64,000 bases of DNA from Rhodothermales bacterium (GTDB lineage Bacteria; Bacteroidota; Rhodothermia; Rhodothermales; Bin80): the NCBI GenBank assembly GCA_022822185.1, contig JAJECE010000011.1, positions 1 through 64,000 on the forward strand, given 5' to 3'. The notes under the pieces are model-generated. The model made no database searches. It saw only the letters and a list, made by a program, of their open reading frames with translations, and was not told the origin of the DNA. A program made the translations under genes and the position numbers. Below are positions 1-64,000 of this stretch, one piece after another (the first letter of the stretch is position 1; the number at the start of each line of letters is the position of its first letter).

Positions 1-325
1 CTTTTTTTCGCCTTGCCCCTTTTCTTGAACCTGGGCAGCCCCCGCTTTTTCTTGAAGAACTGCTTGTAGGCATCCGCCAGATCCTTCAGTCCGGTGCGAG
101 TTGCGTTTACAGGATAATCTCTTAGCCATGGTGCGACCGTATCCTTGTGTGCTTTATACCACTTGTAGAAATCAAACTGAGAGGTCTGGGATTTCCCGGT
201 TTCCGTGTAATCGTCTTTGGCTTTTGCCAGCGCCGCATTCCAGAGATACCGGTTGACACCCGCCAGTCCATTCAGGAACCGGCAGGTCTTCTTGTCGCCT
301 CGCAGACGAAAGCGGATCGTTACAT
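1..325 (-). pseudogene. TnpB/OrfB-family (IS200/IS605) N-terminal fragment, truncated by window edge and apparently frameshifted just after its ATG
   Basis: Minus-strand translation reads TIRFRLRGDKKTCRFLNGLAGVNRYLWNAALAKAKDDYTETGKSQTSQFDFYKWYKAHKDTVAPWLRDYPVNATRTGLKDLADAYKQFFKKKRGLPRFKKRGKAKK, typical of the TnpB N-terminal region. No ATG is in frame; the nearest ATG (complement of 323-325) is followed by TAA and is out of frame by one base. Confidence 0.7.
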
Positions 326-1003
326 GCTGCCGTTCCCCTGAACCAACGGAGGACTTTGTCTTACAATCTTTAACGAGCATAGCATCAAGCGGATGATATT
401 GTGTAGGCAATCGGGGAGACACTATCCTTCCCGATTGTACCCATTTTATCCACCTGAATGGAAGAGGTTCCCCTCATTGTTACTTATGGATATATAATTC
501 CCCAAAGTTACTGATTTTCCCGCAAATACCGCCGCAACGCCGTATCAAGGGCACCCGGAGATCTCTAAAAACAGATTTCCATCTTCTTGATTTTTGTCAT
601 GTTCGGTGAACGGGTTGCTTTTGGAAGCCATCAGGACAAGGCCAACTCTCTGAGATAGGGACATTACGGAGAAACAATACCGGCTGATGTCATTTACATT
701 TTTCGCTGAAGTCACTTGAAAACTTCATTTCAGGAAGAGAGCGCACATAACGAGGCGGATCAGTGAACTGCGAACTCCAATTGCGTCCGACAAAGATCAT
801 TCCTGAATGAAAAGCACCCTGCACTCCGACCGCTTACCTTATCTCTGCCATGACATCATGGAAGGCCATGTACGAAATATCCTGACACATCGTTCCTAAG
901 AATAGAACGTAACTTCGGACCGAACAGATGATCACCATGATGAATTCCGCGCAGAGACTCATGTTGCTGAAAATTGATCCCGACCGCATTAAAGCCTGTA
1001 TAA

Positions 1004-3349
1004 TTGTTTTTAGCTAACCGAGGCGTGCCAAATACAGTACATACAGAAACCCGAAATCAACTCTCAATGATTGCGAAATACAAGAATTTTTTACTTCGTA
1101 TTTTTCGGAAGGGCGACGCCGCGCATGCCGCATTTATCCTGAGCATTCCGGCCTTAGCAGTCATTGCAGGTGCCATCTTTTTGCTGACGTATATGTGGAT
1201 CCTATCCTGGGATACTCCCTCTCTGCGGGAGATCGAAAACCCTGAATTGTCCTATGCCAGCGTCGCTTATACCGCAGATGGTGTTGAACTGGCCCGGTTT
1301 GGTCGGCAGAACCGCAGCTGGGTTCCGTTTGACTCTATTTCTATTCACGCACGGCAGGCACTGATTGCCACCGAAGATCACCGCTTCTATAACCATTGGG
1401 GGGTCAATCTCTTTCGTACCGCCTCGGCAGCAACCCAATCTTTACTTGGCAAACTTGGGCTTCCTTTTGATCGTCAGGGGGGATCCACCATCACCCAGCA
1501 GCTGGCACGCAACATTTACAATGAGCAAATTGGATTTGAGGTCAGTGTGAACCGAAAATTAAAAGAAATGGTAACCGCAGTGCGTCTGGAACAACTCTAT
1601 TCAAAAGACGAGATCGCCGAAATGTATTTGAATACGGTCCCGTTCCTTTATAATGCCTATGGAATTGAAGCTGCTGCACGGACCTACTTTGGCAAAGCTG
1701 CCTCTGATCTGGATATACTTGAAAGCGCGACACTGATCGGACTCCTCAAGGGAACCTATCGCTACGATCCCCTGCGCAATCCTGAACGATCCAAAATCCG
1801 TCGAAATACCGTATTGCGACGAATGATCTCGCAGGAATGGCTTGACAAAGACACCTATGAGGTTGTGAAAGACTCTTTAACCACTACCCGGCTCCGAACC
1901 GCCGATGTAACACAAAGCATTGCGCCTTATTTTGCCGAGCAGGTTCGTCAGTGGGCATCAGAATGGGGAAAAGAGGAAGGTATTGACATCTATAACAGCA
2001 GACTGCGCATTGAGACCACACTGGATTCCAGAATGCAATCCACCGCCCGCTCCGCCGTAACCGGTACACTAGATGGTTTGCAGGCAGTCGCGAACTGTGA
2101 GTGGAGTGCTGCCGCCAGCCCCCGAATGCGATATGGTGGAGAAATTCCGAAATATCTGACAGATCCCTGTCATACAGATCCCGATAATCACTGGGCATGG
2201 TTTTGGGAACGTAATTCAGCCCTTCTGAATGCATATATCCGGGAATCTACACAATATCGGAGCCTTCGGAATGAAGGCAAAAACGGGGCGGATGCCTTGC
2301 AGGAATTGAAAAACGATCCCGCATTTATTGACTCGCTTAAAAGCACAAAAAGCCGTCTGGAAAATGGCTTTGTTGCAATGGATCCGACCAACGGATATGT
2401 CAAAGCTTGGGTCGGTGGACGAGATCTTTCTACGGACTGGTATGACCATGTGAGCGTTGCCAGAAGACAACCGGGCTCGGTATTCAAACCCTTCACCTAT
2501 GCATTCGCAGTTGATGCCAACTACTCACCGGAAAAACTTTATATGGATTCTGTTTTTCAGTACCCAAATGAAGTCACAGGAGAAGTATGGAGTCCACAGA
2601 ACTTCAGCGATGAAACCACCGGAGAATGGATACCGATGCGGGAGGGCCTAGCCCGTTCTCTGAATACCATCACTGCACAGGTCATCCATGACATTAATCC
2701 GCTGAATGTAGCGAATCTTGCAAAAAATATGGGGATCAAAAGTGATCTGGACCCCGTCCTGTCGCTAGCGCTGGGGACAAGCGAAGTCACGCTCCTCGAA
2801 TCGGTTAATGCCTACAGCACCCTGGCCAATCGGGGAATCCAGACGGACCCGGTCATGGTTACCCGAATCATCAATGAAGAAACGGGAAAGATTGTCTATG
2901 ACTATCAGCAGGACCCCTCACGCACACACCCGCGTGAGGTCCTTTCCGAAGAAAAGACCGCCGTTGTGATTGATATGCTGCGGGATGTGATCAACAAATC
3001 CTATGGCACCGGTATTCGTATCCGAAGTGGCTACGGATTGTATGGATATGACTTCGCAGGAAAGACTGGAACGACCCAGAAAGGGGCGGATGGCTGGTTT
3101 GTCCTCATGCACCCAGAACTGGTTACGGGTGCGTGGGTCGGCTTTAATGACCGGCGCATGAATTTTCGTTCCTCCTACTGGGGGCAGGGTGCACACAATG
3201 CCCTGTTTGTGGTCGGCGAATTCCTGCAGAACCTGTCGGAAAATGAAGATCTCATGCTCAGCATCAACAACACCTTCCCCTCTCCGTCTTTACGCAGTGA
3301 AATCTCCCCTCAGGATCAGCAATCTCCGGAGACCCGCGTCAACTGGTAG
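1004..3349 (+). CDS. Penicillin-binding protein 1A-type transglycosylase/transpeptidase (start may be ATG at about 1067)
   Basis: 781 aa; GT51 motifs (ATEDHRFYNHWGVN, GGSTITQQLARN), transpeptidase motifs (RQPGSVFKPFTY, AGKTGTTQKGADGWF). Confidence 0.93.
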   Translation: MFLANRGVPNTVHTETRNQLSMIAKYKNFLLRIFRKGDAAHAAFILSIPALAVIAGAIFLLTYMWILSWDTPSLREIENPELSYASVAYTADGVELARFGRQNRSWVPFDSISIHARQALIATEDHRFYNHWGVNLFRTASAATQSLLGKLGLPFDRQGGSTITQQLARNIYNEQIGFEVSVNRKLKEMVTAVRLEQLYSKDEIAEMYLNTVPFLYNAYGIEAAARTYFGKAASDLDILESATLIGLLKGTYRYDPLRNPERSKIRRNTVLRRMISQEWLDKDTYEVVKDSLTTTRLRTADVTQSIAPYFAEQVRQWASEWGKEEGIDIYNSRLRIETTLDSRMQSTARSAVTGTLDGLQAVANCEWSAAASPRMRYGGEIPKYLTDPCHTDPDNHWAWFWERNSALLNAYIRESTQYRSLRNEGKNGADALQELKNDPAFIDSLKSTKSRLENGFVAMDPTNGYVKAWVGGRDLSTDWYDHVSVARRQPGSVFKPFTYAFAVDANYSPEKLYMDSVFQYPNEVTGEVWSPQNFSDETTGEWIPMREGLARSLNTITAQVIHDINPLNVANLAKNMGIKSDLDPVLSLALGTSEVTLLESVNAYSTLANRGIQTDPVMVTRIINEETGKIVYDYQQDPSRTHPREVLSEEKTAVVIDMLRDVINKSYGTGIRIRSGYGLYGYDFAGKTGTTQKGADGWFVLMHPELVTGAWVGFNDRRMNFRSSYWGQGAHNALFVVGEFLQNLSENEDLMLSINNTFPSPSLRSEISPQDQQSPETRVNW

Positions 3350-3507
3350 TATCTCCCCATTGAACATTATGCAGGATTCCCCATGATCCGTCTGTGAGAT
3401 GAAATCACATATTCTGATCAGGAAGCCTTCACGATCTGGCTGGCAACTGCCCAGGCCACAACAGAAAAACGGCACACTGGAGATTACCTGAATCGTCTCC
3501 GTGCACC

Positions 3508-5253
3508 CTACAGTTCTTCGATCCGTTCCAGTTGCAGAAGCCGGACATCGGCAACCGCCTTTCCCGGGATGCTGACTGCCTGCAGAACAAGAGGATGATG
3601 CCCCGCTTCAAGCGAGATTGTCCCCAGTACTAGTGACCGAAAATCCTTCACATACGATTCAATCCGCGGCACACGATCCTCATTCATTCCGTATTCGGGG
3701 GGATCATGTGCATCCACTATTGCGGCCTGCAGTGAACTGTCACCAAAGCTCAGATCAATCTGCGCCCCCTCATCCCCTTCCGCTGTCGTATAATACAGGG
3801 TCGCTTTGTATTCTCCAGATGTCAAAACCTCTGCATCCCATAAAATAGAATCCTGGAGACTCGTCCAGTTGCTCAGAAAACTGTCATTGGGGTACCGGTT
3901 GGATCGCTGAATCCCTCCCGATGCCGTCGCATCCCGTGCGGGAAGCCATGTAATTTTTTCATCTTCAAAGCCAACCGTAAAAGGGCGCTTCTGATAGGAT
4001 TCCGGGACTACTTCACGAATCCATCGTGCCTTTGACTGCTCCAGAGAATCTACAAGTTCAGGATACTCAGACGCTAAATCTACGCGCTGCTCCCGATCAT
4101 TGACAATATTAAACAGCCCTCCCAAGTGGCCCAGACGATGGGTTTGTGTCCTGACACTCGTGCGTCCTCTCCAATGAGAAAAAAGAATTCGATCCTGCAC
4201 AGAATTGCGGTCACCCCGAAGGAGCGGAGCAACGCTGATCCCGTCCAGTGGATCACTGATCTTGAGTTCAATATTGCTGAGTTCTGCCAACGTAGGCATC
4301 AGATCAATCGCAGCCGTGATATCCGGAATGACCATTCCCCCGGCAATCACACCTGGCCACTGCATTAGAAGTGGAGATCGGACCCCTCCTTCGTCCGTAG
4401 ATCCTTTCCTGCCTTTCATGCCGGCGTTCCACCGTGCTCCGTTCGGGCCGTTGTCCGAAAAATAGAGCACAATCGTCTCTTCGGTGATCGACAACTCATC
4501 TAGAAGTGTTATGACCCGGCCTACGTTCCAGTCAATATTGAGCATCATGGCGAGGGCCGCCCGTGTATGGAGGAGATCTTCCTGTTCTGGAGAATGATGA
4601 GATTGCTGGAGTTCGAACACCTGATCCCACCACTCATCGGGCACCTGCATGGGAGAATGCGGTGTGTTGTAGGGCAAAAAAACGAGGAATGGGGATTCGA
4701 CATGCGTACGCATAAACTCCATGGCAGACTCCGTCAAATCATCCGGTAAGTATCCGCTTCCCTGTACCAAATCGCCATTTTCCTCGATAGGCGGTGAAAA
4801 ATAATGTCCCCAATGACCCGATGGGAATCCGTAAAAATGATCAAATCCACGGTGGTTGGGATGATATGGCCCCTGTTGGCCGTTGTGCCATTTCCCAAAG
4901 ACCCCTGTCGTATAGCCTGCATCCTGAAAGACCTCCGAGAGCAGGATCTCATCCGTATCCAGACGCTCGGCCCCCGCGCTGGTTCCATGCACACCGGAGC
5001 GGGGATGATATCGCCCTGTCAAAAGTTCTGCACGGGTTGGAGAGCAGACCGGGCTCACATAAAAATTCTCAAACCTAGCCCCCGAATGAGCAATCTGGTC
5101 GATATTCGGTGTCTGGATACTGGTATTGCCATTGATGGATAAATCGCCCCAGCCCTGATCATCCGTCAGGATAATGATTACATTCGGGGAACGCTCGGAA
5201 TTGCAGGATGCGAACAGCATCACAGCAGACAGCAGGAAAATTGTGCGGGTCAT
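3508..5253 (-). CDS. S1-family sulfatase (arylsulfatase-like lipoprotein)
   Basis: Motif CSPTRAELLTGRY (formylglycine C-x-P-S/T-R signature), IIILTDDQGWGD metal-binding N-terminus, Cys lipobox FASC. Confidence 0.9.
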   Translation of the reverse strand: MTRTIFLLSAVMLFASCNSERSPNVIIILTDDQGWGDLSINGNTSIQTPNIDQIAHSGARFENFYVSPVCSPTRAELLTGRYHPRSGVHGTSAGAERLDTDEILLSEVFQDAGYTTGVFGKWHNGQQGPYHPNHRGFDHFYGFPSGHWGHYFSPPIEENGDLVQGSGYLPDDLTESAMEFMRTHVESPFLVFLPYNTPHSPMQVPDEWWDQVFELQQSHHSPEQEDLLHTRAALAMMLNIDWNVGRVITLLDELSITEETIVLYFSDNGPNGARWNAGMKGRKGSTDEGGVRSPLLMQWPGVIAGGMVIPDITAAIDLMPTLAELSNIELKISDPLDGISVAPLLRGDRNSVQDRILFSHWRGRTSVRTQTHRLGHLGGLFNIVNDREQRVDLASEYPELVDSLEQSKARWIREVVPESYQKRPFTVGFEDEKITWLPARDATASGGIQRSNRYPNDSFLSNWTSLQDSILWDAEVLTSGEYKATLYYTTAEGDEGAQIDLSFGDSSLQAAIVDAHDPPEYGMNEDRVPRIESYVKDFRSLVLGTISLEAGHHPLVLQAVSIPGKAVADVRLLQLERIEEL

Positions 5254-5355
5254 GAAATTGATAATTGTGGGTTTGCTTTTCGTACTGACAGCATCTCGGC
5301 AGATACTGCAAACGATATTTTTCAGTATGATTTTGAATTCTCCCTGATCTGATCG

Positions 5356-5881
5356 TTATGAATCATCCCTGTTCATGCCAAACTCTACTCCAAGTGATCG
5401 AAGCATCATGAACGTATCTACCCATTCAACATTGAACTCATTGCAGACATCCGGCAACTTAACTGCTCGCCTGGATTTTGGGGAAGACTGCTCGTTCGTA
5501 ACAACTATAGCATTGTGTACTCTTGCAAATGCCGCAAGTCAGGCATCTGCAGTAGAAGAAAAAGCAGTCTTTGCTTCACCATGATATCGTTCGTGCCCTG
5601 TCACCCATTCCATAATCTCGTTATAAGCCTCCACCACATCCTCCGTATCCACAATCCGAAAAAAATGCTTGGTGAACTTCTCCTTTGGCCCATTGGACGA
5701 GATCCTCAGTTTATCGACCAGCAAACACTTCTGTACGAACTGGGATAATGCTGTATATCCGACCTTCTTGATGGTGATAGATCAGGCTTTCCCAGAATCC
5801 TGGGCATAGATCAAAAGCATAGTACCTGTTTTTGGCTGTTATAAGAACATCAGCATCCACAATGTAGAATTGATCTTTCAT
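5356..5881 (-). pseudogene. DUF4411-family PIN-like protein, disrupted by one frameshift and one in-frame TGA
   Basis: MKDQFYIVDADVLITAKNRYYAFDLCPGFWESLIYHHQEGRIYSIIPVRTEVFAGR* then, in another frame, VDKLRISSNGPKEKFTKHFFRIVDTEDVVEAYNEIMEWVTGHERYHGEAKTAFSSTADA*LAAFARVHNAIVVTNEQSSPKSRRAVKLPDVCNEFNVEWVDTFMMLRSLGVEFGMNRDDS. Family pattern known for DUF4411. Confidence 0.75.
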
Positions 5882-6078
5882 CAGCGGATGCGTATACCCA
5901 GTCGTTCGGCATAGGTTTGAAATGTTCCTCCGTAGAGTCCAGTCAAGTCGTAAGCCTCTTTAAATCCAATCTCTCCTCCCTTTGCTGCACTTATTATATG
6001 AGTGGCAAAATACTTGCCAACACGCGCATTCTGGTTATTGTAAAAATCGCCTCCAGACATCCTTTTCTTCTGACCTTG

Positions 6079-7035
6079 TTATTTGGTTTGGCCTTGGTAG
6101 AAAACCAAAAATTGATCACGATCAATAAGAGCCAGATCCATCGCTCTGCGGGCTATCACCACTGGACTCACTTTGAAAAATTGTTTTAACGGTTCATAAG
6201 GCACTCTTTCCTGGCTGAACTGCCTCCATTTCCTGTAAAACTCGTTCGATGGCATAAGAAACTCGGCCGCTGCTTGATTACACCAAGCTTCTATGCCCAT
6301 ACTATCTGGAAGTAGATGTTCAAAACCAGAGATTCCATCTTCCCCTAACCAGATATGCGCCAGTTCGTGAGCAAGTGTAAACATTTGAGCAGATTTTGCG
6401 TCTCTATCGTCCACGAAAATCAAGGGTGCATAGGGATCTGCAAATGCAAAGCCGCGAAATTCCTCTACCTTTATTTGGCGGTGCGTATTGTTCCCTACGA
6501 CACCATTAATCACTGCCATTACACCGATCTTCTCAATCATTCGTCGTAACTGATTCACTGCAACATACTGATTCGCCACCGTTGCCGCCCACCCATCACC
6601 TATGCCGACGATTTTTCGCATTTCACGCCCCACCATATCAGGGGGGGGGGCGGTCAGGTGGGCACTCCCTGCAAAGAAGAGCGGCTCAACCTTCTGGCCA
6701 ATAAGATATTCATGCGGCCACCTCTGCCTCCGCAGCATCGCATGAATGGTATCCATCAGATCTGGACTCATATCCCCCCTTTTTTCCTTCTCCGACACAG
6801 TTCGGAAATCGGGAATTGGAAGCCGTTCCTCTGGAGGCGAATTAAGGAAGAGATACCCAAACGGCACACGAACAGCCCGGGCGAATGCCTCAAGTTGTTT
6901 GAAGGTGGGATATGCACTACCTCGTTCCCATTCGGGCAACTTTTTAAATTTTATTACGAGGGCATCCTGCGTGATTCCTGCGCGTTCACATGCCCAGATC
7001 AGTAGTTTTGGCTTAACAGGGACGGCGCTCATCAT
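6079..7035 (-). CDS. HTH (XRE)-ImmA/IrrE family metallopeptidase
   Basis: N-terminal HTH-like region, C-terminal HELAHIWLG (HExxH) motif; adjacent to DUF4411 remnant, a common gene pair. Confidence 0.85.
   Translation of the reverse strand: MMSAVPVKPKLLIWACERAGITQDALVIKFKKLPEWERGSAYPTFKQLEAFARAVRVPFGYLFLNSPPEERLPIPDFRTVSEKEKRGDMSPDLMDTIHAMLRRQRWPHEYLIGQKVEPLFFAGSAHLTAPPPDMVGREMRKIVGIGDGWAATVANQYVAVNQLRRMIEKIGVMAVINGVVGNNTHRQIKVEEFRGFAFADPYAPLIFVDDRDAKSAQMFTLAHELAHIWLGEDGISGFEHLLPDSMGIEAWCNQAAAEFLMPSNEFYRKWRQFSQERVPYEPLKQFFKVSPVVIARRAMDLALIDRDQFLVFYQGQTK
6641..6650. repeat. Poly-G(10) tract inside the ImmA/IrrE coding region
   Basis: Ten consecutive G on the + strand (poly-C in coding sense, encoding part of APPP). 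Confidence 0.95.
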
Positions 7036-7720
7036 CGCCCCATTTCTGTTTCAGATTCCAACTCGTTTCCTGCCTGAAATGTCTCATACCGCAAAGATAG
7101 GAATTTATATTCGTGTATGCTCAGGGCGATTGCACGAATTCCAAAAGTTCAAACCTCCATTTCGAAATTCCTCTCCTTTTGCCCTGCCGCAGACGATACG
7201 GACAGGATCCTGACTTCGACGGTCAACCACCAAATGGAGATGTGTAGAGCGGGATTCCTGAGGGAAGTGAACATTATAAACGGAGAAATAAAAATCCATC
7301 CATAGCGCCTGGAAATGGATGTTTTTACAAATTGACGGCCGTCAAACCGTCGGAGTCAGGACAGGATTGTCTGGAAACGGTATACTGGTTGGCATGTGAC
7401 GGTGCCGATTACGTCTTGGGGAGACCATGTTGTCTGCGATTGCCTGTTGATTCTTTTCTCATCCGACATAAATCTGCTATACCGGCGGACTATTTCTGCC
7501 TCTAGTACGCGATTTGAACAGGATTAGGCACTACCCCCGGAACTCTCTAGGGATGCCTGCATCCACCTATCCCCGAATCCTGCTGGTAAGACGGATTTCA
7601 GTACATGCGACCACCTTACCAACCAGGGTTAAGCGTTACCCTGATTCCCGAAATCACATCAATGTTCCCGGTTTCGCGGCCATGGCTTCCGCAGTTTGCA
7701 TGCGTGATTTGAGATACTGG

Positions 7721-8590
7721 TCATCTCCCGTCCTGGGTAGGCCGCCAGGTCACATATCCCTGTGCCGCTGCTTCTGCTGCCGCCTGCTTCGCATCTTCCT
7801 CATGCTCAAATATACCATAGACCCCTGAACCTGACCCCGTAAGAGATGCAAACCCTGCTCCACTGCGCAGCAACGAGGACTTGATGCCCTCTATTTCGGG
7901 CCATTTTGAAAATACCGGCCCCTCAAAATCATTCTCCAACTCACGCCTCCAACGATCCAGATCATTGGATTGCACCACCTCCATGAGGTTTACACGATTC
8001 GACCCGAATACATCTAACTGCCGGAATGCCCATGCCGTAGAAATCTGAATATTCGGCACAATGACCACTAAATGAAATGGAAATACATACCCGGTCATGG
8101 GAGTCAGCCGTTCCCCTCTCCCCTCCGCATAGGCGGTGCCTCCATGCAAAAAGAACGGTACATCTGAACCAAGTTGCAGTGCGAGTGCATCCAGTGGACG
8201 GGCTGTTTGCTCCAACTCCCAGAGTTTATACAGCATTCGAAGCACCGTCGCGGCATCACTGGATCCGCCCCCGAGTCCCGCGCCATGCGGAAGTAGTTTC
8301 TCAAGATGGAAGGACGCGCCATAATCTATATCTGCAATCTTCCGCAAAAGTCTCGCAGCACGAATCACCAAATTATCCTCTCCACATGAAAGCGTCCCGT
8401 CTGTGCAAGTCATGCTGATTTCTTCCGCGGAACATATCGTGATCTTATCCGCCCATCCAATTGAATGAAACACTGTTGCCAGATCGTGGTATCCGTCCTG
8501 CCGTCTGCGTATAATGTGAAGCCCAAGATTGATTTTGGCTGGCGCCTGCTCAGATAGCCCCTGTCCCAACATTAATTTTGTGTCCAACAT
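7721..8590 (-). CDS. ispE: 4-diphosphocytidyl-2-C-methyl-D-erythritol kinase
   Basis: PAKINLGLHIIRRRQDGYHDL, LPHGAGLGGGSSDAATVLR GHMP-kinase motif, LTGSGSGVYGIF. Confidence 0.93.
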   Translation of the reverse strand: MLDTKLMLGQGLSEQAPAKINLGLHIIRRRQDGYHDLATVFHSIGWADKITICSAEEISMTCTDGTLSCGEDNLVIRAARLLRKIADIDYGASFHLEKLLPHGAGLGGGSSDAATVLRMLYKLWELEQTARPLDALALQLGSDVPFFLHGGTAYAEGRGERLTPMTGYVFPFHLVVIVPNIQISTAWAFRQLDVFGSNRVNLMEVVQSNDLDRWRRELENDFEGPVFSKWPEIEGIKSSLLRSGAGFASLTGSGSGVYGIFEHEEDAKQAAAEAAAQGYVTWRPTQDGR

Positions 8591-8864
8591 TCTCAATTGA
8601 CCCCCGATCCAGAAGTACAGAAGCCTCCATGTCCGTTTCAAAGACTATATCCGGTAAACTCTCGAATCTACCAGACGAATCCGGGTTTACGACCTTAATC
8701 TGTACAAGTACCTCATTCTTTGAACCCTCAAAAACATAAACACTGGAGACTCAGAATTTGTTTGGGAACATAGAGGACTAAAGGCCGTTGGACGCTCAAA
8801 TTTCGACGAAAATATCGCTGCATCGGCTACTCCGTATCCATTTCCATTTATTGTATAACTTCTT

Positions 8865-10583
8865 TTGCCGATGTTTAGGTTAGTGGCTTGTATCGCTGCG
8901 GCTTTACTGCTCCCCTTGCTGGTACCCGTGGCCAGTGCCCAGGTCTCTAATAATGAGGTCCTCGGTACAGTTCCGGATGATCCACAAACAGAATTGCGCA
9001 ATGCTATGACTGCACGGATCGTGCAGTCCGGCCTTCTTGCATTAGAGGGTTCCATCAATCCAAACGACTATATCGTTGGACCGGGTGACATCTTCAATGT
9101 AATGATTGGGGGAGCAATTCCCGTTGAACTTCCCTTAACCGTATCCGTTGCCGGTGTACTCCCACTGCCCGAGGGCGGAATAGTTCAGGCCGGCGGAAAA
9201 TCTCTTGCAGAGGTAGAACAGGAAGCCATTGCACTCCTTGAATCCCGCTATGTTAATGCGCCTGTGAGTATCTCATTAGCCCAGGCGCGAAGTTTTTATG
9301 TTCATGTTACCGGCACCGTGACCCGAACTGGACGCTACCTCATGCTCCCCCGTTCACGTGTTAGCGATGTTATTGAACAGGCCCTGTCATCCGGAATCCT
9401 TACTGCAAGACAAACAACAGATGATATTAAGGTTGACTTTGCAACACCGGAACATGGCTTCCCGCCAGAGATCAACGATATATACCGGCCATCACTCCGG
9501 AATATTCAAATACAACATACGGATGGAACCGAGGATCTGGTGGATCTTACCCGCTATCAAACAACCGGCAGGATAGATCATAATCCTGTCTTGCGAGATG
9601 GCGATCGTATTAATGTCCCCGCCTACCACATTGTTCGTGAAGGGATCCGTGTATCAGGCGATGTAGTTTGGCCTGGATTGTATGACTGGCGCCCCGATGA
9701 TACGATACTGAGTGTTCTGGATCTTGCAACAGGCGGGCAACCACCTGATTCAACCATCCAGTTTCGACTGATGCGATGGAATGATGGCCACTATCGCACG
9801 TTACTTGATCACAACATCGGTAGTTTGGTGAAGGAAACAATTGCCGCAGAGCAACTGATGCCCGGCGACCATATCACCATATATGAACGCAAAACCGCCA
9901 CCGCCAGTATTGAGGGATGGGTTGCCTATCCAGGAGAGTATCGCATAGAAGGTGGCGTAACCACCTTAAATCAATTGGTTGAAATTGCGGGCGGACTTAA
10001 GGAAGGTGCCAACCCAAATGCAGCAATCCTGGAGCGCACCAGTAGCGACAGACTCACTGATGGCCCCGAAATACCTTTACCCAACCAACCTCCCCTGCCC
10101 CTTCGCGGCAAGCAGGCGATCCAGTCATTTAGCGAAGGATTCCAAAAATCCTATTCTGGAGAAGTCGGTAATTACATGGCAGTCGACATCGCCGGTATAC
10201 TGGCCGGAAGGAGCAAAGATATCACACTCTACGATGGAGATCGACTCATCTTCCCGCGTGACGAAGGAACCATCCTGATTTCCGGGCATGTCCCCAAGCC
10301 GGGATATGTGACCTTCGTAGCCGGGATGCCGGCACGTCATTATGTGGAACATGCAGGAGGCTTGGGCCCTGATGCAGAAAAGGTTTATATTTTTAACGGA
10401 AGCAGTGATGGCATTCGTACAGGCCTCAATGAGCCCATCCGCCCTGGAGACACAATTTTTGTTGATTGGCTAGAGGAACTGACGGTAATGAGACGTCAAG
10501 CACGTTCACAGCAATTTCAAACCATCTTCTCCGGTCTATCGGTTGTGACCGCAACCATCACCATGATTGCGATAGTCCGATGA
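8865..10583 (+). CDS. SLBB-domain polysaccharide export protein (Wza-like)
   Basis: NDYIVGPGDIFNVMIGG export-domain motif and repeated SLBB-type segments (GDVVWPGLYDW, GWVAYPGEYRI, GHVPKPGYVTFV). Confidence 0.88.
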   Translation: MPMFRLVACIAAALLLPLLVPVASAQVSNNEVLGTVPDDPQTELRNAMTARIVQSGLLALEGSINPNDYIVGPGDIFNVMIGGAIPVELPLTVSVAGVLPLPEGGIVQAGGKSLAEVEQEAIALLESRYVNAPVSISLAQARSFYVHVTGTVTRTGRYLMLPRSRVSDVIEQALSSGILTARQTTDDIKVDFATPEHGFPPEINDIYRPSLRNIQIQHTDGTEDLVDLTRYQTTGRIDHNPVLRDGDRINVPAYHIVREGIRVSGDVVWPGLYDWRPDDTILSVLDLATGGQPPDSTIQFRLMRWNDGHYRTLLDHNIGSLVKETIAAEQLMPGDHITIYERKTATASIEGWVAYPGEYRIEGGVTTLNQLVEIAGGLKEGANPNAAILERTSSDRLTDGPEIPLPNQPPLPLRGKQAIQSFSEGFQKSYSGEVGNYMAVDIAGILAGRSKDITLYDGDRLIFPRDEGTILISGHVPKPGYVTFVAGMPARHYVEHAGGLGPDAEKVYIFNGSSDGIRTGLNEPIRPGDTIFVDWLEELTVMRRQARSQQFQTIFSGLSVVTATITMIAIVR

Positions 10584-11743
10584 CCAATTCCAACATACCC
10601 GAAATCGTGTGGTCGGTCATCCGAGTGATCCTGCACCGGCGATGGGTGGTGCTTGGAGTCACGGGGTTTACCGCCGCCGCTGCGATAGCTATCAGCCTTC
10701 TCCTGCCCAACTGGTATTTAGCTGAAACACGTCTGCTGATTCCTGGACAAACCTCTTCCGGTCTGCTTTCCAGCATGATCGGCGGACGTATCGGCAGCAG
10801 TGCGTCCTCACTTCTGGGAGGGCTGGTCAGTGACTACCAGCAGGAACTGGCCATCCTGAACAGCCGTACCGTAAAACAAAGCGTCGTAGAGGAATTCAAT
10901 CTCATTGAAGCATATGACCTTGCCGATAGTGACTCCCCTATGAAGGACGCGATTCAAGAGTTAGAAGGAAACACTGACTTCGTTGTAGACAACGAATACA
11001 ACTACCTCTCAGTCCAGGTTTATGATAAAGAACCTCAACAGGCCGCCGATATGGCGAATTTCTTTGTTTCAAAATTGAACCAGATCGGAATAGATCTGTC
11101 AGCAGAAACGGCCAGATCCTATCGTCAAACGGTCGAGAAACGCTATCAGGATATGGAAGACAGCCTCAGTACGGTACTATCCGCAATCCGTACACTCCAG
11201 GAGAAGACAGGCGTATTGGATCTGCCTGCACAGGGTGCTGCATTTATGGAAGGATTGACAGATTGGCGATCCCAGATCTTTCTTGCTGAACTCGAATTCG
11301 ACAACCTGTTGTTTCTTTATGGCCCCGACCATTCCCAGACGCGTGCTGCTCAACAGGCAGTTGAGCAGGCCAGAGAATCCTATGATCAGGCTTTGGAAGG
11401 CCAAGAGCGACTCATGCCCGTATCCCAGGACAGTCTTCCAGGAGTGGCATTAAAATTTGCCGAGTTGCAAAAGGAAATGGTTATCCTGACCACCCTCATG
11501 GAGTTTGCACGTCCGGTACTGGAAGAAGCACAACTGGCAGAGGAGCGTGCAGCAAAATCCGTACAGGTACTTGATCCTGCCATTCCGCCTACCGGGAAAG
11601 CCCGTCCCTGGCGTGCTGCGATTTGTGTCGTCAGTACATTCTCTGGCTTTCTTCTATCAGTGCTTTACGTGCTTATCAGTGCCTGGTGGAAACGTAATTA
11701 TGCTCTGATTGCATCCAAGTTATCCCCGGATAGTGCACCTTAA
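10580..11743 (+). CDS. Wzz-type chain-length determinant protein
   Basis: Two TM segments, Wzz N-terminal region, coiled-coil centre, PPTGKARPWR before the C-terminal TM; ATG overlaps the upstream stop codon. Confidence 0.85.
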   Translation: MTNSNIPEIVWSVIRVILHRRWVVLGVTGFTAAAAIAISLLLPNWYLAETRLLIPGQTSSGLLSSMIGGRIGSSASSLLGGLVSDYQQELAILNSRTVKQSVVEEFNLIEAYDLADSDSPMKDAIQELEGNTDFVVDNEYNYLSVQVYDKEPQQAADMANFFVSKLNQIGIDLSAETARSYRQTVEKRYQDMEDSLSTVLSAIRTLQEKTGVLDLPAQGAAFMEGLTDWRSQIFLAELEFDNLLFLYGPDHSQTRAAQQAVEQARESYDQALEGQERLMPVSQDSLPGVALKFAELQKEMVILTTLMEFARPVLEEAQLAEERAAKSVQVLDPAIPPTGKARPWRAAICVVSTFSGFLLSVLYVLISAWWKRNYALIASKLSPDSAP

Positions 11744-11778
11744 AGAAATCTATCCAGAACCTTGAGCAGGATCATACC

Positions 11779-13230
11779 ATGGGACAGATCGGAGTCCAGA
11801 TCTCTCCTCTAAGGATCTACCGGGTTGGTAATGCCCTGATCATTACTGCACTTGTGTTCAGTCTAGGGCTGACCCTTGCCCTTGCAAGTACCGGATCTGT
11901 CCCATATTTATCCGCACTGCCTGCAGCAGTTCTGGGAGTCATCACACTAGGGATTTTACTTGCATACCCCATCCTCAGCCTGATGGTCGCCATTTTGGGA
12001 TTTGTACTGATCGCCTCCAATGAAGCAGGTTTTCAGGTAATTGAGATCGCCTATGCCACCTATCTTTTTGCATTCCTCTTAACGTGGTTTCTGCGCCATG
12101 CGATTTCTGGATCATCTGAGATCCTGACCCAAAAACCCGACATAGCGCTGGCCCTGTTCCTAGGATTGCTTCCGGCAACTTTAATCTTAACCTATTTCTT
12201 CCATGGAGATTTTCTGATCGCATTCAGTGAGTTAATTTCGCTCTCCATGTTACTGGTCTATTTTCCGGTCAAACATGTGGTTGCCCATCACCGGATAGGA
12301 CCAAGTCTCATCCTTATCACAGCAGTGATCATGAGTGTTGTGGTAGCTATCGTAAATTCGTTTGAATATGCATCGGATTTATCAAATGCGACGCACTTAT
12401 CACATATTTCCGGGTCACGGGTAGTTGTGAACGACGCACTGCTCACGATTGGCGCACTCATGAGCCTGACTCTGCTTATTTATTCCCGAGGTCCCATTTC
12501 ATTGCTGCTTTCTACAAGCGCAGTGGCATTCACATTGGCTGGACTGATCATGACACAGGCCCGGGGAGCCTGGTTGGCGTTTATACTTGGGATGTTCGTC
12601 CTCTTCTTAATCGTCCGGACTCCAGAACGGATCAAGATATTGACGACCGGTACCATCATAAGTGTCTTGATCCTCGGTATCGGATATATTCTGATTGGTC
12701 CATTCCTGAATGTAATCCTCGAAGGAATTGTCGAACGATTTGGGACAATTACTACGTCATTCACACAGGATCTCTCTCTTGTAAACCGATTCCGGGAGAC
12801 CCAGGCAGTTTTCGAAAAAATTATAGTAAATCCCCTGATCGGATATGGGCCTGGCGTTTCCTATCTGTTTTACGATATCGTTCATCAATCCACGGATACG
12901 GATTCATTTGTGCATAATGGGTACATCGGGCTCTGGTACAAATATGGTCTTTGGGGGTTGGGGCTGGTTCTGTATTTTTGGTATTCGACTGTTAAAATAG
13001 GACTGCGTGCGTTTCGCAGTGAATCTACGAATTACTGGATCCGTCTGGCCGGCTTGGCAGGTGCTATACCTCTTGTCGCATTGACGATTACAACCTTGGT
13101 CGGGAATCCTTTTTTCCTCAAGAATCAGTTATTTATCATCGCCATTGCAGCAGGACTGGCAGTCGGTGCCGGCGAGCAGTCGTCAAAAACAACCGGCACT
13201 TCATCTGTTGCAGTTGAAGACCATCTCTAA
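11779..13230 (+). CDS. O-antigen ligase/polymerase-like multi-pass membrane protein
   Basis: Many TM helices; LIMTQARGAWLAFILGMFVLFL and GYGPGVSYLFYD...VHNGYIGLWYKYG resemble Wzy_C family signatures. Confidence 0.8.
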   Translation: MGQIGVQISPLRIYRVGNALIITALVFSLGLTLALASTGSVPYLSALPAAVLGVITLGILLAYPILSLMVAILGFVLIASNEAGFQVIEIAYATYLFAFLLTWFLRHAISGSSEILTQKPDIALALFLGLLPATLILTYFFHGDFLIAFSELISLSMLLVYFPVKHVVAHHRIGPSLILITAVIMSVVVAIVNSFEYASDLSNATHLSHISGSRVVVNDALLTIGALMSLTLLIYSRGPISLLLSTSAVAFTLAGLIMTQARGAWLAFILGMFVLFLIVRTPERIKILTTGTIISVLILGIGYILIGPFLNVILEGIVERFGTITTSFTQDLSLVNRFRETQAVFEKIIVNPLIGYGPGVSYLFYDIVHQSTDTDSFVHNGYIGLWYKYGLWGLGLVLYFWYSTVKIGLRAFRSESTNYWIRLAGLAGAIPLVALTITTLVGNPFFLKNQLFIIAIAAGLAVGAGEQSSKTTGTSSVAVEDHL

Positions 13231-13466
13231 AATATCTTGTATAGATCATTCTCGCAAATGAATTACGGGATTCGATCCTCACTTCAATAATTCTCAAACT
13301 CCCGTAAGTCGAGGGAATCTACCAGAGTGTAGTGATCCATTAAATGCAAAATTTCATGTGCGTGCCACCTCCGACCTATACAGCGTTATCTGAACCATAT
13401 CTGAGGAATAAATCAGCCATTGATGGGGGATCCATGATGCGTACTGTACCTCTGAACGATTGAAGC

Positions 13467-14669
13467 ATGCGAATACTGATCCATGATTTCGGGGCCTATG
13501 CCTTCCCCGTTACGCTGAGTCAAACTCTTCATGACCGTGGGTACGATGTGGGGCATGCCTATTGTGACAGTCTGACCACAACCCCTTACAATGTATGTAA
13601 GAATCTTTCTGACTTCACGCCCCTCCCTGTCCAAATCTCTCGACCACTCAATAAATACAACCTCGTACGGCGCTGGATTCAGGAACAGGAATACGGTCAT
13701 TTAGCTGCTCGCGTTATTCTGGAGTTTAATCCGGATATTGTGATTTCTGCAAATGCTCCACTCAGTGCACAGAGGCATATCCTCGAATTGTGCAAGCGAA
13801 ACGGGATCCCATTTGTGTTTTGGCTACAGGACCTGATAGGCTTGGCGACTCTAAGGGTACTGAGATCAAAAAATTATTTTTTATCTCTCGTCGCTGGTCG
13901 CTACTTTCAGTCACTTGAAGGACGATTACTTCGAAAGAGTGATGCCGTAATTTCAATCACGGACGATTTTAGTCCTGCTCTTCGGGAGTTTGGAGTTCGG
14001 CCTGATCGCTGCTATGTAATCGAAAACTGGGGAACCTTGAACAGATTTGAAGGTGATCTTTCAACATGGGCGCAAAAAAATGAACTCAATAAGCGTCCTA
14101 TTCTACTTTATGCGGGAACGCTGAGCATGAAACACAATCCAGCCATCCTGCTGCGTCTTGCACAACAACTTGATAGCCACGCTCAAATTGTAGTTGTCTC
14201 ACAAGGCGCAGGTGCAGATTGGCTTATGAAAATGATGACCGAGCACAATCTTGATAACCTGACCATTCTACCGTATCAGGAAGTACATCAACTACCTGCA
14301 ATGTACGCCAGTGCACAACTGCTTCTCGTTTTACTTACCGAAGATGCAGGACAGTTCTCCGTGCCGTCAAAAGTACTAACCTGCCTTTGTGCAGGTCGAC
14401 CAATTCTTGCGTCTATCCCCAGAGAAAACCTTGCGACACGGATAATTGAGAGATCCGGAGCGGGATTTGTTACCGATCCGAGTGATCACCTTGAGTTTGT
14501 TCAGAAAGCCCAATTGCTTCTTGATGAACCAGAGTTATGTGAGACCATGGGCAAAAGTGCTCGAAAATGGGCGGATGAAAAGTTTGATATCGGTAAAATC
14601 ACCGATCAGTTTGAGCATGTCATCAAGAGGTGTTTATCCGAATCTATCCTCCTTAAATCCCGTAATTGA
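13467..14669 (+). CDS. Glycosyltransferase, GT4-like
   Basis: LLYAGTLSMKHNPAILLRLAQ and VPSKVLTCLCAGRPILASIP motifs. Confidence 0.87.
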   Translation: MRILIHDFGAYAFPVTLSQTLHDRGYDVGHAYCDSLTTTPYNVCKNLSDFTPLPVQISRPLNKYNLVRRWIQEQEYGHLAARVILEFNPDIVISANAPLSAQRHILELCKRNGIPFVFWLQDLIGLATLRVLRSKNYFLSLVAGRYFQSLEGRLLRKSDAVISITDDFSPALREFGVRPDRCYVIENWGTLNRFEGDLSTWAQKNELNKRPILLYAGTLSMKHNPAILLRLAQQLDSHAQIVVVSQGAGADWLMKMMTEHNLDNLTILPYQEVHQLPAMYASAQLLLVLLTEDAGQFSVPSKVLTCLCAGRPILASIPRENLATRIIERSGAGFVTDPSDHLEFVQKAQLLLDEPELCETMGKSARKWADEKFDIGKITDQFEHVIKRCLSESILLKSRN

Positions 14670-15142
14670 TCATGTTTGCCCAGCCTGTTAGGGGAAGAAA
14701 CGTCCCGACTGCGGAAGTATCTTCACATCGGCCCCCAAACGTGGGGAGGGATGTGCAGAAACTACGGGGGATTATTGCCAGCATTCTGAAGGGCTCATGG
14801 TCGCCATACATCGAAAATCTTAGGGTGAGAATGCATCTACTCTATGGATTCAGAGTAGAATGGACAGCGCAAAGTTCCGATTGGATACAGATAGAGCAGA
14901 TTAAAACACACAGCCGCAGATTTGAGTTAACCACGCACGAAATCTAAAATCAAGCCCTAAAACGATGAGTTCAGAACCGCTTATGCTGAACTTCGTAGAG
15001 GGGTTCCGCAAGATGCCCTAAATTGTTATATCTTCGTCACGTGAACACCATTCTCCCCTTCTTGACCTGATTCCCATAGAGGCATGAGCATATTTAAATC
15101 AAGTTTCCATCTGCACGAAACAGGTTCATATAACAGGATCCT

Positions 15143-16300
15143 ATGAGCCGCCCAATTGCTTATGTGACACGTTCCGTGCCCGAGTATCGACGTCCTATTC
15201 TAGAAAGACTGAATGAGCAGTTAGATGGACGGCTCATTGTATTTGCGGGTACCTTCCGTGACACATCTCTTAAAGATATATCTCATGGACCTGCCCCAAG
15301 TTACCGATGCGTTAATCTAAAAAACAGATGGTTCGGTGACCAGAAAGCTCTGATCCAGAATTCGCGCCCCATTTTGGCATGCGATCCAATTGTAATTATG
15401 GCAGAGGAATCACCCCGCACAATTTCACTACCTTGGTTACTGGCGACTGCTCGATTCAAACGGATCGGCACCTTGTTATGGGGACATTTTTCGTCAAATT
15501 GGCGAGAATTTTCTGAACGTAACCTGTTTGATCGTTACCGAATGGCTTTGGCAAAATACGTCGATGGATGTGTTTGCTATACCGATGAAATCGCTGACAT
15601 GATCCGCCCGCATGTGCCTGAGGAACAATGCTTTGTTGCTCGCAACACATTGGATACAGACGAACTGTTTCGTCTCTATAAGATTTTGGAGGCGGAGGGG
15701 AAAGAACGAGTTCGGGCCCGCCTTGGTATACCGATTAAAGGAAAAACTGTGGTATTTATCGGACGCCTTGTTGCAGATAAGAGACCAGATGTGCTGCTTG
15801 ATTTGCACAAGGTATTATCTACGGCGGAGAATACTACCCTCATTTTCATTGGAGGCGGCCCAGAACAAAATCGGCTAATGACGCACGTTCAGGATGAAGG
15901 CCTGCAAAATGTATTTTTTCCGGGAACACTCACAAAACTCGAAGAATCTGCACCCTGGATGTATGCAGCAGACGTAATGGTTTGCCCAGGCTATGTCGGG
16001 CTAAACGTGAATCATGCATTCTGCCTGGGGCTCCCCGTGGTTACCTGTGCAAGTCCTGACCCAAAAATCCGCTATCACAGCCCAGAGATCACTTATCTGG
16101 AACCCAATGTAAACGGAATGGTGGCCTCCTATGATGATCTCAATTCTCTTGTGACGGCAACCTTGGATGTGTTTAAAAATCAGGAGATCTTCTCATCTCA
16201 GGCGTATGCTTATGCACAATCACACCTACAAGTACAGAGAATGGTTGACGGCTTAGTTCAAGCTATTACATACGCTGAGTCGTGTGTATCGAACAAATAA
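15143..16300 (+). CDS. Glycosyltransferase, GT4-like
   Basis: VVFIGRLVADKRPDVLLDL, FIGGGPEQNRLM, GLPVVTCASPDP. Confidence 0.86.
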   Translation: MSRPIAYVTRSVPEYRRPILERLNEQLDGRLIVFAGTFRDTSLKDISHGPAPSYRCVNLKNRWFGDQKALIQNSRPILACDPIVIMAEESPRTISLPWLLATARFKRIGTLLWGHFSSNWREFSERNLFDRYRMALAKYVDGCVCYTDEIADMIRPHVPEEQCFVARNTLDTDELFRLYKILEAEGKERVRARLGIPIKGKTVVFIGRLVADKRPDVLLDLHKVLSTAENTTLIFIGGGPEQNRLMTHVQDEGLQNVFFPGTLTKLEESAPWMYAADVMVCPGYVGLNVNHAFCLGLPVVTCASPDPKIRYHSPEITYLEPNVNGMVASYDDLNSLVTATLDVFKNQEIFSSQAYAYAQSHLQVQRMVDGLVQAITYAESCVSNK

Positions 16301-16436
16301 TCTCTACCGGGAATCCTGAACCCGCCACCGGTAGTTTGATTTCGGGAACCCTGCAATCACTGCCCTACATTGGGGCGAGTCTTTCGATGCACCTGACTGG
16401 AACCAATATTTATTTCATATATGGAAGAATTGACAA

Positions 16437-17642
16437 ATGAATCCGCCCCACATCGTTCTTTTTGACCTGAATGCTGGCGGCCATCATGGCCAATATGTAA
16501 AGCAGCTCGCTCAGTACTGGTGTTCAAGAACATTCCAAGGGCACCTATCCATTATGGTCACTCCCTCACTCTTGGAAAACCACACCGACCTAGTTGAGAT
16601 CGTTAAGCAGTGTGATCGGGCTGATATCAGGGAATTGCCGGAATGCCCTCCGTGCCAAAGCCTTACCCAGACTGCCAGAATGCAGGGCCGCATCCTTAAA
16701 AACTCCCTGAACGAACTAAAGCCTACACATTGCCTGCTTTTAGATTTTGACTTATTCCAGCTCTCTTTTATATTCGGACTCAGATTCAAATATCCGGTCT
16801 CAATTTCAGGAATATATTTTCGGCCTTTCCTGCACCTTAAAGATCTTCTGAAACTTGGTGCCAATCTTGGTGATTTTGTACGGCATATGCGCAAGCGTAT
16901 TGTTTTCGCCGCAACCCTTCGCAATCCACATTTGACTTGTCTTTTCAGTCTTGATCCATACTTCTCAGAAAAACACAGTTCCCCAACTGTGCGTATTCTT
17001 TCGCTTCCAGATGGCGTTGAACCGAAGCATCCTTCCGCCAGTCCATCAGAAACAAGGCGTGAGTATAGGGTAGAACGCGATCGTGAACTGGCACTCTTTT
17101 TTGGTAGTTTGGCCGAACGTAAAGGAATCACCCAGACGTTGGAGGCGATCCGTTTACTTTCGCCCGAGAATCAGACCAAACTGTGCCTAGCCTTAGTGGG
17201 CACTGTAGCACCTGCCGATGAACAGGCATTCATGGATCAGTTAGATCTCTTGAAAAAGACATCTGATGTCCAGATTATAAAGGCATTGCGGTTTGTATCT
17301 GATACAGAGATGATCAACCTATTCTCCGCTTCTGATCTCATCCTGCTACCTTATCAGCGACACGTCGGATCCAGTGGCGTTCTGGTTCGTGCTGCACAAG
17401 TTAATAAACCCGTACTGGGAAGTAATTACGGGCTCATTGGACGTTATATCCGTGATTTTGGGCTCGGTATTGCGGTAGAATCTTCCATACCAGCTGATAT
17501 AGCCAGCGGCTTATCGAAATGGTTGGAATCACCGCAGAACTTTCCATTTGACGCAAAAAAAGCCTCGCTCTTTGGTGAGCACCATACAGCCGAGCATTTT
17601 TCCAAAGTGATTTTTAGTGAGATTTATGGTGTTCCCTCTTGA
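16437..17642 (+). CDS. Glycosyltransferase, GT4-like
   Basis: LFFGSLAERKGITQTLEAIRLL, LILLPYQRHVGSSGVLVRAAQVNKPVLGS. Confidence 0.85.
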   Translation: MNPPHIVLFDLNAGGHHGQYVKQLAQYWCSRTFQGHLSIMVTPSLLENHTDLVEIVKQCDRADIRELPECPPCQSLTQTARMQGRILKNSLNELKPTHCLLLDFDLFQLSFIFGLRFKYPVSISGIYFRPFLHLKDLLKLGANLGDFVRHMRKRIVFAATLRNPHLTCLFSLDPYFSEKHSSPTVRILSLPDGVEPKHPSASPSETRREYRVERDRELALFFGSLAERKGITQTLEAIRLLSPENQTKLCLALVGTVAPADEQAFMDQLDLLKKTSDVQIIKALRFVSDTEMINLFSASDLILLPYQRHVGSSGVLVRAAQVNKPVLGSNYGLIGRYIRDFGLGIAVESSIPADIASGLSKWLESPQNFPFDAKKASLFGEHHTAEHFSKVIFSEIYGVPS

Positions 17643-17782
17643 CTGGAAACCGACGTCGATACGGAATCGTATATTTCCCTGCCAGACGTATTGACATATC
17701 TGCATCAACAAGTTGCTCTGAGCATACAGGACTAAATTAAAAACAGGTCACTAATATGAGAAACCTTGTTTATGCGGCAGGC

Positions 17783-18508
17783 CTAAGTTGTGCTACGGAA
17801 AAATAATCCATCAACCTGGAGCAATTGTCCCGTCTCGGGATCATCAATGACTGGCTGAAAAGACATAAGGCTAAAGCCATGTGCCTGGAGATATGTGATA
17901 ATTTCTACAAAGGGTGTCTCATCCTCGTACATCGGAATGAGAGATAATTCGACCTGTACCCCTTTGATCTGTGCTAAAGAAGTTGTAGCACCTAACAGCA
18001 CCTGATATTCGTAACCCTGAGCATCAATCTTCAGAAAGGTGGGAGTCTCTTCGACACAATAGCGGTCGAACACATGATCAAGAGGTTCTACCGCGACTAC
18101 CTCGCGTCCGACATACTTCGCCCGAGGATAAGCCACTGTATGGCGGTCCTTTATATTCAGAATGGAATTGCTCTCACGATTGAGGGAGATATTCAATATC
18201 GCTTCACCGAATTCCTTACCCAGTGCAAGTTGGACTGTATCCCAGAGAGCATCCTGACTTGCGCGGGCCTCAAGTGCTCGAAACGCATCAGAAGATGGTT
18301 CAAATGAGATAATACGCTGATCGTAGCCGGTGGAACGAAGTTCAGTACCATATCCACCAGAACTGGCACCAACATCAAGTACGCAACCTATTCTAAAATG
18401 CTGAAATAACTTTATTCGCCGCGCTACAGGTGAGGAGCGTGCGTTGAATCGTATGACATCGAATCCAAAGCGTTGTAAAACACGCTTGATATAATGTTTT
18501 AAGTCCAT
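17783..18508 (-). CDS. FkbM-family methyltransferase
   Basis: CVLDVGASSGGYGTELR, ISFEPSSDAFRALEA, FLKIDAQGYEYQVLLGA. Confidence 0.88.
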   Translation of the reverse strand: MDLKHYIKRVLQRFGFDVIRFNARSSPVARRIKLFQHFRIGCVLDVGASSGGYGTELRSTGYDQRIISFEPSSDAFRALEARASQDALWDTVQLALGKEFGEAILNISLNRESNSILNIKDRHTVAYPRAKYVGREVVAVEPLDHVFDRYCVEETPTFLKIDAQGYEYQVLLGATTSLAQIKGVQVELSLIPMYEDETPFVEIITYLQAHGFSLMSFQPVIDDPETGQLLQVDGLFFRSTT

Positions 18509-18823
18509 CGAAAGCGAGACTGTCTATAACAAAAATCACCGTCTTAGCAGTCGTGAACTACTGAACAGGTGATCGTTGTACAGTTACTGACATAAATTTA
18601 ACCATTTTTGACGGGACAGAGAATTTCTGCGAACTGTCTGAAATTAAATCCGTCCATGTCAACTATTGCAACCCGCCGTCCCTCGACAAATCCTTGTCCA
18701 GTGATTTGAGTCACACAGGGTTTCCCGAAGCCAGTTCTACAATTCACTTGGCAGACATTCCATGAGCAGGAATCCATGTCTGATTTTCAAGACAAATACT
18801 CGCCGGAAACGGATAATCCAGCC

Positions 18824-20326
18824 CTAATTCACCTCGCCCATCAGCCGCTTGATCAATGGAAATGCGGCAAGGGCTACGACCCCGGAAACACCAATAATCA
18901 TCGCAACATTCCCAAAGAGAGCCGCCGCATTCAACGTCTCCAACTGCCCTGCAACAAGTCCAGCAAACAGATTGCCCAATGCAGTTCCAATAAACCAGAT
19001 CCCCATCATTTGCCCGACCCTTCCTGCAGGTGCCAACTTGGTGATGGAAGACAGTCCAACCGGACTCAGACTTAATTCTCCCACTGTGTGCAGAAAGTAC
19101 ATGACCACCAGCCAGACCGGCGAAACCAGAGAACCATCCTCCGCATTCGCCGCGCCCCAGGCAATGACAAAAAAGCCTGCCGCCAACCCTAACAGCCCAA
19201 TGGCAAATTTGGCGGGAATCGATGGGTTCCGTTTCAGCTTGGCCAGCGTAACCCAGAGAGACCCAAACACAGGGGCCAGAATGATGATGAAGGTAGAGTT
19301 GACCGATTGAAGCCAACTGGCAGGCAACTCCCACCCCCCCAGCATCCGGTCCGTTGAATCCCGGGCAAACAGATTGAGCGACGATCCTGCCTGCTCAAAT
19401 CCCGACCAAAAAATCGCAGCCAGAATAAATAACCAGAAAATGACCACCAGGCGCTTCTTCTCTAATCTGGTGTGATTGGTGAACATGAGCAGGTAGGCAA
19501 AGAATGCCACCGCAATTACAATCACTGCATATCCAAGTGCTGTAGCGAGCACCTCCAGTGAAAGGGTCCGCAAAAGCAATGTGCCCGCTACCGCAGCGAC
19601 GATGAATGAACCCGCCAGCACGATGTATGTGATACGTGTTTTTTGCTTCAGTGCATCTTCAGAAGCATCTGACTTCAAGAGACCCGCCTCCCCCAGATAT
19701 TTTGTGCCCAATCGGTACTGAATCAGTCCGAGAATCATGCCAATGCCTGCCAGAGAAAATCCATAATGCCAATTGTAGGATTCGCCCAGCCATCCAGTCA
19801 GAATGGGGCCGGCAAATGCCCCAAGATTGATTCCCGTATAAAAAATTGAGAAGCCTGCATCCCGTCTCGCCCCCCCCTCTGGGTATAAATCCCCCACCAT
19901 GGTGCTTACATTCGGCTTAAGCAGGCCCGTCCCGATGACGATAAACATCAATCCCAGAAAAAAACTGCCGTTATCCGGAAGGCCGATCAAAGGGCCTGCC
20001 ATCGTGAAGTGCCCCAGCGCAATAATGCATCCCCCCACAAAAACCGCCTTCCGCTGCCCCCAGAGATTATCTGCAATCCAACCGCCAGGCAGCGCCAGAA
20101 CGTACACGAAGAATGTGTACAGACCATAGATTGCGCCTGCCTTCCCTTCCCCGAAATCCAATCCTGGGTTCCCCTCCGCGGCCGCAGTCGTCATGAAAAG
20201 CACCAGAAGCGCTCGCATACCGTAATAACTGAACCGCTCCCAGAGTTCGGTAAAGAATAACGTAGAAAGCCCCCGGGGGTGACCGAACCATTGTGCGGCG
20301 TGTGCGGGTTTAATGTTGGTTGCCAT
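18824..20326 (-). CDS. POT-family (proton-dependent oligopeptide) MFS transporter; start MATNIKPAH
   Basis: FTELWERFSYYGMRALLVLFM, IYGLYTFFVYVLALPGGWIADN, FSIFYTGINLGAFAGPILTGWLGE. Confidence 0.92.
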   Translation of the reverse strand: MATNIKPAHAAQWFGHPRGLSTLFFTELWERFSYYGMRALLVLFMTTAAAEGNPGLDFGEGKAGAIYGLYTFFVYVLALPGGWIADNLWGQRKAVFVGGCIIALGHFTMAGPLIGLPDNGSFFLGLMFIVIGTGLLKPNVSTMVGDLYPEGGARRDAGFSIFYTGINLGAFAGPILTGWLGESYNWHYGFSLAGIGMILGLIQYRLGTKYLGEAGLLKSDASEDALKQKTRITYIVLAGSFIVAAVAGTLLLRTLSLEVLATALGYAVIVIAVAFFAYLLMFTNHTRLEKKRLVVIFWLFILAAIFWSGFEQAGSSLNLFARDSTDRMLGGWELPASWLQSVNSTFIIILAPVFGSLWVTLAKLKRNPSIPAKFAIGLLGLAAGFFVIAWGAANAEDGSLVSPVWLVVMYFLHTVGELSLSPVGLSSITKLAPAGRVGQMMGIWFIGTALGNLFAGLVAGQLETLNAAALFGNVAMIIGVSGVVALAAFPLIKRLMGEVN

Positions 20327-20396
20327 ATTTCTTTTTGGACGTAGCGGCGTAAGATACGGAGTTTGACTGATTTTACGAAATCTTCGGGAATCTTGA

Positions 20397-20465
20397 GTAG
20401 CCGGGGGGATTTTCACTCCCCGGCTCTCACAGAACCGTACGTGAAACTCTCGCTTCATACGGCTC
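20397..20465 (-). ncRNA. Group II intron domain V/VI (3' end of an intron on the minus strand)
   Basis: Minus strand: gagccgtatgaagcgagagtttcacgtacggttctgtgagagccggggagtgaaaatccccccggctac; canonical GAGCCGTATG...ACGTACGGTTCT domain V hairpin followed by a domain VI-like hairpin. Confidence 0.8.
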
Positions 20466-20832
20466 GTTTGAAAAGAAAAGTTCCAGACGCACTTCCCCCA
20501 TTCTGCAAAAAATTCGGAATTTTTACAGGGCGCTTACCACCAGGGGAATGTATACACAGGTTTTTACGGGAATCCAGGTCTGGATACCATGCTTCGGCCT
20601 GCTTTGATGCGGATAAACAAGACGGGTAAAAAAAGCATTGATTCAAGCTGCCAGGCTCGTTTGGGAGAGTCCCTGCTTTGGGCTCTAATGTCTTATGGGG
20701 GCAAAAAGGCCGAGTTGCTATCCTCTTACAGAGCTTCCACATCGTGGAACTAGCCGTGCGCCTGAGCATATCTCGGCTACCCGAATCCGCAAGCATTCCT
20801 CACAGAGCATTATGGATTCTCCACGGCCTGTG

Positions 20833-21887
20833 TCATTCCCGCGGATGTAGGCGGTGAATACAAAAGTTTGGGGTTGTGTAATCTACATCGTTTTTCCAGA
20901 TCGTCCAGAGGACCGCCAGCACTTTGCGCTGCATGTTCAGCCGCGCATGGACGCGGTCCCCCGTACGTTCCAATGAAGCCTGGTAGAACAAAGAAACCTC
21001 GTTCGGCGCTTTAATCCGCAAAGCGGACTGCCAGCATTGATAACTCATCGCTTTCAGGATCCCGAATGATTCAGACGTTTGTGGGCCAATGGTTTGCCAG
21101 CACTGCTACGTTCACGAATTCCGAGCCGACAATAACTCCACAATTTTTGCCTCGTCGCAAACCGATCCGGCGTTTGGATGAACGCACTGAACACATGAGC
21201 ACCTAAAACGCCGATACCAGGGACACGCTGAAATTTCTTGATCTCCGGATAGCGCCGCCCCAATTTAACCATCGCATCATGCGATTCTTCCCGGAGTCGA
21301 CCCGCATCATCCAGACGTTCGTAGAGGCACTCCATCATCTTCCGGCGAGCCTTCGTCGGCAACTGATCCAGATAACCACCACGATGCTGCTTACTGAACA
21401 CCTCTGTCCCGGTCATATCAACCACCCCCGCCTGATGATATTTGGCCTTGATCTGCCGTTTCAGTTTGGCAGGATCATCTCGGAAAGACAAATGCTGTTG
21501 CACCGTAATCTTGAAGTCCGCTTGGTGCATATCATCGCTGTGATAAACCGGAACCAATTCCCCCATTCGAAGAAGCCGACAGAGATTGAACGCATCCGAA
21601 AAATCATCCTTGTTCCCTCCGCGACTGATCAGCGAATTGTGCCGGGGATCACATACGATTCATTCGCTCACATAGGGCCGAAGAGAGCCGGCGATCCAGC
21701 CCGCCAGGGAAGATTCTTCCACGGCTAAAAGTTTCCTGCGAACCCGGATTGAGGTAACTTAGTGAATCAGACCCGACTCTGATGTCTTGAATTCCTTGCT
21801 GGTTATGAGCTGGCCTTCCATATCCATGACCGCCAGAACGCAGGTCCGAGTGTGGGCATCCAGCCCCAGATAAACAGTTTCGTGCAT
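20833..21887 (-). pseudogene. IS110-family transposase, multiply disrupted
   Basis: MHETVYLGLDAHTRTCVLAVMDMEGQL...; VEESSLAGWIAGSLRPYVSE; CDPRHNSLISRGGNKDDFSDAFNLCRLLRMGELVPVYHSDD; FQRVPGIGVLGAHVFSAFIQTPDRFATRQKLWSYCRLG; ILKAMSYQCWQSALR. Spread over at least three frames/segments with stops and a frameshift near 21050. Confidence 0.82.
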
Positions 21888-21919
21888 GGGAATAAAGAGT
21901 TGATATATGATGATGAACG

Positions 21920-21947
21920 ATACGAAAACGCGCCCCTCTTTTCGTAT
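21920..21947. repeat. Perfect 9-bp inverted repeat ATACGAAAA-N10-TTTTCGTAT between IS110 and the intron RT
   Basis: Direct reading of 21920-21947. Confidence 0.9.
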
Positions 21948-21958
21948 AACCTCTTACC

Positions 21959-23288
21959 ATGCAGCGTAAGGCAACGAAGCAACCAAACGGGAGGACTTCG
22001 GCGCAAAACGCAAAGCCGTTTCCGGTGACCAAACGGCAAGTTTGGGACGCATGGAAACGTGTAAAGGCGAATCAGGGAGGGGCAGGGATTGATGACCAAA
22101 TGATCGCAGAATTTGAGGAAAATCTTGCAGACAATCTCTACAAGATCTGGAATCGGATGGCGTCGGGGAGTTATCATCCAAAGCCGGTTCGGCGGGTGAA
22201 TATTCCAAAGTCAAGCGGAGGCGTTCGACCGCTGGGGATCCCCACCGTGTCCGACCGGGTAGCACAGATGGTGGTGAAGCAGGTACTGGAACCGATCTTG
22301 GAACAGGTATTCCATTCCGATTCGTATGGATATCGGCCGAAGAAATCGGCCCACGACGCGATTCAGCGCACACGTACGCGTTGCTGGCAGCGGGCGTGGG
22401 TTCTGGACATGGATATCAAGGCATACTTTGATACAATTGACCACGACCTTTTGATGAAAGCGGTCCGCAAGCACACAGGGCAGAAGTGGGTACTCTTATA
22501 TATAGAGCGCTGGCTGAAAGCTCCGGTGGTGCATCCAGACGGACGGACGGGAAGAGGCCCGGACGGTCGGCACCCCGCAAGGTGGGGTGATCAGTCCATT
22601 ACTGGCGAATCTGTTTCTGCATTATGCATTTGATCGTTGGATGGAGCTCAACGCTCCAGCCATTCCGTTCGAGCGTTATGCGGATGACATGGTGTGCCAC
22701 TGCACGAGTGAGGCACAGGCGGAAGATCTCTGGAGGGTACTCCAGGAACGATTTTCGGCCTGTCACCTAACCTTACACCCGGATAAAACCCGGATCGTAT
22801 ACTGCAAACAAGACGGTCGGGAGGGCACATATCCTGAAGTGTCGTTTGACTTTCTGGAGTACACGTTTCGGCCTCGCATGATCAAGAGTCGCGTGGGCAG
22901 GATTTTTACTGGGTTTAATCCGGCGGTCAGTCGGAAGGCGGCGAACGCCATACGGGAGACCATTCGCAGTTGGGAGTTGGCTCGTCTGAGTCCTCTGTCC
23001 ATGGAATCTATCGCGGGCAGGATAAATGCCACGGTACGCGGATGGATTGATTACTATGGCGCATTTTTCAAATCGGAGTTGAAACGGGTGTTTCGAAGTA
23101 TAGATGAACATCTGATCCGATGGATGATGCGCAAGTACAAACACTTCCGTGGGCATTGGCACCGGTCATGGCGGTGGTTAAGGAGGATTGCTCGACAAAA
23201 TTCCGGTCTATTTGTGCACTGGGAATTCCTTTATGGTTTACCTTTATTCAATATCCAACGGCTGCATGGTAAGAGCCGTGTGAGTTGA
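21959..23288 (+). pseudogene. ltrA: Group II intron reverse transcriptase/maturase, split by a +1 frameshift near 22551
   Basis: ORF 21959-22633 (IPKSSGGVRPLGIPTVSDRVAQMVVKQVLEP, DSYGYRPKKSAHDAI, DMDIKAYFDTIDHDLL) continues in the next frame as EEARTVGTPQGGVISPLLANLFLHYAFDRWM...FERYADDMVCH... Confidence 0.92.
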
Positions 23289-23342
23289 GAGGCTCACGCA
23301 CGGTTCTGTGAGAGCCGGAGGGTGAAATTCCCTCCGGCTACT
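23273..23342 (+). ncRNA. Group II intron domain V/VI (3' end of + strand intron)
   Basis: gagccgtgtgagttgagaggctcacgcacggttctgtgagagccggagggtgaaattccctccggctac immediately downstream of the RT. Confidence 0.88.
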
Positions 23343-23445
23343 TGACATTCCCAAATCTTCTGATAATAATGGCGACTGCCATCTGCCCATTCGGTATATT
23401 TGCCGGTTGTGCTTGTGGCAGTGACCGAAAATATACTGAATAACG

Positions 23446-25275
23446 ATGTCTAGCTTTTCTGAGAATACTACAAATCAGCATCCAGATCGAACCCATACCT
23501 GCGGCGAACTCTCGGAGTTCCACCTAGGTGAGCAAGTTGTCCTGAAAGGATGGGTGGATACACGACGTGATTTGGGAGGGGTTATTTTCATTGACCTCCG
23601 GGATCGCTATGGTCTGACACAAATTGTATTCTCACCACAGGATAATCCCGCTGCACATGAACTTGCAGACCGCCTGCGCAGCGAGTATGTGATCTCCATT
23701 ACGGGAACGGTATCCTTGCGCTCAGAAGAAACAATAAACCCCAAATTGGCAACAGGAAAGATTGAGGTGCGGGTGACGAGCCTCCTTATTCTTGCCGAAT
23801 CCGAACCTCCGCCATTTTCAATTTCCAGCCATACGCAAAAGGCGAAGCTGGCCTCTGAAGATCTGCGCCTGAAGTACCGCTATCTTGATCTCAGGAGACC
23901 CGATTTACTCAACAAAATGATCCTGCGGCATCAGGTATATCAGGGGATTCACCGCTATTTTGATGCAGAGGGCTTCCTTGAAGTGGAAACTCCAACCCTC
24001 ATGAAATCAACCCCCGAAGGGGCTCGTGACTATCTGGTTCCAAGTCGAGTGCATCCGGGATCTTTCTATGCCCTTCCGCAGAGTCCACAGACCTATAAGC
24101 AGTTATTGATGATTGGAGGACTGGACAAATATGTTCAGATCGTAAAATGCTTCCGGGATGAAGATCTCCGTGCGGACCGGCAACCAGAATTCACTCAGAT
24201 TGATGTAGAGATGGCCTTCGCAACCGAAGAGGCGATCTATTCCCTGACCGAAGGGCTGATGGTCATGCTCTGGGAGGAGGTGCTCGGAGTTACGATCCCG
24301 ACCCCCTTTCCACGCCTGACCTATCAGGATGCACTCTGGAAATACGGCTCGGATAAGCCAGACCTCCGGTTTGATCTTCCGATATGTAATCTCAGTTCTA
24401 CCTTTGAGAATTCGGGATTCCGTGTATTTGATCAGGCACTCTCGGCAGGGGGATCGGTATTGGGACTGGTCATTCCTGGATTTGGCGATAAAGGACGAGG
24501 CTACATGGATCGTCTGGACAAAACCGTGGTGCGTAAACAAATCGGAGCCGGTGGGCTGATTCATGTGCGGATCCCCTCCGACGGCACCCCACCTAACTGC
24601 TCGGTAAAAGCGCATGTACTTCCCGATGAATTTGTCACCGGGGCAATCCAGTCATCCGGGGCTGACACCGGCGATCTCCTGCTCGTTCTGTGCGGTAAAT
24701 GGCCCACTGTGCAGGAGCAGATGGGAACCCTGCGCCTGCATATGGCCCGTGAACTTGGCAGCATTGATGAACGCGCATGGACGTTTGCATGGATTACTGA
24801 ATTCCCGCTCCTGCAATGGGATGAACGCGAAAAACGCTATTCCGCCATGCATCATCCGTTTACCTCCCCAAGAACAGAGGATCTGGAGTTACTCCAACAT
24901 GATCCCGCACATGTTCGGGCCCGCGCCTATGATATCGTGCTCAATGGCATGGAGATCGGTGGAGGCTCCATTCGTATCCATGACAAAAACGTTCAAAAGC
25001 AAATGTTTGATGTGCTGGGAATTCCCGAAAAGGAGAGTCAAGAACGGTTTGGATTCTTATTGAACGCCCTGCGTTACGGTGCGCCGCCGCACGGGGGCAT
25101 CGCAATGGGATTGGACCGGATTGTCATGCTGCTCTCCAGATCCACATCGCTTCGGGATGTAATTGCATTTCCGAAGACACAGAGTGCACAGGAACCCATG
25201 TCCGGCACCCCCTCAACGGTGGAGCCGGATCGCCTTCAGGAGTTAAACATTCAGTCCATCCCGAAGTCCGAATGA
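23446..25275 (+). CDS. aspS: Aspartate--tRNA ligase
   Basis: [78 protein letters not shown]. Confidence 0.97.
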
Positions 25276-25673
25276 CCGATGCCTATGCGGCGTTGTTGCA
25301 AGACCAGTTCCCGTGGGATCGCTGGGAAAGATTAATTCTCTCCGAGGGAGTCCTGCTGGACCGCCCCACAAAAACCCCCCATCCGCGGTATCCCGAAATT
25401 ATTTACCCGATGGATTACGGGTTCATCCGCAATACGACAAGTTCCGACGGGGCCGAAGTGGATGTATTTGTGGGCTCTGGCCGAGAGCGGCTAGTCGGGT
25501 TGATCCTTACACATGATTATCGTCAGGGAGACCGGGAACTCAAATTCCTCTGGCGCTGCCTCCCTTCCGAGATCTATCTGGCGCATGGATTCATCAATTT
25601 CGATCCTTCAAAGTTGAAGGGACAACTGATCCTTCGTTTCCCCATGCAAACACTCTGGGAGATACAGGGTTAA
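25272..25673 (+). CDS. Inorganic pyrophosphatase-like protein
   Basis: [30 protein letters not shown] resembles soluble PPase family I; ATGA overlap with aspS stop. Confidence 0.75.
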
Positions 25674-25731
25674 AGAACACTTGTTCGGAAGGTTTGCCGT
25701 AGATTGGCAGACTGCCAGTTCTCTACATTCT

Positions 25732-26134
25732 GATCCCGTAGCTCAGTTGGAAGAGCATCTGACTTTAAGTCATGGAGCCTTATACAGGAAACTGTGTGAG
25801 TGGAGGCTGCTGTATGCTGGAACGCCCTAAAGCCGTCGCTACGTCGTCACACGTAAAAATGCGGCGGATAGATGGGTAATCAGCAGGCAACCTTGAATTG
25901 GGCAATCCAGTCATTTCCCTTTGACCGTGCCGGGTCACAGGGAATCATCCTGTGCCCTGTTCCGCATTGTGCGGATTCAAGAGAGCCCTCAGAGGCCATA
26001 CGCAGCCCACCCCACCCCTTACATGGAAGGGTGAAGAGATGGTCCAGACCACAACATACATGTTGATGGCCGGTGAAAGCCGGTGTGGTAGGTTAATCAG
26101 AGGGTCCCAGGTTCGAGCCCTGGCGGGATCACCA
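25732..26134 (+). tRNA. tRNA-Lys(UUU) interrupted by an intron (exons 25732-25765 and 26093-26134, CCA encoded)
   Basis: Spliced sequence GATCCCG TA GCTC AGTTGGAA GAGC A TCTGA CTTTTAA TCAGA GGGTC CCAGG TTCGAGC CCTGG CGGGATC A CCA folds as a perfect cloverleaf, anticodon TTT. Confidence 0.93.
25766..26092 (+). ncRNA. Group I intron in the tRNA-Lys anticodon loop (after U34), no evident homing endonuclease ORF
   Basis: Core-like elements in order: P-like gccctaaagccg, Q-like aatcagcaggcaacc, R-like cctcagaggccatacg, S-like aagagatggtcc (R GGCCAT complementary to S ATGGTCC as in P7); intron ends in G before exon 2. Confidence 0.85.
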
Positions 26135-26137
26135 TCA

Positions 26138-26224
26138 GCCCGGGTGGCGGAATAGGTAGACGCGCTGTCTTGAGGGGGCAGTGCCCTTACGGGCGTGCTG
26201 GTTCGATTCCAGTCCCGGGCACCA
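26138..26224 (+). tRNA. tRNA-Leu(GAG)
   Basis: GCCCGGG...CTGTC TTGAGGG GGCAG...long variable arm...GGTTCGATTCC...CCCGGGC ACCA. Confidence 0.93.
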
Positions 26225-26378
26225 ACTGGATCAGTTTTTTTTCGACATAAGTGCGAAAGAACCGATTCGTCCAGACCGTTATGATCAGATATCGACCTTC
26301 CCTCACTTGAATTCTCCGTCCATGGACTGATGTACAAACCATCCTGCACATCCCGCCCCGTAACGATTCTCTGTAATC

Positions 26379-26768
26379 ATGGAGAATAACCTGACTCAAC
26401 CTTCATTCATTCCGGAACACGACAAGCCGAAATCTCCCGGGATCCGAATGAACTTTGATAACACGGTCTCAGTCTACATGATCGTGGCGCAGGAGATGAG
26501 CTTTGTTGAAGCGGCACAGGAAGCATTCCGGATGGTCAAAAATGCCCAGGCCCGATTCCCCGACTGGCCAAGATGTTTCTACCTTGATATTGAGGGACAC
26601 AAAATGGCAGACCTGTCTTATGAGGAAGAATGGATTGAATTTCAGCAGGAATTCTGGTTCTCAACGCTTGCACATTTTCTGACCAGTTTTGACCTCCCGC
26701 TGACCGGCCCGCTGCTGAACCCCAATCCACAACGAAATGATCTGCCTGATTCGCTGGCCATCCAATAA
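26379..26768 (+). CDS. Hypothetical protein, 129 aa
   Basis: Open frame with coding-like composition between tRNA genes and downstream CDS; family not recognised. Confidence 0.55.
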   Translation: MENNLTQPSFIPEHDKPKSPGIRMNFDNTVSVYMIVAQEMSFVEAAQEAFRMVKNAQARFPDWPRCFYLDIEGHKMADLSYEEEWIEFQQEFWFSTLAHFLTSFDLPLTGPLLNPNPQRNDLPDSLAIQ

Positions 26769-26931
26769 CCGCATCCAACAACATCCATATCCGTTCCGAT
26801 ATGGATGAAAAAATATTCTGCATTGTATCTTACGGAAGTTATCCTGTCTGAAATGAAGCAATCTGCTCAGCGCTTTGTATTTTTGATGCTGTCTATGACA
26901 TTCATCATCCTGTAACATGTTATTCTAACGA

Positions 26932-28197
26932 TTGCGTATGTTGCGAATCACCTTTACCATTTTAGCCATCGTGGCGTCGGCTGTCACACTCATGACCAAC
27001 TCCGTTGGGATGAATGAGTGGTGGAAATACATCCCTATGGCCGGGCTCATCCTTATCTCATTGATCCTGTGGATTTCGGTCCCTTCTTCCAGACGTCGTC
27101 CGAAGCCAAAAACTTCAGATTCAGAGCTTCAGGATCTGAACAAAGAAGAATCCCTAGCCGATCTAGGAATCCTGGATATTCGACCGGTAAGTTCGGACAA
27201 TCCACCCGTTGACACCAAAGAATCGCTTCCGGCCCATAGAACTCCGGGAGCGACTGCAGATCCATCTGAACCCGTTCAATTGAGCCTGATTGCAGAAACT
27301 TCCCCTCCAGACACTGGAGACACACACATCTTTCCTGAGAGTAGTGATCCACTTGACAAGCACACGCTGATTCCAGTATTGCAGGGCTTTCGTGCCGCAC
27401 TTGACGCACATGCAGTCGGAATTATTCATGCTGTTTCGAAGGACTCTAATTATGAAGTTTACGGGACTGCAGGCTTTGACTGGATTCGATCACGCGGGGA
27501 ATCCTTTGTTCTGAAATATGATCTTCTGGCCGAATCTGAAACCACGGCAATTCACCCGGTCGGTTCTAGAGGCCTGCAATCCAATCACCTCACCTACAGT
27601 CGAAAGCCGGCAAGTATTACCTCCATCGGGGTGACCCGTATCGGGCTGACGGGTAAATTGCTGCTTGTTGATACCATCCACAAGAATGGACTCTTCCATC
27701 CCCGTGCAAAAGAATTACTCGAAAATTTTGGCCAAACACTGAGTCTGCTGTTCTACAGGGAAGATCCAAATCGTCCCCGGTATGAGATTATTTACGAAGA
27801 AATGATGACGGCACGATCCGAGGAAAAAGATCTTGCACTCGCCCTTGTGATTCCTCAAAGATCGGAGCCCCTTACCCGAATGTACGCAGATTTACTGGAT
27901 GACATCGAAAAAACATTCTTCGAATGCTTAATTCGTGCGGATCCAGACAGCCGCGTGGTCAAATTCGGCGAACTTCTCTTTGGTGTGTTTAAGGATTGCA
28001 GTCAGGATGGACTGGAAGTCTGGCAGCAGACGGTTCAAAATGAGATTGCCCAACAGGGAGGCTTACTCACTGGAGGCGCCTTCATTGGGGCGGTTATGAT
28101 GGCCGATAAGCATCAGACCGCAGATCATCTCCGGGACGATGCCAAACGCGCACTGGTCAAGGCGTATCAGGGACCGGCGGATATGGTGATCGCTTAG
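26932..28197 (+). CDS. Two-TM protein with probable GAF-like and degenerate GGDEF-like regions
   Basis: N-terminal TM pair; ALDAHAVGIIHAVSKDSNYEVYGTAGF region; C-terminal GGAFIGAVMMADKHQTADHLRDDAKRALVKAYQGPADMV resembles a GGDEF C-terminus without the GGDEF motif. Confidence 0.6.
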   Translation: MRMLRITFTILAIVASAVTLMTNSVGMNEWWKYIPMAGLILISLILWISVPSSRRRPKPKTSDSELQDLNKEESLADLGILDIRPVSSDNPPVDTKESLPAHRTPGATADPSEPVQLSLIAETSPPDTGDTHIFPESSDPLDKHTLIPVLQGFRAALDAHAVGIIHAVSKDSNYEVYGTAGFDWIRSRGESFVLKYDLLAESETTAIHPVGSRGLQSNHLTYSRKPASITSIGVTRIGLTGKLLLVDTIHKNGLFHPRAKELLENFGQTLSLLFYREDPNRPRYEIIYEEMMTARSEEKDLALALVIPQRSEPLTRMYADLLDDIEKTFFECLIRADPDSRVVKFGELLFGVFKDCSQDGLEVWQQTVQNEIAQQGGLLTGGAFIGAVMMADKHQTADHLRDDAKRALVKAYQGPADMVIA

Positions 28198-28880
28198 CCG
28201 CTTACCAACGGAACAAACGAAAATGCTCCGCTCTTACTGGATTCATACGAATCCTGGCCAGTCCGGACCACCCTGGTCATCTGCTGCCCATACCGGTCCC
28301 CCACCGGCACAACCAGCCGCCCGCCCTGCTTGGTTCCATCGGGCTCCTGGAGCTGCTTGAGGAGCATCTGTGGAATTTCCATTGTGCCAGCCGTCACAAT
28401 AATCCCGTCAAATGGCGCGAGGCTCGGCCATCCTTTCGTTCCATCTCCCACACGCAGTAAGGCCCGGTAATTCAGTTCTTCCAATACTGATTTTGCCCGT
28501 TCATGCAATTCTCGATGTCGCTCAATAGAATAGACCTTAACCCCCATTGCACAAAGTATCGCCGCCTGATAGCCACTGCCGGTGCCAATCTCTAAAATCG
28601 AATCTCCCGGCTTTGTATCCAGCAGCATTGTCTGAAATGCAACCGTTGAGGGTTGAGAAATCGTCTGTCGCAAACCGATGGGCAATGGACGATCCTCATA
28701 GGCACGGTGCTGCAGCCCCTGCTCAATAAAACATTCCCGTTTGACACGCCCAATGGCCTCCAGAACACGCTCGTCGGTGATCCCTCTGGCGCGAACGATC
28801 TCGACCAGTTGTGCCCTCCTTCGGGTATAAACTCCGCCTGACTTCGCCATATTGATTTTTTTGCTGTTAACCCAGTCCAC
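28194..28880 (-). CDS. pcm: Protein-L-isoaspartate O-methyltransferase
   Basis: QTISQPSTVAFQTMLLDTKPGDSILEIGTGSGYQAAILCAMGVKVYSIERHRELHERA. Confidence 0.94.
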   Translation of the reverse strand: MDWVNSKKINMAKSGGVYTRRRAQLVEIVRARGITDERVLEAIGRVKRECFIEQGLQHRAYEDRPLPIGLRQTISQPSTVAFQTMLLDTKPGDSILEIGTGSGYQAAILCAMGVKVYSIERHRELHERAKSVLEELNYRALLRVGDGTKGWPSLAPFDGIIVTAGTMEIPQMLLKQLQEPDGTKQGGRLVVPVGDRYGQQMTRVVRTGQDSYESSKSGAFSFVPLVSG

Positions 28881-29649
28881 CTGGAGATGACCTTGTACTC
28901 ATCGCCTCGGACAATTGACTTTTCAGTTCCTCTATGGTGAGTCCGGAAACCATCACTCCCTGCTCTGCAACGGAAATTTTTCCCGTTTCCTCGGACACCA
29001 CGACGACAAATGCATCGGTCTCTTCGGTGAGTCCAACCGCCGCCCGGTGTCTGGTTCCGAACTGCATTCCCAGACGCTTACTGCGGGAAACAGGCAGGAT
29101 GCAGCGTACGGCCTCAATACGGTTATCCGAAATAATCACGGCACCATCATGCAGTGGACTGCTCGTATGAAAAATAGACACCAAAAGGTTTCGGCTGATT
29201 ACCGCCTGTAAAGACTCGCCCGTTTCCACATAACTCCGCAGTCCATTCGTCCGCTTGAATGCAATCAAAGCCCCCATCCGCTGCTGACTCATCGTGTCAA
29301 TTGCAGCAACGATTTCATGGATCACCTGCCTGTTTCCCACCGGCGCAAGGAGCCGGCGCAAAAGCGGGGTTTGTCCCAGAAAAATGAGGACCCGCCGAAT
29401 CTCCGGCTGAAAGACAATGATCACGGCCAGCACGTAGATGTCACTGAGCGCCGAAAACATGGACTGCAACACCTTCATGTCGGTCACCTGAACCAGAAAC
29501 TGGATAAACAGAAGACCCAGCAACCCCCCAAACAGCGACACTGCCAGCGTACCCCGCATTGTGATATAGAGCCGGTAGAAGACCAGCGCAACCAGCAGGA
29601 TCTCAAACAGATCGATCAACCGCACCGGAATGATGCCAAAAAGATTCAT
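28867..29649 (-). CDS. cdaA: Diadenylate cyclase (DAC domain)
   Basis: SPLHDGAVIISDNRIEAVRCILPVS and GTRHRAAVGLTEETDAFVVVVSEETGKISVAEQG motifs (DGA, RHR). Confidence 0.94.
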   Translation of the reverse strand: MNLFGIIPVRLIDLFEILLVALVFYRLYITMRGTLAVSLFGGLLGLLFIQFLVQVTDMKVLQSMFSALSDIYVLAVIIVFQPEIRRVLIFLGQTPLLRRLLAPVGNRQVIHEIVAAIDTMSQQRMGALIAFKRTNGLRSYVETGESLQAVISRNLLVSIFHTSSPLHDGAVIISDNRIEAVRCILPVSRSKRLGMQFGTRHRAAVGLTEETDAFVVVVSEETGKISVAEQGVMVSGLTIEELKSQLSEAMSTRSSPGGLG

Positions 29650-30566
29650 GATGAGACGTGTAAAACTGCTTCCAGGCCTTGAATCATTTCGCGGGTTTCA
29701 CGGACATCATGCGTTCGGATAATCTTTGCCCCCCGGAGCACCGCGGCGGCAGCCATCCCCAAAGATCCGAACAAGCGGTCACGGACAGGCACCGGTGTAG
29801 CATTCTGACTTAAAATATGACCAACCGTACTCTTACGGGAAATTCCCACCAGTACAGGATACCGCAATTCCGTGAGTAAATCAAGCCGATGAATCAAACA
29901 CACATTATCCCGATGCCGTTTCCCGAAACCGAACCCTGGATCTATAATCACACTCTTTACGCCGGCCGCCTGAGCCCGCTCTGCCGACTCCGCCAGCATG
30001 TTACACACTGCAGCCGCGACATCACTGTAGTCTGCCGTATGAAGGAGGCTGCCCTGATGACAAACCGAATGCATGACTACATATGCGGCCCCCACCGCAC
30101 CTGCATACATCGCGGAAGCAGATCCATTCTGCAAGCCGGAAATATCATTGATCATGTGTGCTCCGACATCCAGCGCTGCCAATGCGACGGCAGGTCTGAA
30201 TGTATCTGCCGAAATGATCGCCTCAGGAAATGACTGCCGGATGGCTTGGATCACAGGGACCACGCGTTCCATCTCACGTTCATCCGAGACCGGCGCTGCG
30301 CCTGCGCCATAGACGCTTCCGCGCGGGCGTGAGGATGCGCCGCCAACATCAATAATGGCGGCCCCTTCCTCTAACATAACCTCTGTGCGACGCAGTGCCG
30401 CATCGGTATTGGCATATTTGCCCCCGTCATAAAAAGAATCCGGGGTCACATTCAAGATCCCCATCACTACTGCACCACTGCTCAAGTTAAGCCACTGATC
30501 CCGGCAGGCCAGACCGGAGGATATGCCGCTGCCGGATTGATCTGTGACATGAAGTGGATCCTGCAT
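29646..30566 (-). CDS. folP: Dihydropteroate synthase
   Basis: VVMGILNVTPDSFYDGGKY, IIDVGGASSRPRG, IIDPGFGFGKRHRDN, YPVLVGISRKSTVG. Confidence 0.95.
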   Translation of the reverse strand: MQDPLHVTDQSGSGISSGLACRDQWLNLSSGAVVMGILNVTPDSFYDGGKYANTDAALRRTEVMLEEGAAIIDVGGASSRPRGSVYGAGAAPVSDEREMERVVPVIQAIRQSFPEAIISADTFRPAVALAALDVGAHMINDISGLQNGSASAMYAGAVGAAYVVMHSVCHQGSLLHTADYSDVAAAVCNMLAESAERAQAAGVKSVIIDPGFGFGKRHRDNVCLIHRLDLLTELRYPVLVGISRKSTVGHILSQNATPVPVRDRLFGSLGMAAAAVLRGAKIIRTHDVRETREMIQGLEAVLHVSS

Positions 30567-30679
30567 CTTTCTATGTGGTTCAATGCGGCTGAATCAATCA
30601 TCCATAGCGCGTGGCCGGAGGCCAACACAACTACTCAGATCAATCCTGCTTACTGTTTGTTGCGGTCTCCGCCTAAACT

Positions 30680-32194
30680 ATGAATCAACGCGCACCTGTC
30701 AAAATACAAACTAAGTTACTCCGACGCTTACTGCGCCGGGCTTCGAACACGGAATGGGGATATAGGTTTGATTTTTCGCGAATTGCTCAGGAGTCAGATG
30801 TCGTGAAAGCCTATCAGAGCTGTGTCCCGATTCACACCTACGATGACCTGCAGCCATATATCGAACAAATACGGGCGGGGGCAGAAAATCTGATTTGGCC
30901 GGGAGGAATCAAACATTTTGCCGTTTCCAGCGGGACAGTCTCCAAAGGAAAGATCATTCCGATCAGTGAGGATATGCTTCGGCTGAACCGGAGTTTTGCC
31001 GTCACGCTTACCTTGCAGTACTGGAAGCGCTCCAGATCTCTCAAAACGCTTTTGGGCAAGCACCTGACCCTTCCTGGAACGATTGAAGAAGACCCGAATT
31101 TCCCCAATACGCTTGTGGGGGAGATCAGTGGATTACAGACCCTGTTTTCGCCTGGAATTTTCCGGTTTTTCCTGCAGGCCGTTCCCTCCTCCATTGCTTT
31201 TGCGCCTGACTGGGATGTAAAGCTGCGTTCGGTTGTGGACCAAACCATGAATCAGGATATTCGTCTGGCCGCAATGGCTCCCACCTGGGCACTGGTCATT
31301 TTTGGGTTATTAATTGACCGGTACAATGAAGTGAACGGAACCCGTGTGAGAACCGTTGGCGAAGTGTGGCCCAACCTGCAGTTATATATTTCCGGGGGGG
31401 TGGCCCTGAGTTCCTATCGGTCCATTCTTGAAGAACAGATTGGATTGCCGAATCTGGATTTCCTAGAGGTCTACGGGGCTTCAGAGGGTTTTTTCTCCTA
31501 TCAAACCGACCTGAACGATCCCGCCATGCATCTGCATCTGAAGAACGGTATCTTCTATGAGTTTATCCCCATGGAAGAATTGAATTCAGAGAATCCAAGG
31601 AGATTGACTATTGAGGATGTAGAAACCGGTGTGAGATATGCGCCGGTCCTGACCACTTGCAGCGGACTTTGGTCCTATTTATTAGGTGATGTAATCCGAT
31701 TTACCAATACCTCCCCGCACAAGATTGTGGTTGCCGGCAGAACCTCGGAGATGATTGACAAATACGGAGAGGCGGTTTTTGGTGAAGACGCGCGTGAGGC
31801 CATCAATCGGACCTGTGACCTGACGGACAGCCTTGTCCGGGAATACCATGTTTCGGCCATCCCTCCCAATGGCACGCAGATGCCAACGCATGAATGGTTA
31901 TTGGAGTTTAGCCGGATTCCTCGCGACTGCGAGACCTTTGTCCGGTCCCTGGATTCCGTACTTTGTGATATTAACCGGCATTATCAGATCCGCCGTGAAG
32001 CAAAAGCGTTCGGCCCGCCCGAAATTGTACTGGTTCCTGACGGCACCTTCAACGCATGGCTAAAAACCAGCAAGGGACAGATCCGCAGCCAGACCAAGGT
32101 CCCCCGCATGAGTGACCGGCGCAATATTGCGGATGGCGTACTCGCACATGCGGGGCAGAATGCACGCCGGGTTCGAGTGGACGAATTCATGTAG
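30680..32194 (+). CDS. GH3-family protein (auxin-responsive GH3-like acyl-adenylase fold)
   Basis: FAVSSGTVSKGKIIPIS, EVYGASEGFFSYQ, CSGLWSYLLGDVIRF. Confidence 0.88.
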   Translation: MNQRAPVKIQTKLLRRLLRRASNTEWGYRFDFSRIAQESDVVKAYQSCVPIHTYDDLQPYIEQIRAGAENLIWPGGIKHFAVSSGTVSKGKIIPISEDMLRLNRSFAVTLTLQYWKRSRSLKTLLGKHLTLPGTIEEDPNFPNTLVGEISGLQTLFSPGIFRFFLQAVPSSIAFAPDWDVKLRSVVDQTMNQDIRLAAMAPTWALVIFGLLIDRYNEVNGTRVRTVGEVWPNLQLYISGGVALSSYRSILEEQIGLPNLDFLEVYGASEGFFSYQTDLNDPAMHLHLKNGIFYEFIPMEELNSENPRRLTIEDVETGVRYAPVLTTCSGLWSYLLGDVIRFTNTSPHKIVVAGRTSEMIDKYGEAVFGEDAREAINRTCDLTDSLVREYHVSAIPPNGTQMPTHEWLLEFSRIPRDCETFVRSLDSVLCDINRHYQIRREAKAFGPPEIVLVPDGTFNAWLKTSKGQIRSQTKVPRMSDRRNIADGVLAHAGQNARRVRVDEFM

Positions 32195-32435
32195 CGGATC
32201 GTGGACTGCATCTTGGTGGGAAACGGTTCGGGACATGTTACAGAAAAGCCTGCACCGAACACCAATCCCATACAGGCACCCGTCTCCCCCGCCACAGGAT
32301 CTGTTCAGTTGCCTCTTGACCCCCGAGATCCCGTTGTGGATCCTGTGAATTCCAAAACTGATTCCTCTCCATCAAGTGCATATCTGGTTTGTGAAGGAGC
32401 CGCACGGCTGCGTTGTACTGCCCTCTTTGCATAGA

Positions 32436-33275
32436 CTACTCCGCTCTCCGCCCAGAAGCCAAACTGGGAATCGCCCAATAATCCAGGTGTGACAGCGTTT
32501 CTTCCACTAAACAAGCCGGGCCTCCGAGCATCGGCAGCGGAGCAGGGCGCCCATCCAGAAGAGCAGACAGGTCGCAGTCCGACCCATCCAGATATCGCAG
32601 AACTCCATGATTGGTCAACAGCATCGCATAGCCGGGAGTCAGATCCCATATCTTATCATGGCCGATCAGGACTACATGCGCACCCCCCGTTGCGACTAGG
32701 CTCAAATGCGCCGATGCGGTCCCCAGACTCAGAACACGGCCTGGAAAAGATTCTCGAAGCGTATAGCGCTGATGCGGCCGTCCATGCGTCAATAACAGGG
32801 TATTTCGGTGTAAGAAGCGATCCTCGGTCATTGTTCTTGCTTCAGTATTTCTCCACACCTTTGACCCAGCTGTGTAGAAGATGTCTCTGGTGGCGGGAAG
32901 ATAAATAAAGCCGGCTGCCGGACTGCCGTCTTCAATGAATCCAACAGCAATCCCCCAACTTGCCATTCCCGCCATAAATGGAATGGTGCCGTCAATCGGA
33001 TCAATCGTCCAGTAGCGTGAACCCTTTTGCGGACTCCGTAATACATCGTCTTCCTCCGCAATGATGCCATCCTGCGGGAATTCACGCGCAATTGCGGTGA
33101 CCAAAAATTCCTGAACTGCTTTGTCTGCCTCCGTCACCGGGGAACCATCCCGCTTGATCTCGTGAGATGTGCGCAGAAAATGACACATTGCGAGATGCCC
33201 GGCTTCTTCTAATGCCGCACGGAAAAACGATTCCAATGACTCCATGGATCTAAATGTTGGAACCGTAGTCAACAT
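32436..33275 (-). CDS. Inositol monophosphatase-family protein (possibly histidinol-phosphatase)
   Basis: GSPVTEADKAVQEFL, IIAEEDD, WTIDPIDGTIPFMAGMASWGIAVGFI. Confidence 0.88.
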   Translation of the reverse strand: MLTTVPTFRSMESLESFFRAALEEAGHLAMCHFLRTSHEIKRDGSPVTEADKAVQEFLVTAIAREFPQDGIIAEEDDVLRSPQKGSRYWTIDPIDGTIPFMAGMASWGIAVGFIEDGSPAAGFIYLPATRDIFYTAGSKVWRNTEARTMTEDRFLHRNTLLLTHGRPHQRYTLRESFPGRVLSLGTASAHLSLVATGGAHVVLIGHDKIWDLTPGYAMLLTNHGVLRYLDGSDCDLSALLDGRPAPLPMLGGPACLVEETLSHLDYWAIPSLASGRRAE

Positions 33276-33334
33276 CTATCAATGCAGGTTGTTTGATGTG
33301 CATCACTTTCTCTCAGGTCTGAACAAAATTTGCT

Positions 33335-34054
33335 ATGCCCTTGCGAATTCACCTTTGCAGTGGTCCCCGTAATGTGTCCACTGCGCTCATGTATGCGTTT
33401 GCCCAGCGCCCGGATACCCGTGTCGTGGACGAACCGCTTTATGCCCACTACCTCCGGAACACGGGGGCGCTTCATCCTGGCAGGGATGAGGTCCTGTCCA
33501 CGATGGAGCATTCCGGCAAAAAAGTGATTCAGGAAACCTTCCTGGGGGCATGTGACCGTTCTGTGCTTTTCGTCAAAAATATGGGACATCATCTGATTGA
33601 ACTGGATTGGGCATTTCTGGATCAGATGACGACGGTGTTTCTGATCCGTGATCCCGAACAGATGCTTCCCTCGCTCATTCATCAGGTTCCAGAACCCGAA
33701 CTTGCGGATACCGCACTAGCCATGCAGCGGAAAGTTTTTGACGATCTCACACGCCGCGGGCAGTCTCCCTGTGTTCTTGATGCACGCGAAGTCTTGACCA
33801 ACCCGGAAAAAATTCTTCGCAACCTGTGCCAAAAACTTGGACTCCGCTTTGATCCCGTCATGCTCCACTGGGAGGCAAAGCCGATCCCTGAGGATGGAAT
33901 CTGGGCACCGCACTGGTATCATGTCATTCACACGACTACCGGCTTTGCCCCTTACCGGCATAAGCCGGGGCCATTTCCAGATTTTTTGCGTCCCTTGCTC
34001 AGTGAGTGCATCCCCCACTATAACTACTTGTATCAACACGCAATTAAAGCCTGA
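33335..34054 (+). CDS. Sulfotransferase-like P-loop protein
   Basis: PLRIHLCSGPRNVSTALMYAFAQRPDTRVVDEPLYAHYLR (5'-PSB/P-loop-like), FLIRDPEQMLPS. Confidence 0.8.
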   Translation: MPLRIHLCSGPRNVSTALMYAFAQRPDTRVVDEPLYAHYLRNTGALHPGRDEVLSTMEHSGKKVIQETFLGACDRSVLFVKNMGHHLIELDWAFLDQMTTVFLIRDPEQMLPSLIHQVPEPELADTALAMQRKVFDDLTRRGQSPCVLDAREVLTNPEKILRNLCQKLGLRFDPVMLHWEAKPIPEDGIWAPHWYHVIHTTTGFAPYRHKPGPFPDFLRPLLSECIPHYNYLYQHAIKA

Positions 34055-34059
34055 TTCCC

Positions 34060-34965
34060 ATGCATATTTCTTTACCTGACAAGCGTAACGACACCATCAT
34101 GGTATGGGTCAAGGATCGCCTGCTGCCCCGATCTGAGGCAAAGGTTTCTGTCTTTGACAGTGTCGTTCAGGGCGGCGATGCCGTCTGGGAAGGAATCCGG
34201 ATTTATGGCGGACGCGTCTTTGAACTGGATGCACACATGGATCGGCTGATGAACTCCGCACATGCCATGAGATTTTCAGATCTCCCTAGCCGGGAGTTTA
34301 TTGTAGATGCACTTTTTGCCACACTCAAATCCAACGGGATGCGTGATGACACGCATGTGCGGCTGACCTTAACCCGGGGTGAGAAAACCACATCGGGGAT
34401 GGACCCTCGCCTCAATGTGCACGGCCCGACCCTCATTATACTGGCGGAGTGGAAAAAACCGGTCTATGCTGAAAGCGGGATCCGGCTGATCACTTCCTCG
34501 ATCCGCCGTAATACACCACAGTGTCTGGATTCCAAGATTCACCACAACAACCTCATTAACAATATCCTTGCGAAAATTGAAGCAAACGTATCTGGCGTGG
34601 ATGATGCCGTCATGCTGGATATCCACGGCTATCTCTCCGAAACCAATGCAACGAACATCTTTCTCATTCGCAGCGGCGAGCTTCTCACCCCCCGGCCCGA
34701 CAGCTGCCTGCCTGGAATTACGCGTGCAAACGTCATCCGACTCGCCCGGGAACTGAGTATTCCCTGCCGTGAATTCAATCTCTCCATCACCGAAATGTAT
34801 ACGGCAGACGAGATGTTTACCAGCGGCACAATGGGGGAATTAACTCCCGTTCTGGAAGTGGACGGGCGCATCATCGGTACAGGCAGGCCCGGCTCCCTCA
34901 CCGAAAAAATACGCAACGCCTATTGGGAGAAGACAAAATCAGAAGGAACTCCCCTCCCCTTCTGA
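34060..34965 (+). CDS. Class IV (branched-chain-type) aminotransferase
   Basis: VFDSVVQGGDAVWEGIRIYGGRVFELDAHMDRL, SKIHHNNLINNILAKIEAN, YLSETNATNIFLI. Confidence 0.9.
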   Translation: MHISLPDKRNDTIMVWVKDRLLPRSEAKVSVFDSVVQGGDAVWEGIRIYGGRVFELDAHMDRLMNSAHAMRFSDLPSREFIVDALFATLKSNGMRDDTHVRLTLTRGEKTTSGMDPRLNVHGPTLIILAEWKKPVYAESGIRLITSSIRRNTPQCLDSKIHHNNLINNILAKIEANVSGVDDAVMLDIHGYLSETNATNIFLIRSGELLTPRPDSCLPGITRANVIRLARELSIPCREFNLSITEMYTADEMFTSGTMGELTPVLEVDGRIIGTGRPGSLTEKIRNAYWEKTKSEGTPLPF

Positions 34966-35607
34966 TCAGGGGATATTCAGGAATTTATGGGTCTGAATGC
35001 TGAGTCTCCACTGCGGATGTGCCAGGCAATAGTTGAGGGCGGCCTTGATGTTTGCGGCAAGTTCCGGGCCATCCATTGGCTGCAGAAAAAAATACTCGAA
35101 ATCCAGTGACTCAAACTCCGCTGGCATTGCCTCCGGCTGCGGGAACACAAGTTTGAGCTCACTGCCGCACTTCAGTTCCAGGGGCGCACCTGCTTTGGGA
35201 CTTACACAGATCCAGTCCAGCCCCTCGGGAGGGTGCAGGGTGCCGTTGGTCTCTACTGCAACCTTAAACCCGTGCGCATGAAACGCCTCAATTAACGCGT
35301 GATCCATCTGCAATAGCGGCTCTCCTCCGGTACAGACGACATAGGGTTTTGCATGCGGACCTGCTGACTCAGGCCAAACTGCACAGACCGCATCGGTCAG
35401 TTCCGTCGGGGTCTGAAAGCGCCCCCCTCCCTGCCCATCCATTCCGACAAAATCGGTGTCACAGAACTGGCAGATTGCGCTGGAACGATCTTTTTCATGG
35501 CCGCTCCAAAGATTACACCCTGCAAACCGCAGAAAAACTGCTGGGCGACCCGTCATATGCCCTTCCCCCTGAAGGGTATAGTAGATTTCTTTTACTGCGT
35601 AAGCCAT
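34966..35607 (-). CDS. queE: 7-carboxy-7-deazaguanine synthase
   Basis: YYTLQGEGHMTGRPAVFLRFAGCNLW...CQFCDTDF, VCTGGEPLLQMD, VAVETNGT. Confidence 0.93.
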   Translation of the reverse strand: MAYAVKEIYYTLQGEGHMTGRPAVFLRFAGCNLWSGHEKDRSSAICQFCDTDFVGMDGQGGGRFQTPTELTDAVCAVWPESAGPHAKPYVVCTGGEPLLQMDHALIEAFHAHGFKVAVETNGTLHPPEGLDWICVSPKAGAPLELKCGSELKLVFPQPEAMPAEFESLDFEYFFLQPMDGPELAANIKAALNYCLAHPQWRLSIQTHKFLNIP

Positions 35608-36083
35608 GCAAGCCGCTCCGAAAGTCCAGGTGCATTCTCTCCCCAGTCCAGAACCACAAGCGTTAAGCGACTGCTGGTAACCTTCCGTTCCCGTTCATCG
35701 ACGATACCGATCTGCCAGACCTGCGTCTTTCGCCCCAGATGCTCCGGTTTTGCCGTGCCCACTACACGCCCGCTGCGCACCCCTCGTAAATGATTTGCAT
35801 TGATCTCCAGTCCAACTACGTACTGCTTCTGAACGTCTACACACAGAACACCTGCAACGCTGCCCAGGGTTTCTGCGAGCACGACTGAAGCGCCTCCATG
35901 CAATAGCCCTAGCGGTTGATTCGTCCGGTGATCCACCGGCATGGATGCGCACAGATAATCCGGCCCGACTTCAGTGAACTTGATATCCAGGTGATCCACC
36001 ATCGTCCCTCTGCCCCGCTGATTCAACTGCTCCACGGTCACTTCGCTTTTCCAGATTCTGGCCATTTGGTTTGGAAATCCCAT
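35592..36083 (-). CDS. PaaI-type hotdog thioesterase
   Basis: QPLGLLHGGASVVLAETLGSVAG, GLEINANHLRGVRSGRVVGTA. Confidence 0.9.
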   Translation of the reverse strand: MGFPNQMARIWKSEVTVEQLNQRGRGTMVDHLDIKFTEVGPDYLCASMPVDHRTNQPLGLLHGGASVVLAETLGSVAGVLCVDVQKQYVVGLEINANHLRGVRSGRVVGTAKPEHLGRKTQVWQIGIVDERERKVTSSRLTLVVLDWGENAPGLSERLAWLTQ

Positions 36084-36516
36084 GGTTATCCGGGCTTATA
36101 CGCACCTATAGGATAAACTGCCGCCGGGCATGTAAGGGGAGACCGCCCTGCCATGCCAATCCCGTCCATGCGTGGCTGGTTTCTGGAGAATTACCTCCCT
36201 GAGCACCGCAGCAGGGCGGCCGGGAGACACAGCCGCCCCCAGAGACGGGTAAGCAGCGGCGAGAAACCCGGCAATGCAAATACACGGTAACCGCACACCA
36301 GGATCGCCGGGAAGATGTACCGTGGACTGCAACGCAGGACAGACTCTGGTACAGGGGCCGCATATGGATGCCTGCCCGAATTGAGAATCTTGCCCATCAT
36401 ATTTATGACCAGCCGGACCGCCGGTCATGACGAGAATGTGAGGGAAGCGTCCGCTCCTGAACGTTGGAAGGATTCCAGAGAATAACTGCCCCTGCAAGGT
36501 TGCCATTTATATAATT

Positions 36517-37509
36517 TTATGCTTCCCTCAACTGCTCCTCTGCCTTGTCTTTTTTGCGCCAATACCGTGCAAGACCATACCAGCTCTCACGCGGCTGCCC
36601 CATGTAGCGATAAGGATCCTGAAAGCATTCCTCCACCAGGGTGTACATCTGGTTCATTTCCGCAGCGTGAAAGGCATCTGCCCGCACTGCATCGGATTCA
36701 GGGGAATCCCTGAGTGAGCACCGGACCGCATCCGCCCATGTGCGCAATCGCCCGCGCATCTCTGACAGATGCCCCCTGCTGTTGTTTACCATGCCAAAAT
36801 GGGTCAGGAACAACGTTCGGGGAGCCTCCTCTTCCAGCCTCGTCAGCGACTGTTCCCATAACACCAAATCAATATCCGGCGGCGGTGCAACGGGAATAAT
36901 ATAATCCGCGCCTTCAATCCTCATCCCTGCGGCATCCCCGGTATAGGCGATTTCGGTTTCATCCTCCAGCCAGGCAATATGATGAGAGGCATGCCCGGGC
37001 GTATAGCATGACCGTAATTTTCGCCCGCCTATATCCAGGATGCCTCCATCTTCCACCGCATGGACCTGATGTTCCGGGATCGGCAGAATCTCGCCCCATA
37101 ACGAGTCCATCCGCTCCCCGTAGATTCGTCGCGCACTGCGGATCAGTCGATCAGGACGGACCAAATGACGTACTCCGACAGGGTGCACATAAATGTCAAG
37201 GTCCGGCAAAGCTGCCGCCAATCGACCTGTGCATCCTGCATGGTCTAAGTGAATATGCGTCAGAACCACATTCTGCACTGCCGCCAGCCCGCCGTGAGCA
37301 TTCAATGCCTGTTCCAGCGTATGCAATGTACTTGAAGGCCCTGGATCAATGAGTGTGATCCCCCGGCTGGTTTCCAGCACCGCACAGGCAATCAGACGGG
37401 ATTGTCCGCAAAACTGCACATCCACCATCCATGTAGGGACATCAGTCGGGAGACGCTTCACCTTGGAACCTGACTGATTGGAAAATGAATGTTCTGAACA
37501 TGGCCTCAA
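36517..37509 (-). CDS. MBL-fold metallo-hydrolase
   Basis: VVLTHIHLDHAGCTGRL, CYTPGHASHHIAWLED, AYTGDAAGMR. Confidence 0.9.
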   Translation of the reverse strand: MRPCSEHSFSNQSGSKVKRLPTDVPTWMVDVQFCGQSRLIACAVLETSRGITLIDPGPSSTLHTLEQALNAHGGLAAVQNVVLTHIHLDHAGCTGRLAAALPDLDIYVHPVGVRHLVRPDRLIRSARRIYGERMDSLWGEILPIPEHQVHAVEDGGILDIGGRKLRSCYTPGHASHHIAWLEDETEIAYTGDAAGMRIEGADYIIPVAPPPDIDLVLWEQSLTRLEEEAPRTLFLTHFGMVNNSRGHLSEMRGRLRTWADAVRCSLRDSPESDAVRADAFHAAEMNQMYTLVEECFQDPYRYMGQPRESWYGLARYWRKKDKAEEQLREA

Positions 37510-38927
37510 AGATCATCATCCGTCAGAATGGGCAGATCCTCCTGAAACGGCGGCATGATCGGGCGGGACTGTTTCCATGTCTCATCCAGCTGCACCGACA
37601 TGTCATCATGATGAATCAGCACCGGACCATTATATCTGGCTTCCAGCGGGCCGTTCTCCAAGCGCAGGACCCCCCGGGGACACACGGTCGCACACATCCC
37701 GCATCCAACACAGGAGGCGCGTACAATATTCTGCCCCCTCTGTGCATACCACCGAACATCAATCCCCATTTCACAGTAAGTGGAACAGTTTCCGCATGAA
37801 ATGCACTGCCCCCCGTTGGTGGTGATCCTGAATCTGGAAAAATATTTCTGTAACAGGCCAAGGACGGCGGCCATCGGGCAGCCAAATCGGCACCATACAC
37901 GGGATCCCATGACGGGATAAAATCCAACTCCAATCACTCCTGCAAAAATCAGCCCGATGAAGAATCCATACCATCTGGAAAACTCCTGCGACATCCCTCC
38001 CAGCAGGCCGCCCCCCATCCACTGATTCCCCCACAGCATCAGCGTTGTTACGATCACAAACACGAGTACACTGTGCACCATCCAGCGCTCTATTTTCCAG
38101 GCCTTGGTTGACTTGTCCGAAAGATGCCGGAATGGATCTCCGGCCGTCTCCGCAAGTCCGCCGCAGCCGCAGACCCACGAACAATACCAGCGCTTACCAA
38201 AGAAATAGGTCAGGACCGGCGTGGCAATGACGGTCATCACCGCAGTCCAGAACAGCAGAAAAATCCCCAGGCCCGGGCCCTGTGTCAGAGAACTGAACGT
38301 ACTCGGCCACAGATAATCGTACTTGAGCGGCCAGAAGTAACTGAAATAAAACTCGGGCTGATTCAAAAGCACCATCAGGTTCGGGATCAAAAAGGCCAGT
38401 CCCAATTGAAAAAACATGACTGAAATCGTCCGCAAAATCTGATAGCGATTATCCCGGTACTTGATGAGCATCCGGATTCCCATCACGAGAACCGCAAGCG
38501 TATAGAAGAGTCCATACAAAAACCATTGATCGGCGGCGCTCCCCCGAATTGCATAACTGAGTGCATCCGTGCCGCGTATCAACTGCTCCAGGTTGGATGG
38601 AGTCCAGTAAAGGAGGATGTAAAACCCGGTAAATACAATTCCCAGGATCCATCCTGCCATTCCCCGGGCAGTGGCTCCGGAAAACCATACACCATTATTA
38701 TTAACCCCTGCCGGCTGATGAAGCATGCGGACAAAAAGGATCCCGCTGCCCGCCAATAGCCCCGCCAGTGAAAGCGCAAGCGTAACCGTGGGATTCAGTG
38801 CACCCTCCCCCAGGAAGGTAATCAGGAGTGCCAACAGGCCAACACCAATAAAGGCTAAGCCAATTTTTTGATGTGCAGAGTAGTCTGCCCCTGAAGATGT
38901 GAGTTGCAAGCTTGCCTGATGTTCCAT
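37506..38927 (-). CDS. Polytopic 4Fe-4S protein (NosR/NapH/RdxA-like)
   Basis: Multiple TMs, WYCSWVCGCGGLAE, CISCGNCSTYCEMGI, CVGCGMCATVCPRGV. Confidence 0.85.
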   Translation of the reverse strand: MEHQASLQLTSSGADYSAHQKIGLAFIGVGLLALLITFLGEGALNPTVTLALSLAGLLAGSGILFVRMLHQPAGVNNNGVWFSGATARGMAGWILGIVFTGFYILLYWTPSNLEQLIRGTDALSYAIRGSAADQWFLYGLFYTLAVLVMGIRMLIKYRDNRYQILRTISVMFFQLGLAFLIPNLMVLLNQPEFYFSYFWPLKYDYLWPSTFSSLTQGPGLGIFLLFWTAVMTVIATPVLTYFFGKRWYCSWVCGCGGLAETAGDPFRHLSDKSTKAWKIERWMVHSVLVFVIVTTLMLWGNQWMGGGLLGGMSQEFSRWYGFFIGLIFAGVIGVGFYPVMGSRVWCRFGCPMAAVLGLLQKYFSRFRITTNGGQCISCGNCSTYCEMGIDVRWYAQRGQNIVRASCVGCGMCATVCPRGVLRLENGPLEARYNGPVLIHHDDMSVQLDETWKQSRPIMPPFQEDLPILTDDDL

Positions 38928-38934
38928 TTAACCT

Positions 38935-40200
38935 CTATACCGCTGCGGCCTGACGGTACACCGCATTTGAATAAAATTCAGCATCAAACCGAGCCTTCAC
39001 CAGGGAAGCGAGTACATTTTTTATGGAGGTGCCACTGCGAATCCATGCCTCACACTGATCCTGCCGCAGTCGCACTCCCATTGCATTGAATCCCAGAACT
39101 CTGCCCGATTCCCGGTCACTGTTGATCCGCAAAAGCTTCCTCCCGCTCTGAAATAACCGGGATCGTATATGTGGTTCCGGTTGAGCAGGCACATCACCAT
39201 AGGTTTGATATTCCACCGTAAAAAATTTCGCCGAATTATAAAACACTCCTCTCCGGTACGGGGTCCGGTGCCCACACAGGGTCTTCGCAACGACTTTCCC
39301 ATGCGCCCGGCCCGTGTACCACAACTGTTCAATCCGCCGACTCCCAATGCCGTCTGCATTGAATTCTGCACAGTCTCCTGCGGCATAGATATCAGGGAGA
39401 CTGGTTTCAAAGAATTCATTCACCACAATGCCCCGGTTCGTACCAATTCCTGAGGCTTTCGCAAGATCAATATTCGGATGAACCCCTGCAGTGAGGCCGA
39501 CAAACTGACACTCAATACGCTCATTTTGACTAGTCTCAACGGCTTCCGCGGTTTTGCGTCCGCGGATGGACTTCAGTTCCGTATTCAGTCTTAGATCAAT
39601 CCCGTGCTCAGCAATCTCACGATTGATAAGTGCAGACTCTTCTTTGGGCAGCAGGTAGTCCATATAGCTGTTTTCCCGAACCAGAAAGGTAACGGGAATC
39701 TGTCTGGCATGAAGCATCTCGGCCATCTCAATTCCGATCAGTCCTCCTCCCACCACCACAGCATGTGTGATATTCCGGGTATTCCGCTCCATCAATGCTA
39801 AATCCTGCATCCCGTACAGCCCCTGCACCCCCAATAAATCCTGCCCCGGCCATCCGAATTTGTTTGACTGCGATCCCGTGGCCAGAAGAAGTGCATCGTA
39901 GGCGATATCATTCCCATCCGCAATTCCGACCACTTTCTGCCCGGGGTCAATCTGAGTTGCATACCCCCGAACAAGGTTGATCCGGTTCCTGGACCAGAAA
40001 TGGTCTTCGTAGGGCTTGGTCTCCTGATAGCGCATATGCCCCATGTAAATGTACATCAGCGCCGTTCGTGCGTAGAAGTGATCCGTTTCACTGGATACCA
40101 CCGTGACACGGTCATCGCTTAACTTTCGTATAAACCGCGCAGCGGTAATACCGGTGATCCCATTTCCAATAATGACAATATGTCGGGCCATGACACTCAA
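38935..40200 (-). CDS. NAD(P)/FAD-dependent oxidoreductase
   Basis: IVIIGNGITGITAARFIRKL, LLLATGSQSNKFG, AVVVGGGLIGIEMAEML, DIYAAGDCAEF. Confidence 0.92.
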   Translation of the reverse strand: MSVMARHIVIIGNGITGITAARFIRKLSDDRVTVVSSETDHFYARTALMYIYMGHMRYQETKPYEDHFWSRNRINLVRGYATQIDPGQKVVGIADGNDIAYDALLLATGSQSNKFGWPGQDLLGVQGLYGMQDLALMERNTRNITHAVVVGGGLIGIEMAEMLHARQIPVTFLVRENSYMDYLLPKEESALINREIAEHGIDLRLNTELKSIRGRKTAEAVETSQNERIECQFVGLTAGVHPNIDLAKASGIGTNRGIVVNEFFETSLPDIYAAGDCAEFNADGIGSRRIEQLWYTGRAHGKVVAKTLCGHRTPYRRGVFYNSAKFFTVEYQTYGDVPAQPEPHIRSRLFQSGRKLLRINSDRESGRVLGFNAMGVRLRQDQCEAWIRSGTSIKNVLASLVKARFDAEFYSNAVYRQAAAV

Positions 40201-40262
40201 TGCTCTTATGCAAATTACGCTGTCTAGCTTAATTTATCAACCCCTTAACGCTTGAACTGCTC

Positions 40263-41144
40263 ATGGCAAAGATAATCTACGGGATTACGGGAAACACAAC
40301 AAAGGACGGGTTATGGCCGCTCATCCGGCAATTGATCGCCTGGATGGAGGCAAAAGGGGTTGAGTATCAACTGCATAGTCCCGTTACTGACGGCCTGCTG
40401 AAGCGTTCGCTCATCTCTGCTGAGCGTGCAGAAAGGGTGTCCACAGATACACTTGCCCGCACGAGTAGCGTGATCCTTTCTATTGGAGGGGATGGGACCC
40501 TTTTGCACACCGCTTTTGAAGTTGGCGGGGCGGGCGTACCCATTCTGGGGGTCAACATTGGACATCTTGGATTTTTGGCCTATGTTGAGGCCGGCCGGAT
40601 TCAGCATGCACTCCACTTACTCCGTACGGGCCAATACCAGATTGAGCACCGAAGTGCACTGAGTCTGACCGGCCCACACACCGGCTGGGCCCTCAATGAC
40701 ATTGTCGTTACCCGACGGCCTGCAGGCGGACTTGCAGTAATAGATGTACTGGTTGACGGAACCAAGCTAAACCGCTACTGGGGAGACGGGCTGATTATTG
40801 CGACTCCGACAGGCTCAACTGCCTATTCGCTGGCCGTGGGCGGGCCTATTGTCATGCCGGGAAGCAATGTAATCCTCGTGAGCCCGGTTGCACCGCACAG
40901 CCTGACCGTCCGTCCGATCATACTGCCCGCACAATCAACCCTGACCCTGCAGCTGGCCGCAAGTTCATCGGATTGCACGATTGCACTGGATGGCCGCACA
41001 CAGCTCATTTCTCAAAAGCAGGACCCCTACACGATCCGCCGGGCCGATCATTCCATCAAGCTGATCCGGTTTGCAGACACACACTATTTCGGTACGCTCC
41101 GCTCAAAACTGTCCTGGGGGATGGGCCATCAGATGAGTACATGA
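40263..41144 (+). CDS. nadK: NAD kinase
   Basis: ILSIGGDGTLLHTAFEVGGAGVPILGVNIGHLGFLA, GDGLIIATPTGSTAYSLAVGGPI. Confidence 0.95.
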   Translation: MAKIIYGITGNTTKDGLWPLIRQLIAWMEAKGVEYQLHSPVTDGLLKRSLISAERAERVSTDTLARTSSVILSIGGDGTLLHTAFEVGGAGVPILGVNIGHLGFLAYVEAGRIQHALHLLRTGQYQIEHRSALSLTGPHTGWALNDIVVTRRPAGGLAVIDVLVDGTKLNRYWGDGLIIATPTGSTAYSLAVGGPIVMPGSNVILVSPVAPHSLTVRPIILPAQSTLTLQLAASSSDCTIALDGRTQLISQKQDPYTIRRADHSIKLIRFADTHYFGTLRSKLSWGMGHQMST

Positions 41145-41896
41145 GAGTTGCCGTCCTCCTGATTCTACTGATCTTTGCGGGATGTGCAGGTTCCCGTTCT
41201 GCTCTTGATCCGGTTGCCCCGGTAGAGGCCTATGAACTTGAAGAGGTGATGGACCGCATCTGGGTGCATACGCTTCCCGCCACTTTGCGGGCAAAGGGGG
41301 ATCTGTCCATGAAGACCCCGCTCTATTCGGGAACCCTGACCGCAGAGATCTCCCACCGCCGGGCCGACTCGCTGATGATGATTTTCCGTGTCCGGGGATT
41401 TGGCATAGAAGGCGGGCGTTTGCTGGTCACTCCGGACAGCCTGTTTTTTTATGACCGGTTTGCACAGATCCTGCGCATCGCAGGCAGTGATCACCCGGCC
41501 CTGCCCGCTTTATTTTCTGTTCAACATGCGATGGAGCAGATGCTTGGTTACGTTCGTCCCATTCCTGGAACTCCCCTTCAATTGGAGTCAACCCGGGATG
41601 GATTTGTTCTCACGGACTCGCTTTTACATCGGACGTACACGATTGATCCAGTGCACTGGCGCACGATCCAGATGACGCAATACGATATGTCAGGAACCCT
41701 TGTAGAAGCCCTCCACTTTCACGACTTTTTTGCCGTTGGTGAGGTATTCTTCCCGCGTCAGATCATTTACCGGAACCCGGCAAGAGACATGAATGCCATC
41801 CTGCATTACCGATCTCTTTGGGTCAATGAGCCCATTGCCTCTATGTCTCTTGGCCTGCCTGATGATGTAGACCGTGTTCCGTTATCAGAGGAGTGA
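41141..41896 (+). CDS. DUF4292-like lipoprotein
   Basis: MRVAVLLILLIFAGCAGS lipobox; ATGA overlap with nadK; overall pattern as in DUF4292 proteins. Confidence 0.65.
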   Translation: MRVAVLLILLIFAGCAGSRSALDPVAPVEAYELEEVMDRIWVHTLPATLRAKGDLSMKTPLYSGTLTAEISHRRADSLMMIFRVRGFGIEGGRLLVTPDSLFFYDRFAQILRIAGSDHPALPALFSVQHAMEQMLGYVRPIPGTPLQLESTRDGFVLTDSLLHRTYTIDPVHWRTIQMTQYDMSGTLVEALHFHDFFAVGEVFFPRQIIYRNPARDMNAILHYRSLWVNEPIASMSLGLPDDVDRVPLSEE

Positions 41897-41923
41897 TTGC
41901 CCGGCCTCTCCTGAACCGTTCAA

Positions 41924-42400
41924 GTTGACTGGGATGGACAGGTTTTATGGCGGACTTGGCAGGTGGCCGTATGATTCCAATCTTCCGGCCAAAAAGATGA
42001 CTGAGCGGAACAACCGCACCATACTGAAGGAAAATCTCTTCAGACCGCTTGTAGTGGCTCCCCCAAGTGTCTCGTATTGGGAGCAACGGGCACCAGTGCA
42101 CTAATTTCTGATTCATCATCCGTATTCGCATCACGGCATTTTTGGAGCCAGTCGCGAATTCCTGTCCCTCATACACGGTCAAGCCAGTAAGGAAGGAGGG
42201 TTTACATCGATGGTAGAACAGTTCCAGGATTCCATGAGACCATCCTGATCAGGAAGCCGGTATTCTACCGTTGCGCTTACAGCCGAAAAGCCGTTGGAGT
42301 AAGGATCTAGATCTATGGCTCCGCCAAAAAACTCTCGAACCAACTCAACATACTCAGGGGGCGTGCACCAGTGGTGGCTCAGTGAGTGACCGTTTTTTCT
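41924..42400 (-). pseudogene. Phage-type DNA N6-adenine methyltransferase remnant
   Basis: HHWCTPPEYVELVREFFGGAIDLDPYSNGFSAVSATVEYRLPDQDGLMESWNCSTIDVNPPSLLA* then SEEIFLQYGAVVPLSHLFGRK in another frame; DPPY-class motif present as NPPS, no intact ORF. Confidence 0.65.
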
Positions 42401-42907
42401 TCCGGCAGACACACCACCCCGACATCTAAGAAGACTTGGGGAAGCACTGCGGTCTCTTTGTTTCTGACGGATTACGGGGATCCTCCACCAGACATTACTT
42501 TTCTGCAACATACGGCTACAAATGCGTTTAACCCCTTCAATGCCGGTTTTGAGTTACACCTGTGGGAAAGTCAATCAGAAATCGCTCGTTCCGTGAATTT
42601 CAGTAACTGGATCAGCGCATCCGTCAAGTCCATGGGCAGAGTTCAAAGCCATATCAGGAACATGCATAGAGATCTTCCCTGCTAACCTGCCGGAGAAAAC
42701 CAATATAGAAGGTGCAAGATGAATGTAGACAATCATCCTTTAATGCCATGTGGAGTGCGGTCATCTCATTTCAGATGGAGTCCACACAGCGATTGCTGCC
42801 AATCGCCCATTGAACTTTACGTGTGACCGTCTTCAGTAGGCAGGTGTTCTTTGCGGATCCTATGCGCATGTCCTTATCTTTTATCCATCACTTAATCTTA
42901 TCCTCTT

Positions 42908-44326
42908 ATGTCAGACACCTTTGATGTCATTGTAGTCGGGACAGGTCCCGGCGGCTATGAGACTGCAATCCGGGCCACACAGCTTGGCTTTAAAACTGCA
43001 GTAGTTGAAAAAAACAAACTGGGCGGGGTCTGCCTGAATATCGGCTGTATTCCCACCAAGGCACTCCTGAAAAGTGCGGAAATTGTGTCTTATACCAACA
43101 ACCTGAGTTCCTATGGGCTGGAACTGGATGGAACGGTTCGGGCAGATTTTCCAAAGGTGATTGATCGCAGTCGCAAGGTTGCTCAGAAAATGAATGGCGG
43201 CGTGCAGTTCCTCATGAAAAAGAATAACATTGATGTCGTGTTCGGCCATGCAAAACTGACTGGAAGTGGTTTTCTAAGCGTCACGCCATCGGTAGATATG
43301 GATGGTAAACAGATCGGAAGCGAACGTAAGTTGCAGGCAAAGCACATTATTCTTGCAACCGGAGCACGGGCCCGGGAAATTCCCCCGCTTCCGATTGATG
43401 GAGAGAAAATCATTGACTATAAGGGGGCGATGCTCCAAAAGACGCAACCGGCCCGTTTACTGATTGCAGGTGCAGGTGCTATCGGTGTGGAGTTCGCGTA
43501 CTTTTATCATCACATGGGCACACAGGTGCATCTGGTTGAACTGCAGGACCGTATTGTGCCCATTGAAGACGCAGATGTGTCCAAACAGTTAGCCAGATCA
43601 TTTAAGAAAGCTGGTATCAAGGTCAGCACCGGTGCTACCGTAGAACGCGTAGAGGAAGATGGCAAAACCCTTAAGGTGCACCTGAAAAGTTCCCGGAAAA
43701 ACGAAGTAATTGAAGTGGATCAGGTCCTCAGTTCGGTTGGCATTACGGGGAACATTGAAGATCTGGGGCTGGAGGAAGTTGGCATTGAGACCGAACGTGG
43801 ATTTATCAAAACGGACAATTTATCACGCACCAGAGTACGAGGCATCTATGCGATTGGCGATGTCGCAGGCCCGCCCTGGCTTGCGCACAAGGCGAGTCAT
43901 GAAGGCATCCTCTGTGTTGAAAACATTGCCGGCAAACAGGTCCATGCACTCGACAAAACGAATATTCCCGGCTGCACCTATTGTCAACCCCAGATTGCTT
44001 CCGTGGGGTACACCGAAAGTGCTGCCCGGGAAGAGGGATACGAGATCAAGGTTGGAAAATTCCCCTTCTCTGCATCCGGGAAAGCGTCTGCGGCGGGCCA
44101 CACGGACGGGTTCGTGAAGGTGATCTATGATGCGAAGTATGGCGAACTTCTGGGATGCCATGTGATCGGCCACGACGCGACGGAACTGATTGCGGAAGTC
44201 GTGACTGCACGTACCCTGGAAACCACCTACCATGAAATCCTGGATGCCATCCATCCGCACCCGACTCTGTCCGAGACCATCATGGAGGCCACGCGTGACG
44301 CAATGGGTCAATCCATCAACATTTAA
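42908..44326 (+). CDS. lpdA: Dihydrolipoyl dehydrogenase
   Basis: GGVCLNIGCIPTKALLKSAE, ATGARAREIPPLPIDG, HPHPTLSETIMEA. Confidence 0.95.
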   Translation: MSDTFDVIVVGTGPGGYETAIRATQLGFKTAVVEKNKLGGVCLNIGCIPTKALLKSAEIVSYTNNLSSYGLELDGTVRADFPKVIDRSRKVAQKMNGGVQFLMKKNNIDVVFGHAKLTGSGFLSVTPSVDMDGKQIGSERKLQAKHIILATGARAREIPPLPIDGEKIIDYKGAMLQKTQPARLLIAGAGAIGVEFAYFYHHMGTQVHLVELQDRIVPIEDADVSKQLARSFKKAGIKVSTGATVERVEEDGKTLKVHLKSSRKNEVIEVDQVLSSVGITGNIEDLGLEEVGIETERGFIKTDNLSRTRVRGIYAIGDVAGPPWLAHKASHEGILCVENIAGKQVHALDKTNIPGCTYCQPQIASVGYTESAAREEGYEIKVGKFPFSASGKASAAGHTDGFVKVIYDAKYGELLGCHVIGHDATELIAEVVTARTLETTYHEILDAIHPHPTLSETIMEATRDAMGQSINI

Positions 44327-44352
44327 CATAGTCTCAGGATATAGGAAAATTA

Positions 44353-47300
44353 ATGGAATTCAAAGACAAAGCCATAGAATATGCGGAGGATTTATGTCAT
44401 CGAAGAAGGGGTAAAGAAAATGTAGTTAACTATAATTTGCGCCGAATTCTGGAAGAGTATCAAATTGAGCATTACGCCGAACATCCCGCTGGTAATGGAC
44501 GTGTTGATATATACCTACCCAGACATCGATTAGTCATTGAGACTAAGGCACCCGGTGCAGTTTCATTAGAGAATAAATCGCAGGTTGATAGATATGTAAA
44601 ATATCTTGCTAGCGAGGAAGGACAACTACTACATTTTGACGGAAAAAATCCACCTTCATTTACTGGTGTTCTTACCGATGGTCGTACTTGGTATGCCTGG
44701 AAATATCACCATGCCCTAGGGAGAGAATTAGAGCAAATTCTTGATCGATTTACCCCAATAGACGGTCGTAGCCTCTTGAAAAATTTAATCACACTATGGC
44801 ACGGAAAAATATTTGGAAAACCAGGAATTGATGCAAATCCAAAAGAACATTTCAAGGCATGGTTAAACGAACTCAGGGATATTTATCAATATCTTTCCGG
44901 TGAAAGACGTACACACACCAACACAAAGATATCTTTGTGGCTGGACATGTTACGAACATCCAGTATGGCTCCCCAGCGTAAGTATGACCAAGAACATCTT
45001 TTCGTAGCCCACACCTTTCTGGTTGCGCTGGCAAGAGGGGTGATTCACGCAGTTGTTAAGCCGAATGATGAGCCTAATTCTAAGGATTTGCTCGGCGATG
45101 GATTCATTGCTTGGGTTTTAGACTCAACCAAAGGCAAGAAATGGGCGGATGATTTTCTGCAGGAGATAAATAAGTGGGACTGGACACGCAGAACTGGTGA
45201 TGTGCTCCGTCCACTATATGAGGCATTCGTAGAAGAGAAGGATCGAAAATCCTTTGGTGAATTCTATACACCTGATTGGCTAGCACAGTTTATGATTGAA
45301 GAGGTTTTAGATGATGATTGGTGTGCAGCATCCATTACATCTGCATTGCGATCTGAGACGGACTCCAGAGCACTTGACGGCGTAGGGGTACTGGACCCCG
45401 CCTGTGGTTCTGGTACATTCCTCTATTTTGCCGCACAGAGGCTTATGAAATCACATGCAATGGCGAAGCAAGGCCTCACCGCCGCTGAAAAGTCAAATGT
45501 GGTTGCTAAACTGGTAAATGGCATTGATGTACATCCTGTGGCTGCAGAAATGGCAAGGGCCACGATCATGCGTGCACTAAGATGGGAACCGGGTGAAGGT
45601 ATCCGTTCTCTCAGGATTTATGAGGGAGATTCATTACAGTTGCGTAGTCATGAGGATTCCCTATTCACACCTGGTCCAGATGAAGTAGTATTTGAGTCAC
45701 CACAAGGGGATAAGATACTGTTGCCCCATGCCTTTCTGTACAGAACAGACTTTGCTAAATCCGTTCGTCGTCTCGTTGAAACCGCCGTTCAGGGTAATGA
45801 TTGCCCAGATGATATCATTGCTTCCAGCCAACCTGAAGACAGGGATAAAATTCGGGAAGCGCACAAAAGTCTCGTTAAAATTATTCATAGAGAAGGTAAT
45901 TCTGTGTGGACATGGTATATAGTCAATATGTCTGGCCCCTATCAATTGTCCCAGCGAAAGATTGATCGGATTGTGGCCAACCCCCCTTGGGTATCCATGG
46001 CTGGGATACAGGACGAAACCAGAAAACGTGCTCTTGAAGCCTTTGCGCAAAACAAATCAGGGATCTGGTCAGGTGGCAAAAACGCACCCCATTTTGATAT
46101 TGCACAGTTATTCGTGAAACGATGCAGGGAAATGTATCTTATGGAAAAAGAACATAACCCATCAGCATGGCTTGTAAAACTAGCCGCACTTACCTCAGGT
46201 GGATGGCAGAAATTTAGGGAGAAGCACGGAAATATTCTTAAGCAATCGATAGATCTTATGGCAGCTCAGCCTTTCGGAGGTGGGGATGCTCGGCGATGTT
46301 GCGTATTGCTTGAATGTCGAGAGGCTAGATCAATCTCTGAAATCTGCCACACCCCTAAGGCCATTGCTAAGTTGGTCACTCCACGCCGTAGACCAGAACC
46401 GCATATGACTTGGCAAGATGCCTCTTTACTACTTTCGTTTGAGGCCGCTCCCAGACCATTCCCTGTTTCTCCTTCCGAATATTATAAGAAACGCTTCCGA
46501 CAGGGTGCTACGATCACGCCAATGGTGCTTACACTTGTAGATAAAGTAATAGACGAAACGGAAAACCAATGTACTATTACAACTGTTGTATCTCAGAAAT
46601 CTCCATGGAACGAATTGCCACCCCAGAAAGGGACTTTTCAGAAGACATGGATAAGACGTACCCTTAAATCACAACGTCTCCTACCGTTCATAGTTCACCC
46701 AGAATTGCATCAGACAATTGTCCCTACAGGATCGAATGGCTTATATATACATTCCACACCAAGTAGAAAATCTCAATCATGGCACTCGCTTGATGAAATA
46801 TATAGAGAGTACCGAGGAAGGGGAATATCGACTCCAAAGACATTGATTGAACAAATCGATTATCAAAAGAAAATTACACATCAACTAAACAATAATAGTG
46901 ATCAATTAACTAAAGTTGTCTACCCCGCTTCTGCGGACATTATGCGGGCTGCCCGAATGATTCATAATAAAGCCATTGTTGATTCAAGCGTATACTGGTA
47001 TATCGCCGAAAATGAGGAGGAATCTGCCTACCTTGTTGGTGTATTGAATGCCTCCGTCTTGACCGAAGCATTTTCGGAGTCACGGACTAGTGGGAGAACA
47101 TTCCATAAAAATCCTTGGCGGAAAATACCCATTCCCAGATATAATAAGGATGATACTATACACAAGAATATTGTAAAATTAACACTACGTGCAGAAGACT
47201 TAGCAGCAACCGTTCTCGCCAACCGCGAAAAAATGGGGGGGGGGCAAGTTGGGGTTTCCAGGCGTATCAGGGAATTGCTGGATCACGAGGGTGTTATGGA

Positions 47301-47361
47301 CGAGATCAATAAACTAATCCGTGTACTCCTGCCCGATCACACGCATCGTCAGTCATGGTAA
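44353..47361 (+). CDS. Type IIG/IIL-like fused nuclease-N6-adenine methyltransferase
   Basis: N-terminal nuclease-like GRVDIYLPRHRLVIETKAPG; MTase motifs VLDPACGSGTFLYFA and IVANPPWVSM; 1002 aa single polypeptide. Confidence 0.85.
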   Translation: MEFKDKAIEYAEDLCHRRRGKENVVNYNLRRILEEYQIEHYAEHPAGNGRVDIYLPRHRLVIETKAPGAVSLENKSQVDRYVKYLASEEGQLLHFDGKNPPSFTGVLTDGRTWYAWKYHHALGRELEQILDRFTPIDGRSLLKNLITLWHGKIFGKPGIDANPKEHFKAWLNELRDIYQYLSGERRTHTNTKISLWLDMLRTSSMAPQRKYDQEHLFVAHTFLVALARGVIHAVVKPNDEPNSKDLLGDGFIAWVLDSTKGKKWADDFLQEINKWDWTRRTGDVLRPLYEAFVEEKDRKSFGEFYTPDWLAQFMIEEVLDDDWCAASITSALRSETDSRALDGVGVLDPACGSGTFLYFAAQRLMKSHAMAKQGLTAAEKSNVVAKLVNGIDVHPVAAEMARATIMRALRWEPGEGIRSLRIYEGDSLQLRSHEDSLFTPGPDEVVFESPQGDKILLPHAFLYRTDFAKSVRRLVETAVQGNDCPDDIIASSQPEDRDKIREAHKSLVKIIHREGNSVWTWYIVNMSGPYQLSQRKIDRIVANPPWVSMAGIQDETRKRALEAFAQNKSGIWSGGKNAPHFDIAQLFVKRCREMYLMEKEHNPSAWLVKLAALTSGGWQKFREKHGNILKQSIDLMAAQPFGGGDARRCCVLLECREARSISEICHTPKAIAKLVTPRRRPEPHMTWQDASLLLSFEAAPRPFPVSPSEYYKKRFRQGATITPMVLTLVDKVIDETENQCTITTVVSQKSPWNELPPQKGTFQKTWIRRTLKSQRLLPFIVHPELHQTIVPTGSNGLYIHSTPSRKSQSWHSLDEIYREYRGRGISTPKTLIEQIDYQKKITHQLNNNSDQLTKVVYPASADIMRAARMIHNKAIVDSSVYWYIAENEEESAYLVGVLNASVLTEAFSESRTSGRTFHKNPWRKIPIPRYNKDDTIHKNIVKLTLRAEDLAATVLANREKMGGGQVGVSRRIRELLDHEGVMDEINKLIRVLLPDHTHRQSW
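47235..47244. repeat. Poly-G(10) tract near the 3' end of the RM-like gene
   Basis: aaaaaatggggggggggcaagtt; codons ATG GGG GGG GGG CAA. Confidence 0.95.
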
Positions 47362-47705
47362 AGTCAATCTCCACTGTCTGGATATTAAACAATTTTCGTT
47401 TCCTCTTCATGTTTAATTACGGATGATTATTTTTTCGTTAGTCATACTCAATACGAAAGCGGATCAATTCAGCTCCTGACGGATTACTTCTACATGCGTC
47501 GTAAGTTTGGAATCCAACATACCGCTGAATAGTATCCGTACGGGAACCCCATATCAGATTTGAATTCGTTCGTACTCAGGTATAGATCAAGCCTGCATGC
47601 CAGCCTCTGAACAGAGGGAGATGTATCGGTGTTGGGAAAAGTGCAGAAAAAAATAAAAAATATCTAAAATCGGTGATTTTTTGCCTTTTTTTCATACGTA
47701 TTCCG

Positions 47706-47713
47706 TATCTTTG
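47706..47713 (+). promoter_or_regulatory. Candidate Bacteroidota -7 element (TATCTTTG) 5 bp upstream of the IS66 tnpC ATG
   Basis: cgtattccgTATCTTTGcacgtATG; matches TAnnTTTG consensus. Confidence 0.5.
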
Positions 47714-47718
47714 CACGT

Positions 47719-49353
47719 ATGGAAAATCGCGCGGCACACTTAGCATCTTTGGGCAAAGAAGAACTAATTGAATTAGTTCAGGAACAGGCTTCGATAATCC
47801 TGGAGAAAGAAGAAATTATCCAAGAGAAAGAGGAAATTATCCTAGAGAAAGAAGAAATTATCCAAGAGAAAGAGGAGATTATTCTAAATCAGGAGGGGGT
47901 TCTCCAATCTAGAGAAGCCTGCATTGCGTATCTCAAGCAGATGTATTATGGACAGAAGCGGGAGCGGTTTACGGAGGTTCCCCATGCGCAGGGAGAATTG
48001 TTTTGGACTCCATCCTCTGGGGTGGAGGAGCCCGTTTCTGAAGTCCCGCCGGAAGAACCTGCGACCCCCAAACCGTCGAAGCGGAAGGGGAAGCGGAAGC
48101 CCTCCTTGCGGGGCAAGATTCCAGATCACATTCCGCACGAGGTCATTGTATTGGATCCCGATATTGACCTTGAGGGTCTGATCAAGATTGGGGAGGAATC
48201 TCGTGTGATTCTGCAGAGGACTCCCGCCAGAGTGAAGGTCATCAAATTGATTCGGAATAAGTACTGTGACCCGAAAAACCCTAAAGCGGGGGTTCATGTT
48301 GCGGATTTACCCGATCATGTAATTGGGAAGTTGACGGCAGACAGCGGGTTACTGGCTCAGGTGACGGTCGACAAATTTGTGTACCATACGCCCGCCGAAC
48401 GCATCTCGCAGCAGTTTTCGCAGGAGGGACTTGAGATTCCGAAGTCGACGATTGTGGGCTGGCACCGAGCGGTTGCGAAGCGTCTAGTTATTCTGTGGAT
48501 TTTATTGCAGGAAACGATCCTGAATGGAGCGTATCTCCAAGTGGACGAGACCCGGATTCCCGTTCAGGATCCGCTGAAAAGTAAATTGACGGGCAAGCAT
48601 CATCTGGGCTATTATTGGGTGTATTCGGATCCCGTGAATCAGTTAGTAATGTTCGACTATCAGAAAGGACGATCCCGGGATGGCCCGATGGCCATCCTGG
48701 AGGGGTTCAAAGGTGCCTTACAGACCGATGGATACGTCGTGTATGACATATTTGAGAACTTTGAGGAGATTGAATTACATGGCTGTTGGGCCCATGTCCG
48801 GCGATATTTTCACAAAGCAAAAAAGATTCAACCGAATCATGCAAATCATGTGCTGCATCTGATACAAAAACTCTATGCAGTGGAGAAAAAACTTCGGAAA
48901 GATGCGGTTTCGTTTGAAACGCGTGTGGAAGTTCGTCAAGAAAAGTCGGTTCCGATTCTGGATGAACTCAAGATCTACCTTGAGACGCATCCCACGATCC
49001 CCGAATGTCCGTGGCATGTTGCGGTGAACTATGCGCTGAATCGTTGGGACCGATTGATCCGCTTCACCAAGAACGGTGCGGTTGAGATTGACAATAATCT
49101 GGTGGAAAACCGAATTCGACCGGTTGCTCTGGGGAGAAAGAATTATTTATTTGCCGGCTCCCATGATGCTGCCAGAGATGCCGCAATCCTCTATTCGCTG
49201 ATGAGCACCTGTAAATTGCATGGCGTAAACTATGTCGAATGGCTCAAGGATGTATTGGAGCGGATTCCGAAAACCCCGAAGGAGTTGCTTCCTACACTCT
49301 TGCCCCACTACTGGAAGGCCGAACGGGAGGCAAAGCTTGCCAAAGCGGCATAG
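47719..49353 (+). mobile_element. IS66-family transposase (TnpC), stand-alone
   Basis: GKLTADSGLLAQVTVDKFVYHTPAERISQQF, GHLGYYWVYSDPVNQLVMFDY-like HHLGYYW, WAHVRRYFHKA, VEIDNNLVENRIRPVALGRKNYLFAGSHDAA. Confidence 0.93.
47803..47886 (+). repeat. Four imperfect 21-bp tandem repeats encoding EKEEII(L/Q)
   Basis: gagaaagaagaaattatccaa / gagaaagaggaaattatccta / gagaaagaagaaattatccaa / gagaaagaggagattattcta. Confidence 0.9.
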
Positions 49354-49371
49354 CCTCCCTGCCAGCGGACA

Positions 49372-50230
49372 TTAACAATATTGTTGGTGCGAATTGTGCA
49401 TGCATGTATGGGATTCTCGCACGGATACGCTGAATATACCCCGCACTGGCGGGAAATCACTGTAATCCCTCCCGACTGCAACCTGAATGTGACGTTCATC
49501 ACAGTCTCCATCGTTGACGGGATCTACACCAAACCATCCTGTGCCCGGCAGCCAGCATTCAACCCAGGCATGACTCTCACTTCGCCCGCCATGACCACTG
49601 TCCGATCCAAGATAGCCTGACACATAACGGGAGGGAATGCCCCAACTCCGCAATATCGAGATCATCACATGAGCATAATCCTGACACACGCCCCGACCAC
49701 CTTCAAGGATGTGATCTATCGGCGACTGCGCGGTGGTACTCCCGGGCTCGTAGACAAAGGCCGTGCGCAGCGTCGCTTTAAGTTTCTGGATGCTGTTCAA
49801 GGGAGTGTTGCCCTTCTCGATCCCAAATTCTTTCATAAATCGCTTCAACGTGGCAGATGAGGGTTGCGCAAAATGACTCGGCTGGAGCATGATCCACTGC
49901 TGTGGATCCTGTATAGAAGCTTCAAGAGCATCCCAGTTTAAGGTTTCAAGAGAATCAGGCAGCGGAGGCTGGGAAACTACATCAACCTCAGAGATTGCAC
50001 GGATGTGAAGTTCGTGATGCGGGCTGGGACGATCAAAAAAAATGCCCCTGATTACCGTAAGGAGCACTGAACGTAAAAATGGCACCCCCGGGATCAGTGT
50101 TAAGAGAAAAGTTGCGGACCAACTGGCGAAGATTACGGGCAGGTACAAGGAAAAGTGTAAGCACCGATCCAGTTACGGCGCTTTTGTATGTAAATTTCAA
50201 CTCATGACGTATGGAATAGCGGGCAGTCAT
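49372..50230 (-). pseudogene. Transglutaminase-like protein with frameshift at an 8-bp poly-A/T tract
   Basis: MTARYSIRHELKFTYKSAVTGSVLTLFLVPARNLRQ...GNQGHFF* (50033-50230) continues in another frame FFDRPSPHHELHIRAISEVDV...GGRGVCQDYAHVMISILRSWGIPSRYVSGYLG...ESHAWVECWLPGTGWFGVDPVND. Confidence 0.8.
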
Positions 50231-51195
50231 GATGGTAATCCCTGCTCTAAGGAATAATGTATATACTCTTCAATGATGAGGTTGTGGAGTGTACGACAGC
50301 CTTCAGCAAAATCTTCCAGGAAATCCTGTGTATCTGCATCATCCACGGAGGCCTGCAAATTTGTCTCAATTGCAGCGGCTAAGCGCAATGCGTGGCGATG
50401 CGGTGCTCTTCGCGGATGCCGTCCCCCCGCCGGATCTATGCCTGCCAGTAAAAACTGAACGGACCGGGTCGAGAAACTCAGGGAATACGGAATCTCAGGA
50501 TTGGCAATCAAAAAAGCCAGTGCCTGTTCAGACTGAATCATCATTGAATAGGTTCGGCAGTATGCCTCGTAGGCCGCGCATACATGCAGCAGCCCTGCCC
50601 ACGTCTGAGATTTTTTACTAGACGGACAGGACCATGCCTGCAACAGGGCTGTCTGGAGTTGTAAACGCTCTACAAAGCGGCCCAACTCAAAGAACCTCCA
50701 CGCATGATCTCTGGACATTCTGGTCTCAATAACGCCGGATAAATGTCGAAGTCGGTCAACGACCCCCGCAGGCAGCCTGTTGGGACCCTGCCCCCAATAC
50801 TCTGTGAAGTTGCAGTTTCGGAGCCATAGAAAACCATCATTAAGACAGGTCCAAACCCGAACAGGCAGCCAGGGACGAAGCTGTTTGGCATTCTCACGGG
50901 CTTTCGCCCAACTCTGAATAATGGAATCACGATTTTCGGTGTCTTCAATCAGATGAGCCGCAAGCGCAAAGGCATCAGGAACCAGAAAGGCTTCCGCATT
51001 GCCAGTTTCCGTAGGAGATATGGGAGGAGGCTGGCCCAGTGCCGCATACAAGATCCGCCAGCCGTGCGCCAATACATCAACAGGCCGATCAACTAGACGT
51101 GCAAGATGATGGTCCAGTAGACGCGCCGAATGCTCAGCACGCTCAAAATATCGACCCATCCAGTAAAAATCTCCAGCAGCTCTAGCCAGCATCAC
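50227..51195 (-). CDS. Alpha-E domain-containing protein
   Basis: MLARAAGDFYWMGRYFERAEHSARLLD; operon position next to ATP-grasp and transglutaminase as in COG2307/2308 clusters. Confidence 0.88.
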   Translation of the reverse strand: MMLARAAGDFYWMGRYFERAEHSARLLDHHLARLVDRPVDVLAHGWRILYAALGQPPPISPTETGNAEAFLVPDAFALAAHLIEDTENRDSIIQSWAKARENAKQLRPWLPVRVWTCLNDGFLWLRNCNFTEYWGQGPNRLPAGVVDRLRHLSGVIETRMSRDHAWRFFELGRFVERLQLQTALLQAWSCPSSKKSQTWAGLLHVCAAYEAYCRTYSMMIQSEQALAFLIANPEIPYSLSFSTRSVQFLLAGIDPAGGRHPRRAPHRHALRLAAAIETNLQASVDDADTQDFLEDFAEGCRTLHNLIIEEYIHYSLEQGLPS

Positions 51196-52595
51196 GCACT
51201 CCTTTCGTTTTCATTAATAATCCATAGATCCTTGCAGCCTCCACCCTGACTTGAATTGACGACTAGACTTCCCTGACGAAGCGCGACGCGGCAGAGCCCC
51301 CCAGGCGCGACCCAGGTTTCTTTTCTTCCTCGAAGCACAAAAGGGCGAACATCTACATGGCGCGGTACAATCTTCCCGCCAACAAAGCACGGTGCACGGG
51401 AAAGAGCGAGCGTCGGTTGAGAAATAAAATTCGCCGGATCACTTCGCAACCGTTTAGAAAAATCTCTTTTCTCCTTTGCTGATGCATGCGGCCCGACCAA
51501 CATTCCGTACCCCCCGGACCCTCCGACCTCCTTCACAACTAATCTATCAAGATTTTCCAGTGTATACGTCAGTCCCTCGGTGGTCCTGCACAGGTACGTC
51601 TCAACATTTGAAAGAATCGGCTCCTCCGAAAGAAAATATCGGATCAGTTTGGGTACATAGGCATAAAGTGCCTTATCATCGGCCACACCGGTACCCGGGG
51701 CATTGGCAATGATAACATTACCCATCCGATATGCATGAAACAGGCCGGGGACTCCCAGAAGGGAATCACTGCGAAACGTCACCGGATCCAGAAATTCGTC
51801 ATTCACCCTTCGGTAGATCACATCAACTCTCTTGAGTCCAGAGACCGTTCGCATGTACACTAGACCGTTATGTACAACCATGTCACGTCCTTCAACGAGT
51901 TCAGCCCCCATCTCACCGGCGAGAAAGGCATGTTCATAGTACGCTGAACTGTACCGGCCGGGAGTCAATACTGCTATCCGTGGACGTTGTGTCCAAGTAG
52001 CAAGTGAGGCCAACTGAGAATAAAGCTGCCCTGGGTATGGAAGAACCTCCCGCACATTGTGCGCCCGATACAGCCGTGGCATGGCCTGCTTTATCGCAGC
52101 ACGGCAGGCAAGCATGTAAGAGACACCTGACGGCACACGAAGATTATCCTCAAGGACGGAAAATCCATCGTGAGTACGGACTATATCTGTGCCGCAAACT
52201 GAGACATAAGTATCGTGGGGGACCTTTGTGTCCAGCATTTCCATGCGATATTGGGGGCATCCCAAAACCAGTTCATGAGGTACGATACCATCACGCAGTG
52301 ACCACCCTTCATGGTAAATATCCTTCAGGAACAGATTGAGCGCGTGCAAGCGCTGGCGAAGTCCCTGGTCAATATGATCCCATTCAGAATCAGTTAGAAC
52401 CCGCGGCACGCAGTCAATCGGAATAATTTGCTCCGTAACTTCTTTTTTCCCAATTACCGTGAAGGTGATCCCCTCATGAAGAAACTGTCGCCGGACACCA
52501 TCATGAAGCTGCATCAACAGCTCTGATGTGGCATTATTGAACGCCGTGCCCAGTTGCTGCGCCGCCGGACGCAATGTCCCGTCGCCATGGAACAT
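51192..52595 (-). CDS. Circularly permuted type 2 ATP-grasp protein
   Basis: FSVLEDNLRVPSGVSYMLACR, NAPGTGVADDKALYAYVPKLIRYFLSEEPIL, VKEVGGSGGYGMLVGPHAS. Confidence 0.9.
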   Translation of the reverse strand: MFHGDGTLRPAAQQLGTAFNNATSELLMQLHDGVRRQFLHEGITFTVIGKKEVTEQIIPIDCVPRVLTDSEWDHIDQGLRQRLHALNLFLKDIYHEGWSLRDGIVPHELVLGCPQYRMEMLDTKVPHDTYVSVCGTDIVRTHDGFSVLEDNLRVPSGVSYMLACRAAIKQAMPRLYRAHNVREVLPYPGQLYSQLASLATWTQRPRIAVLTPGRYSSAYYEHAFLAGEMGAELVEGRDMVVHNGLVYMRTVSGLKRVDVIYRRVNDEFLDPVTFRSDSLLGVPGLFHAYRMGNVIIANAPGTGVADDKALYAYVPKLIRYFLSEEPILSNVETYLCRTTEGLTYTLENLDRLVVKEVGGSGGYGMLVGPHASAKEKRDFSKRLRSDPANFISQPTLALSRAPCFVGGKIVPRHVDVRPFVLRGRKETWVAPGGLCRVALRQGSLVVNSSQGGGCKDLWIINENERSA

Positions 52596-53108
52596 CTCGT
52601 CTCGAAAACGGCTTTCCAGCGAATAATGAGCGAACCCTCCTTCGCCAGCAACGTGGGGCCCACTACGCTTGACCGCACACGATCAAAAGACATGTGTGCC
52701 GTTGTGCTCAACTTATCCGGAACAGATGTGGTTGCCGTCTCCAGTGTATCCATGTTCGGTACAATCCTATGTTCTTGGCCAGATTTATTGTAGCCGCCGG
52801 TTCAATATACTACAATTTATCGCAGCGGCGCAGTTCAATCGTCTTCCAAGAACTGTCAGATTTTCTGAAAGCCATGAATAAGCACAGATGACTTTGAACA
52901 GCCCCGGATACATTGAACCGGACCGAAAGTCAGACTCAACACTTTTATAATACCATTAGCAGTGATGCCAGCCGGCAGAAGGCTTACATAACCCCGGCCA
53001 TCGTTGTTCTCAAAAAGAACAGACTGGGTTCAGAATATGACTACCTATAATGACCCACTGCAATAGTATATAAACCGACGATAATCTATCATTCGATACG
53101 GATGTAGA

Positions 53109-54047
53109 TCAATTCGTCCGGTTTTCGGACGGATAGAGAATGGTGGAGATCCTTTCGGAAACTTCTTCGGCAGGCAGGCGGGGGATGACCGGGTCATGAT
53201 CGATGCCGTGCTTTTCAAGTGCAGCTTGGAATTTCACAAAACGGGTTGCAGCTTGGAGTTCAACCCATGCCACCCCTAAATCGTCCAGTTGGATCTTGTT
53301 GGTCTCGGAGAGTGTATGCCCGATGAATATATCCGACTCACGTGAGAAGGCGGAATCTGCACTTTCGGGATTCCCCTTCCCCATGAGTTTTACCTCGCAC
53401 CTTAAATTCCGGTTAGTCGACTTCAGATAGAAATCTACCTCACGGTCTACCCCTTCTCCTCTAATTTTAGACGGGGTTCCTCGTCCATAATCGCATTGGA
53501 CATCAAAGAGTTTACAGAGCGTATTCATCAGAGGAACTTCTACCTGCTTACCCATAGACGACCAAGCACTACCACTGATGGAGTTCCGTTTTAGCGCTAA
53601 GGCGTTGATCACGATGAGGCTCTCGTTCAGTGTTAATTCAACAGTGACTTTATGCAAGCGGATGGACAGCATAATGTTGACATCGGCATTGGCATCCGCA
53701 AGACGCTCAATAGACTCTCGTAGATGCTCATAAGACTCATTGGATAGTTCGATAATCACTGACTTTTTACCGCTATGTGCAATGTTGTTAATAGTCTTTT
53801 TCGCGGTGCCCGCATGGTTAGCGATTTCTGGAGGTTTAAACCGGGCAGAGTCTAAGAAATGATCCCTGTACCAGTCAAGTGTGATTTCTCTGTCTGACAT
53901 TTTCGCCTTCACCACCTCCCTGAAAAATTCCATACATTCTTGCATAAACCTTTCCCGGATTGCATGTACGACCAGTTTTCTGTGATCGGTACCGGATAAT
54001 AGGAATTCCACAACCCGCTTAACATCTACCTGACAATCCACACTCAT
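53109..54047 (-). CDS. CfrBI-like type II restriction endonuclease
   Basis: Overlaps the MTase gene; PD-(D/E)xK-like VDREVDFYLKSTNRNLRCEVKLMGKGNPE; family recognition from memory. Confidence 0.68.
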   Translation of the reverse strand: MSVDCQVDVKRVVEFLLSGTDHRKLVVHAIRERFMQECMEFFREVVKAKMSDREITLDWYRDHFLDSARFKPPEIANHAGTAKKTINNIAHSGKKSVIIELSNESYEHLRESIERLADANADVNIMLSIRLHKVTVELTLNESLIVINALALKRNSISGSAWSSMGKQVEVPLMNTLCKLFDVQCDYGRGTPSKIRGEGVDREVDFYLKSTNRNLRCEVKLMGKGNPESADSAFSRESDIFIGHTLSETNKIQLDDLGVAWVELQAATRFVKFQAALEKHGIDHDPVIPRLPAEEVSERISTILYPSENRTN

Positions 54048-55342
54048 CTCATGGAAGCGTTTATATCAGAAACACTCAGAAATCTAGTATGCACAGGTAC
54101 GCGTGCCCGAATCCTGGCAACATACTCCGCGGATAATTCCGTTAGAAAGAAACGTCGACCTAAACTGTGTGCCACTGCCGCCACGGTTCCACTTCCACCA
54201 AAAGGATCAAATACGAGATCACCCAACATACTGTAATACCGAATCACCCGCTCACAAAGCGCGGGTGGGAATACTGCCGAATGAGTCTTATCACTGACAG
54301 GATCAATTTCCCAAACATTGGTGGATTCGAACGCTCCAGTGACCTTGCTGGCATTTAGTACTTCGTCATCATACTGTCGCATATTCCAGTCAGGCAGACG
54401 GGGAGATTTTCTGCGATAAACCATTAGATATTCGGTCACCGTATTCGGCTTATATCCTAGTGGCTTCCGGTGCTGGAGAAACCCGCCGACCCGATTTTTG
54501 ACGGAAAAATCTGGTTTTCGCCATACAAGATCGTCGATGAAATCCCATCCATCTTTCACCAAAAAGTGATGGATATCAAATGGGATCGGATAGCGCCGTG
54601 ATGCATGTTGTCTATTCGGGCGCGGGAGGATAATCGGGGACGAGTTAACGACCAAGAACCGTCCATCCTTGGTAAGCCGGTGGACTTCCCGAAAAACATC
54701 TCTCAGGAACTCCAGGTATGCCCTGTAAGATGGATACAACGAATAATCTCGTGCATTGTAGTACGGCGGTGATGTGAAGACGAGATGGAATGCTGAGGCA
54801 CGGATATGCACTAGTATATCCCGCACATCCCCTTCTACAACCACATCCTGCAGTCGACCATCCACGGCGGCGTGATCAGGGTCATTGCCGCGTTGCCTGC
54901 CGTGCAATTCAATGGCAATATAGTCCCGTACCATCTCATTCGGGTGGCTGTCTAGGGGGGCGAGTTCGTTCAGTACCGAATCGTCTGCGCGAAAAACGAG
55001 AAGAGCCTGAATTGCCTGGATGACAATTTTTGGATCGGGCGAGGTGATCACCCGCCTAAAGAATGGAATCAACTCCTCCGACCGCTGTCTCCCCAACGAG
55101 GATACACATTCCCTTTTTACTTCCGTAGACCTGTCCGACACATAAAGCGCCGTCAATGCCTTTCGGATGCTCTCGCCGCGAAACTTCCCTAGTTGTTTGA
55201 CAGCCTCTCTGCGGACATCCCTTGATTGGTGATCAAGGAGAGACAGGAACACACTAGGATCGTAGGATTCAGGGTTGTGAATGCGCCCAATACTGCGCAG
55301 CGAGGAAAGGATCTTGCGGGCAGACGACTCTGCCCCATCCAA
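54044..55342 (-). CDS. HEAT-repeat plus DNA (cytosine-N4)-type methyltransferase
   Basis: N-terminal HEAT-like repeats (DHQSRDVRREAVKQLGKFRGESIRKALTALYVSDRSTEVKRECVSSLG); MTase motifs VFTSPPYYNARDYS (TSPPY) and DLVFDPFGGSGTVAAVAHSLGRRFFLTELS. Confidence 0.9.
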   Translation of the reverse strand: MDGAESSARKILSSLRSIGRIHNPESYDPSVFLSLLDHQSRDVRREAVKQLGKFRGESIRKALTALYVSDRSTEVKRECVSSLGRQRSEELIPFFRRVITSPDPKIVIQAIQALLVFRADDSVLNELAPLDSHPNEMVRDYIAIELHGRQRGNDPDHAAVDGRLQDVVVEGDVRDILVHIRASAFHLVFTSPPYYNARDYSLYPSYRAYLEFLRDVFREVHRLTKDGRFLVVNSSPIILPRPNRQHASRRYPIPFDIHHFLVKDGWDFIDDLVWRKPDFSVKNRVGGFLQHRKPLGYKPNTVTEYLMVYRRKSPRLPDWNMRQYDDEVLNASKVTGAFESTNVWEIDPVSDKTHSAVFPPALCERVIRYYSMLGDLVFDPFGGSGTVAAVAHSLGRRFFLTELSAEYVARIRARVPVHTRFLSVSDINASMR

Positions 55343-55345
55343 AAT

Positions 55346-55354
55346 GGGGGGGGG
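55346..55354. repeat. Poly-G(9) tract at the 5' end of the MTase gene
   Basis: aaaatgggggggggtagatgg; between upstream ATG (complement 55362-55364) and the MTase frame. Confidence 0.95.
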
Positions 55355-55575
55355 TAGATGGCATGGAGGTACTTGAAGTCCGTCTAACCGATAATATACT
55401 GCACTTTACTAGATTTTGTGCAACATCACTAATAATATCATAACAACAGACGCGCATTCTCAGCGAGGATTACTTCCCTGTGAATCAGGCCAGCGGCAAC
55501 TGGAATTGTAACATACCCCTTTGAAATAGACATCCAGCAAGTATCTTCGCCGATTCCATGTGAAACCACGCCAGA

Positions 55576-57660
55576 TCAGCAGACCACGGAACCAGGCTCG
55601 CTCTCTGAGGCAACCAATGTGAGCGCACCCTCTCTGTCCTCTGCCATGAGAAGCATTCCCTGACTCTCCAGCCCCATCATTCTCCTGGGAGCCAGATTCG
55701 CAACCACCACAACCGAACGGCCAACCATTTCCTCCGGCACAAAATGCTCGGCAACCCCCGCTAGAATCTGACGGGTTTCATCGCCGAGATCCACTTGCAG
55801 TTTCAGCAATTTTTTTGATTTCGGGATTGGTTCCGCACTGAGAATGCGACCAGCCCGCAGATCCATCTTCACAAAATCATCATAGATGATCGTCGACTTC
55901 GCCTTCGCATATGGAGGCACTGCTGCCGGTTCGGTGGATTCTAATTTTTCTATTTGTGTCTGAATGGTATCGTCCGTTACTTTATGAAAAAGAATTTCTT
56001 TCCTGCCAAGCACATGCCCCGCCGAAAGGGGTGAAGAGGCCGCCTCCAACCAGCCGAGCCCCTCCGAATCACCGGAGTCGGGCAGACTGGACCGCACGCC
56101 CTCAAAGCCTAACATTCCCCGGAGTTTCTCCGCTGAAAACGGAAGCACCGGATCCATCAGCACCGACAAAGCGGCCGCAATCTGCAAGGATACATGAACC
56201 GTATTCGCACACCGGGATCGGTCAGTCTTCCGGGATATCCAGGGAGCCTGGTCGTTGAAGTACTTGTTCCCTAACCTTGCGATATTCATCGTCAAACGCA
56301 CCGCTTCGCGGAACCGGAACCGCTCGTAGGCGGCTCCGATCTGCTCCGGGTACGCAGCCAATTCGGCAAGGGCCGCTTCATCTGCCTCCGAAGGATCCGA
56401 CAGCGGGGGGACCTTACCGTCAAACTCACGCTCGGCAAAGGTCAGTGCGCGGTTTATAAAGTTACCCAGTATATCCGCCAACTCACTGTTGACGCGCGTC
56501 TGAAAATCATTCCAGTTAAAATCAGAATCCTTGGACTCCGGGAGCGTACTGGCCAGAACATAGCGTAAAAGATCTGGCGGAAATTCTTCCAGATACTCGT
56601 GCAGCCATACCGCCCATCCCCGGCTCGTAGACAGTTTGCTGCCCTCAATATTCAGGAACTCATTCGCAGGAACCTGATCCGGGACGACATATTCCCCGTA
56701 TGCCATCAACATGGCCGGAAACATCAGGGTATGAAATACGATATTGTCCTTTCCGATAAAATGAATCAATCTTGACCCTTCATCCTGCCAATAGAGCTTC
56801 CACAGCTCTGGATCCCCTTTGCGCTCCGCCCACTCCCGCGTGGACGAAATGTACCCGATGGGTGCATCAAACCACACATAAATCACTTTTCCCTCGGATT
56901 CCACACCCGCCACATCTGCGGCCTCTCTGGGAACAGGAACCCCCCAGGGGACATCACGGGTGATCGCCCGATCCCGCAACCCGTCGGTAAACCACGCTCC
57001 GATCTGCCCAAGAACATTCGGCTTCCATTCGGGATGACTGGCAATGTACGCTTCCAACCGGCTCTGCCACTCGCCTAAAGGCAAATACCAGTGCGTGGTC
57101 GGACGCAATTCCGGGACTGCATCGGTCAGTGTACTCCGTGGATTTTTGATCTCAGTCGGACTCAGCGATGCACCGCACTTTTCACATTGATCACCATACG
57201 CATCATCATGGTCACAGGCAGGACAATCGCCATGCACAAAACGGTCGGCAAGAAACACCTTCGCCTCCGGATCATACAGATGCTCTTCACGCCTCAATAC
57301 AAACTCACTGGATAGCCTTCGAAAAAAATCCTGGCTGGTGTCTGTGTGAACCTCACGTGTCGTGCGGCTATAGTTGTCAAAACTGATCCCCACCCCCTGA
57401 AAACTGTCCTGAATGAGGGGATGATAACGATCCACAACTTCCTGCGGAGTAATCTTCTCCTGCATTGCCTGCATCACGATTGCCACCCCGTATTCATCGG
57501 ATCCGCAGACATAGACCACATCCCGCCCCTGCAACCTCAAATACCGGACATACATATCCGCCGGTAGATATGCACCTGCAAGATGTCCGATGTGCACCGG
57601 ACCATTTGCATATGGTAACGCGGAGGTCACCAATGTGCGCTGAAAAGATGTGTCCGGCAT
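55576..57660 (-). CDS. metG: Methionine--tRNA ligase
   Basis: TSALPYANGPVHIGHLAGAYLPADMYVRY, SKLSTSRG (KMSKS variant), C-terminal tRNA-binding domain KMDLRAGRILSAEPIPKSKKLLKLQVDLG. Confidence 0.96.
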   Translation of the reverse strand: MPDTSFQRTLVTSALPYANGPVHIGHLAGAYLPADMYVRYLRLQGRDVVYVCGSDEYGVAIVMQAMQEKITPQEVVDRYHPLIQDSFQGVGISFDNYSRTTREVHTDTSQDFFRRLSSEFVLRREEHLYDPEAKVFLADRFVHGDCPACDHDDAYGDQCEKCGASLSPTEIKNPRSTLTDAVPELRPTTHWYLPLGEWQSRLEAYIASHPEWKPNVLGQIGAWFTDGLRDRAITRDVPWGVPVPREAADVAGVESEGKVIYVWFDAPIGYISSTREWAERKGDPELWKLYWQDEGSRLIHFIGKDNIVFHTLMFPAMLMAYGEYVVPDQVPANEFLNIEGSKLSTSRGWAVWLHEYLEEFPPDLLRYVLASTLPESKDSDFNWNDFQTRVNSELADILGNFINRALTFAEREFDGKVPPLSDPSEADEAALAELAAYPEQIGAAYERFRFREAVRLTMNIARLGNKYFNDQAPWISRKTDRSRCANTVHVSLQIAAALSVLMDPVLPFSAEKLRGMLGFEGVRSSLPDSGDSEGLGWLEAASSPLSAGHVLGRKEILFHKVTDDTIQTQIEKLESTEPAAVPPYAKAKSTIIYDDFVKMDLRAGRILSAEPIPKSKKLLKLQVDLGDETRQILAGVAEHFVPEEMVGRSVVVVANLAPRRMMGLESQGMLLMAEDREGALTLVASESEPGSVVC

Positions 57661-57787
57661 GGGGTATAAGGCTTATCTGCCGTTTAACAAAAACATATCG
57701 CTACGGATCCTGCCCCCATAAATGAGTACTCCCGCGCCAAATTGTGTACTTGTGCGTACAAGGTAAATTCAATCATCTCTCACAGTA

Positions 57788-58390
57788 ATGGAGTCTGTTA
57801 CTTATACTCGGCAAAGTTTGATCACCCGAAAGACCGGAGAAACCGACATCTCAGTCCGGTTGAATCTTGATGGAACCGGAACTTACAGAAACCAGACGGG
57901 CATTGGATTTCTGGACCATATGCTGGATCTCTTTACAAAACACGGCCAATTTGATCTCACTGTCGAGTGCAGCGGCGATCTGGAGGTGGACGAACACCAC
58001 ACCGTAGAAGATGTCGGGATCTGCCTTGGTCAGGCACTCCGGAAAGCGCTGGGAAACAAAGCCCATATTGCGCGCTACGGCCATACATACGTGCCAATGG
58101 ACGAAACATTGGTCCGCACGGTGATTGATCTTTCCGGCCGGTTCATACTTTACTTTGAGGGGAAGTTTGACCGTCCAGCCGTTGGCGACCTCCCGACCGA
58201 ACTGGTGCAGCATTTCTGGTACAGTTTTGCAGAACATGCACATTGCACCCTGCACATCAGCATCCTCTATGGCATTAATACGCATCACAAGATTGAAGCG
58301 ATCTTCAAATCTGTCGGGCGTGCATTAAATATCGCTGTGCAGCGGAACGAAGCAAATTCAAAAATGCCCTCAACCAAAGGAATACTCTAA
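57788..58390 (+). CDS. hisB: Imidazoleglycerol-phosphate dehydratase
   Basis: GTGTYRNQTGIGFLDHMLDLFTKHGQFDL, DEHHTVEDVGICLGQA. Confidence 0.96.
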   Translation: MESVTYTRQSLITRKTGETDISVRLNLDGTGTYRNQTGIGFLDHMLDLFTKHGQFDLTVECSGDLEVDEHHTVEDVGICLGQALRKALGNKAHIARYGHTYVPMDETLVRTVIDLSGRFILYFEGKFDRPAVGDLPTELVQHFWYSFAEHAHCTLHISILYGINTHHKIEAIFKSVGRALNIAVQRNEANSKMPSTKGIL

Positions 58391-58393
58391 AAC

Positions 58394-59215
58394 ATGTCTT
58401 TAATTCATCAAAACATCGCCGTTATCGGTGCAGGTAATATCGGCCGTGCACTCGTCAGAGGATTAATCACGGGCGGACATATTGATCCATCAAAGGTTCG
58501 GGCAACCCGCCGCAACCAAAATTCACTGGATATTCTGCAAGAAAAGTTACCCGGAGTATCCCTGGGGACGGACAACAAGGAAGCGGTTAAAGGCGCTTCG
58601 GTGATCGTATTGGCAGTAAAACCTGCAAACTGGCTGGCCGTTGTTGAAGAAATCCGTGAATTCACGGAACCGGATACGCTGATTGTGTCCGTCCTCGCCG
58701 GTCTCACAACTGCTCGTATTGCACAGGAATTCCCTGCGAATCAGCCGGTGATCCGTACTATGCCGAACACGCCGATGATGGTATATCAGGGAGCAACGGC
58801 CGTCTGCGCAGGGGATTCGGCCTCCGATGAACACCTTCAGCTGGTTCGCGAAATGTTTGAAGCCGTTGGAAGAGTCGAGAAAGTGCCGGAATATCTGATG
58901 GATGCGGTCACTGGACTCAGCGGTAGTGGTCCGGCCTACGTCTACATGCTGATTGAAGCCCTGACCGATGCCGGCGTAAAGCAGGGACTCCCCCGCTCAA
59001 CCGCATTCAGATTGACCAAACAAACAGTACTGGGAGCAGCAAAACTCGCAGATCAAACCGACAAGCATCCGGCAATCCTGCGTGACGAAGTGACCACACC
59101 CGGTGGAACCTCTATCGCAGCAATTGCGGAATTAGAACAACATGGCCTGCGCACAATGTTCATCCACGCGGTCGCGACCGCGACGGAGCGCTCCAAGGAA
59201 CTCAGTGGTAATTGA
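58394..59215 (+). CDS. proC: Pyrroline-5-carboxylate reductase
   Basis: IAVIGAGNIGRALVRGL, AVTGLSGSGPAYVYMLIEALTDAGVKQGL, TTPGGTSIAAI. Confidence 0.95.
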   Translation: MSLIHQNIAVIGAGNIGRALVRGLITGGHIDPSKVRATRRNQNSLDILQEKLPGVSLGTDNKEAVKGASVIVLAVKPANWLAVVEEIREFTEPDTLIVSVLAGLTTARIAQEFPANQPVIRTMPNTPMMVYQGATAVCAGDSASDEHLQLVREMFEAVGRVEKVPEYLMDAVTGLSGSGPAYVYMLIEALTDAGVKQGLPRSTAFRLTKQTVLGAAKLADQTDKHPAILRDEVTTPGGTSIAAIAELEQHGLRTMFIHAVATATERSKELSGN

Positions 59216-59227
59216 GGCTTCCCACCC

Positions 59228-59839
59228 ATGATCACCATCATTGACTACGGTATCGGGAATCTGCATTCCATTGAACGGGCGTTTCAGCATGTTACATCGG
59301 AGGTTATCCGTACGGATAATCCCAAGGCTATTCAGCAGGCGGAACGACTGGTACTGCCCGGTGTCGGTGCCTTCGGTGCCTGTATCCAGGAAGTAAGAAA
59401 GAGAGGATTGGAACAGCCAATCCAAGAGGCAACTGCCCGCGGAGTACCATTCCTGGGAATTTGTGTAGGGATGCAGATGCTCTTTGAATCCAGTTCAGAA
59501 AAAGGCTGGCACACCGGACTGGGATTACTGAAAGGAAATATTGAAGCATTGAAACCAAAGAATTCAACCCTGAAGATTCCCCACATGGGATGGAATGTGA
59601 TTTTGCCTGTGCAGGTCACTCCTCTGCTGTACAAATTGCCCGAAGATGCAAACTGCTATTTTGCACATTCATTCTTCGCAAATATCACCAATCCACAGGA
59701 GGTAGTTGCGTATACGGAGTACGGAGACATTCTCCCGGCAGTCGTAGGTCAAGACAACATCTACGGTGTGCAATTTCATCCTGAGAAGAGTCATGATGTG
59801 GGGCTTCGGATTTTGTCAAATTTTGCTCAACTCGTATGA
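59228..59839 (+). CDS. hisH: Imidazole glycerol phosphate synthase subunit HisH
   Basis: IIDYGIGNLHSIERAF, FLGICVGMQMLFESS, GVQFHPEKSHDVGLRIL. Confidence 0.96.
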   Translation: MITIIDYGIGNLHSIERAFQHVTSEVIRTDNPKAIQQAERLVLPGVGAFGACIQEVRKRGLEQPIQEATARGVPFLGICVGMQMLFESSSEKGWHTGLGLLKGNIEALKPKNSTLKIPHMGWNVILPVQVTPLLYKLPEDANCYFAHSFFANITNPQEVVAYTEYGDILPAVVGQDNIYGVQFHPEKSHDVGLRILSNFAQLV

Positions 59840-60582
59840 TTATCCCGGTTCCAGCGATTGATATTCTCAATGGATGCTGTGTGCGCCTGATGCAGGGGGC
59901 ATACGATCAGGTCACCAACTATCACAAAGATCCGTTGATGGTTGCACGGCAATGGGAAGCCCAGGGAGCAACGCTGCTGCATGTAGTCGACCTTGATGCG
60001 GCAAGATCTGGAGGCAAAAAGAATAATATCGCAGTCATTGCCTCCATCGCAAAACACGTATCCATTCCAGTTCAAACCGGCGGCGGCATCCGTTCTAGTT
60101 CAGATGTCACCCGTATCCTTGATCTGGGAGTTCATCGTGCCATCATGGGCACTGCTGCCGTTGGCGATCCCTCGCTCGTCGGTACAATGGTCGAAAAATA
60201 CGGACCGGATCGTGTTGCAGTTGGTATTGATGCAGAGGCAGGTGAGGTGCGCGTGAGTGGATGGCTTGAAGGGACGGGGCTGCCTGCTTTTGAATTTGCA
60301 AAGCAGATGGAGCGGTATGGAGTACGCCGTATTATCTATACTGACATCCGCCGCGACGGCACGATGACCGGCCCCAATCTGAACGCGTATCGCACCTTAG
60401 GCATGCAACTTGAATCGGCACGACTGATGGCAAGCGGAGGCGTATCCGGGCCAAAAGATCTGAATGCCTTGCACGAACTGGAGTCTTTCAGAGTGGATTC
60501 GGTCATCATTGGTCGTGCACTCTATGAGGGCAAATTTTCAGAGCATACTCTCTGGCCGGAAGGATTAAGACGATGCCCCTAG
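59836..60582 (+). CDS. hisA: Phosphoribosylformimino-5-aminoimidazole carboxamide ribotide isomerase
   Basis: [52 protein letters not shown]. Confidence 0.95.
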
Positions 60583-61337
60583 CCAAACGGATTATCCCCT
60601 GTCTGGACGTAGATCAAGGGCGTGTCGTGAAAGGGATCCAGTTTGTGGATCTCGTTGATGCCGGAGATCCCCTGGAACAGGCGCACGTATATAACGAGGA
60701 AGGTGCTGATGAACTTGTCTTCCTGGATATTACAGCAACCCATGAAGGACGTGACATTATGCATGATGTCGTCCGTCAGACGGCGGAGCAGATTTTTATC
60801 CCGCTGACGGTTGGTGGAGGCATTCGAACTCTGGAGGACATGCGCAAAATGCTTCACGCCGGCGCCGATAAGGTCGCCATCAACTCCGCGGCAATCCGTA
60901 CCCCCAATCTTATTACCGAATGTGCAGAGGCATTCGGTGCGCAATGTGTAGTTGTTGCAATTGACATGAAGCGGCGGCCCCAGGGAGGCTGGGAGGTCTA
61001 CACGCATGGAGGCCGCCGAGCCACAGGGATTGATGGACTTGAATGGGCCAAAGAAGCCCAGTCACGGGGAGCCGGCGAATTACTGGTTACTTCCATGGAT
61101 CGGGATGGCACCCAGATTGGATATGATCTAGACCTGTTGAAGCGACTAGACGATTTAGTGCAACTCCCCGTGATCGCATCAGGTGGTGCGGGCACACTTG
61201 AGCATTTACTTGATGCTCTGCTGATCGGGCGTGCTCATGCGGTTCTCGCTGCATCCATGTTCCACTTTAAACAGGTCACGATCATGCAGGTCAAGCAATT
61301 CCTTCATGATCACGGGATTATCGTCAGATTTATTTGA
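60573..61337 (+). CDS. hisF: Imidazole glycerol phosphate synthase subunit HisF
   Basis: [65 protein letters not shown]. Confidence 0.97.
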
Positions 61338-61773
61338 GACTATCGGCAGCACAAGGTGTGGAATTTTTGCCTGGAGCCATCTCAGATCCAATGTATGGGA
61401 ATATGCATATCACAATCTTGAAGGATTGTGCACCATCTGGAAGATGCTCACCAATGTTGAGCATCCGCGAGACGTACAGCGACTACCGGCAAGTCGGTGA
61501 GAGGCTGTTTCACACAATACGTAACGGCGTGCAGGGCGGATTGAACTGACGCAGGGGAATGGAGTCGCTGGCAGAAGTCGGATTTCCGAGCGCAGAGCAT
61601 GCCAATGTAGTCTAGGTTTGGCAAAGCGATGCCGCCGCCATCCCAGTTGTCCCTAGACAAAACTTGGCCCTATGTGTCTGGACGCTATGGCACAATGTCA
61701 TATTTTCAGGTGGAATTGTATCTACTCAGATCAGAATTTGTGAATCAAAGGCAAATATCTTATTCTGGTTCCT

Positions 61774-64000
61774 ATGTTCCTGCGCCACTCACTTTTTTCT
61801 TTTCTACTCGCTTTGGTGGCATGTCAGCCTCCTGAGTCCACAGCCCCCACCATTCTGAGTTCTTCGGATCTTCCAGAATATGAACACATTCTGGATCATG
61901 CCGGGATCATCAGTAACTGGACGGAAGAATTCTATCATCACGGCCTGCAAATCTATCGCACCAATTGTTTTTCCTGCCACGGAACCCCCGGTATCCAGGG
62001 CACACTCCCCAATTCGCGGCAATTCTGGAAGGATTCTTTCAAGTATGGGAATGATCCGCTCTCTCTCTACAATACACTCACACTAGGGCGTGAATTTATG
62101 CCGCCGCAGTCACAGCTTACTCCGCAGGAAAAGTATGCGGTAATTCTATATCTCCGGGAAGAATTTCTGCGTGATCAAAATCCAGATGCGTTCTTTGAGA
62201 TTACTCCCTCTTATCTGGATCAACTTCCAAAAGGAACTTCCCTCGGCCCCGAACCAGTTCAAAGCACCCCGTGGAAAGTGATGGATTACGGCAGGTTCTT
62301 GATGCGAACCTATGAGATTGCAGATGCATCCGATGGACCAAAGGGCATCAACCGTCGAGGCAGCCCCATTCCCAATGAAAATTTTCTTGACCGGAATTTT
62401 GCATACAAGGGCATCGCAATCCGGCTTGATCCGGGAAGCGGTGGTATTGCAGCCGGGAATGCCTTTGTCCTGTTTGACCATGACCTCATGCGCATGGCCG
62501 CTTACTGGACCGAGAAAGGCTTCATTGATTGGGAAGACATCCTGCTGGATGACCAGCATAACGTCTTCCCCCGGATTGTAGGAGAATTACATGTTGAGAC
62601 GGCCATGGCACCAGGCTGGGTTAACCCGGCTACAGGTTCGGCAGAAGACCCGCGCTTTCGTGCAGTAGACGGCCGTCAGTTTGGCCCTCTGCCCCGAAAA
62701 TGGACGCACTACAAGGGCCTGTATGTACACGATGAAGATGTCATTCTCCATTACACCGTTGGAATGTCCCGAGTTCTTGAGTCATTTGGTTTGGAAGCAG
62801 ATACCCTATTAACTCGAACACTGAATATTACCGGAGTTACACGCCCCCTGACTCTCCATGCAGCCCCTGACAGCATAAAATTGACCGTCATTGCTTCTGT
62901 TGAGGGAATGTCTGAAGAGATACTCCGACAGGAAAATGGGATCCACCAGATCACCATCACTGCGGATGCCAACCTGAAATTGATCTATGGGGCCACTGGT
63001 GCTACTTCTGCTCCGCCAGATAATCTTGCACAGTATACACGGGGAGGCCCACCTGTTGAGTCTCCTGTACTTGAAGCGCCTATTCTCTCTGGAACCGGAG
63101 AAGGCTACACTGCGGATGTCCTTGCGCTTCCTTTGGAGAATCCCTGGAAAAGCAGGGTGCGTCCCACTGCGATTGATTTTTTGAATGGCGGGGACGATGC
63201 CGTCATAACAACAATAGACGGTGAGGTCTGGCACCTGTCGGGAATTGCCCGGCAGTCCGGGTTTATTGAATGGCGTCGTGTTGCCTCTGGACTCTTCCAG
63301 CCACTGGGAATCCGGGTGGTGAATGGGGGTATCTATGTGGGCAGTCGCAATCAGATTGCCCGCCTGCACGATTTGAATGGAGATGGCCAAACCGATTACT
63401 ATGAGAGTTTCAATAATGACCATCAGGTCACCGAACACTTTCATGAATTTGCAATGGGTTTGCAAACCGATGAGGAAGGGAATTTTTACTATGCAAAGAG
63501 CGCCCGACACGCCCGTCCTGCACTCATTCCTCACCACGGCACGCTCATTCGTGTGAGCGCAGATGGCCGGAAAAGCACCCTGATCGCCAAAGGGTTCCGG
63601 GCAGCGAACGGCGTGACGATCAATCCCGATGGTACATTCATGGTTACCGATCAGGAAGGACACTGGAATCCGATGAACCGAATCAATATCGTTGAACCTG
63701 GGGGGTTCTACGGCAACATGTACGGATACGGAGCCCCCGCCGACTCTTCGGATGATGCAATGGAGTCTCCTCTGGTATGGATTGACATGAAATATGACCG
63801 CTCACCTGCCGAACCGCTCTGGGCAACGAGTAATCGCTGGGGTCCACTTTCCAATAAACTTCTCAGTTTCTCCTACGGGTACGGTCGTATATTTCTTGTA
63901 ATGCTGCAATCGGTGGGAGAGATGGAGCAGGCTGGAATTGTGCAGCTGCCTCTGGATGATTTTCCGACTGGTCTGATGCGGGGGCGCATGAATCCTGTGG
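61774..64000 (+). CDS. Large c-type cytochrome/beta-propeller lipoprotein (PVC-type haem-binding-like), 3' truncated by window edge
   Basis: Open frame from ATG 61774 (MFLRHSLFSFLLALVACQPPES, lipobox) to the window end; IYRTNCFSCHGTPGIQG (CxxCH); GLFQPLGIRVVNGGIYVGSRNQIARLHDLNGDGQTDYYE. Confidence 0.85.
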   Translation, partial: MFLRHSLFSFLLALVACQPPESTAPTILSSSDLPEYEHILDHAGIISNWTEEFYHHGLQIYRTNCFSCHGTPGIQGTLPNSRQFWKDSFKYGNDPLSLYNTLTLGREFMPPQSQLTPQEKYAVILYLREEFLRDQNPDAFFEITPSYLDQLPKGTSLGPEPVQSTPWKVMDYGRFLMRTYEIADASDGPKGINRRGSPIPNENFLDRNFAYKGIAIRLDPGSGGIAAGNAFVLFDHDLMRMAAYWTEKGFIDWEDILLDDQHNVFPRIVGELHVETAMAPGWVNPATGSAEDPRFRAVDGRQFGPLPRKWTHYKGLYVHDEDVILHYTVGMSRVLESFGLEADTLLTRTLNITGVTRPLTLHAAPDSIKLTVIASVEGMSEEILRQENGIHQITITADANLKLIYGATGATSAPPDNLAQYTRGGPPVESPVLEAPILSGTGEGYTADVLALPLENPWKSRVRPTAIDFLNGGDDAVITTIDGEVWHLSGIARQSGFIEWRRVASGLFQPLGIRVVNGGIYVGSRNQIARLHDLNGDGQTDYYESFNNDHQVTEHFHEFAMGLQTDEEGNFYYAKSARHARPALIPHHGTLIRVSADGRKSTLIAKGFRAANGVTINPDGTFMVTDQEGHWNPMNRINIVEPGGFYGNMYGYGAPADSSDDAMESPLVWIDMKYDRSPAEPLWATSNRWGPLSNKLLSFSYGYGRIFLVMLQSVGEMEQAGIVQLPLDDFPTGLMRGRMNPV

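Follow-up and report, generated by a model that had tools for sequence, protein, structure and literature searches.

In a 64,000-nt stretch of Rhodothermales DNA (hereafter the window), a tRNA-Lys(UUU) gene that appears to be functional carries a complete group I ribozyme in its anticodon loop, inserted after U34, and we put the probability of this reading, which draws on comparative sequence analysis, at about 95%. The window is contig C22 of an assembly of 3.71 Mb in 132 contigs that is 98.8% complete. The original prediction had this gene interrupted after U34 by a group I intron, and that placement is supported by an RF00028 match over the cut-off, by a proper tRNA on splicing and by the finding of no second tRNA-Lys(UUU) gene.

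Structure and detection of the split gene

Two tRNA halves 327 nt apart had been predicted on the plus strand, and the coordinates proved exact. The 5' exon (25732-25765; tRNA positions 1-34, ending C32 U33 U34, with the terminus ...GACTT) is nearly identical in 17 genomes. The 3' exon (26093-26134; positions 35-76) starts with TTAATCAGA and finishes in an encoded CCA. The intervening 327-nt insert (25766-26092) begins with U, or with C in some relatives, which set its boundaries. Its last base was expected to be the G of a group I intron (omega-G), and G was present in all 17 sequences. Removal of the insert left a 76-mer that ARAGORN recognized as tRNA-Lys(ttt), with a complete cloverleaf and all stems paired, in agreement with the predicted product of joining the halves after U34. 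When run with introns off, ARAGORN missed the unspliced gene; with introns on, it found the 327-nt intron, misplaced the insert in the loop and named the tRNA Asn. This identity was dropped, since manual splicing gives tRNA-Lys(ttt).

A check against the Rfam group I covariance model had been proposed, and RF00028 matched the region, searched alone, with 56.1 bits (E 1.6e-13) against a gathering cut-off of 50 bits. The same intron scored 40.8 bits in a genome-wide search and was missed by the faster default Rfam scan of the whole window, and the Lys introns of several relatives scored 25.7-43.3 bits under stricter filters. The folding energy of the insert was 3.5 sd below that of dinucleotide shuffles. 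Open reading frames overlapping the intron on its own strand reach up to 67 aa, and a tRNA-Leu(GAG) gene follows the split gene at 26138. Another locus (L114) is near-identical to the window's split gene and has the same aspS neighbourhood.

Conservation, fold and splice sites of the intron

A DNA search covered 60 relatives, a set that includes the window's genome, with families and genera given as codes. The split tRNA-Lys gene was found in 17 of 17 genomes, from 7 genera, of the window's own family within Rhodothermales (f1). In many sister-family genomes the exon matches adjoin, i.e., the tRNA-Lys gene is intact. On this distribution, the intron is inherited through one Rhodothermales family.

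The named structure comprises 92 pairs, including four tRNA stems and the P3/P7 pseudoknot, and was aligned across 16 species. Pairs were formed in 98.2% of the 1466 pair cells of the P1-P9 structure, and 21 pairs changed on both sides. None of 500 shuffles reached the observed pairing or the observed count of covarying pairs, and sliding the partners lowered pairing to 34-41%. Since another 16 genomes have this split gene and its pairing so exceeds that of slid partners, the insert in tRNA-Lys(UUU) is real and not a product of chance.

From 5' to 3' on the plus strand, the predicted fold begins, after P1, with the P2 hairpin (25779-25800), which has 9 bp, a GAAA loop and five covarying pairs. 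The 5' strand of P3 (GGCUGC, 25805-25810) pairs with GCAGCC at 26002-26007. It is followed by the P4-P5 domain with a P5a/P5b extension (25815-25885), a stretch resembling 23S rRNA introns, and by P6/P6a with a variable loop (25886-25987). The 5' strand of P7, GAGGCCAU (R element, 25992-25999), pairs with the 3' strand AUGGUCC (S element, 26039-26045), and P8 (CACCC/GGGUG) occupies 26008-26033. P9/P9a and the 3' splice site (26048-26092) contain covarying pairs and form a tRNA-intron-like 3' end with similarity to fMet and Arg(U34) introns. Each helix was 95-100% paired across the 16 species, with the exception of P5a (88%), and covariation was found in P2, P5a, P5b, P6a, P9 and P9a. Because the core helices barely vary within the family (P4, P5, P6, P7 and P8 are invariant and P3 varies on one side only), covariation is uninformative for these helices, whose support comes from the Rfam match and from similarity to other introns. 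Acceptor-stem pairs 3-70, 5-68 and 7-66, the strands of which are separated by the intron, changed on both sides, a pattern that links the halves as parts of a single functional tRNA. The insert shows the group I features of P3-P9 with a P3/P7 pseudoknot, a U.G pair in P1 at the 5' splice site and a terminal G. As judged from these comparisons, the tRNA-Lys intron is a conserved and very probably active group I intron.

In P1 (25763-25777), exon CUU|U (25763-25766) is predicted to pair with the IGS GGAG (25774-25777), which lies just 3' of the 5' splice site and is invariant in all family members. The U34.G wobble at the splice site (25765 with 25775) was present in 16 of 16 sequences, and the pair at position +1 was U.G in 12 and C-G in 4. 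The intron starts with C, not U, in four relatives. A cut one base later, after U35, was ruled out, and the 5' splice site placed after U34, because such a cut would give these relatives a UCU anticodon in place of UUU. The P1/IGS option first suggested, GAGU in tgtgtgagtgg, gave way to GGAG, since GAGU runs into the 3' strand of P2, a hairpin that covaries. In the folded precursor, pairing of exon CUU|Y with IGS GGAG would present U34.G, and a guanosine bound in P7 would attack after U34. The freed U34 would then attack after the intron-terminal G, and the exons would join as CUU-UUAA to yield the UUU anticodon.

Other introns in the genome, order and phylum

The window's genome also contains a 204-nt group I intron in tRNA-Arg(UCU) (C102, locus L001) and a 267-nt group I intron in tRNA-fMet (C106, L002/L069), with insertion positions, as read from sequence, that fit best after U36 and between U33 and C34, respectively. 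Splicing by a ribozyme thereby appears to be needed for three different tRNAs of this genome (Lys, Arg(UCU) and fMet).

In sister families f5 and f14 (L214-L226), tRNA-Arg(UCU) is interrupted after U34. Twelve of the 13 aligned introns start CUU|C and most have GGAG in the P1 region, so that P1 (CUU|C..GGAGCC) is the same as that of the Lys intron. The sequence CUU at positions 32-34 is common to tRNA-Lys(UUU) (CUU|UUAA), tRNA-Arg(UCU) (CUU|CUAA) and tRNA-Leu(UAA), and one guide sequence can therefore fit several tRNAs. Some of the Arg U34 introns (L223, L225 and L226) are long, at ~630 nt, and some of the long ones hold an ORF, in the P6/P6a region; the sole ORF tested, that of L225, matched a PD-(D/E)XK endonuclease (PDDEXK_5, E 1.2e-30).

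Introns of 23S rRNA at ACGGTCCTAAGGT(A) with LAGLIDADG-like genes were found in Rhodothermales and in a further family from the same phylum (L173, L174, L176, L175, L177 and L204). The one ORF tested among the Rhodothermales 23S introns matched LAGLIDADG_1 (E 8.4e-14). Three of the introns at this site share an unusual P7, GGCCAU/AUGGUC, with the Lys intron.

Several further observations were made. By eye, tRNA-Asn(GUU) is apparently interrupted by group I introns after U35 at one locus in the order (L126) and two in the same phylum (L201 and L202); this host was not found in the literature surveyed. A stray piece of Lys-type intron (L172; G015:C1, about 50416-50511) covers P3-P6 with 80% identity, with no tRNA half seen nearby, and is possibly a decayed copy. 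Within the window, RF00029 matched group II intron D5/D6 at 20390-20467 on the minus strand and 21959-23346 on the plus strand (62.8 and 58.5 bits), the latter match coming after reverse-transcriptase-like frames that are seemingly split (ORFs 21959-22633 and 22587-23288).

Origin of the Lys intron

In BLAST comparisons of Lys introns with the introns of the order, positions ~42-130 matched 23S rRNA introns only in three of four queries, and the last ~60-80 nt matched mainly tRNA-fMet introns in all four. A 23S-intron query over 115 genomes matched 23S and Lys introns only, with no other tRNA intron among many. Segment by segment, the mean z of the Lys intron in P3-P6 was 12.4 for the close and 8.6 for the distant 23S set, as compared with 1.2-2.4 for the tRNA intron classes. 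At the 3' end, z was 12.8 for fMet, 11.0 for Arg34 and 7.0 for Rhodothermales Leu introns, and 3.4 and 1.7 for the 23S sets. P1/P2 scored highest for Arg34 introns (5.3; 23S, 1.5). The R element scored 8.3 for 23S and 7.6 for Arg34 introns and is common to both putative sources.

A tree of the core (86 columns) grouped Lys and 23S introns at 100/99; Arg34 introns came next, and the remaining tRNA introns stood apart (100/100). In a tree of the 3' end (34 columns), Lys introns fell among the majority of tRNA introns (99/100). The segment extraction patterns failed to capture 12 of 67 introns. The segments are short, and AU tests rejected neither alternative: p was 0.22 for a core in which Lys was constrained to join tRNA introns and 0.42 for a 3' end in which it was constrained to join 23S introns.

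The resemblance to the Rhodothermales 23S LAGLIDADG introns at ACGGTCCTAAGGT(A) extends over P3-P6 with P5a/b, the R element CCTCAGAGGCCATACGC and the S element GAGATGGTCC. These introns differ in having an rRNA host, their own P1/P2 and P9, and a LAGLIDADG gene between R and S, and the Lys intron does not belong to their family over its whole length, its P1/P2 and 3' end being unlike 23S. Neither does it share the classic tRNA intron core seen in Leu, fMet, Arg36 and Ile2 introns (J3/4 CAAATTC(G/A)GGG, AATCC(C/T)GAGCCAAGC and AGAGACT). Derivation of the whole core from 23S introns alone is weakened for R by the Arg34 introns that have the same R element, but not for P4-P5.

Collectively, these data suggest that the Lys intron is a probable hybrid, with a 23S-rRNA-type core and tRNA-type ends, at the CUU| site. 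On balance we lean towards a history in which a chimeric ribozyme, with a 23S-type core (P3-P7) and the ends of a tRNA intron (P1-P2 and P8-P9), colonised the CUU| site present in both tRNA-Arg(UCU) and tRNA-Lys(UUU) and came to be needed by an entire family for all its lysine tRNA. The hybrid would have arisen at the CUU| site that tRNA-Lys(UUU) has in common with the sister-family tRNA-Arg(UCU), whose intron has the same P1, and its history probably includes a host shift.

Direct movement of the intron from tRNA-Arg(UCU), via reverse splicing into the matching CUU| site, is a tenable but secondary explanation. Rhodothermales tRNA-Arg(UCU) introns resemble the Lys intron in P1 (CUU|Y..GGAG), in position U34, in the 3' end and, in many, in P7 (GGCCAU/AUGGUC), and some Lys introns have C at +1, as most Arg introns do. 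The Arg introns have a different host and a shorter P5, and some hold a PD-(D/E)XK ORF. However, those of the sister families are without the P5a/b extension and differ in P4-P5, and tRNA-Arg(UCU) of the window's own family has a different intron, after U36.

It is rather unlikely that the Lys intron is an ordinary tRNA-type intron whose core resembles 23S introns by convergence or through retained ancestral sequence, with no recombination. The AU tests on short segments leave room for such an origin, and the R element GAGGCCATACGC is present in tRNA-Arg(U34) introns as well. Nevertheless, P3-P6 are matched much more closely by 23S introns than by any of the tRNA introns compared, the P5a/b extension is absent from the other tRNA introns aligned, and the selectivity of the 115-genome query also speaks against such an origin.

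Relation to known introns

The insertion point after nucleotide 34 had been equated with that of the tRNA-Leu(UAA) intron. The position is indeed the same, with CUU likewise upstream of the splice site, and Rhodothermales Leu introns are similar at the 3' end, as scored above. The two differ in host and core: Leu introns have a CAAATTC(G/A)GGG-like J3/4 and the other classic motifs, and the Lys core is without them. Because the Lys core falls outside the tRNA-Leu/fMet type, this likeness in position probably reflects the common CUU at 32-34 and not close kinship.

The plastid trnK-UUU intron has the same host, tRNA-Lys(UUU), but is a group II intron and so a different class of ribozyme. It contains matK (PMC2694360). 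A group I intron has been claimed in tRNA-Lys(CUU) of Gloeocapsa sp. PCC 73106 (PMC5733544); the amino acid of the host is the same, but the anticodon is CUU, not UUU, and the lengths of 22-49 nt are far too short for a group I core. Published under the group I label, the cyanobacterial inserts of this length, which lie in tRNA-Arg, -Gly and -Lys (PMC5733544), are too short for group I ribozymes and may mislead surveys. Hosts in tRNAscan-SE 2.0 include tRNA-fMet of cyanobacteria and tRNA-Ile2 of Acidovorax and Burkholderia (PMC8450103). The fMet, Ile2 and Azoarcus tRNA-Ile introns are, like the Lys intron, self-splicing introns of the anticodon loop, and Rhodothermales fMet introns resemble it at the 3' end, but splice position, core sequence and host differ.

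The original prediction held that lysine might be a new host and listed several bacterial tRNA hosts. No credible earlier bacterial tRNA-Lys group I intron was found in the open-access literature, although subscription journals could hold one; the list itself proved too short, with tRNA-Arg(UCU), as well as Leu-UAA, reported as interrupted in Beggiatoa/Thiomargarita (PMC4853749) and with the apparent Asn(GUU) hosts. "Lys" is absent from the text of a review from 2014 on group I introns of bacteria (PMC3984707), and Lui et al. (PMC8172020) refer to tRNAs with group I introns but do not specify which. Thus, tRNA-Lys appears to be a new host tRNA for bacterial group I introns, with a core unusual for a tRNA intron.

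Probable dependence of the family on splicing

By pattern search, an intact tRNA-Lys gene with either anticodon was found in none of the 17 f1 genomes, and the same pattern recovered one in each of eight sister-family controls. Any other tRNA-Lys was likewise absent from the tRNA lists of the window's genome and of a one-contig relative (G011), so the proposed check for another intact tRNA-Lys(UUU) in the genome came back empty. G011 is also without tRNA-Ile(GAU) and tRNA-Ala(UGC) and is therefore not perfectly complete, and most f1 genomes are fragmentary assemblies, in which a missed second tRNA-Lys is conceivable. Cells of f1 probably have no lysine tRNA other than the spliced product. Since no other tRNA-Lys gene was detectable in the 17 genomes, splicing is probably essential in this family and needed for every lysine codon.

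A dead gene, with the intron or tRNA decayed and another tRNA-Lys doing the work, is highly improbable: standard tRNA finders do miss the split gene and draft assemblies may hide a second tRNA-Lys, but the exons are almost invariant over 7 genera, the acceptor stem has compensatory changes and the 17 genomes yielded no other tRNA-Lys. Just as improbable is removal of the insert by protein enzymes, as in archaeal or eukaryotic tRNA splicing, or a split tRNA made of the two halves, with the group I fold unused; the anticodon loop is the usual site of enzymatic tRNA introns too (PMC4390854), but a complete group I core is conserved, with P7, the splice-site U.G and the terminal G, and self-splicing is the mode described for introns in bacterial tRNAs (PMC4390854).

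With this intron, lysine joins the tRNA identities known to host group I introns in bacteria, and the case illustrates how a single intron type can occupy more than one tRNA by way of a short common sequence, CUU at 32-34. Should the mosaic prove real, it would represent a natural exchange of domains between rRNA and tRNA group I introns. Automatic tRNA annotation of such genomes will give no lysine tRNA, or the wrong one. For the family itself, this is a clean example of a cell whose whole supply of lysine tRNA appears to hinge on a ribozyme.

Follow-up and report, generated by a model that had tools for sequence, protein, structure and literature searches.

A poly-C tract before a CfrBI-type restriction-modification operon is a probable phase-variation switch and carries flanks common in its genus

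The C9 run in front of a HEAT-repeat DNA methyltransferase gene probably acts as a translational phase-variation switch on the start of a restriction-modification (R-M) operon, which would be OFF as assembled. The features of the locus are listed here; all coordinates refer to the window, i.e. the whole analysed stretch of 64,000 nucleotides from a Rhodothermales bacterium.

53109-54047, minus strand: CfrBI-family restriction endonuclease gene (PF09516), whose start overlaps the stop of the methyltransferase gene in ATGA
54044-55342, minus strand: HEAT-repeat N4/N6 DNA methyltransferase gene (PF01555, HEAT_2)
55340-55342, minus strand: TTG, the sole start-like codon already in the methyltransferase frame
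55346-55354, minus strand: C9 tract, proposed switch; the assembled length is OFF, lengths 8 and 11 are ON
55341-55356, minus strand: copy of the genus-wide element TA-Cn-A-Tn, here TA-C9-ATTTT
55362-55364, minus strand: ATG in frame with the methyltransferase at C8 or C11
55393-55422, minus strand: promoter-like site, a weak match to the sigma-70-type consensus, upstream of ATG 55364
55455-55457, minus strand: further ATG, alternative start sharing the frame of ATG 55364

On the minus strand, the ATG at 55364-55362 is followed by CCATCTA, by the C9 run at 55354-55346 and by ATTTTGGATGGGG; the run lies between this ATG and the methyltransferase frame. At C9, the frame of ATG 55364 gives MPSTPPHFGWGRVVCPQDPFLAAQYWAHSQP and ends after 31 codons (MPSTPPHFGWGR...HSQP, then the stop). 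The methyltransferase frame is free of stops from the TAA at 55408-55406 down to its own stop at 54044, and 433 stop-free codons are counted from the tract end. Loss of one C or gain of two fuses ATG 55364 to the methyltransferase, MPSTPPI-LDGAESSARK (MPSTPPILDGAESSARK...). Unit changes in length shift the start in this way: the gene is ON at n = 8 or 11 and OFF at n = 9 and 10, and at C10 no ATG in the frames upstream of the tract leads into the methyltransferase. The promoter-like site scores near the chance expectation from shuffling. The earlier note had named TTG 55342 as the only start near the beginning of the methyltransferase frame, and no other ATG, GTG or TTG was found there. It had further read ATG 55362-55364 through the C9 run as out of frame, with one C less restoring the frame; translation at C9 indeed terminates early, and restoration holds at C11 as well.

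The methyltransferase product comprises 432 aa with N-terminal HEAT repeats and an N4/N6 amino-methyltransferase domain (profile search, HEAT_2 5e-27 and PF01555 1.4e-35). The ATG of the endonuclease gene, which is intact and which the earlier note did not mention, overlaps the methyltransferase stop by 4 nt; its product covers positions 4-255 of the 257 in profile PF09516 and is thus full length (1.4e-24). A CfrBI-family endonuclease and an adjacent amino-methyltransferase are both present, as expected for a CfrBI-type system. Sixteen homologous loci were compared, 14 from named genomes of several phyla and one each from G002 and G005. Since the endonuclease is located close downstream of the methyltransferase in 13 of the 16, and a C/G run of at least 7 occurs near the methyltransferase start in none of the 15 with a readable start region, the R-M pair is an ordinary type II system, and the poly-C run is specific to this lineage. 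On the same count, inheritance of the tract along with the R-M system was rejected. A close orthologue of the methyltransferase was not found in members of the genus, where the best match reached 51%.

A constitutive methyltransferase, translated from TTG 55342 with the tract in its leader, would make the length irrelevant or let it only tune initiation. This codon is in frame whatever the tract length, and its product would be 7 residues shorter and always the same, a loss that could be tolerated given the varying N-terminal lengths of the homologues. Furthermore, Shine-Dalgarno-like sites precede the 46 long ORFs of the window no more often than random positions (4/46 versus 7%); because starts lacking such a site are normal in this genome, their absence is no argument against TTG 55342. 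However, every examined homologue with an ATG begins upstream of the TTG-equivalent position, most of them by about 20-26 residues, and an ATG can be assigned to 40 of the 46 long ORFs under a rule favouring ATG. Moreover, the element lies within the reading frame of most of its other hosts, where a change in length must shift the frame. TTG 55342 therefore seems a poor, though not impossible, start, and we consider constitutive expression improbable. Two homologues, L060 and L061, begin 6-8 residues upstream of the TTG-equivalent, close to the 7 residues that the ON product from ATG 55364 would add. These two starts, the predominance of ATG and the unused Shine-Dalgarno sites all speak for ATG 55364.

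By itself, the C9 run is only weakly unusual: the window contains five C9 matches against 1.12 expected, and 4 of 100 shuffles reach five. Plain enrichment, being weak alone, was not taken as proof. The assembly (3.71 Mb, 132 contigs) contains 38 C/G tracts of at least 9 nucleotides, with lengths from 9 to 15, and the surroundings of all 38 were analysed. In the C-run orientation, ATTTT follows the tract in 21 cases, 16 of which also have TA in front. Grouping the tracts by the similarity of their flanks leaves 25 independent contexts, 9 of them with ATTTT (P = 3.7e-18), with C3-C6 runs in the same loci as background (0.23%, i.e. 0.0023). The flanking signature is far beyond chance, and its occurrence at 20 other tracts of the genome argues for a switch at the C9 run. 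Four tracts are located at the 5' end of, or within, PF01555 genes: the window methyltransferase, the methyltransferase-HNH gene and the two tandem mod genes listed below. The following R-M genes carry tracts; the two positions without a contig refer to the window.

Methyltransferase-HNH gene: ATG-C9; OFF, ON at C8
Type III mod genes, two in tandem ahead of one res gene (L065, 2521-9300, G000:C79): G9 OFF and G10 ON
N6-methyltransferase/specificity gene: C12; OFF
Type ISP gene: G9; OFF
44353-47361, plus strand: type IIG-like R-M gene (N6_Mtase, MmeI_Mtase), 1002 aa, with another element copy
47235-47244, plus strand: in-frame G10 tract of this copy (AAAAAAT-G10), with about 38 codons left to the stop

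Slippage at 47235-47244 would swap the C-terminus of the type IIG-like protein, and the tandem mod genes with their single res gene may constitute a specificity selector. The window holds two further C10 tracts, 47235-47244 with the signature and 6641-6650 without it; the latter is an in-frame C10 without ATTTT flank in a 318-aa regulator/peptidase-like gene (6079-7035, minus strand). Tracts at 5' ends without ATTTT were also observed in L093 (3578-3589), L094 (3538-3546), L087 (3552-3563), L083 (246-254) and L066 (3080-3088); the genes concerned are N6_Mtase/Methylase_S, GPP34-P450, mpaB/Lcp oxygenase-like, leucine-rich-repeat secreted and methyltransferase-HNH. In L091 (ribonucleotide-reductase-like) and L080 (transporter-like), the C/G runs encode glycine in frame and were discarded as ordinary coding sequence. 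A mutS gene was found in the genome; lost mismatch repair was dismissed as a cause, and slippage need not stem from it.

Further tracts of the genome lie in the signal-peptide regions of a large secreted fibronectin-III family and of a second secreted family. In the first, the element was seen in L068, L072, L073, L081, L090 and L095 of G000 and in L163-L165, L170, L172, L173 and L177 of G003; the tracts range from C7 to C16, part ON and part OFF, and make these proteins candidate phase-variable eukaryote-like surface proteins. In the second family (signal peptide ...KMGGGNSLLTLLALLTVL), the element has the opposite orientation (L071, L082, L085, L089 and L092 of G000; L159-L162, L167-L169, L178 and L179 of G003), and several copies with near-identical 5' ends are located at contig ends.

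Across this genome and five further species of the genus, 86 element copies with n of at least 7 were collected, which fall into 34 unrelated flank clusters. Their lengths range from 7 to 16 with a peak at C9 (3 copies of 7, 7 of 8, 44 of 9, 18 of 10 and 14 of 11-16), i.e. nine C are preferred though seven were allowed. Position -2 is T in 27 of the 34 clusters and position -1 is A in 21. Positions +6 and +7, which were outside the search pattern, are T in 28 and 26 clusters, respectively; position +8 is random. In the window copy, as in 6 of the 34 clusters, the A is followed by T4 only. Because neither the orientation of the element with respect to the gene nor its reading frame is fixed, the constraint on it is at the DNA level. 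Among 395 genomes of the phylum, the sequence CCCCCCCCATTTTT was counted 18 times in this genome and 17 times in G002, against three times or fewer in every other; among these 395, many element copies are found in this genus only. A looser pattern gave 22 copies in G003 and 15 in G005, both of which are outside the 395-genome sample. In titles and abstracts of the open-access literature, a flank consensus common to many tracts was not found.

The common, sharp TA-C9-A-T6 unit may reflect selection for slippage, copying between loci or a recognised element. That it is a discrete element, more than a set of convergent slippery runs, is a tentative idea that we regard as doubtful; a dedicated process of the genus would then copy it into genes, or recognise it, and thereby install C9 switches in R-M and surface genes on either strand. 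Such an element would account for the sharp boundaries (random past +7 and before TA), for the excess of C9 over lengths 7 and 8, and for the differing positions in homologues. A simple insertion of an 18-bp block was rejected on two protein comparisons (mod and ISP), in which no clean empty site was seen; for mod, the difference at this point between homologues that carry the element and those that lack it is about one residue. Reverse transcriptase was likewise rejected as the source: of three fragmentary RT sites, none is near an element copy. One of these is a broken gene with a frame change and stops at window positions 22202-22856 (plus strand); similar fragments are at G000:C22:84456 and C16:12767-13265. 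Five IMG/VR matches to the exact element were in unrelated contexts and were taken as chance. In a genome of the same genus, very long C runs are clustered within about 260 bp (G006:C3:10119-10379); these may be tracts of a different kind or result from misassembly.

Overall, the hosts of the element are R-M enzymes of types II, IIG, III and ISP and secreted FN3, Calx-beta and Ig-like proteins. In the relatives it was found in FN3, Calx-beta and autotransporter-like proteins as well as in the following genes.

Type III mod genes: L160, L184; other site, L182
Other PF01555 genes: L166, L185, L210
Type ISP genes: L180, L196, L204; other site, L207
N6-methyltransferase genes: L181, L194, L201
Eco57I/MmeI-like gene: L216
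Helicase-domain gene: L187

Tract length varies between relatives, and the variation seen concerns orthologues and paralogues of other element-bearing genes, not the window methyltransferase. For example, at one site of the ISP gene four species have G9 OFF, G9 ON, G10 ON and G11 OFF. Close copies of about 91% identity differ as C16 versus C11, with zero indels in 600 bp of flanks, and as C14 versus C10; further close copies with few or no flank indels show C8 versus C9, C9 versus C8 and C10 versus C9. The closest orthologous mod pair (about 96% identity) has the same length, G9 in both. The occurrence of R-M genes in both states, G9 OFF and G10 ON for mod and the four species for ISP, supports a switch. 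The geometry of a phase-variable start that the earlier note had deduced is well supported, both by the frame arithmetic and by a genus-wide element that varies among relatives.

These comparisons also bear on the idea that C9 arose by a mistake in sequencing or assembly, or that the gene is a decaying pseudogene fixed OFF. The data for this locus come from one draft assembly of 132 contigs, in which the methyltransferase is out of frame from ATG 55364. Against an error or decay stand the frame, otherwise intact over its 433 codons, the intact partner gene, and the recurrence of the element with conserved flanks, OFF and ON, in separately assembled genomes of the genus. Differences in length together with mixed frames fit hypermutable tracts and not frozen pseudogenes; we judge an error or a decaying gene extremely improbable. 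Programmed transcriptional or translational slippage, by which some in-frame protein would arise at every genomic length and the tract would be an expression device, could draw on the finding that several element genes are out of frame yet otherwise intact. Runs such as A6 and G9/C9 are generally slippery for polymerases. Programmed slippage is nevertheless very improbable, as genomic tract lengths differ widely among copies (7-16) and both orientations are used, yielding transcripts with G9 or C9 that are unequally slippery.

For the preferred reading, a genomic switch at the C9 run, the following mechanism can be proposed. In living cells, slipped-strand mispairing would alter the number of C residues in the tract. 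With n = 8 or 11, ribosomes starting at ATG 55364 (or 55457) would enter the HEAT-methyltransferase, whereas with n = 9, the assembled state, or 10 they would stop early. The endonuclease is probably translationally coupled to the methyltransferase, because its gene overlaps the methyltransferase stop by 4 nt, and the frameshift would then probably silence the whole type II R-M operon. An OFF state that removes methyltransferase and endonuclease jointly would avoid self-cutting, and what the cells would likely gain is a bet-hedging strategy in the restriction of phage or foreign DNA. The epigenetic phasevarion proposed in the earlier note, a methylation-controlled regulon, would be possible; as the cognate endonuclease starts in the ATGA overlap, switching of the complete R-M operon is no less likely than control of other genes through methylation.

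Phase variation driven by repeats is known best from host-adapted pathogens. For the lineage studied here, an RpoA comparison and the lack of Shine-Dalgarno sites suggest Bacteroidota/Rhodothermota. No report of phase variation in Rhodothermales was found in the open-access literature, mostly at the level of abstracts. In this lineage, one shared DNA element seems to place most types of R-M gene and a set of eukaryote-like secreted proteins under a contingency system. If this is true, its defence repertoire flips stochastically, affecting phage resistance and gene exchange; the conserved flanks make determinants of slippage or the installation of tracts testable.

Homopolymers are described as general frameshift devices (PMC2831843), and homopolymer phase variation of R-M genes is already well known in Campylobacter and Helicobacter. 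In Campylobacter jejuni, the type IIG R-M gene cj0031c is reported to be phase-variable through a poly-G tract, with ON and OFF states altering methylation and phage restriction (PMC4889913). As here, the homopolymer lies within an R-M gene; in contrast, cj0031c encodes a single bifunctional protein, whereas the window encodes a type II methyltransferase and its endonuclease in two distinct genes that overlap; the flank element found genome-wide is a further difference (PMC4889913). CfrBI, a type II system whose expression is described as methylation-controlled (Beletskaya et al. 2000, cited in PMC3874152), likewise has a CfrBI-family endonuclease beside an amino-methyltransferase; here, however, the genes are in tandem with an ATGA overlap, the methyltransferase carries HEAT repeats, and a tract is the putative control (PMC3874152). 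In Helicobacter pylori, many R-M genes of several types are homopolymer-switched in one genome (PMC4209511, PMC3936762). Here, too, tracts occur in R-M genes of several types within one genome, but the phylum is another one and the abstracts mention no common flank element. Late homopolymer tracts of Helicobacter canadensis alter the C-terminus (PMC2823697), which resembles the expected effect of the G10 tract in the type IIG-like gene of the window. Compared to H. canadensis, early and late tracts here have one bounded flank element in common (PMC2823697).
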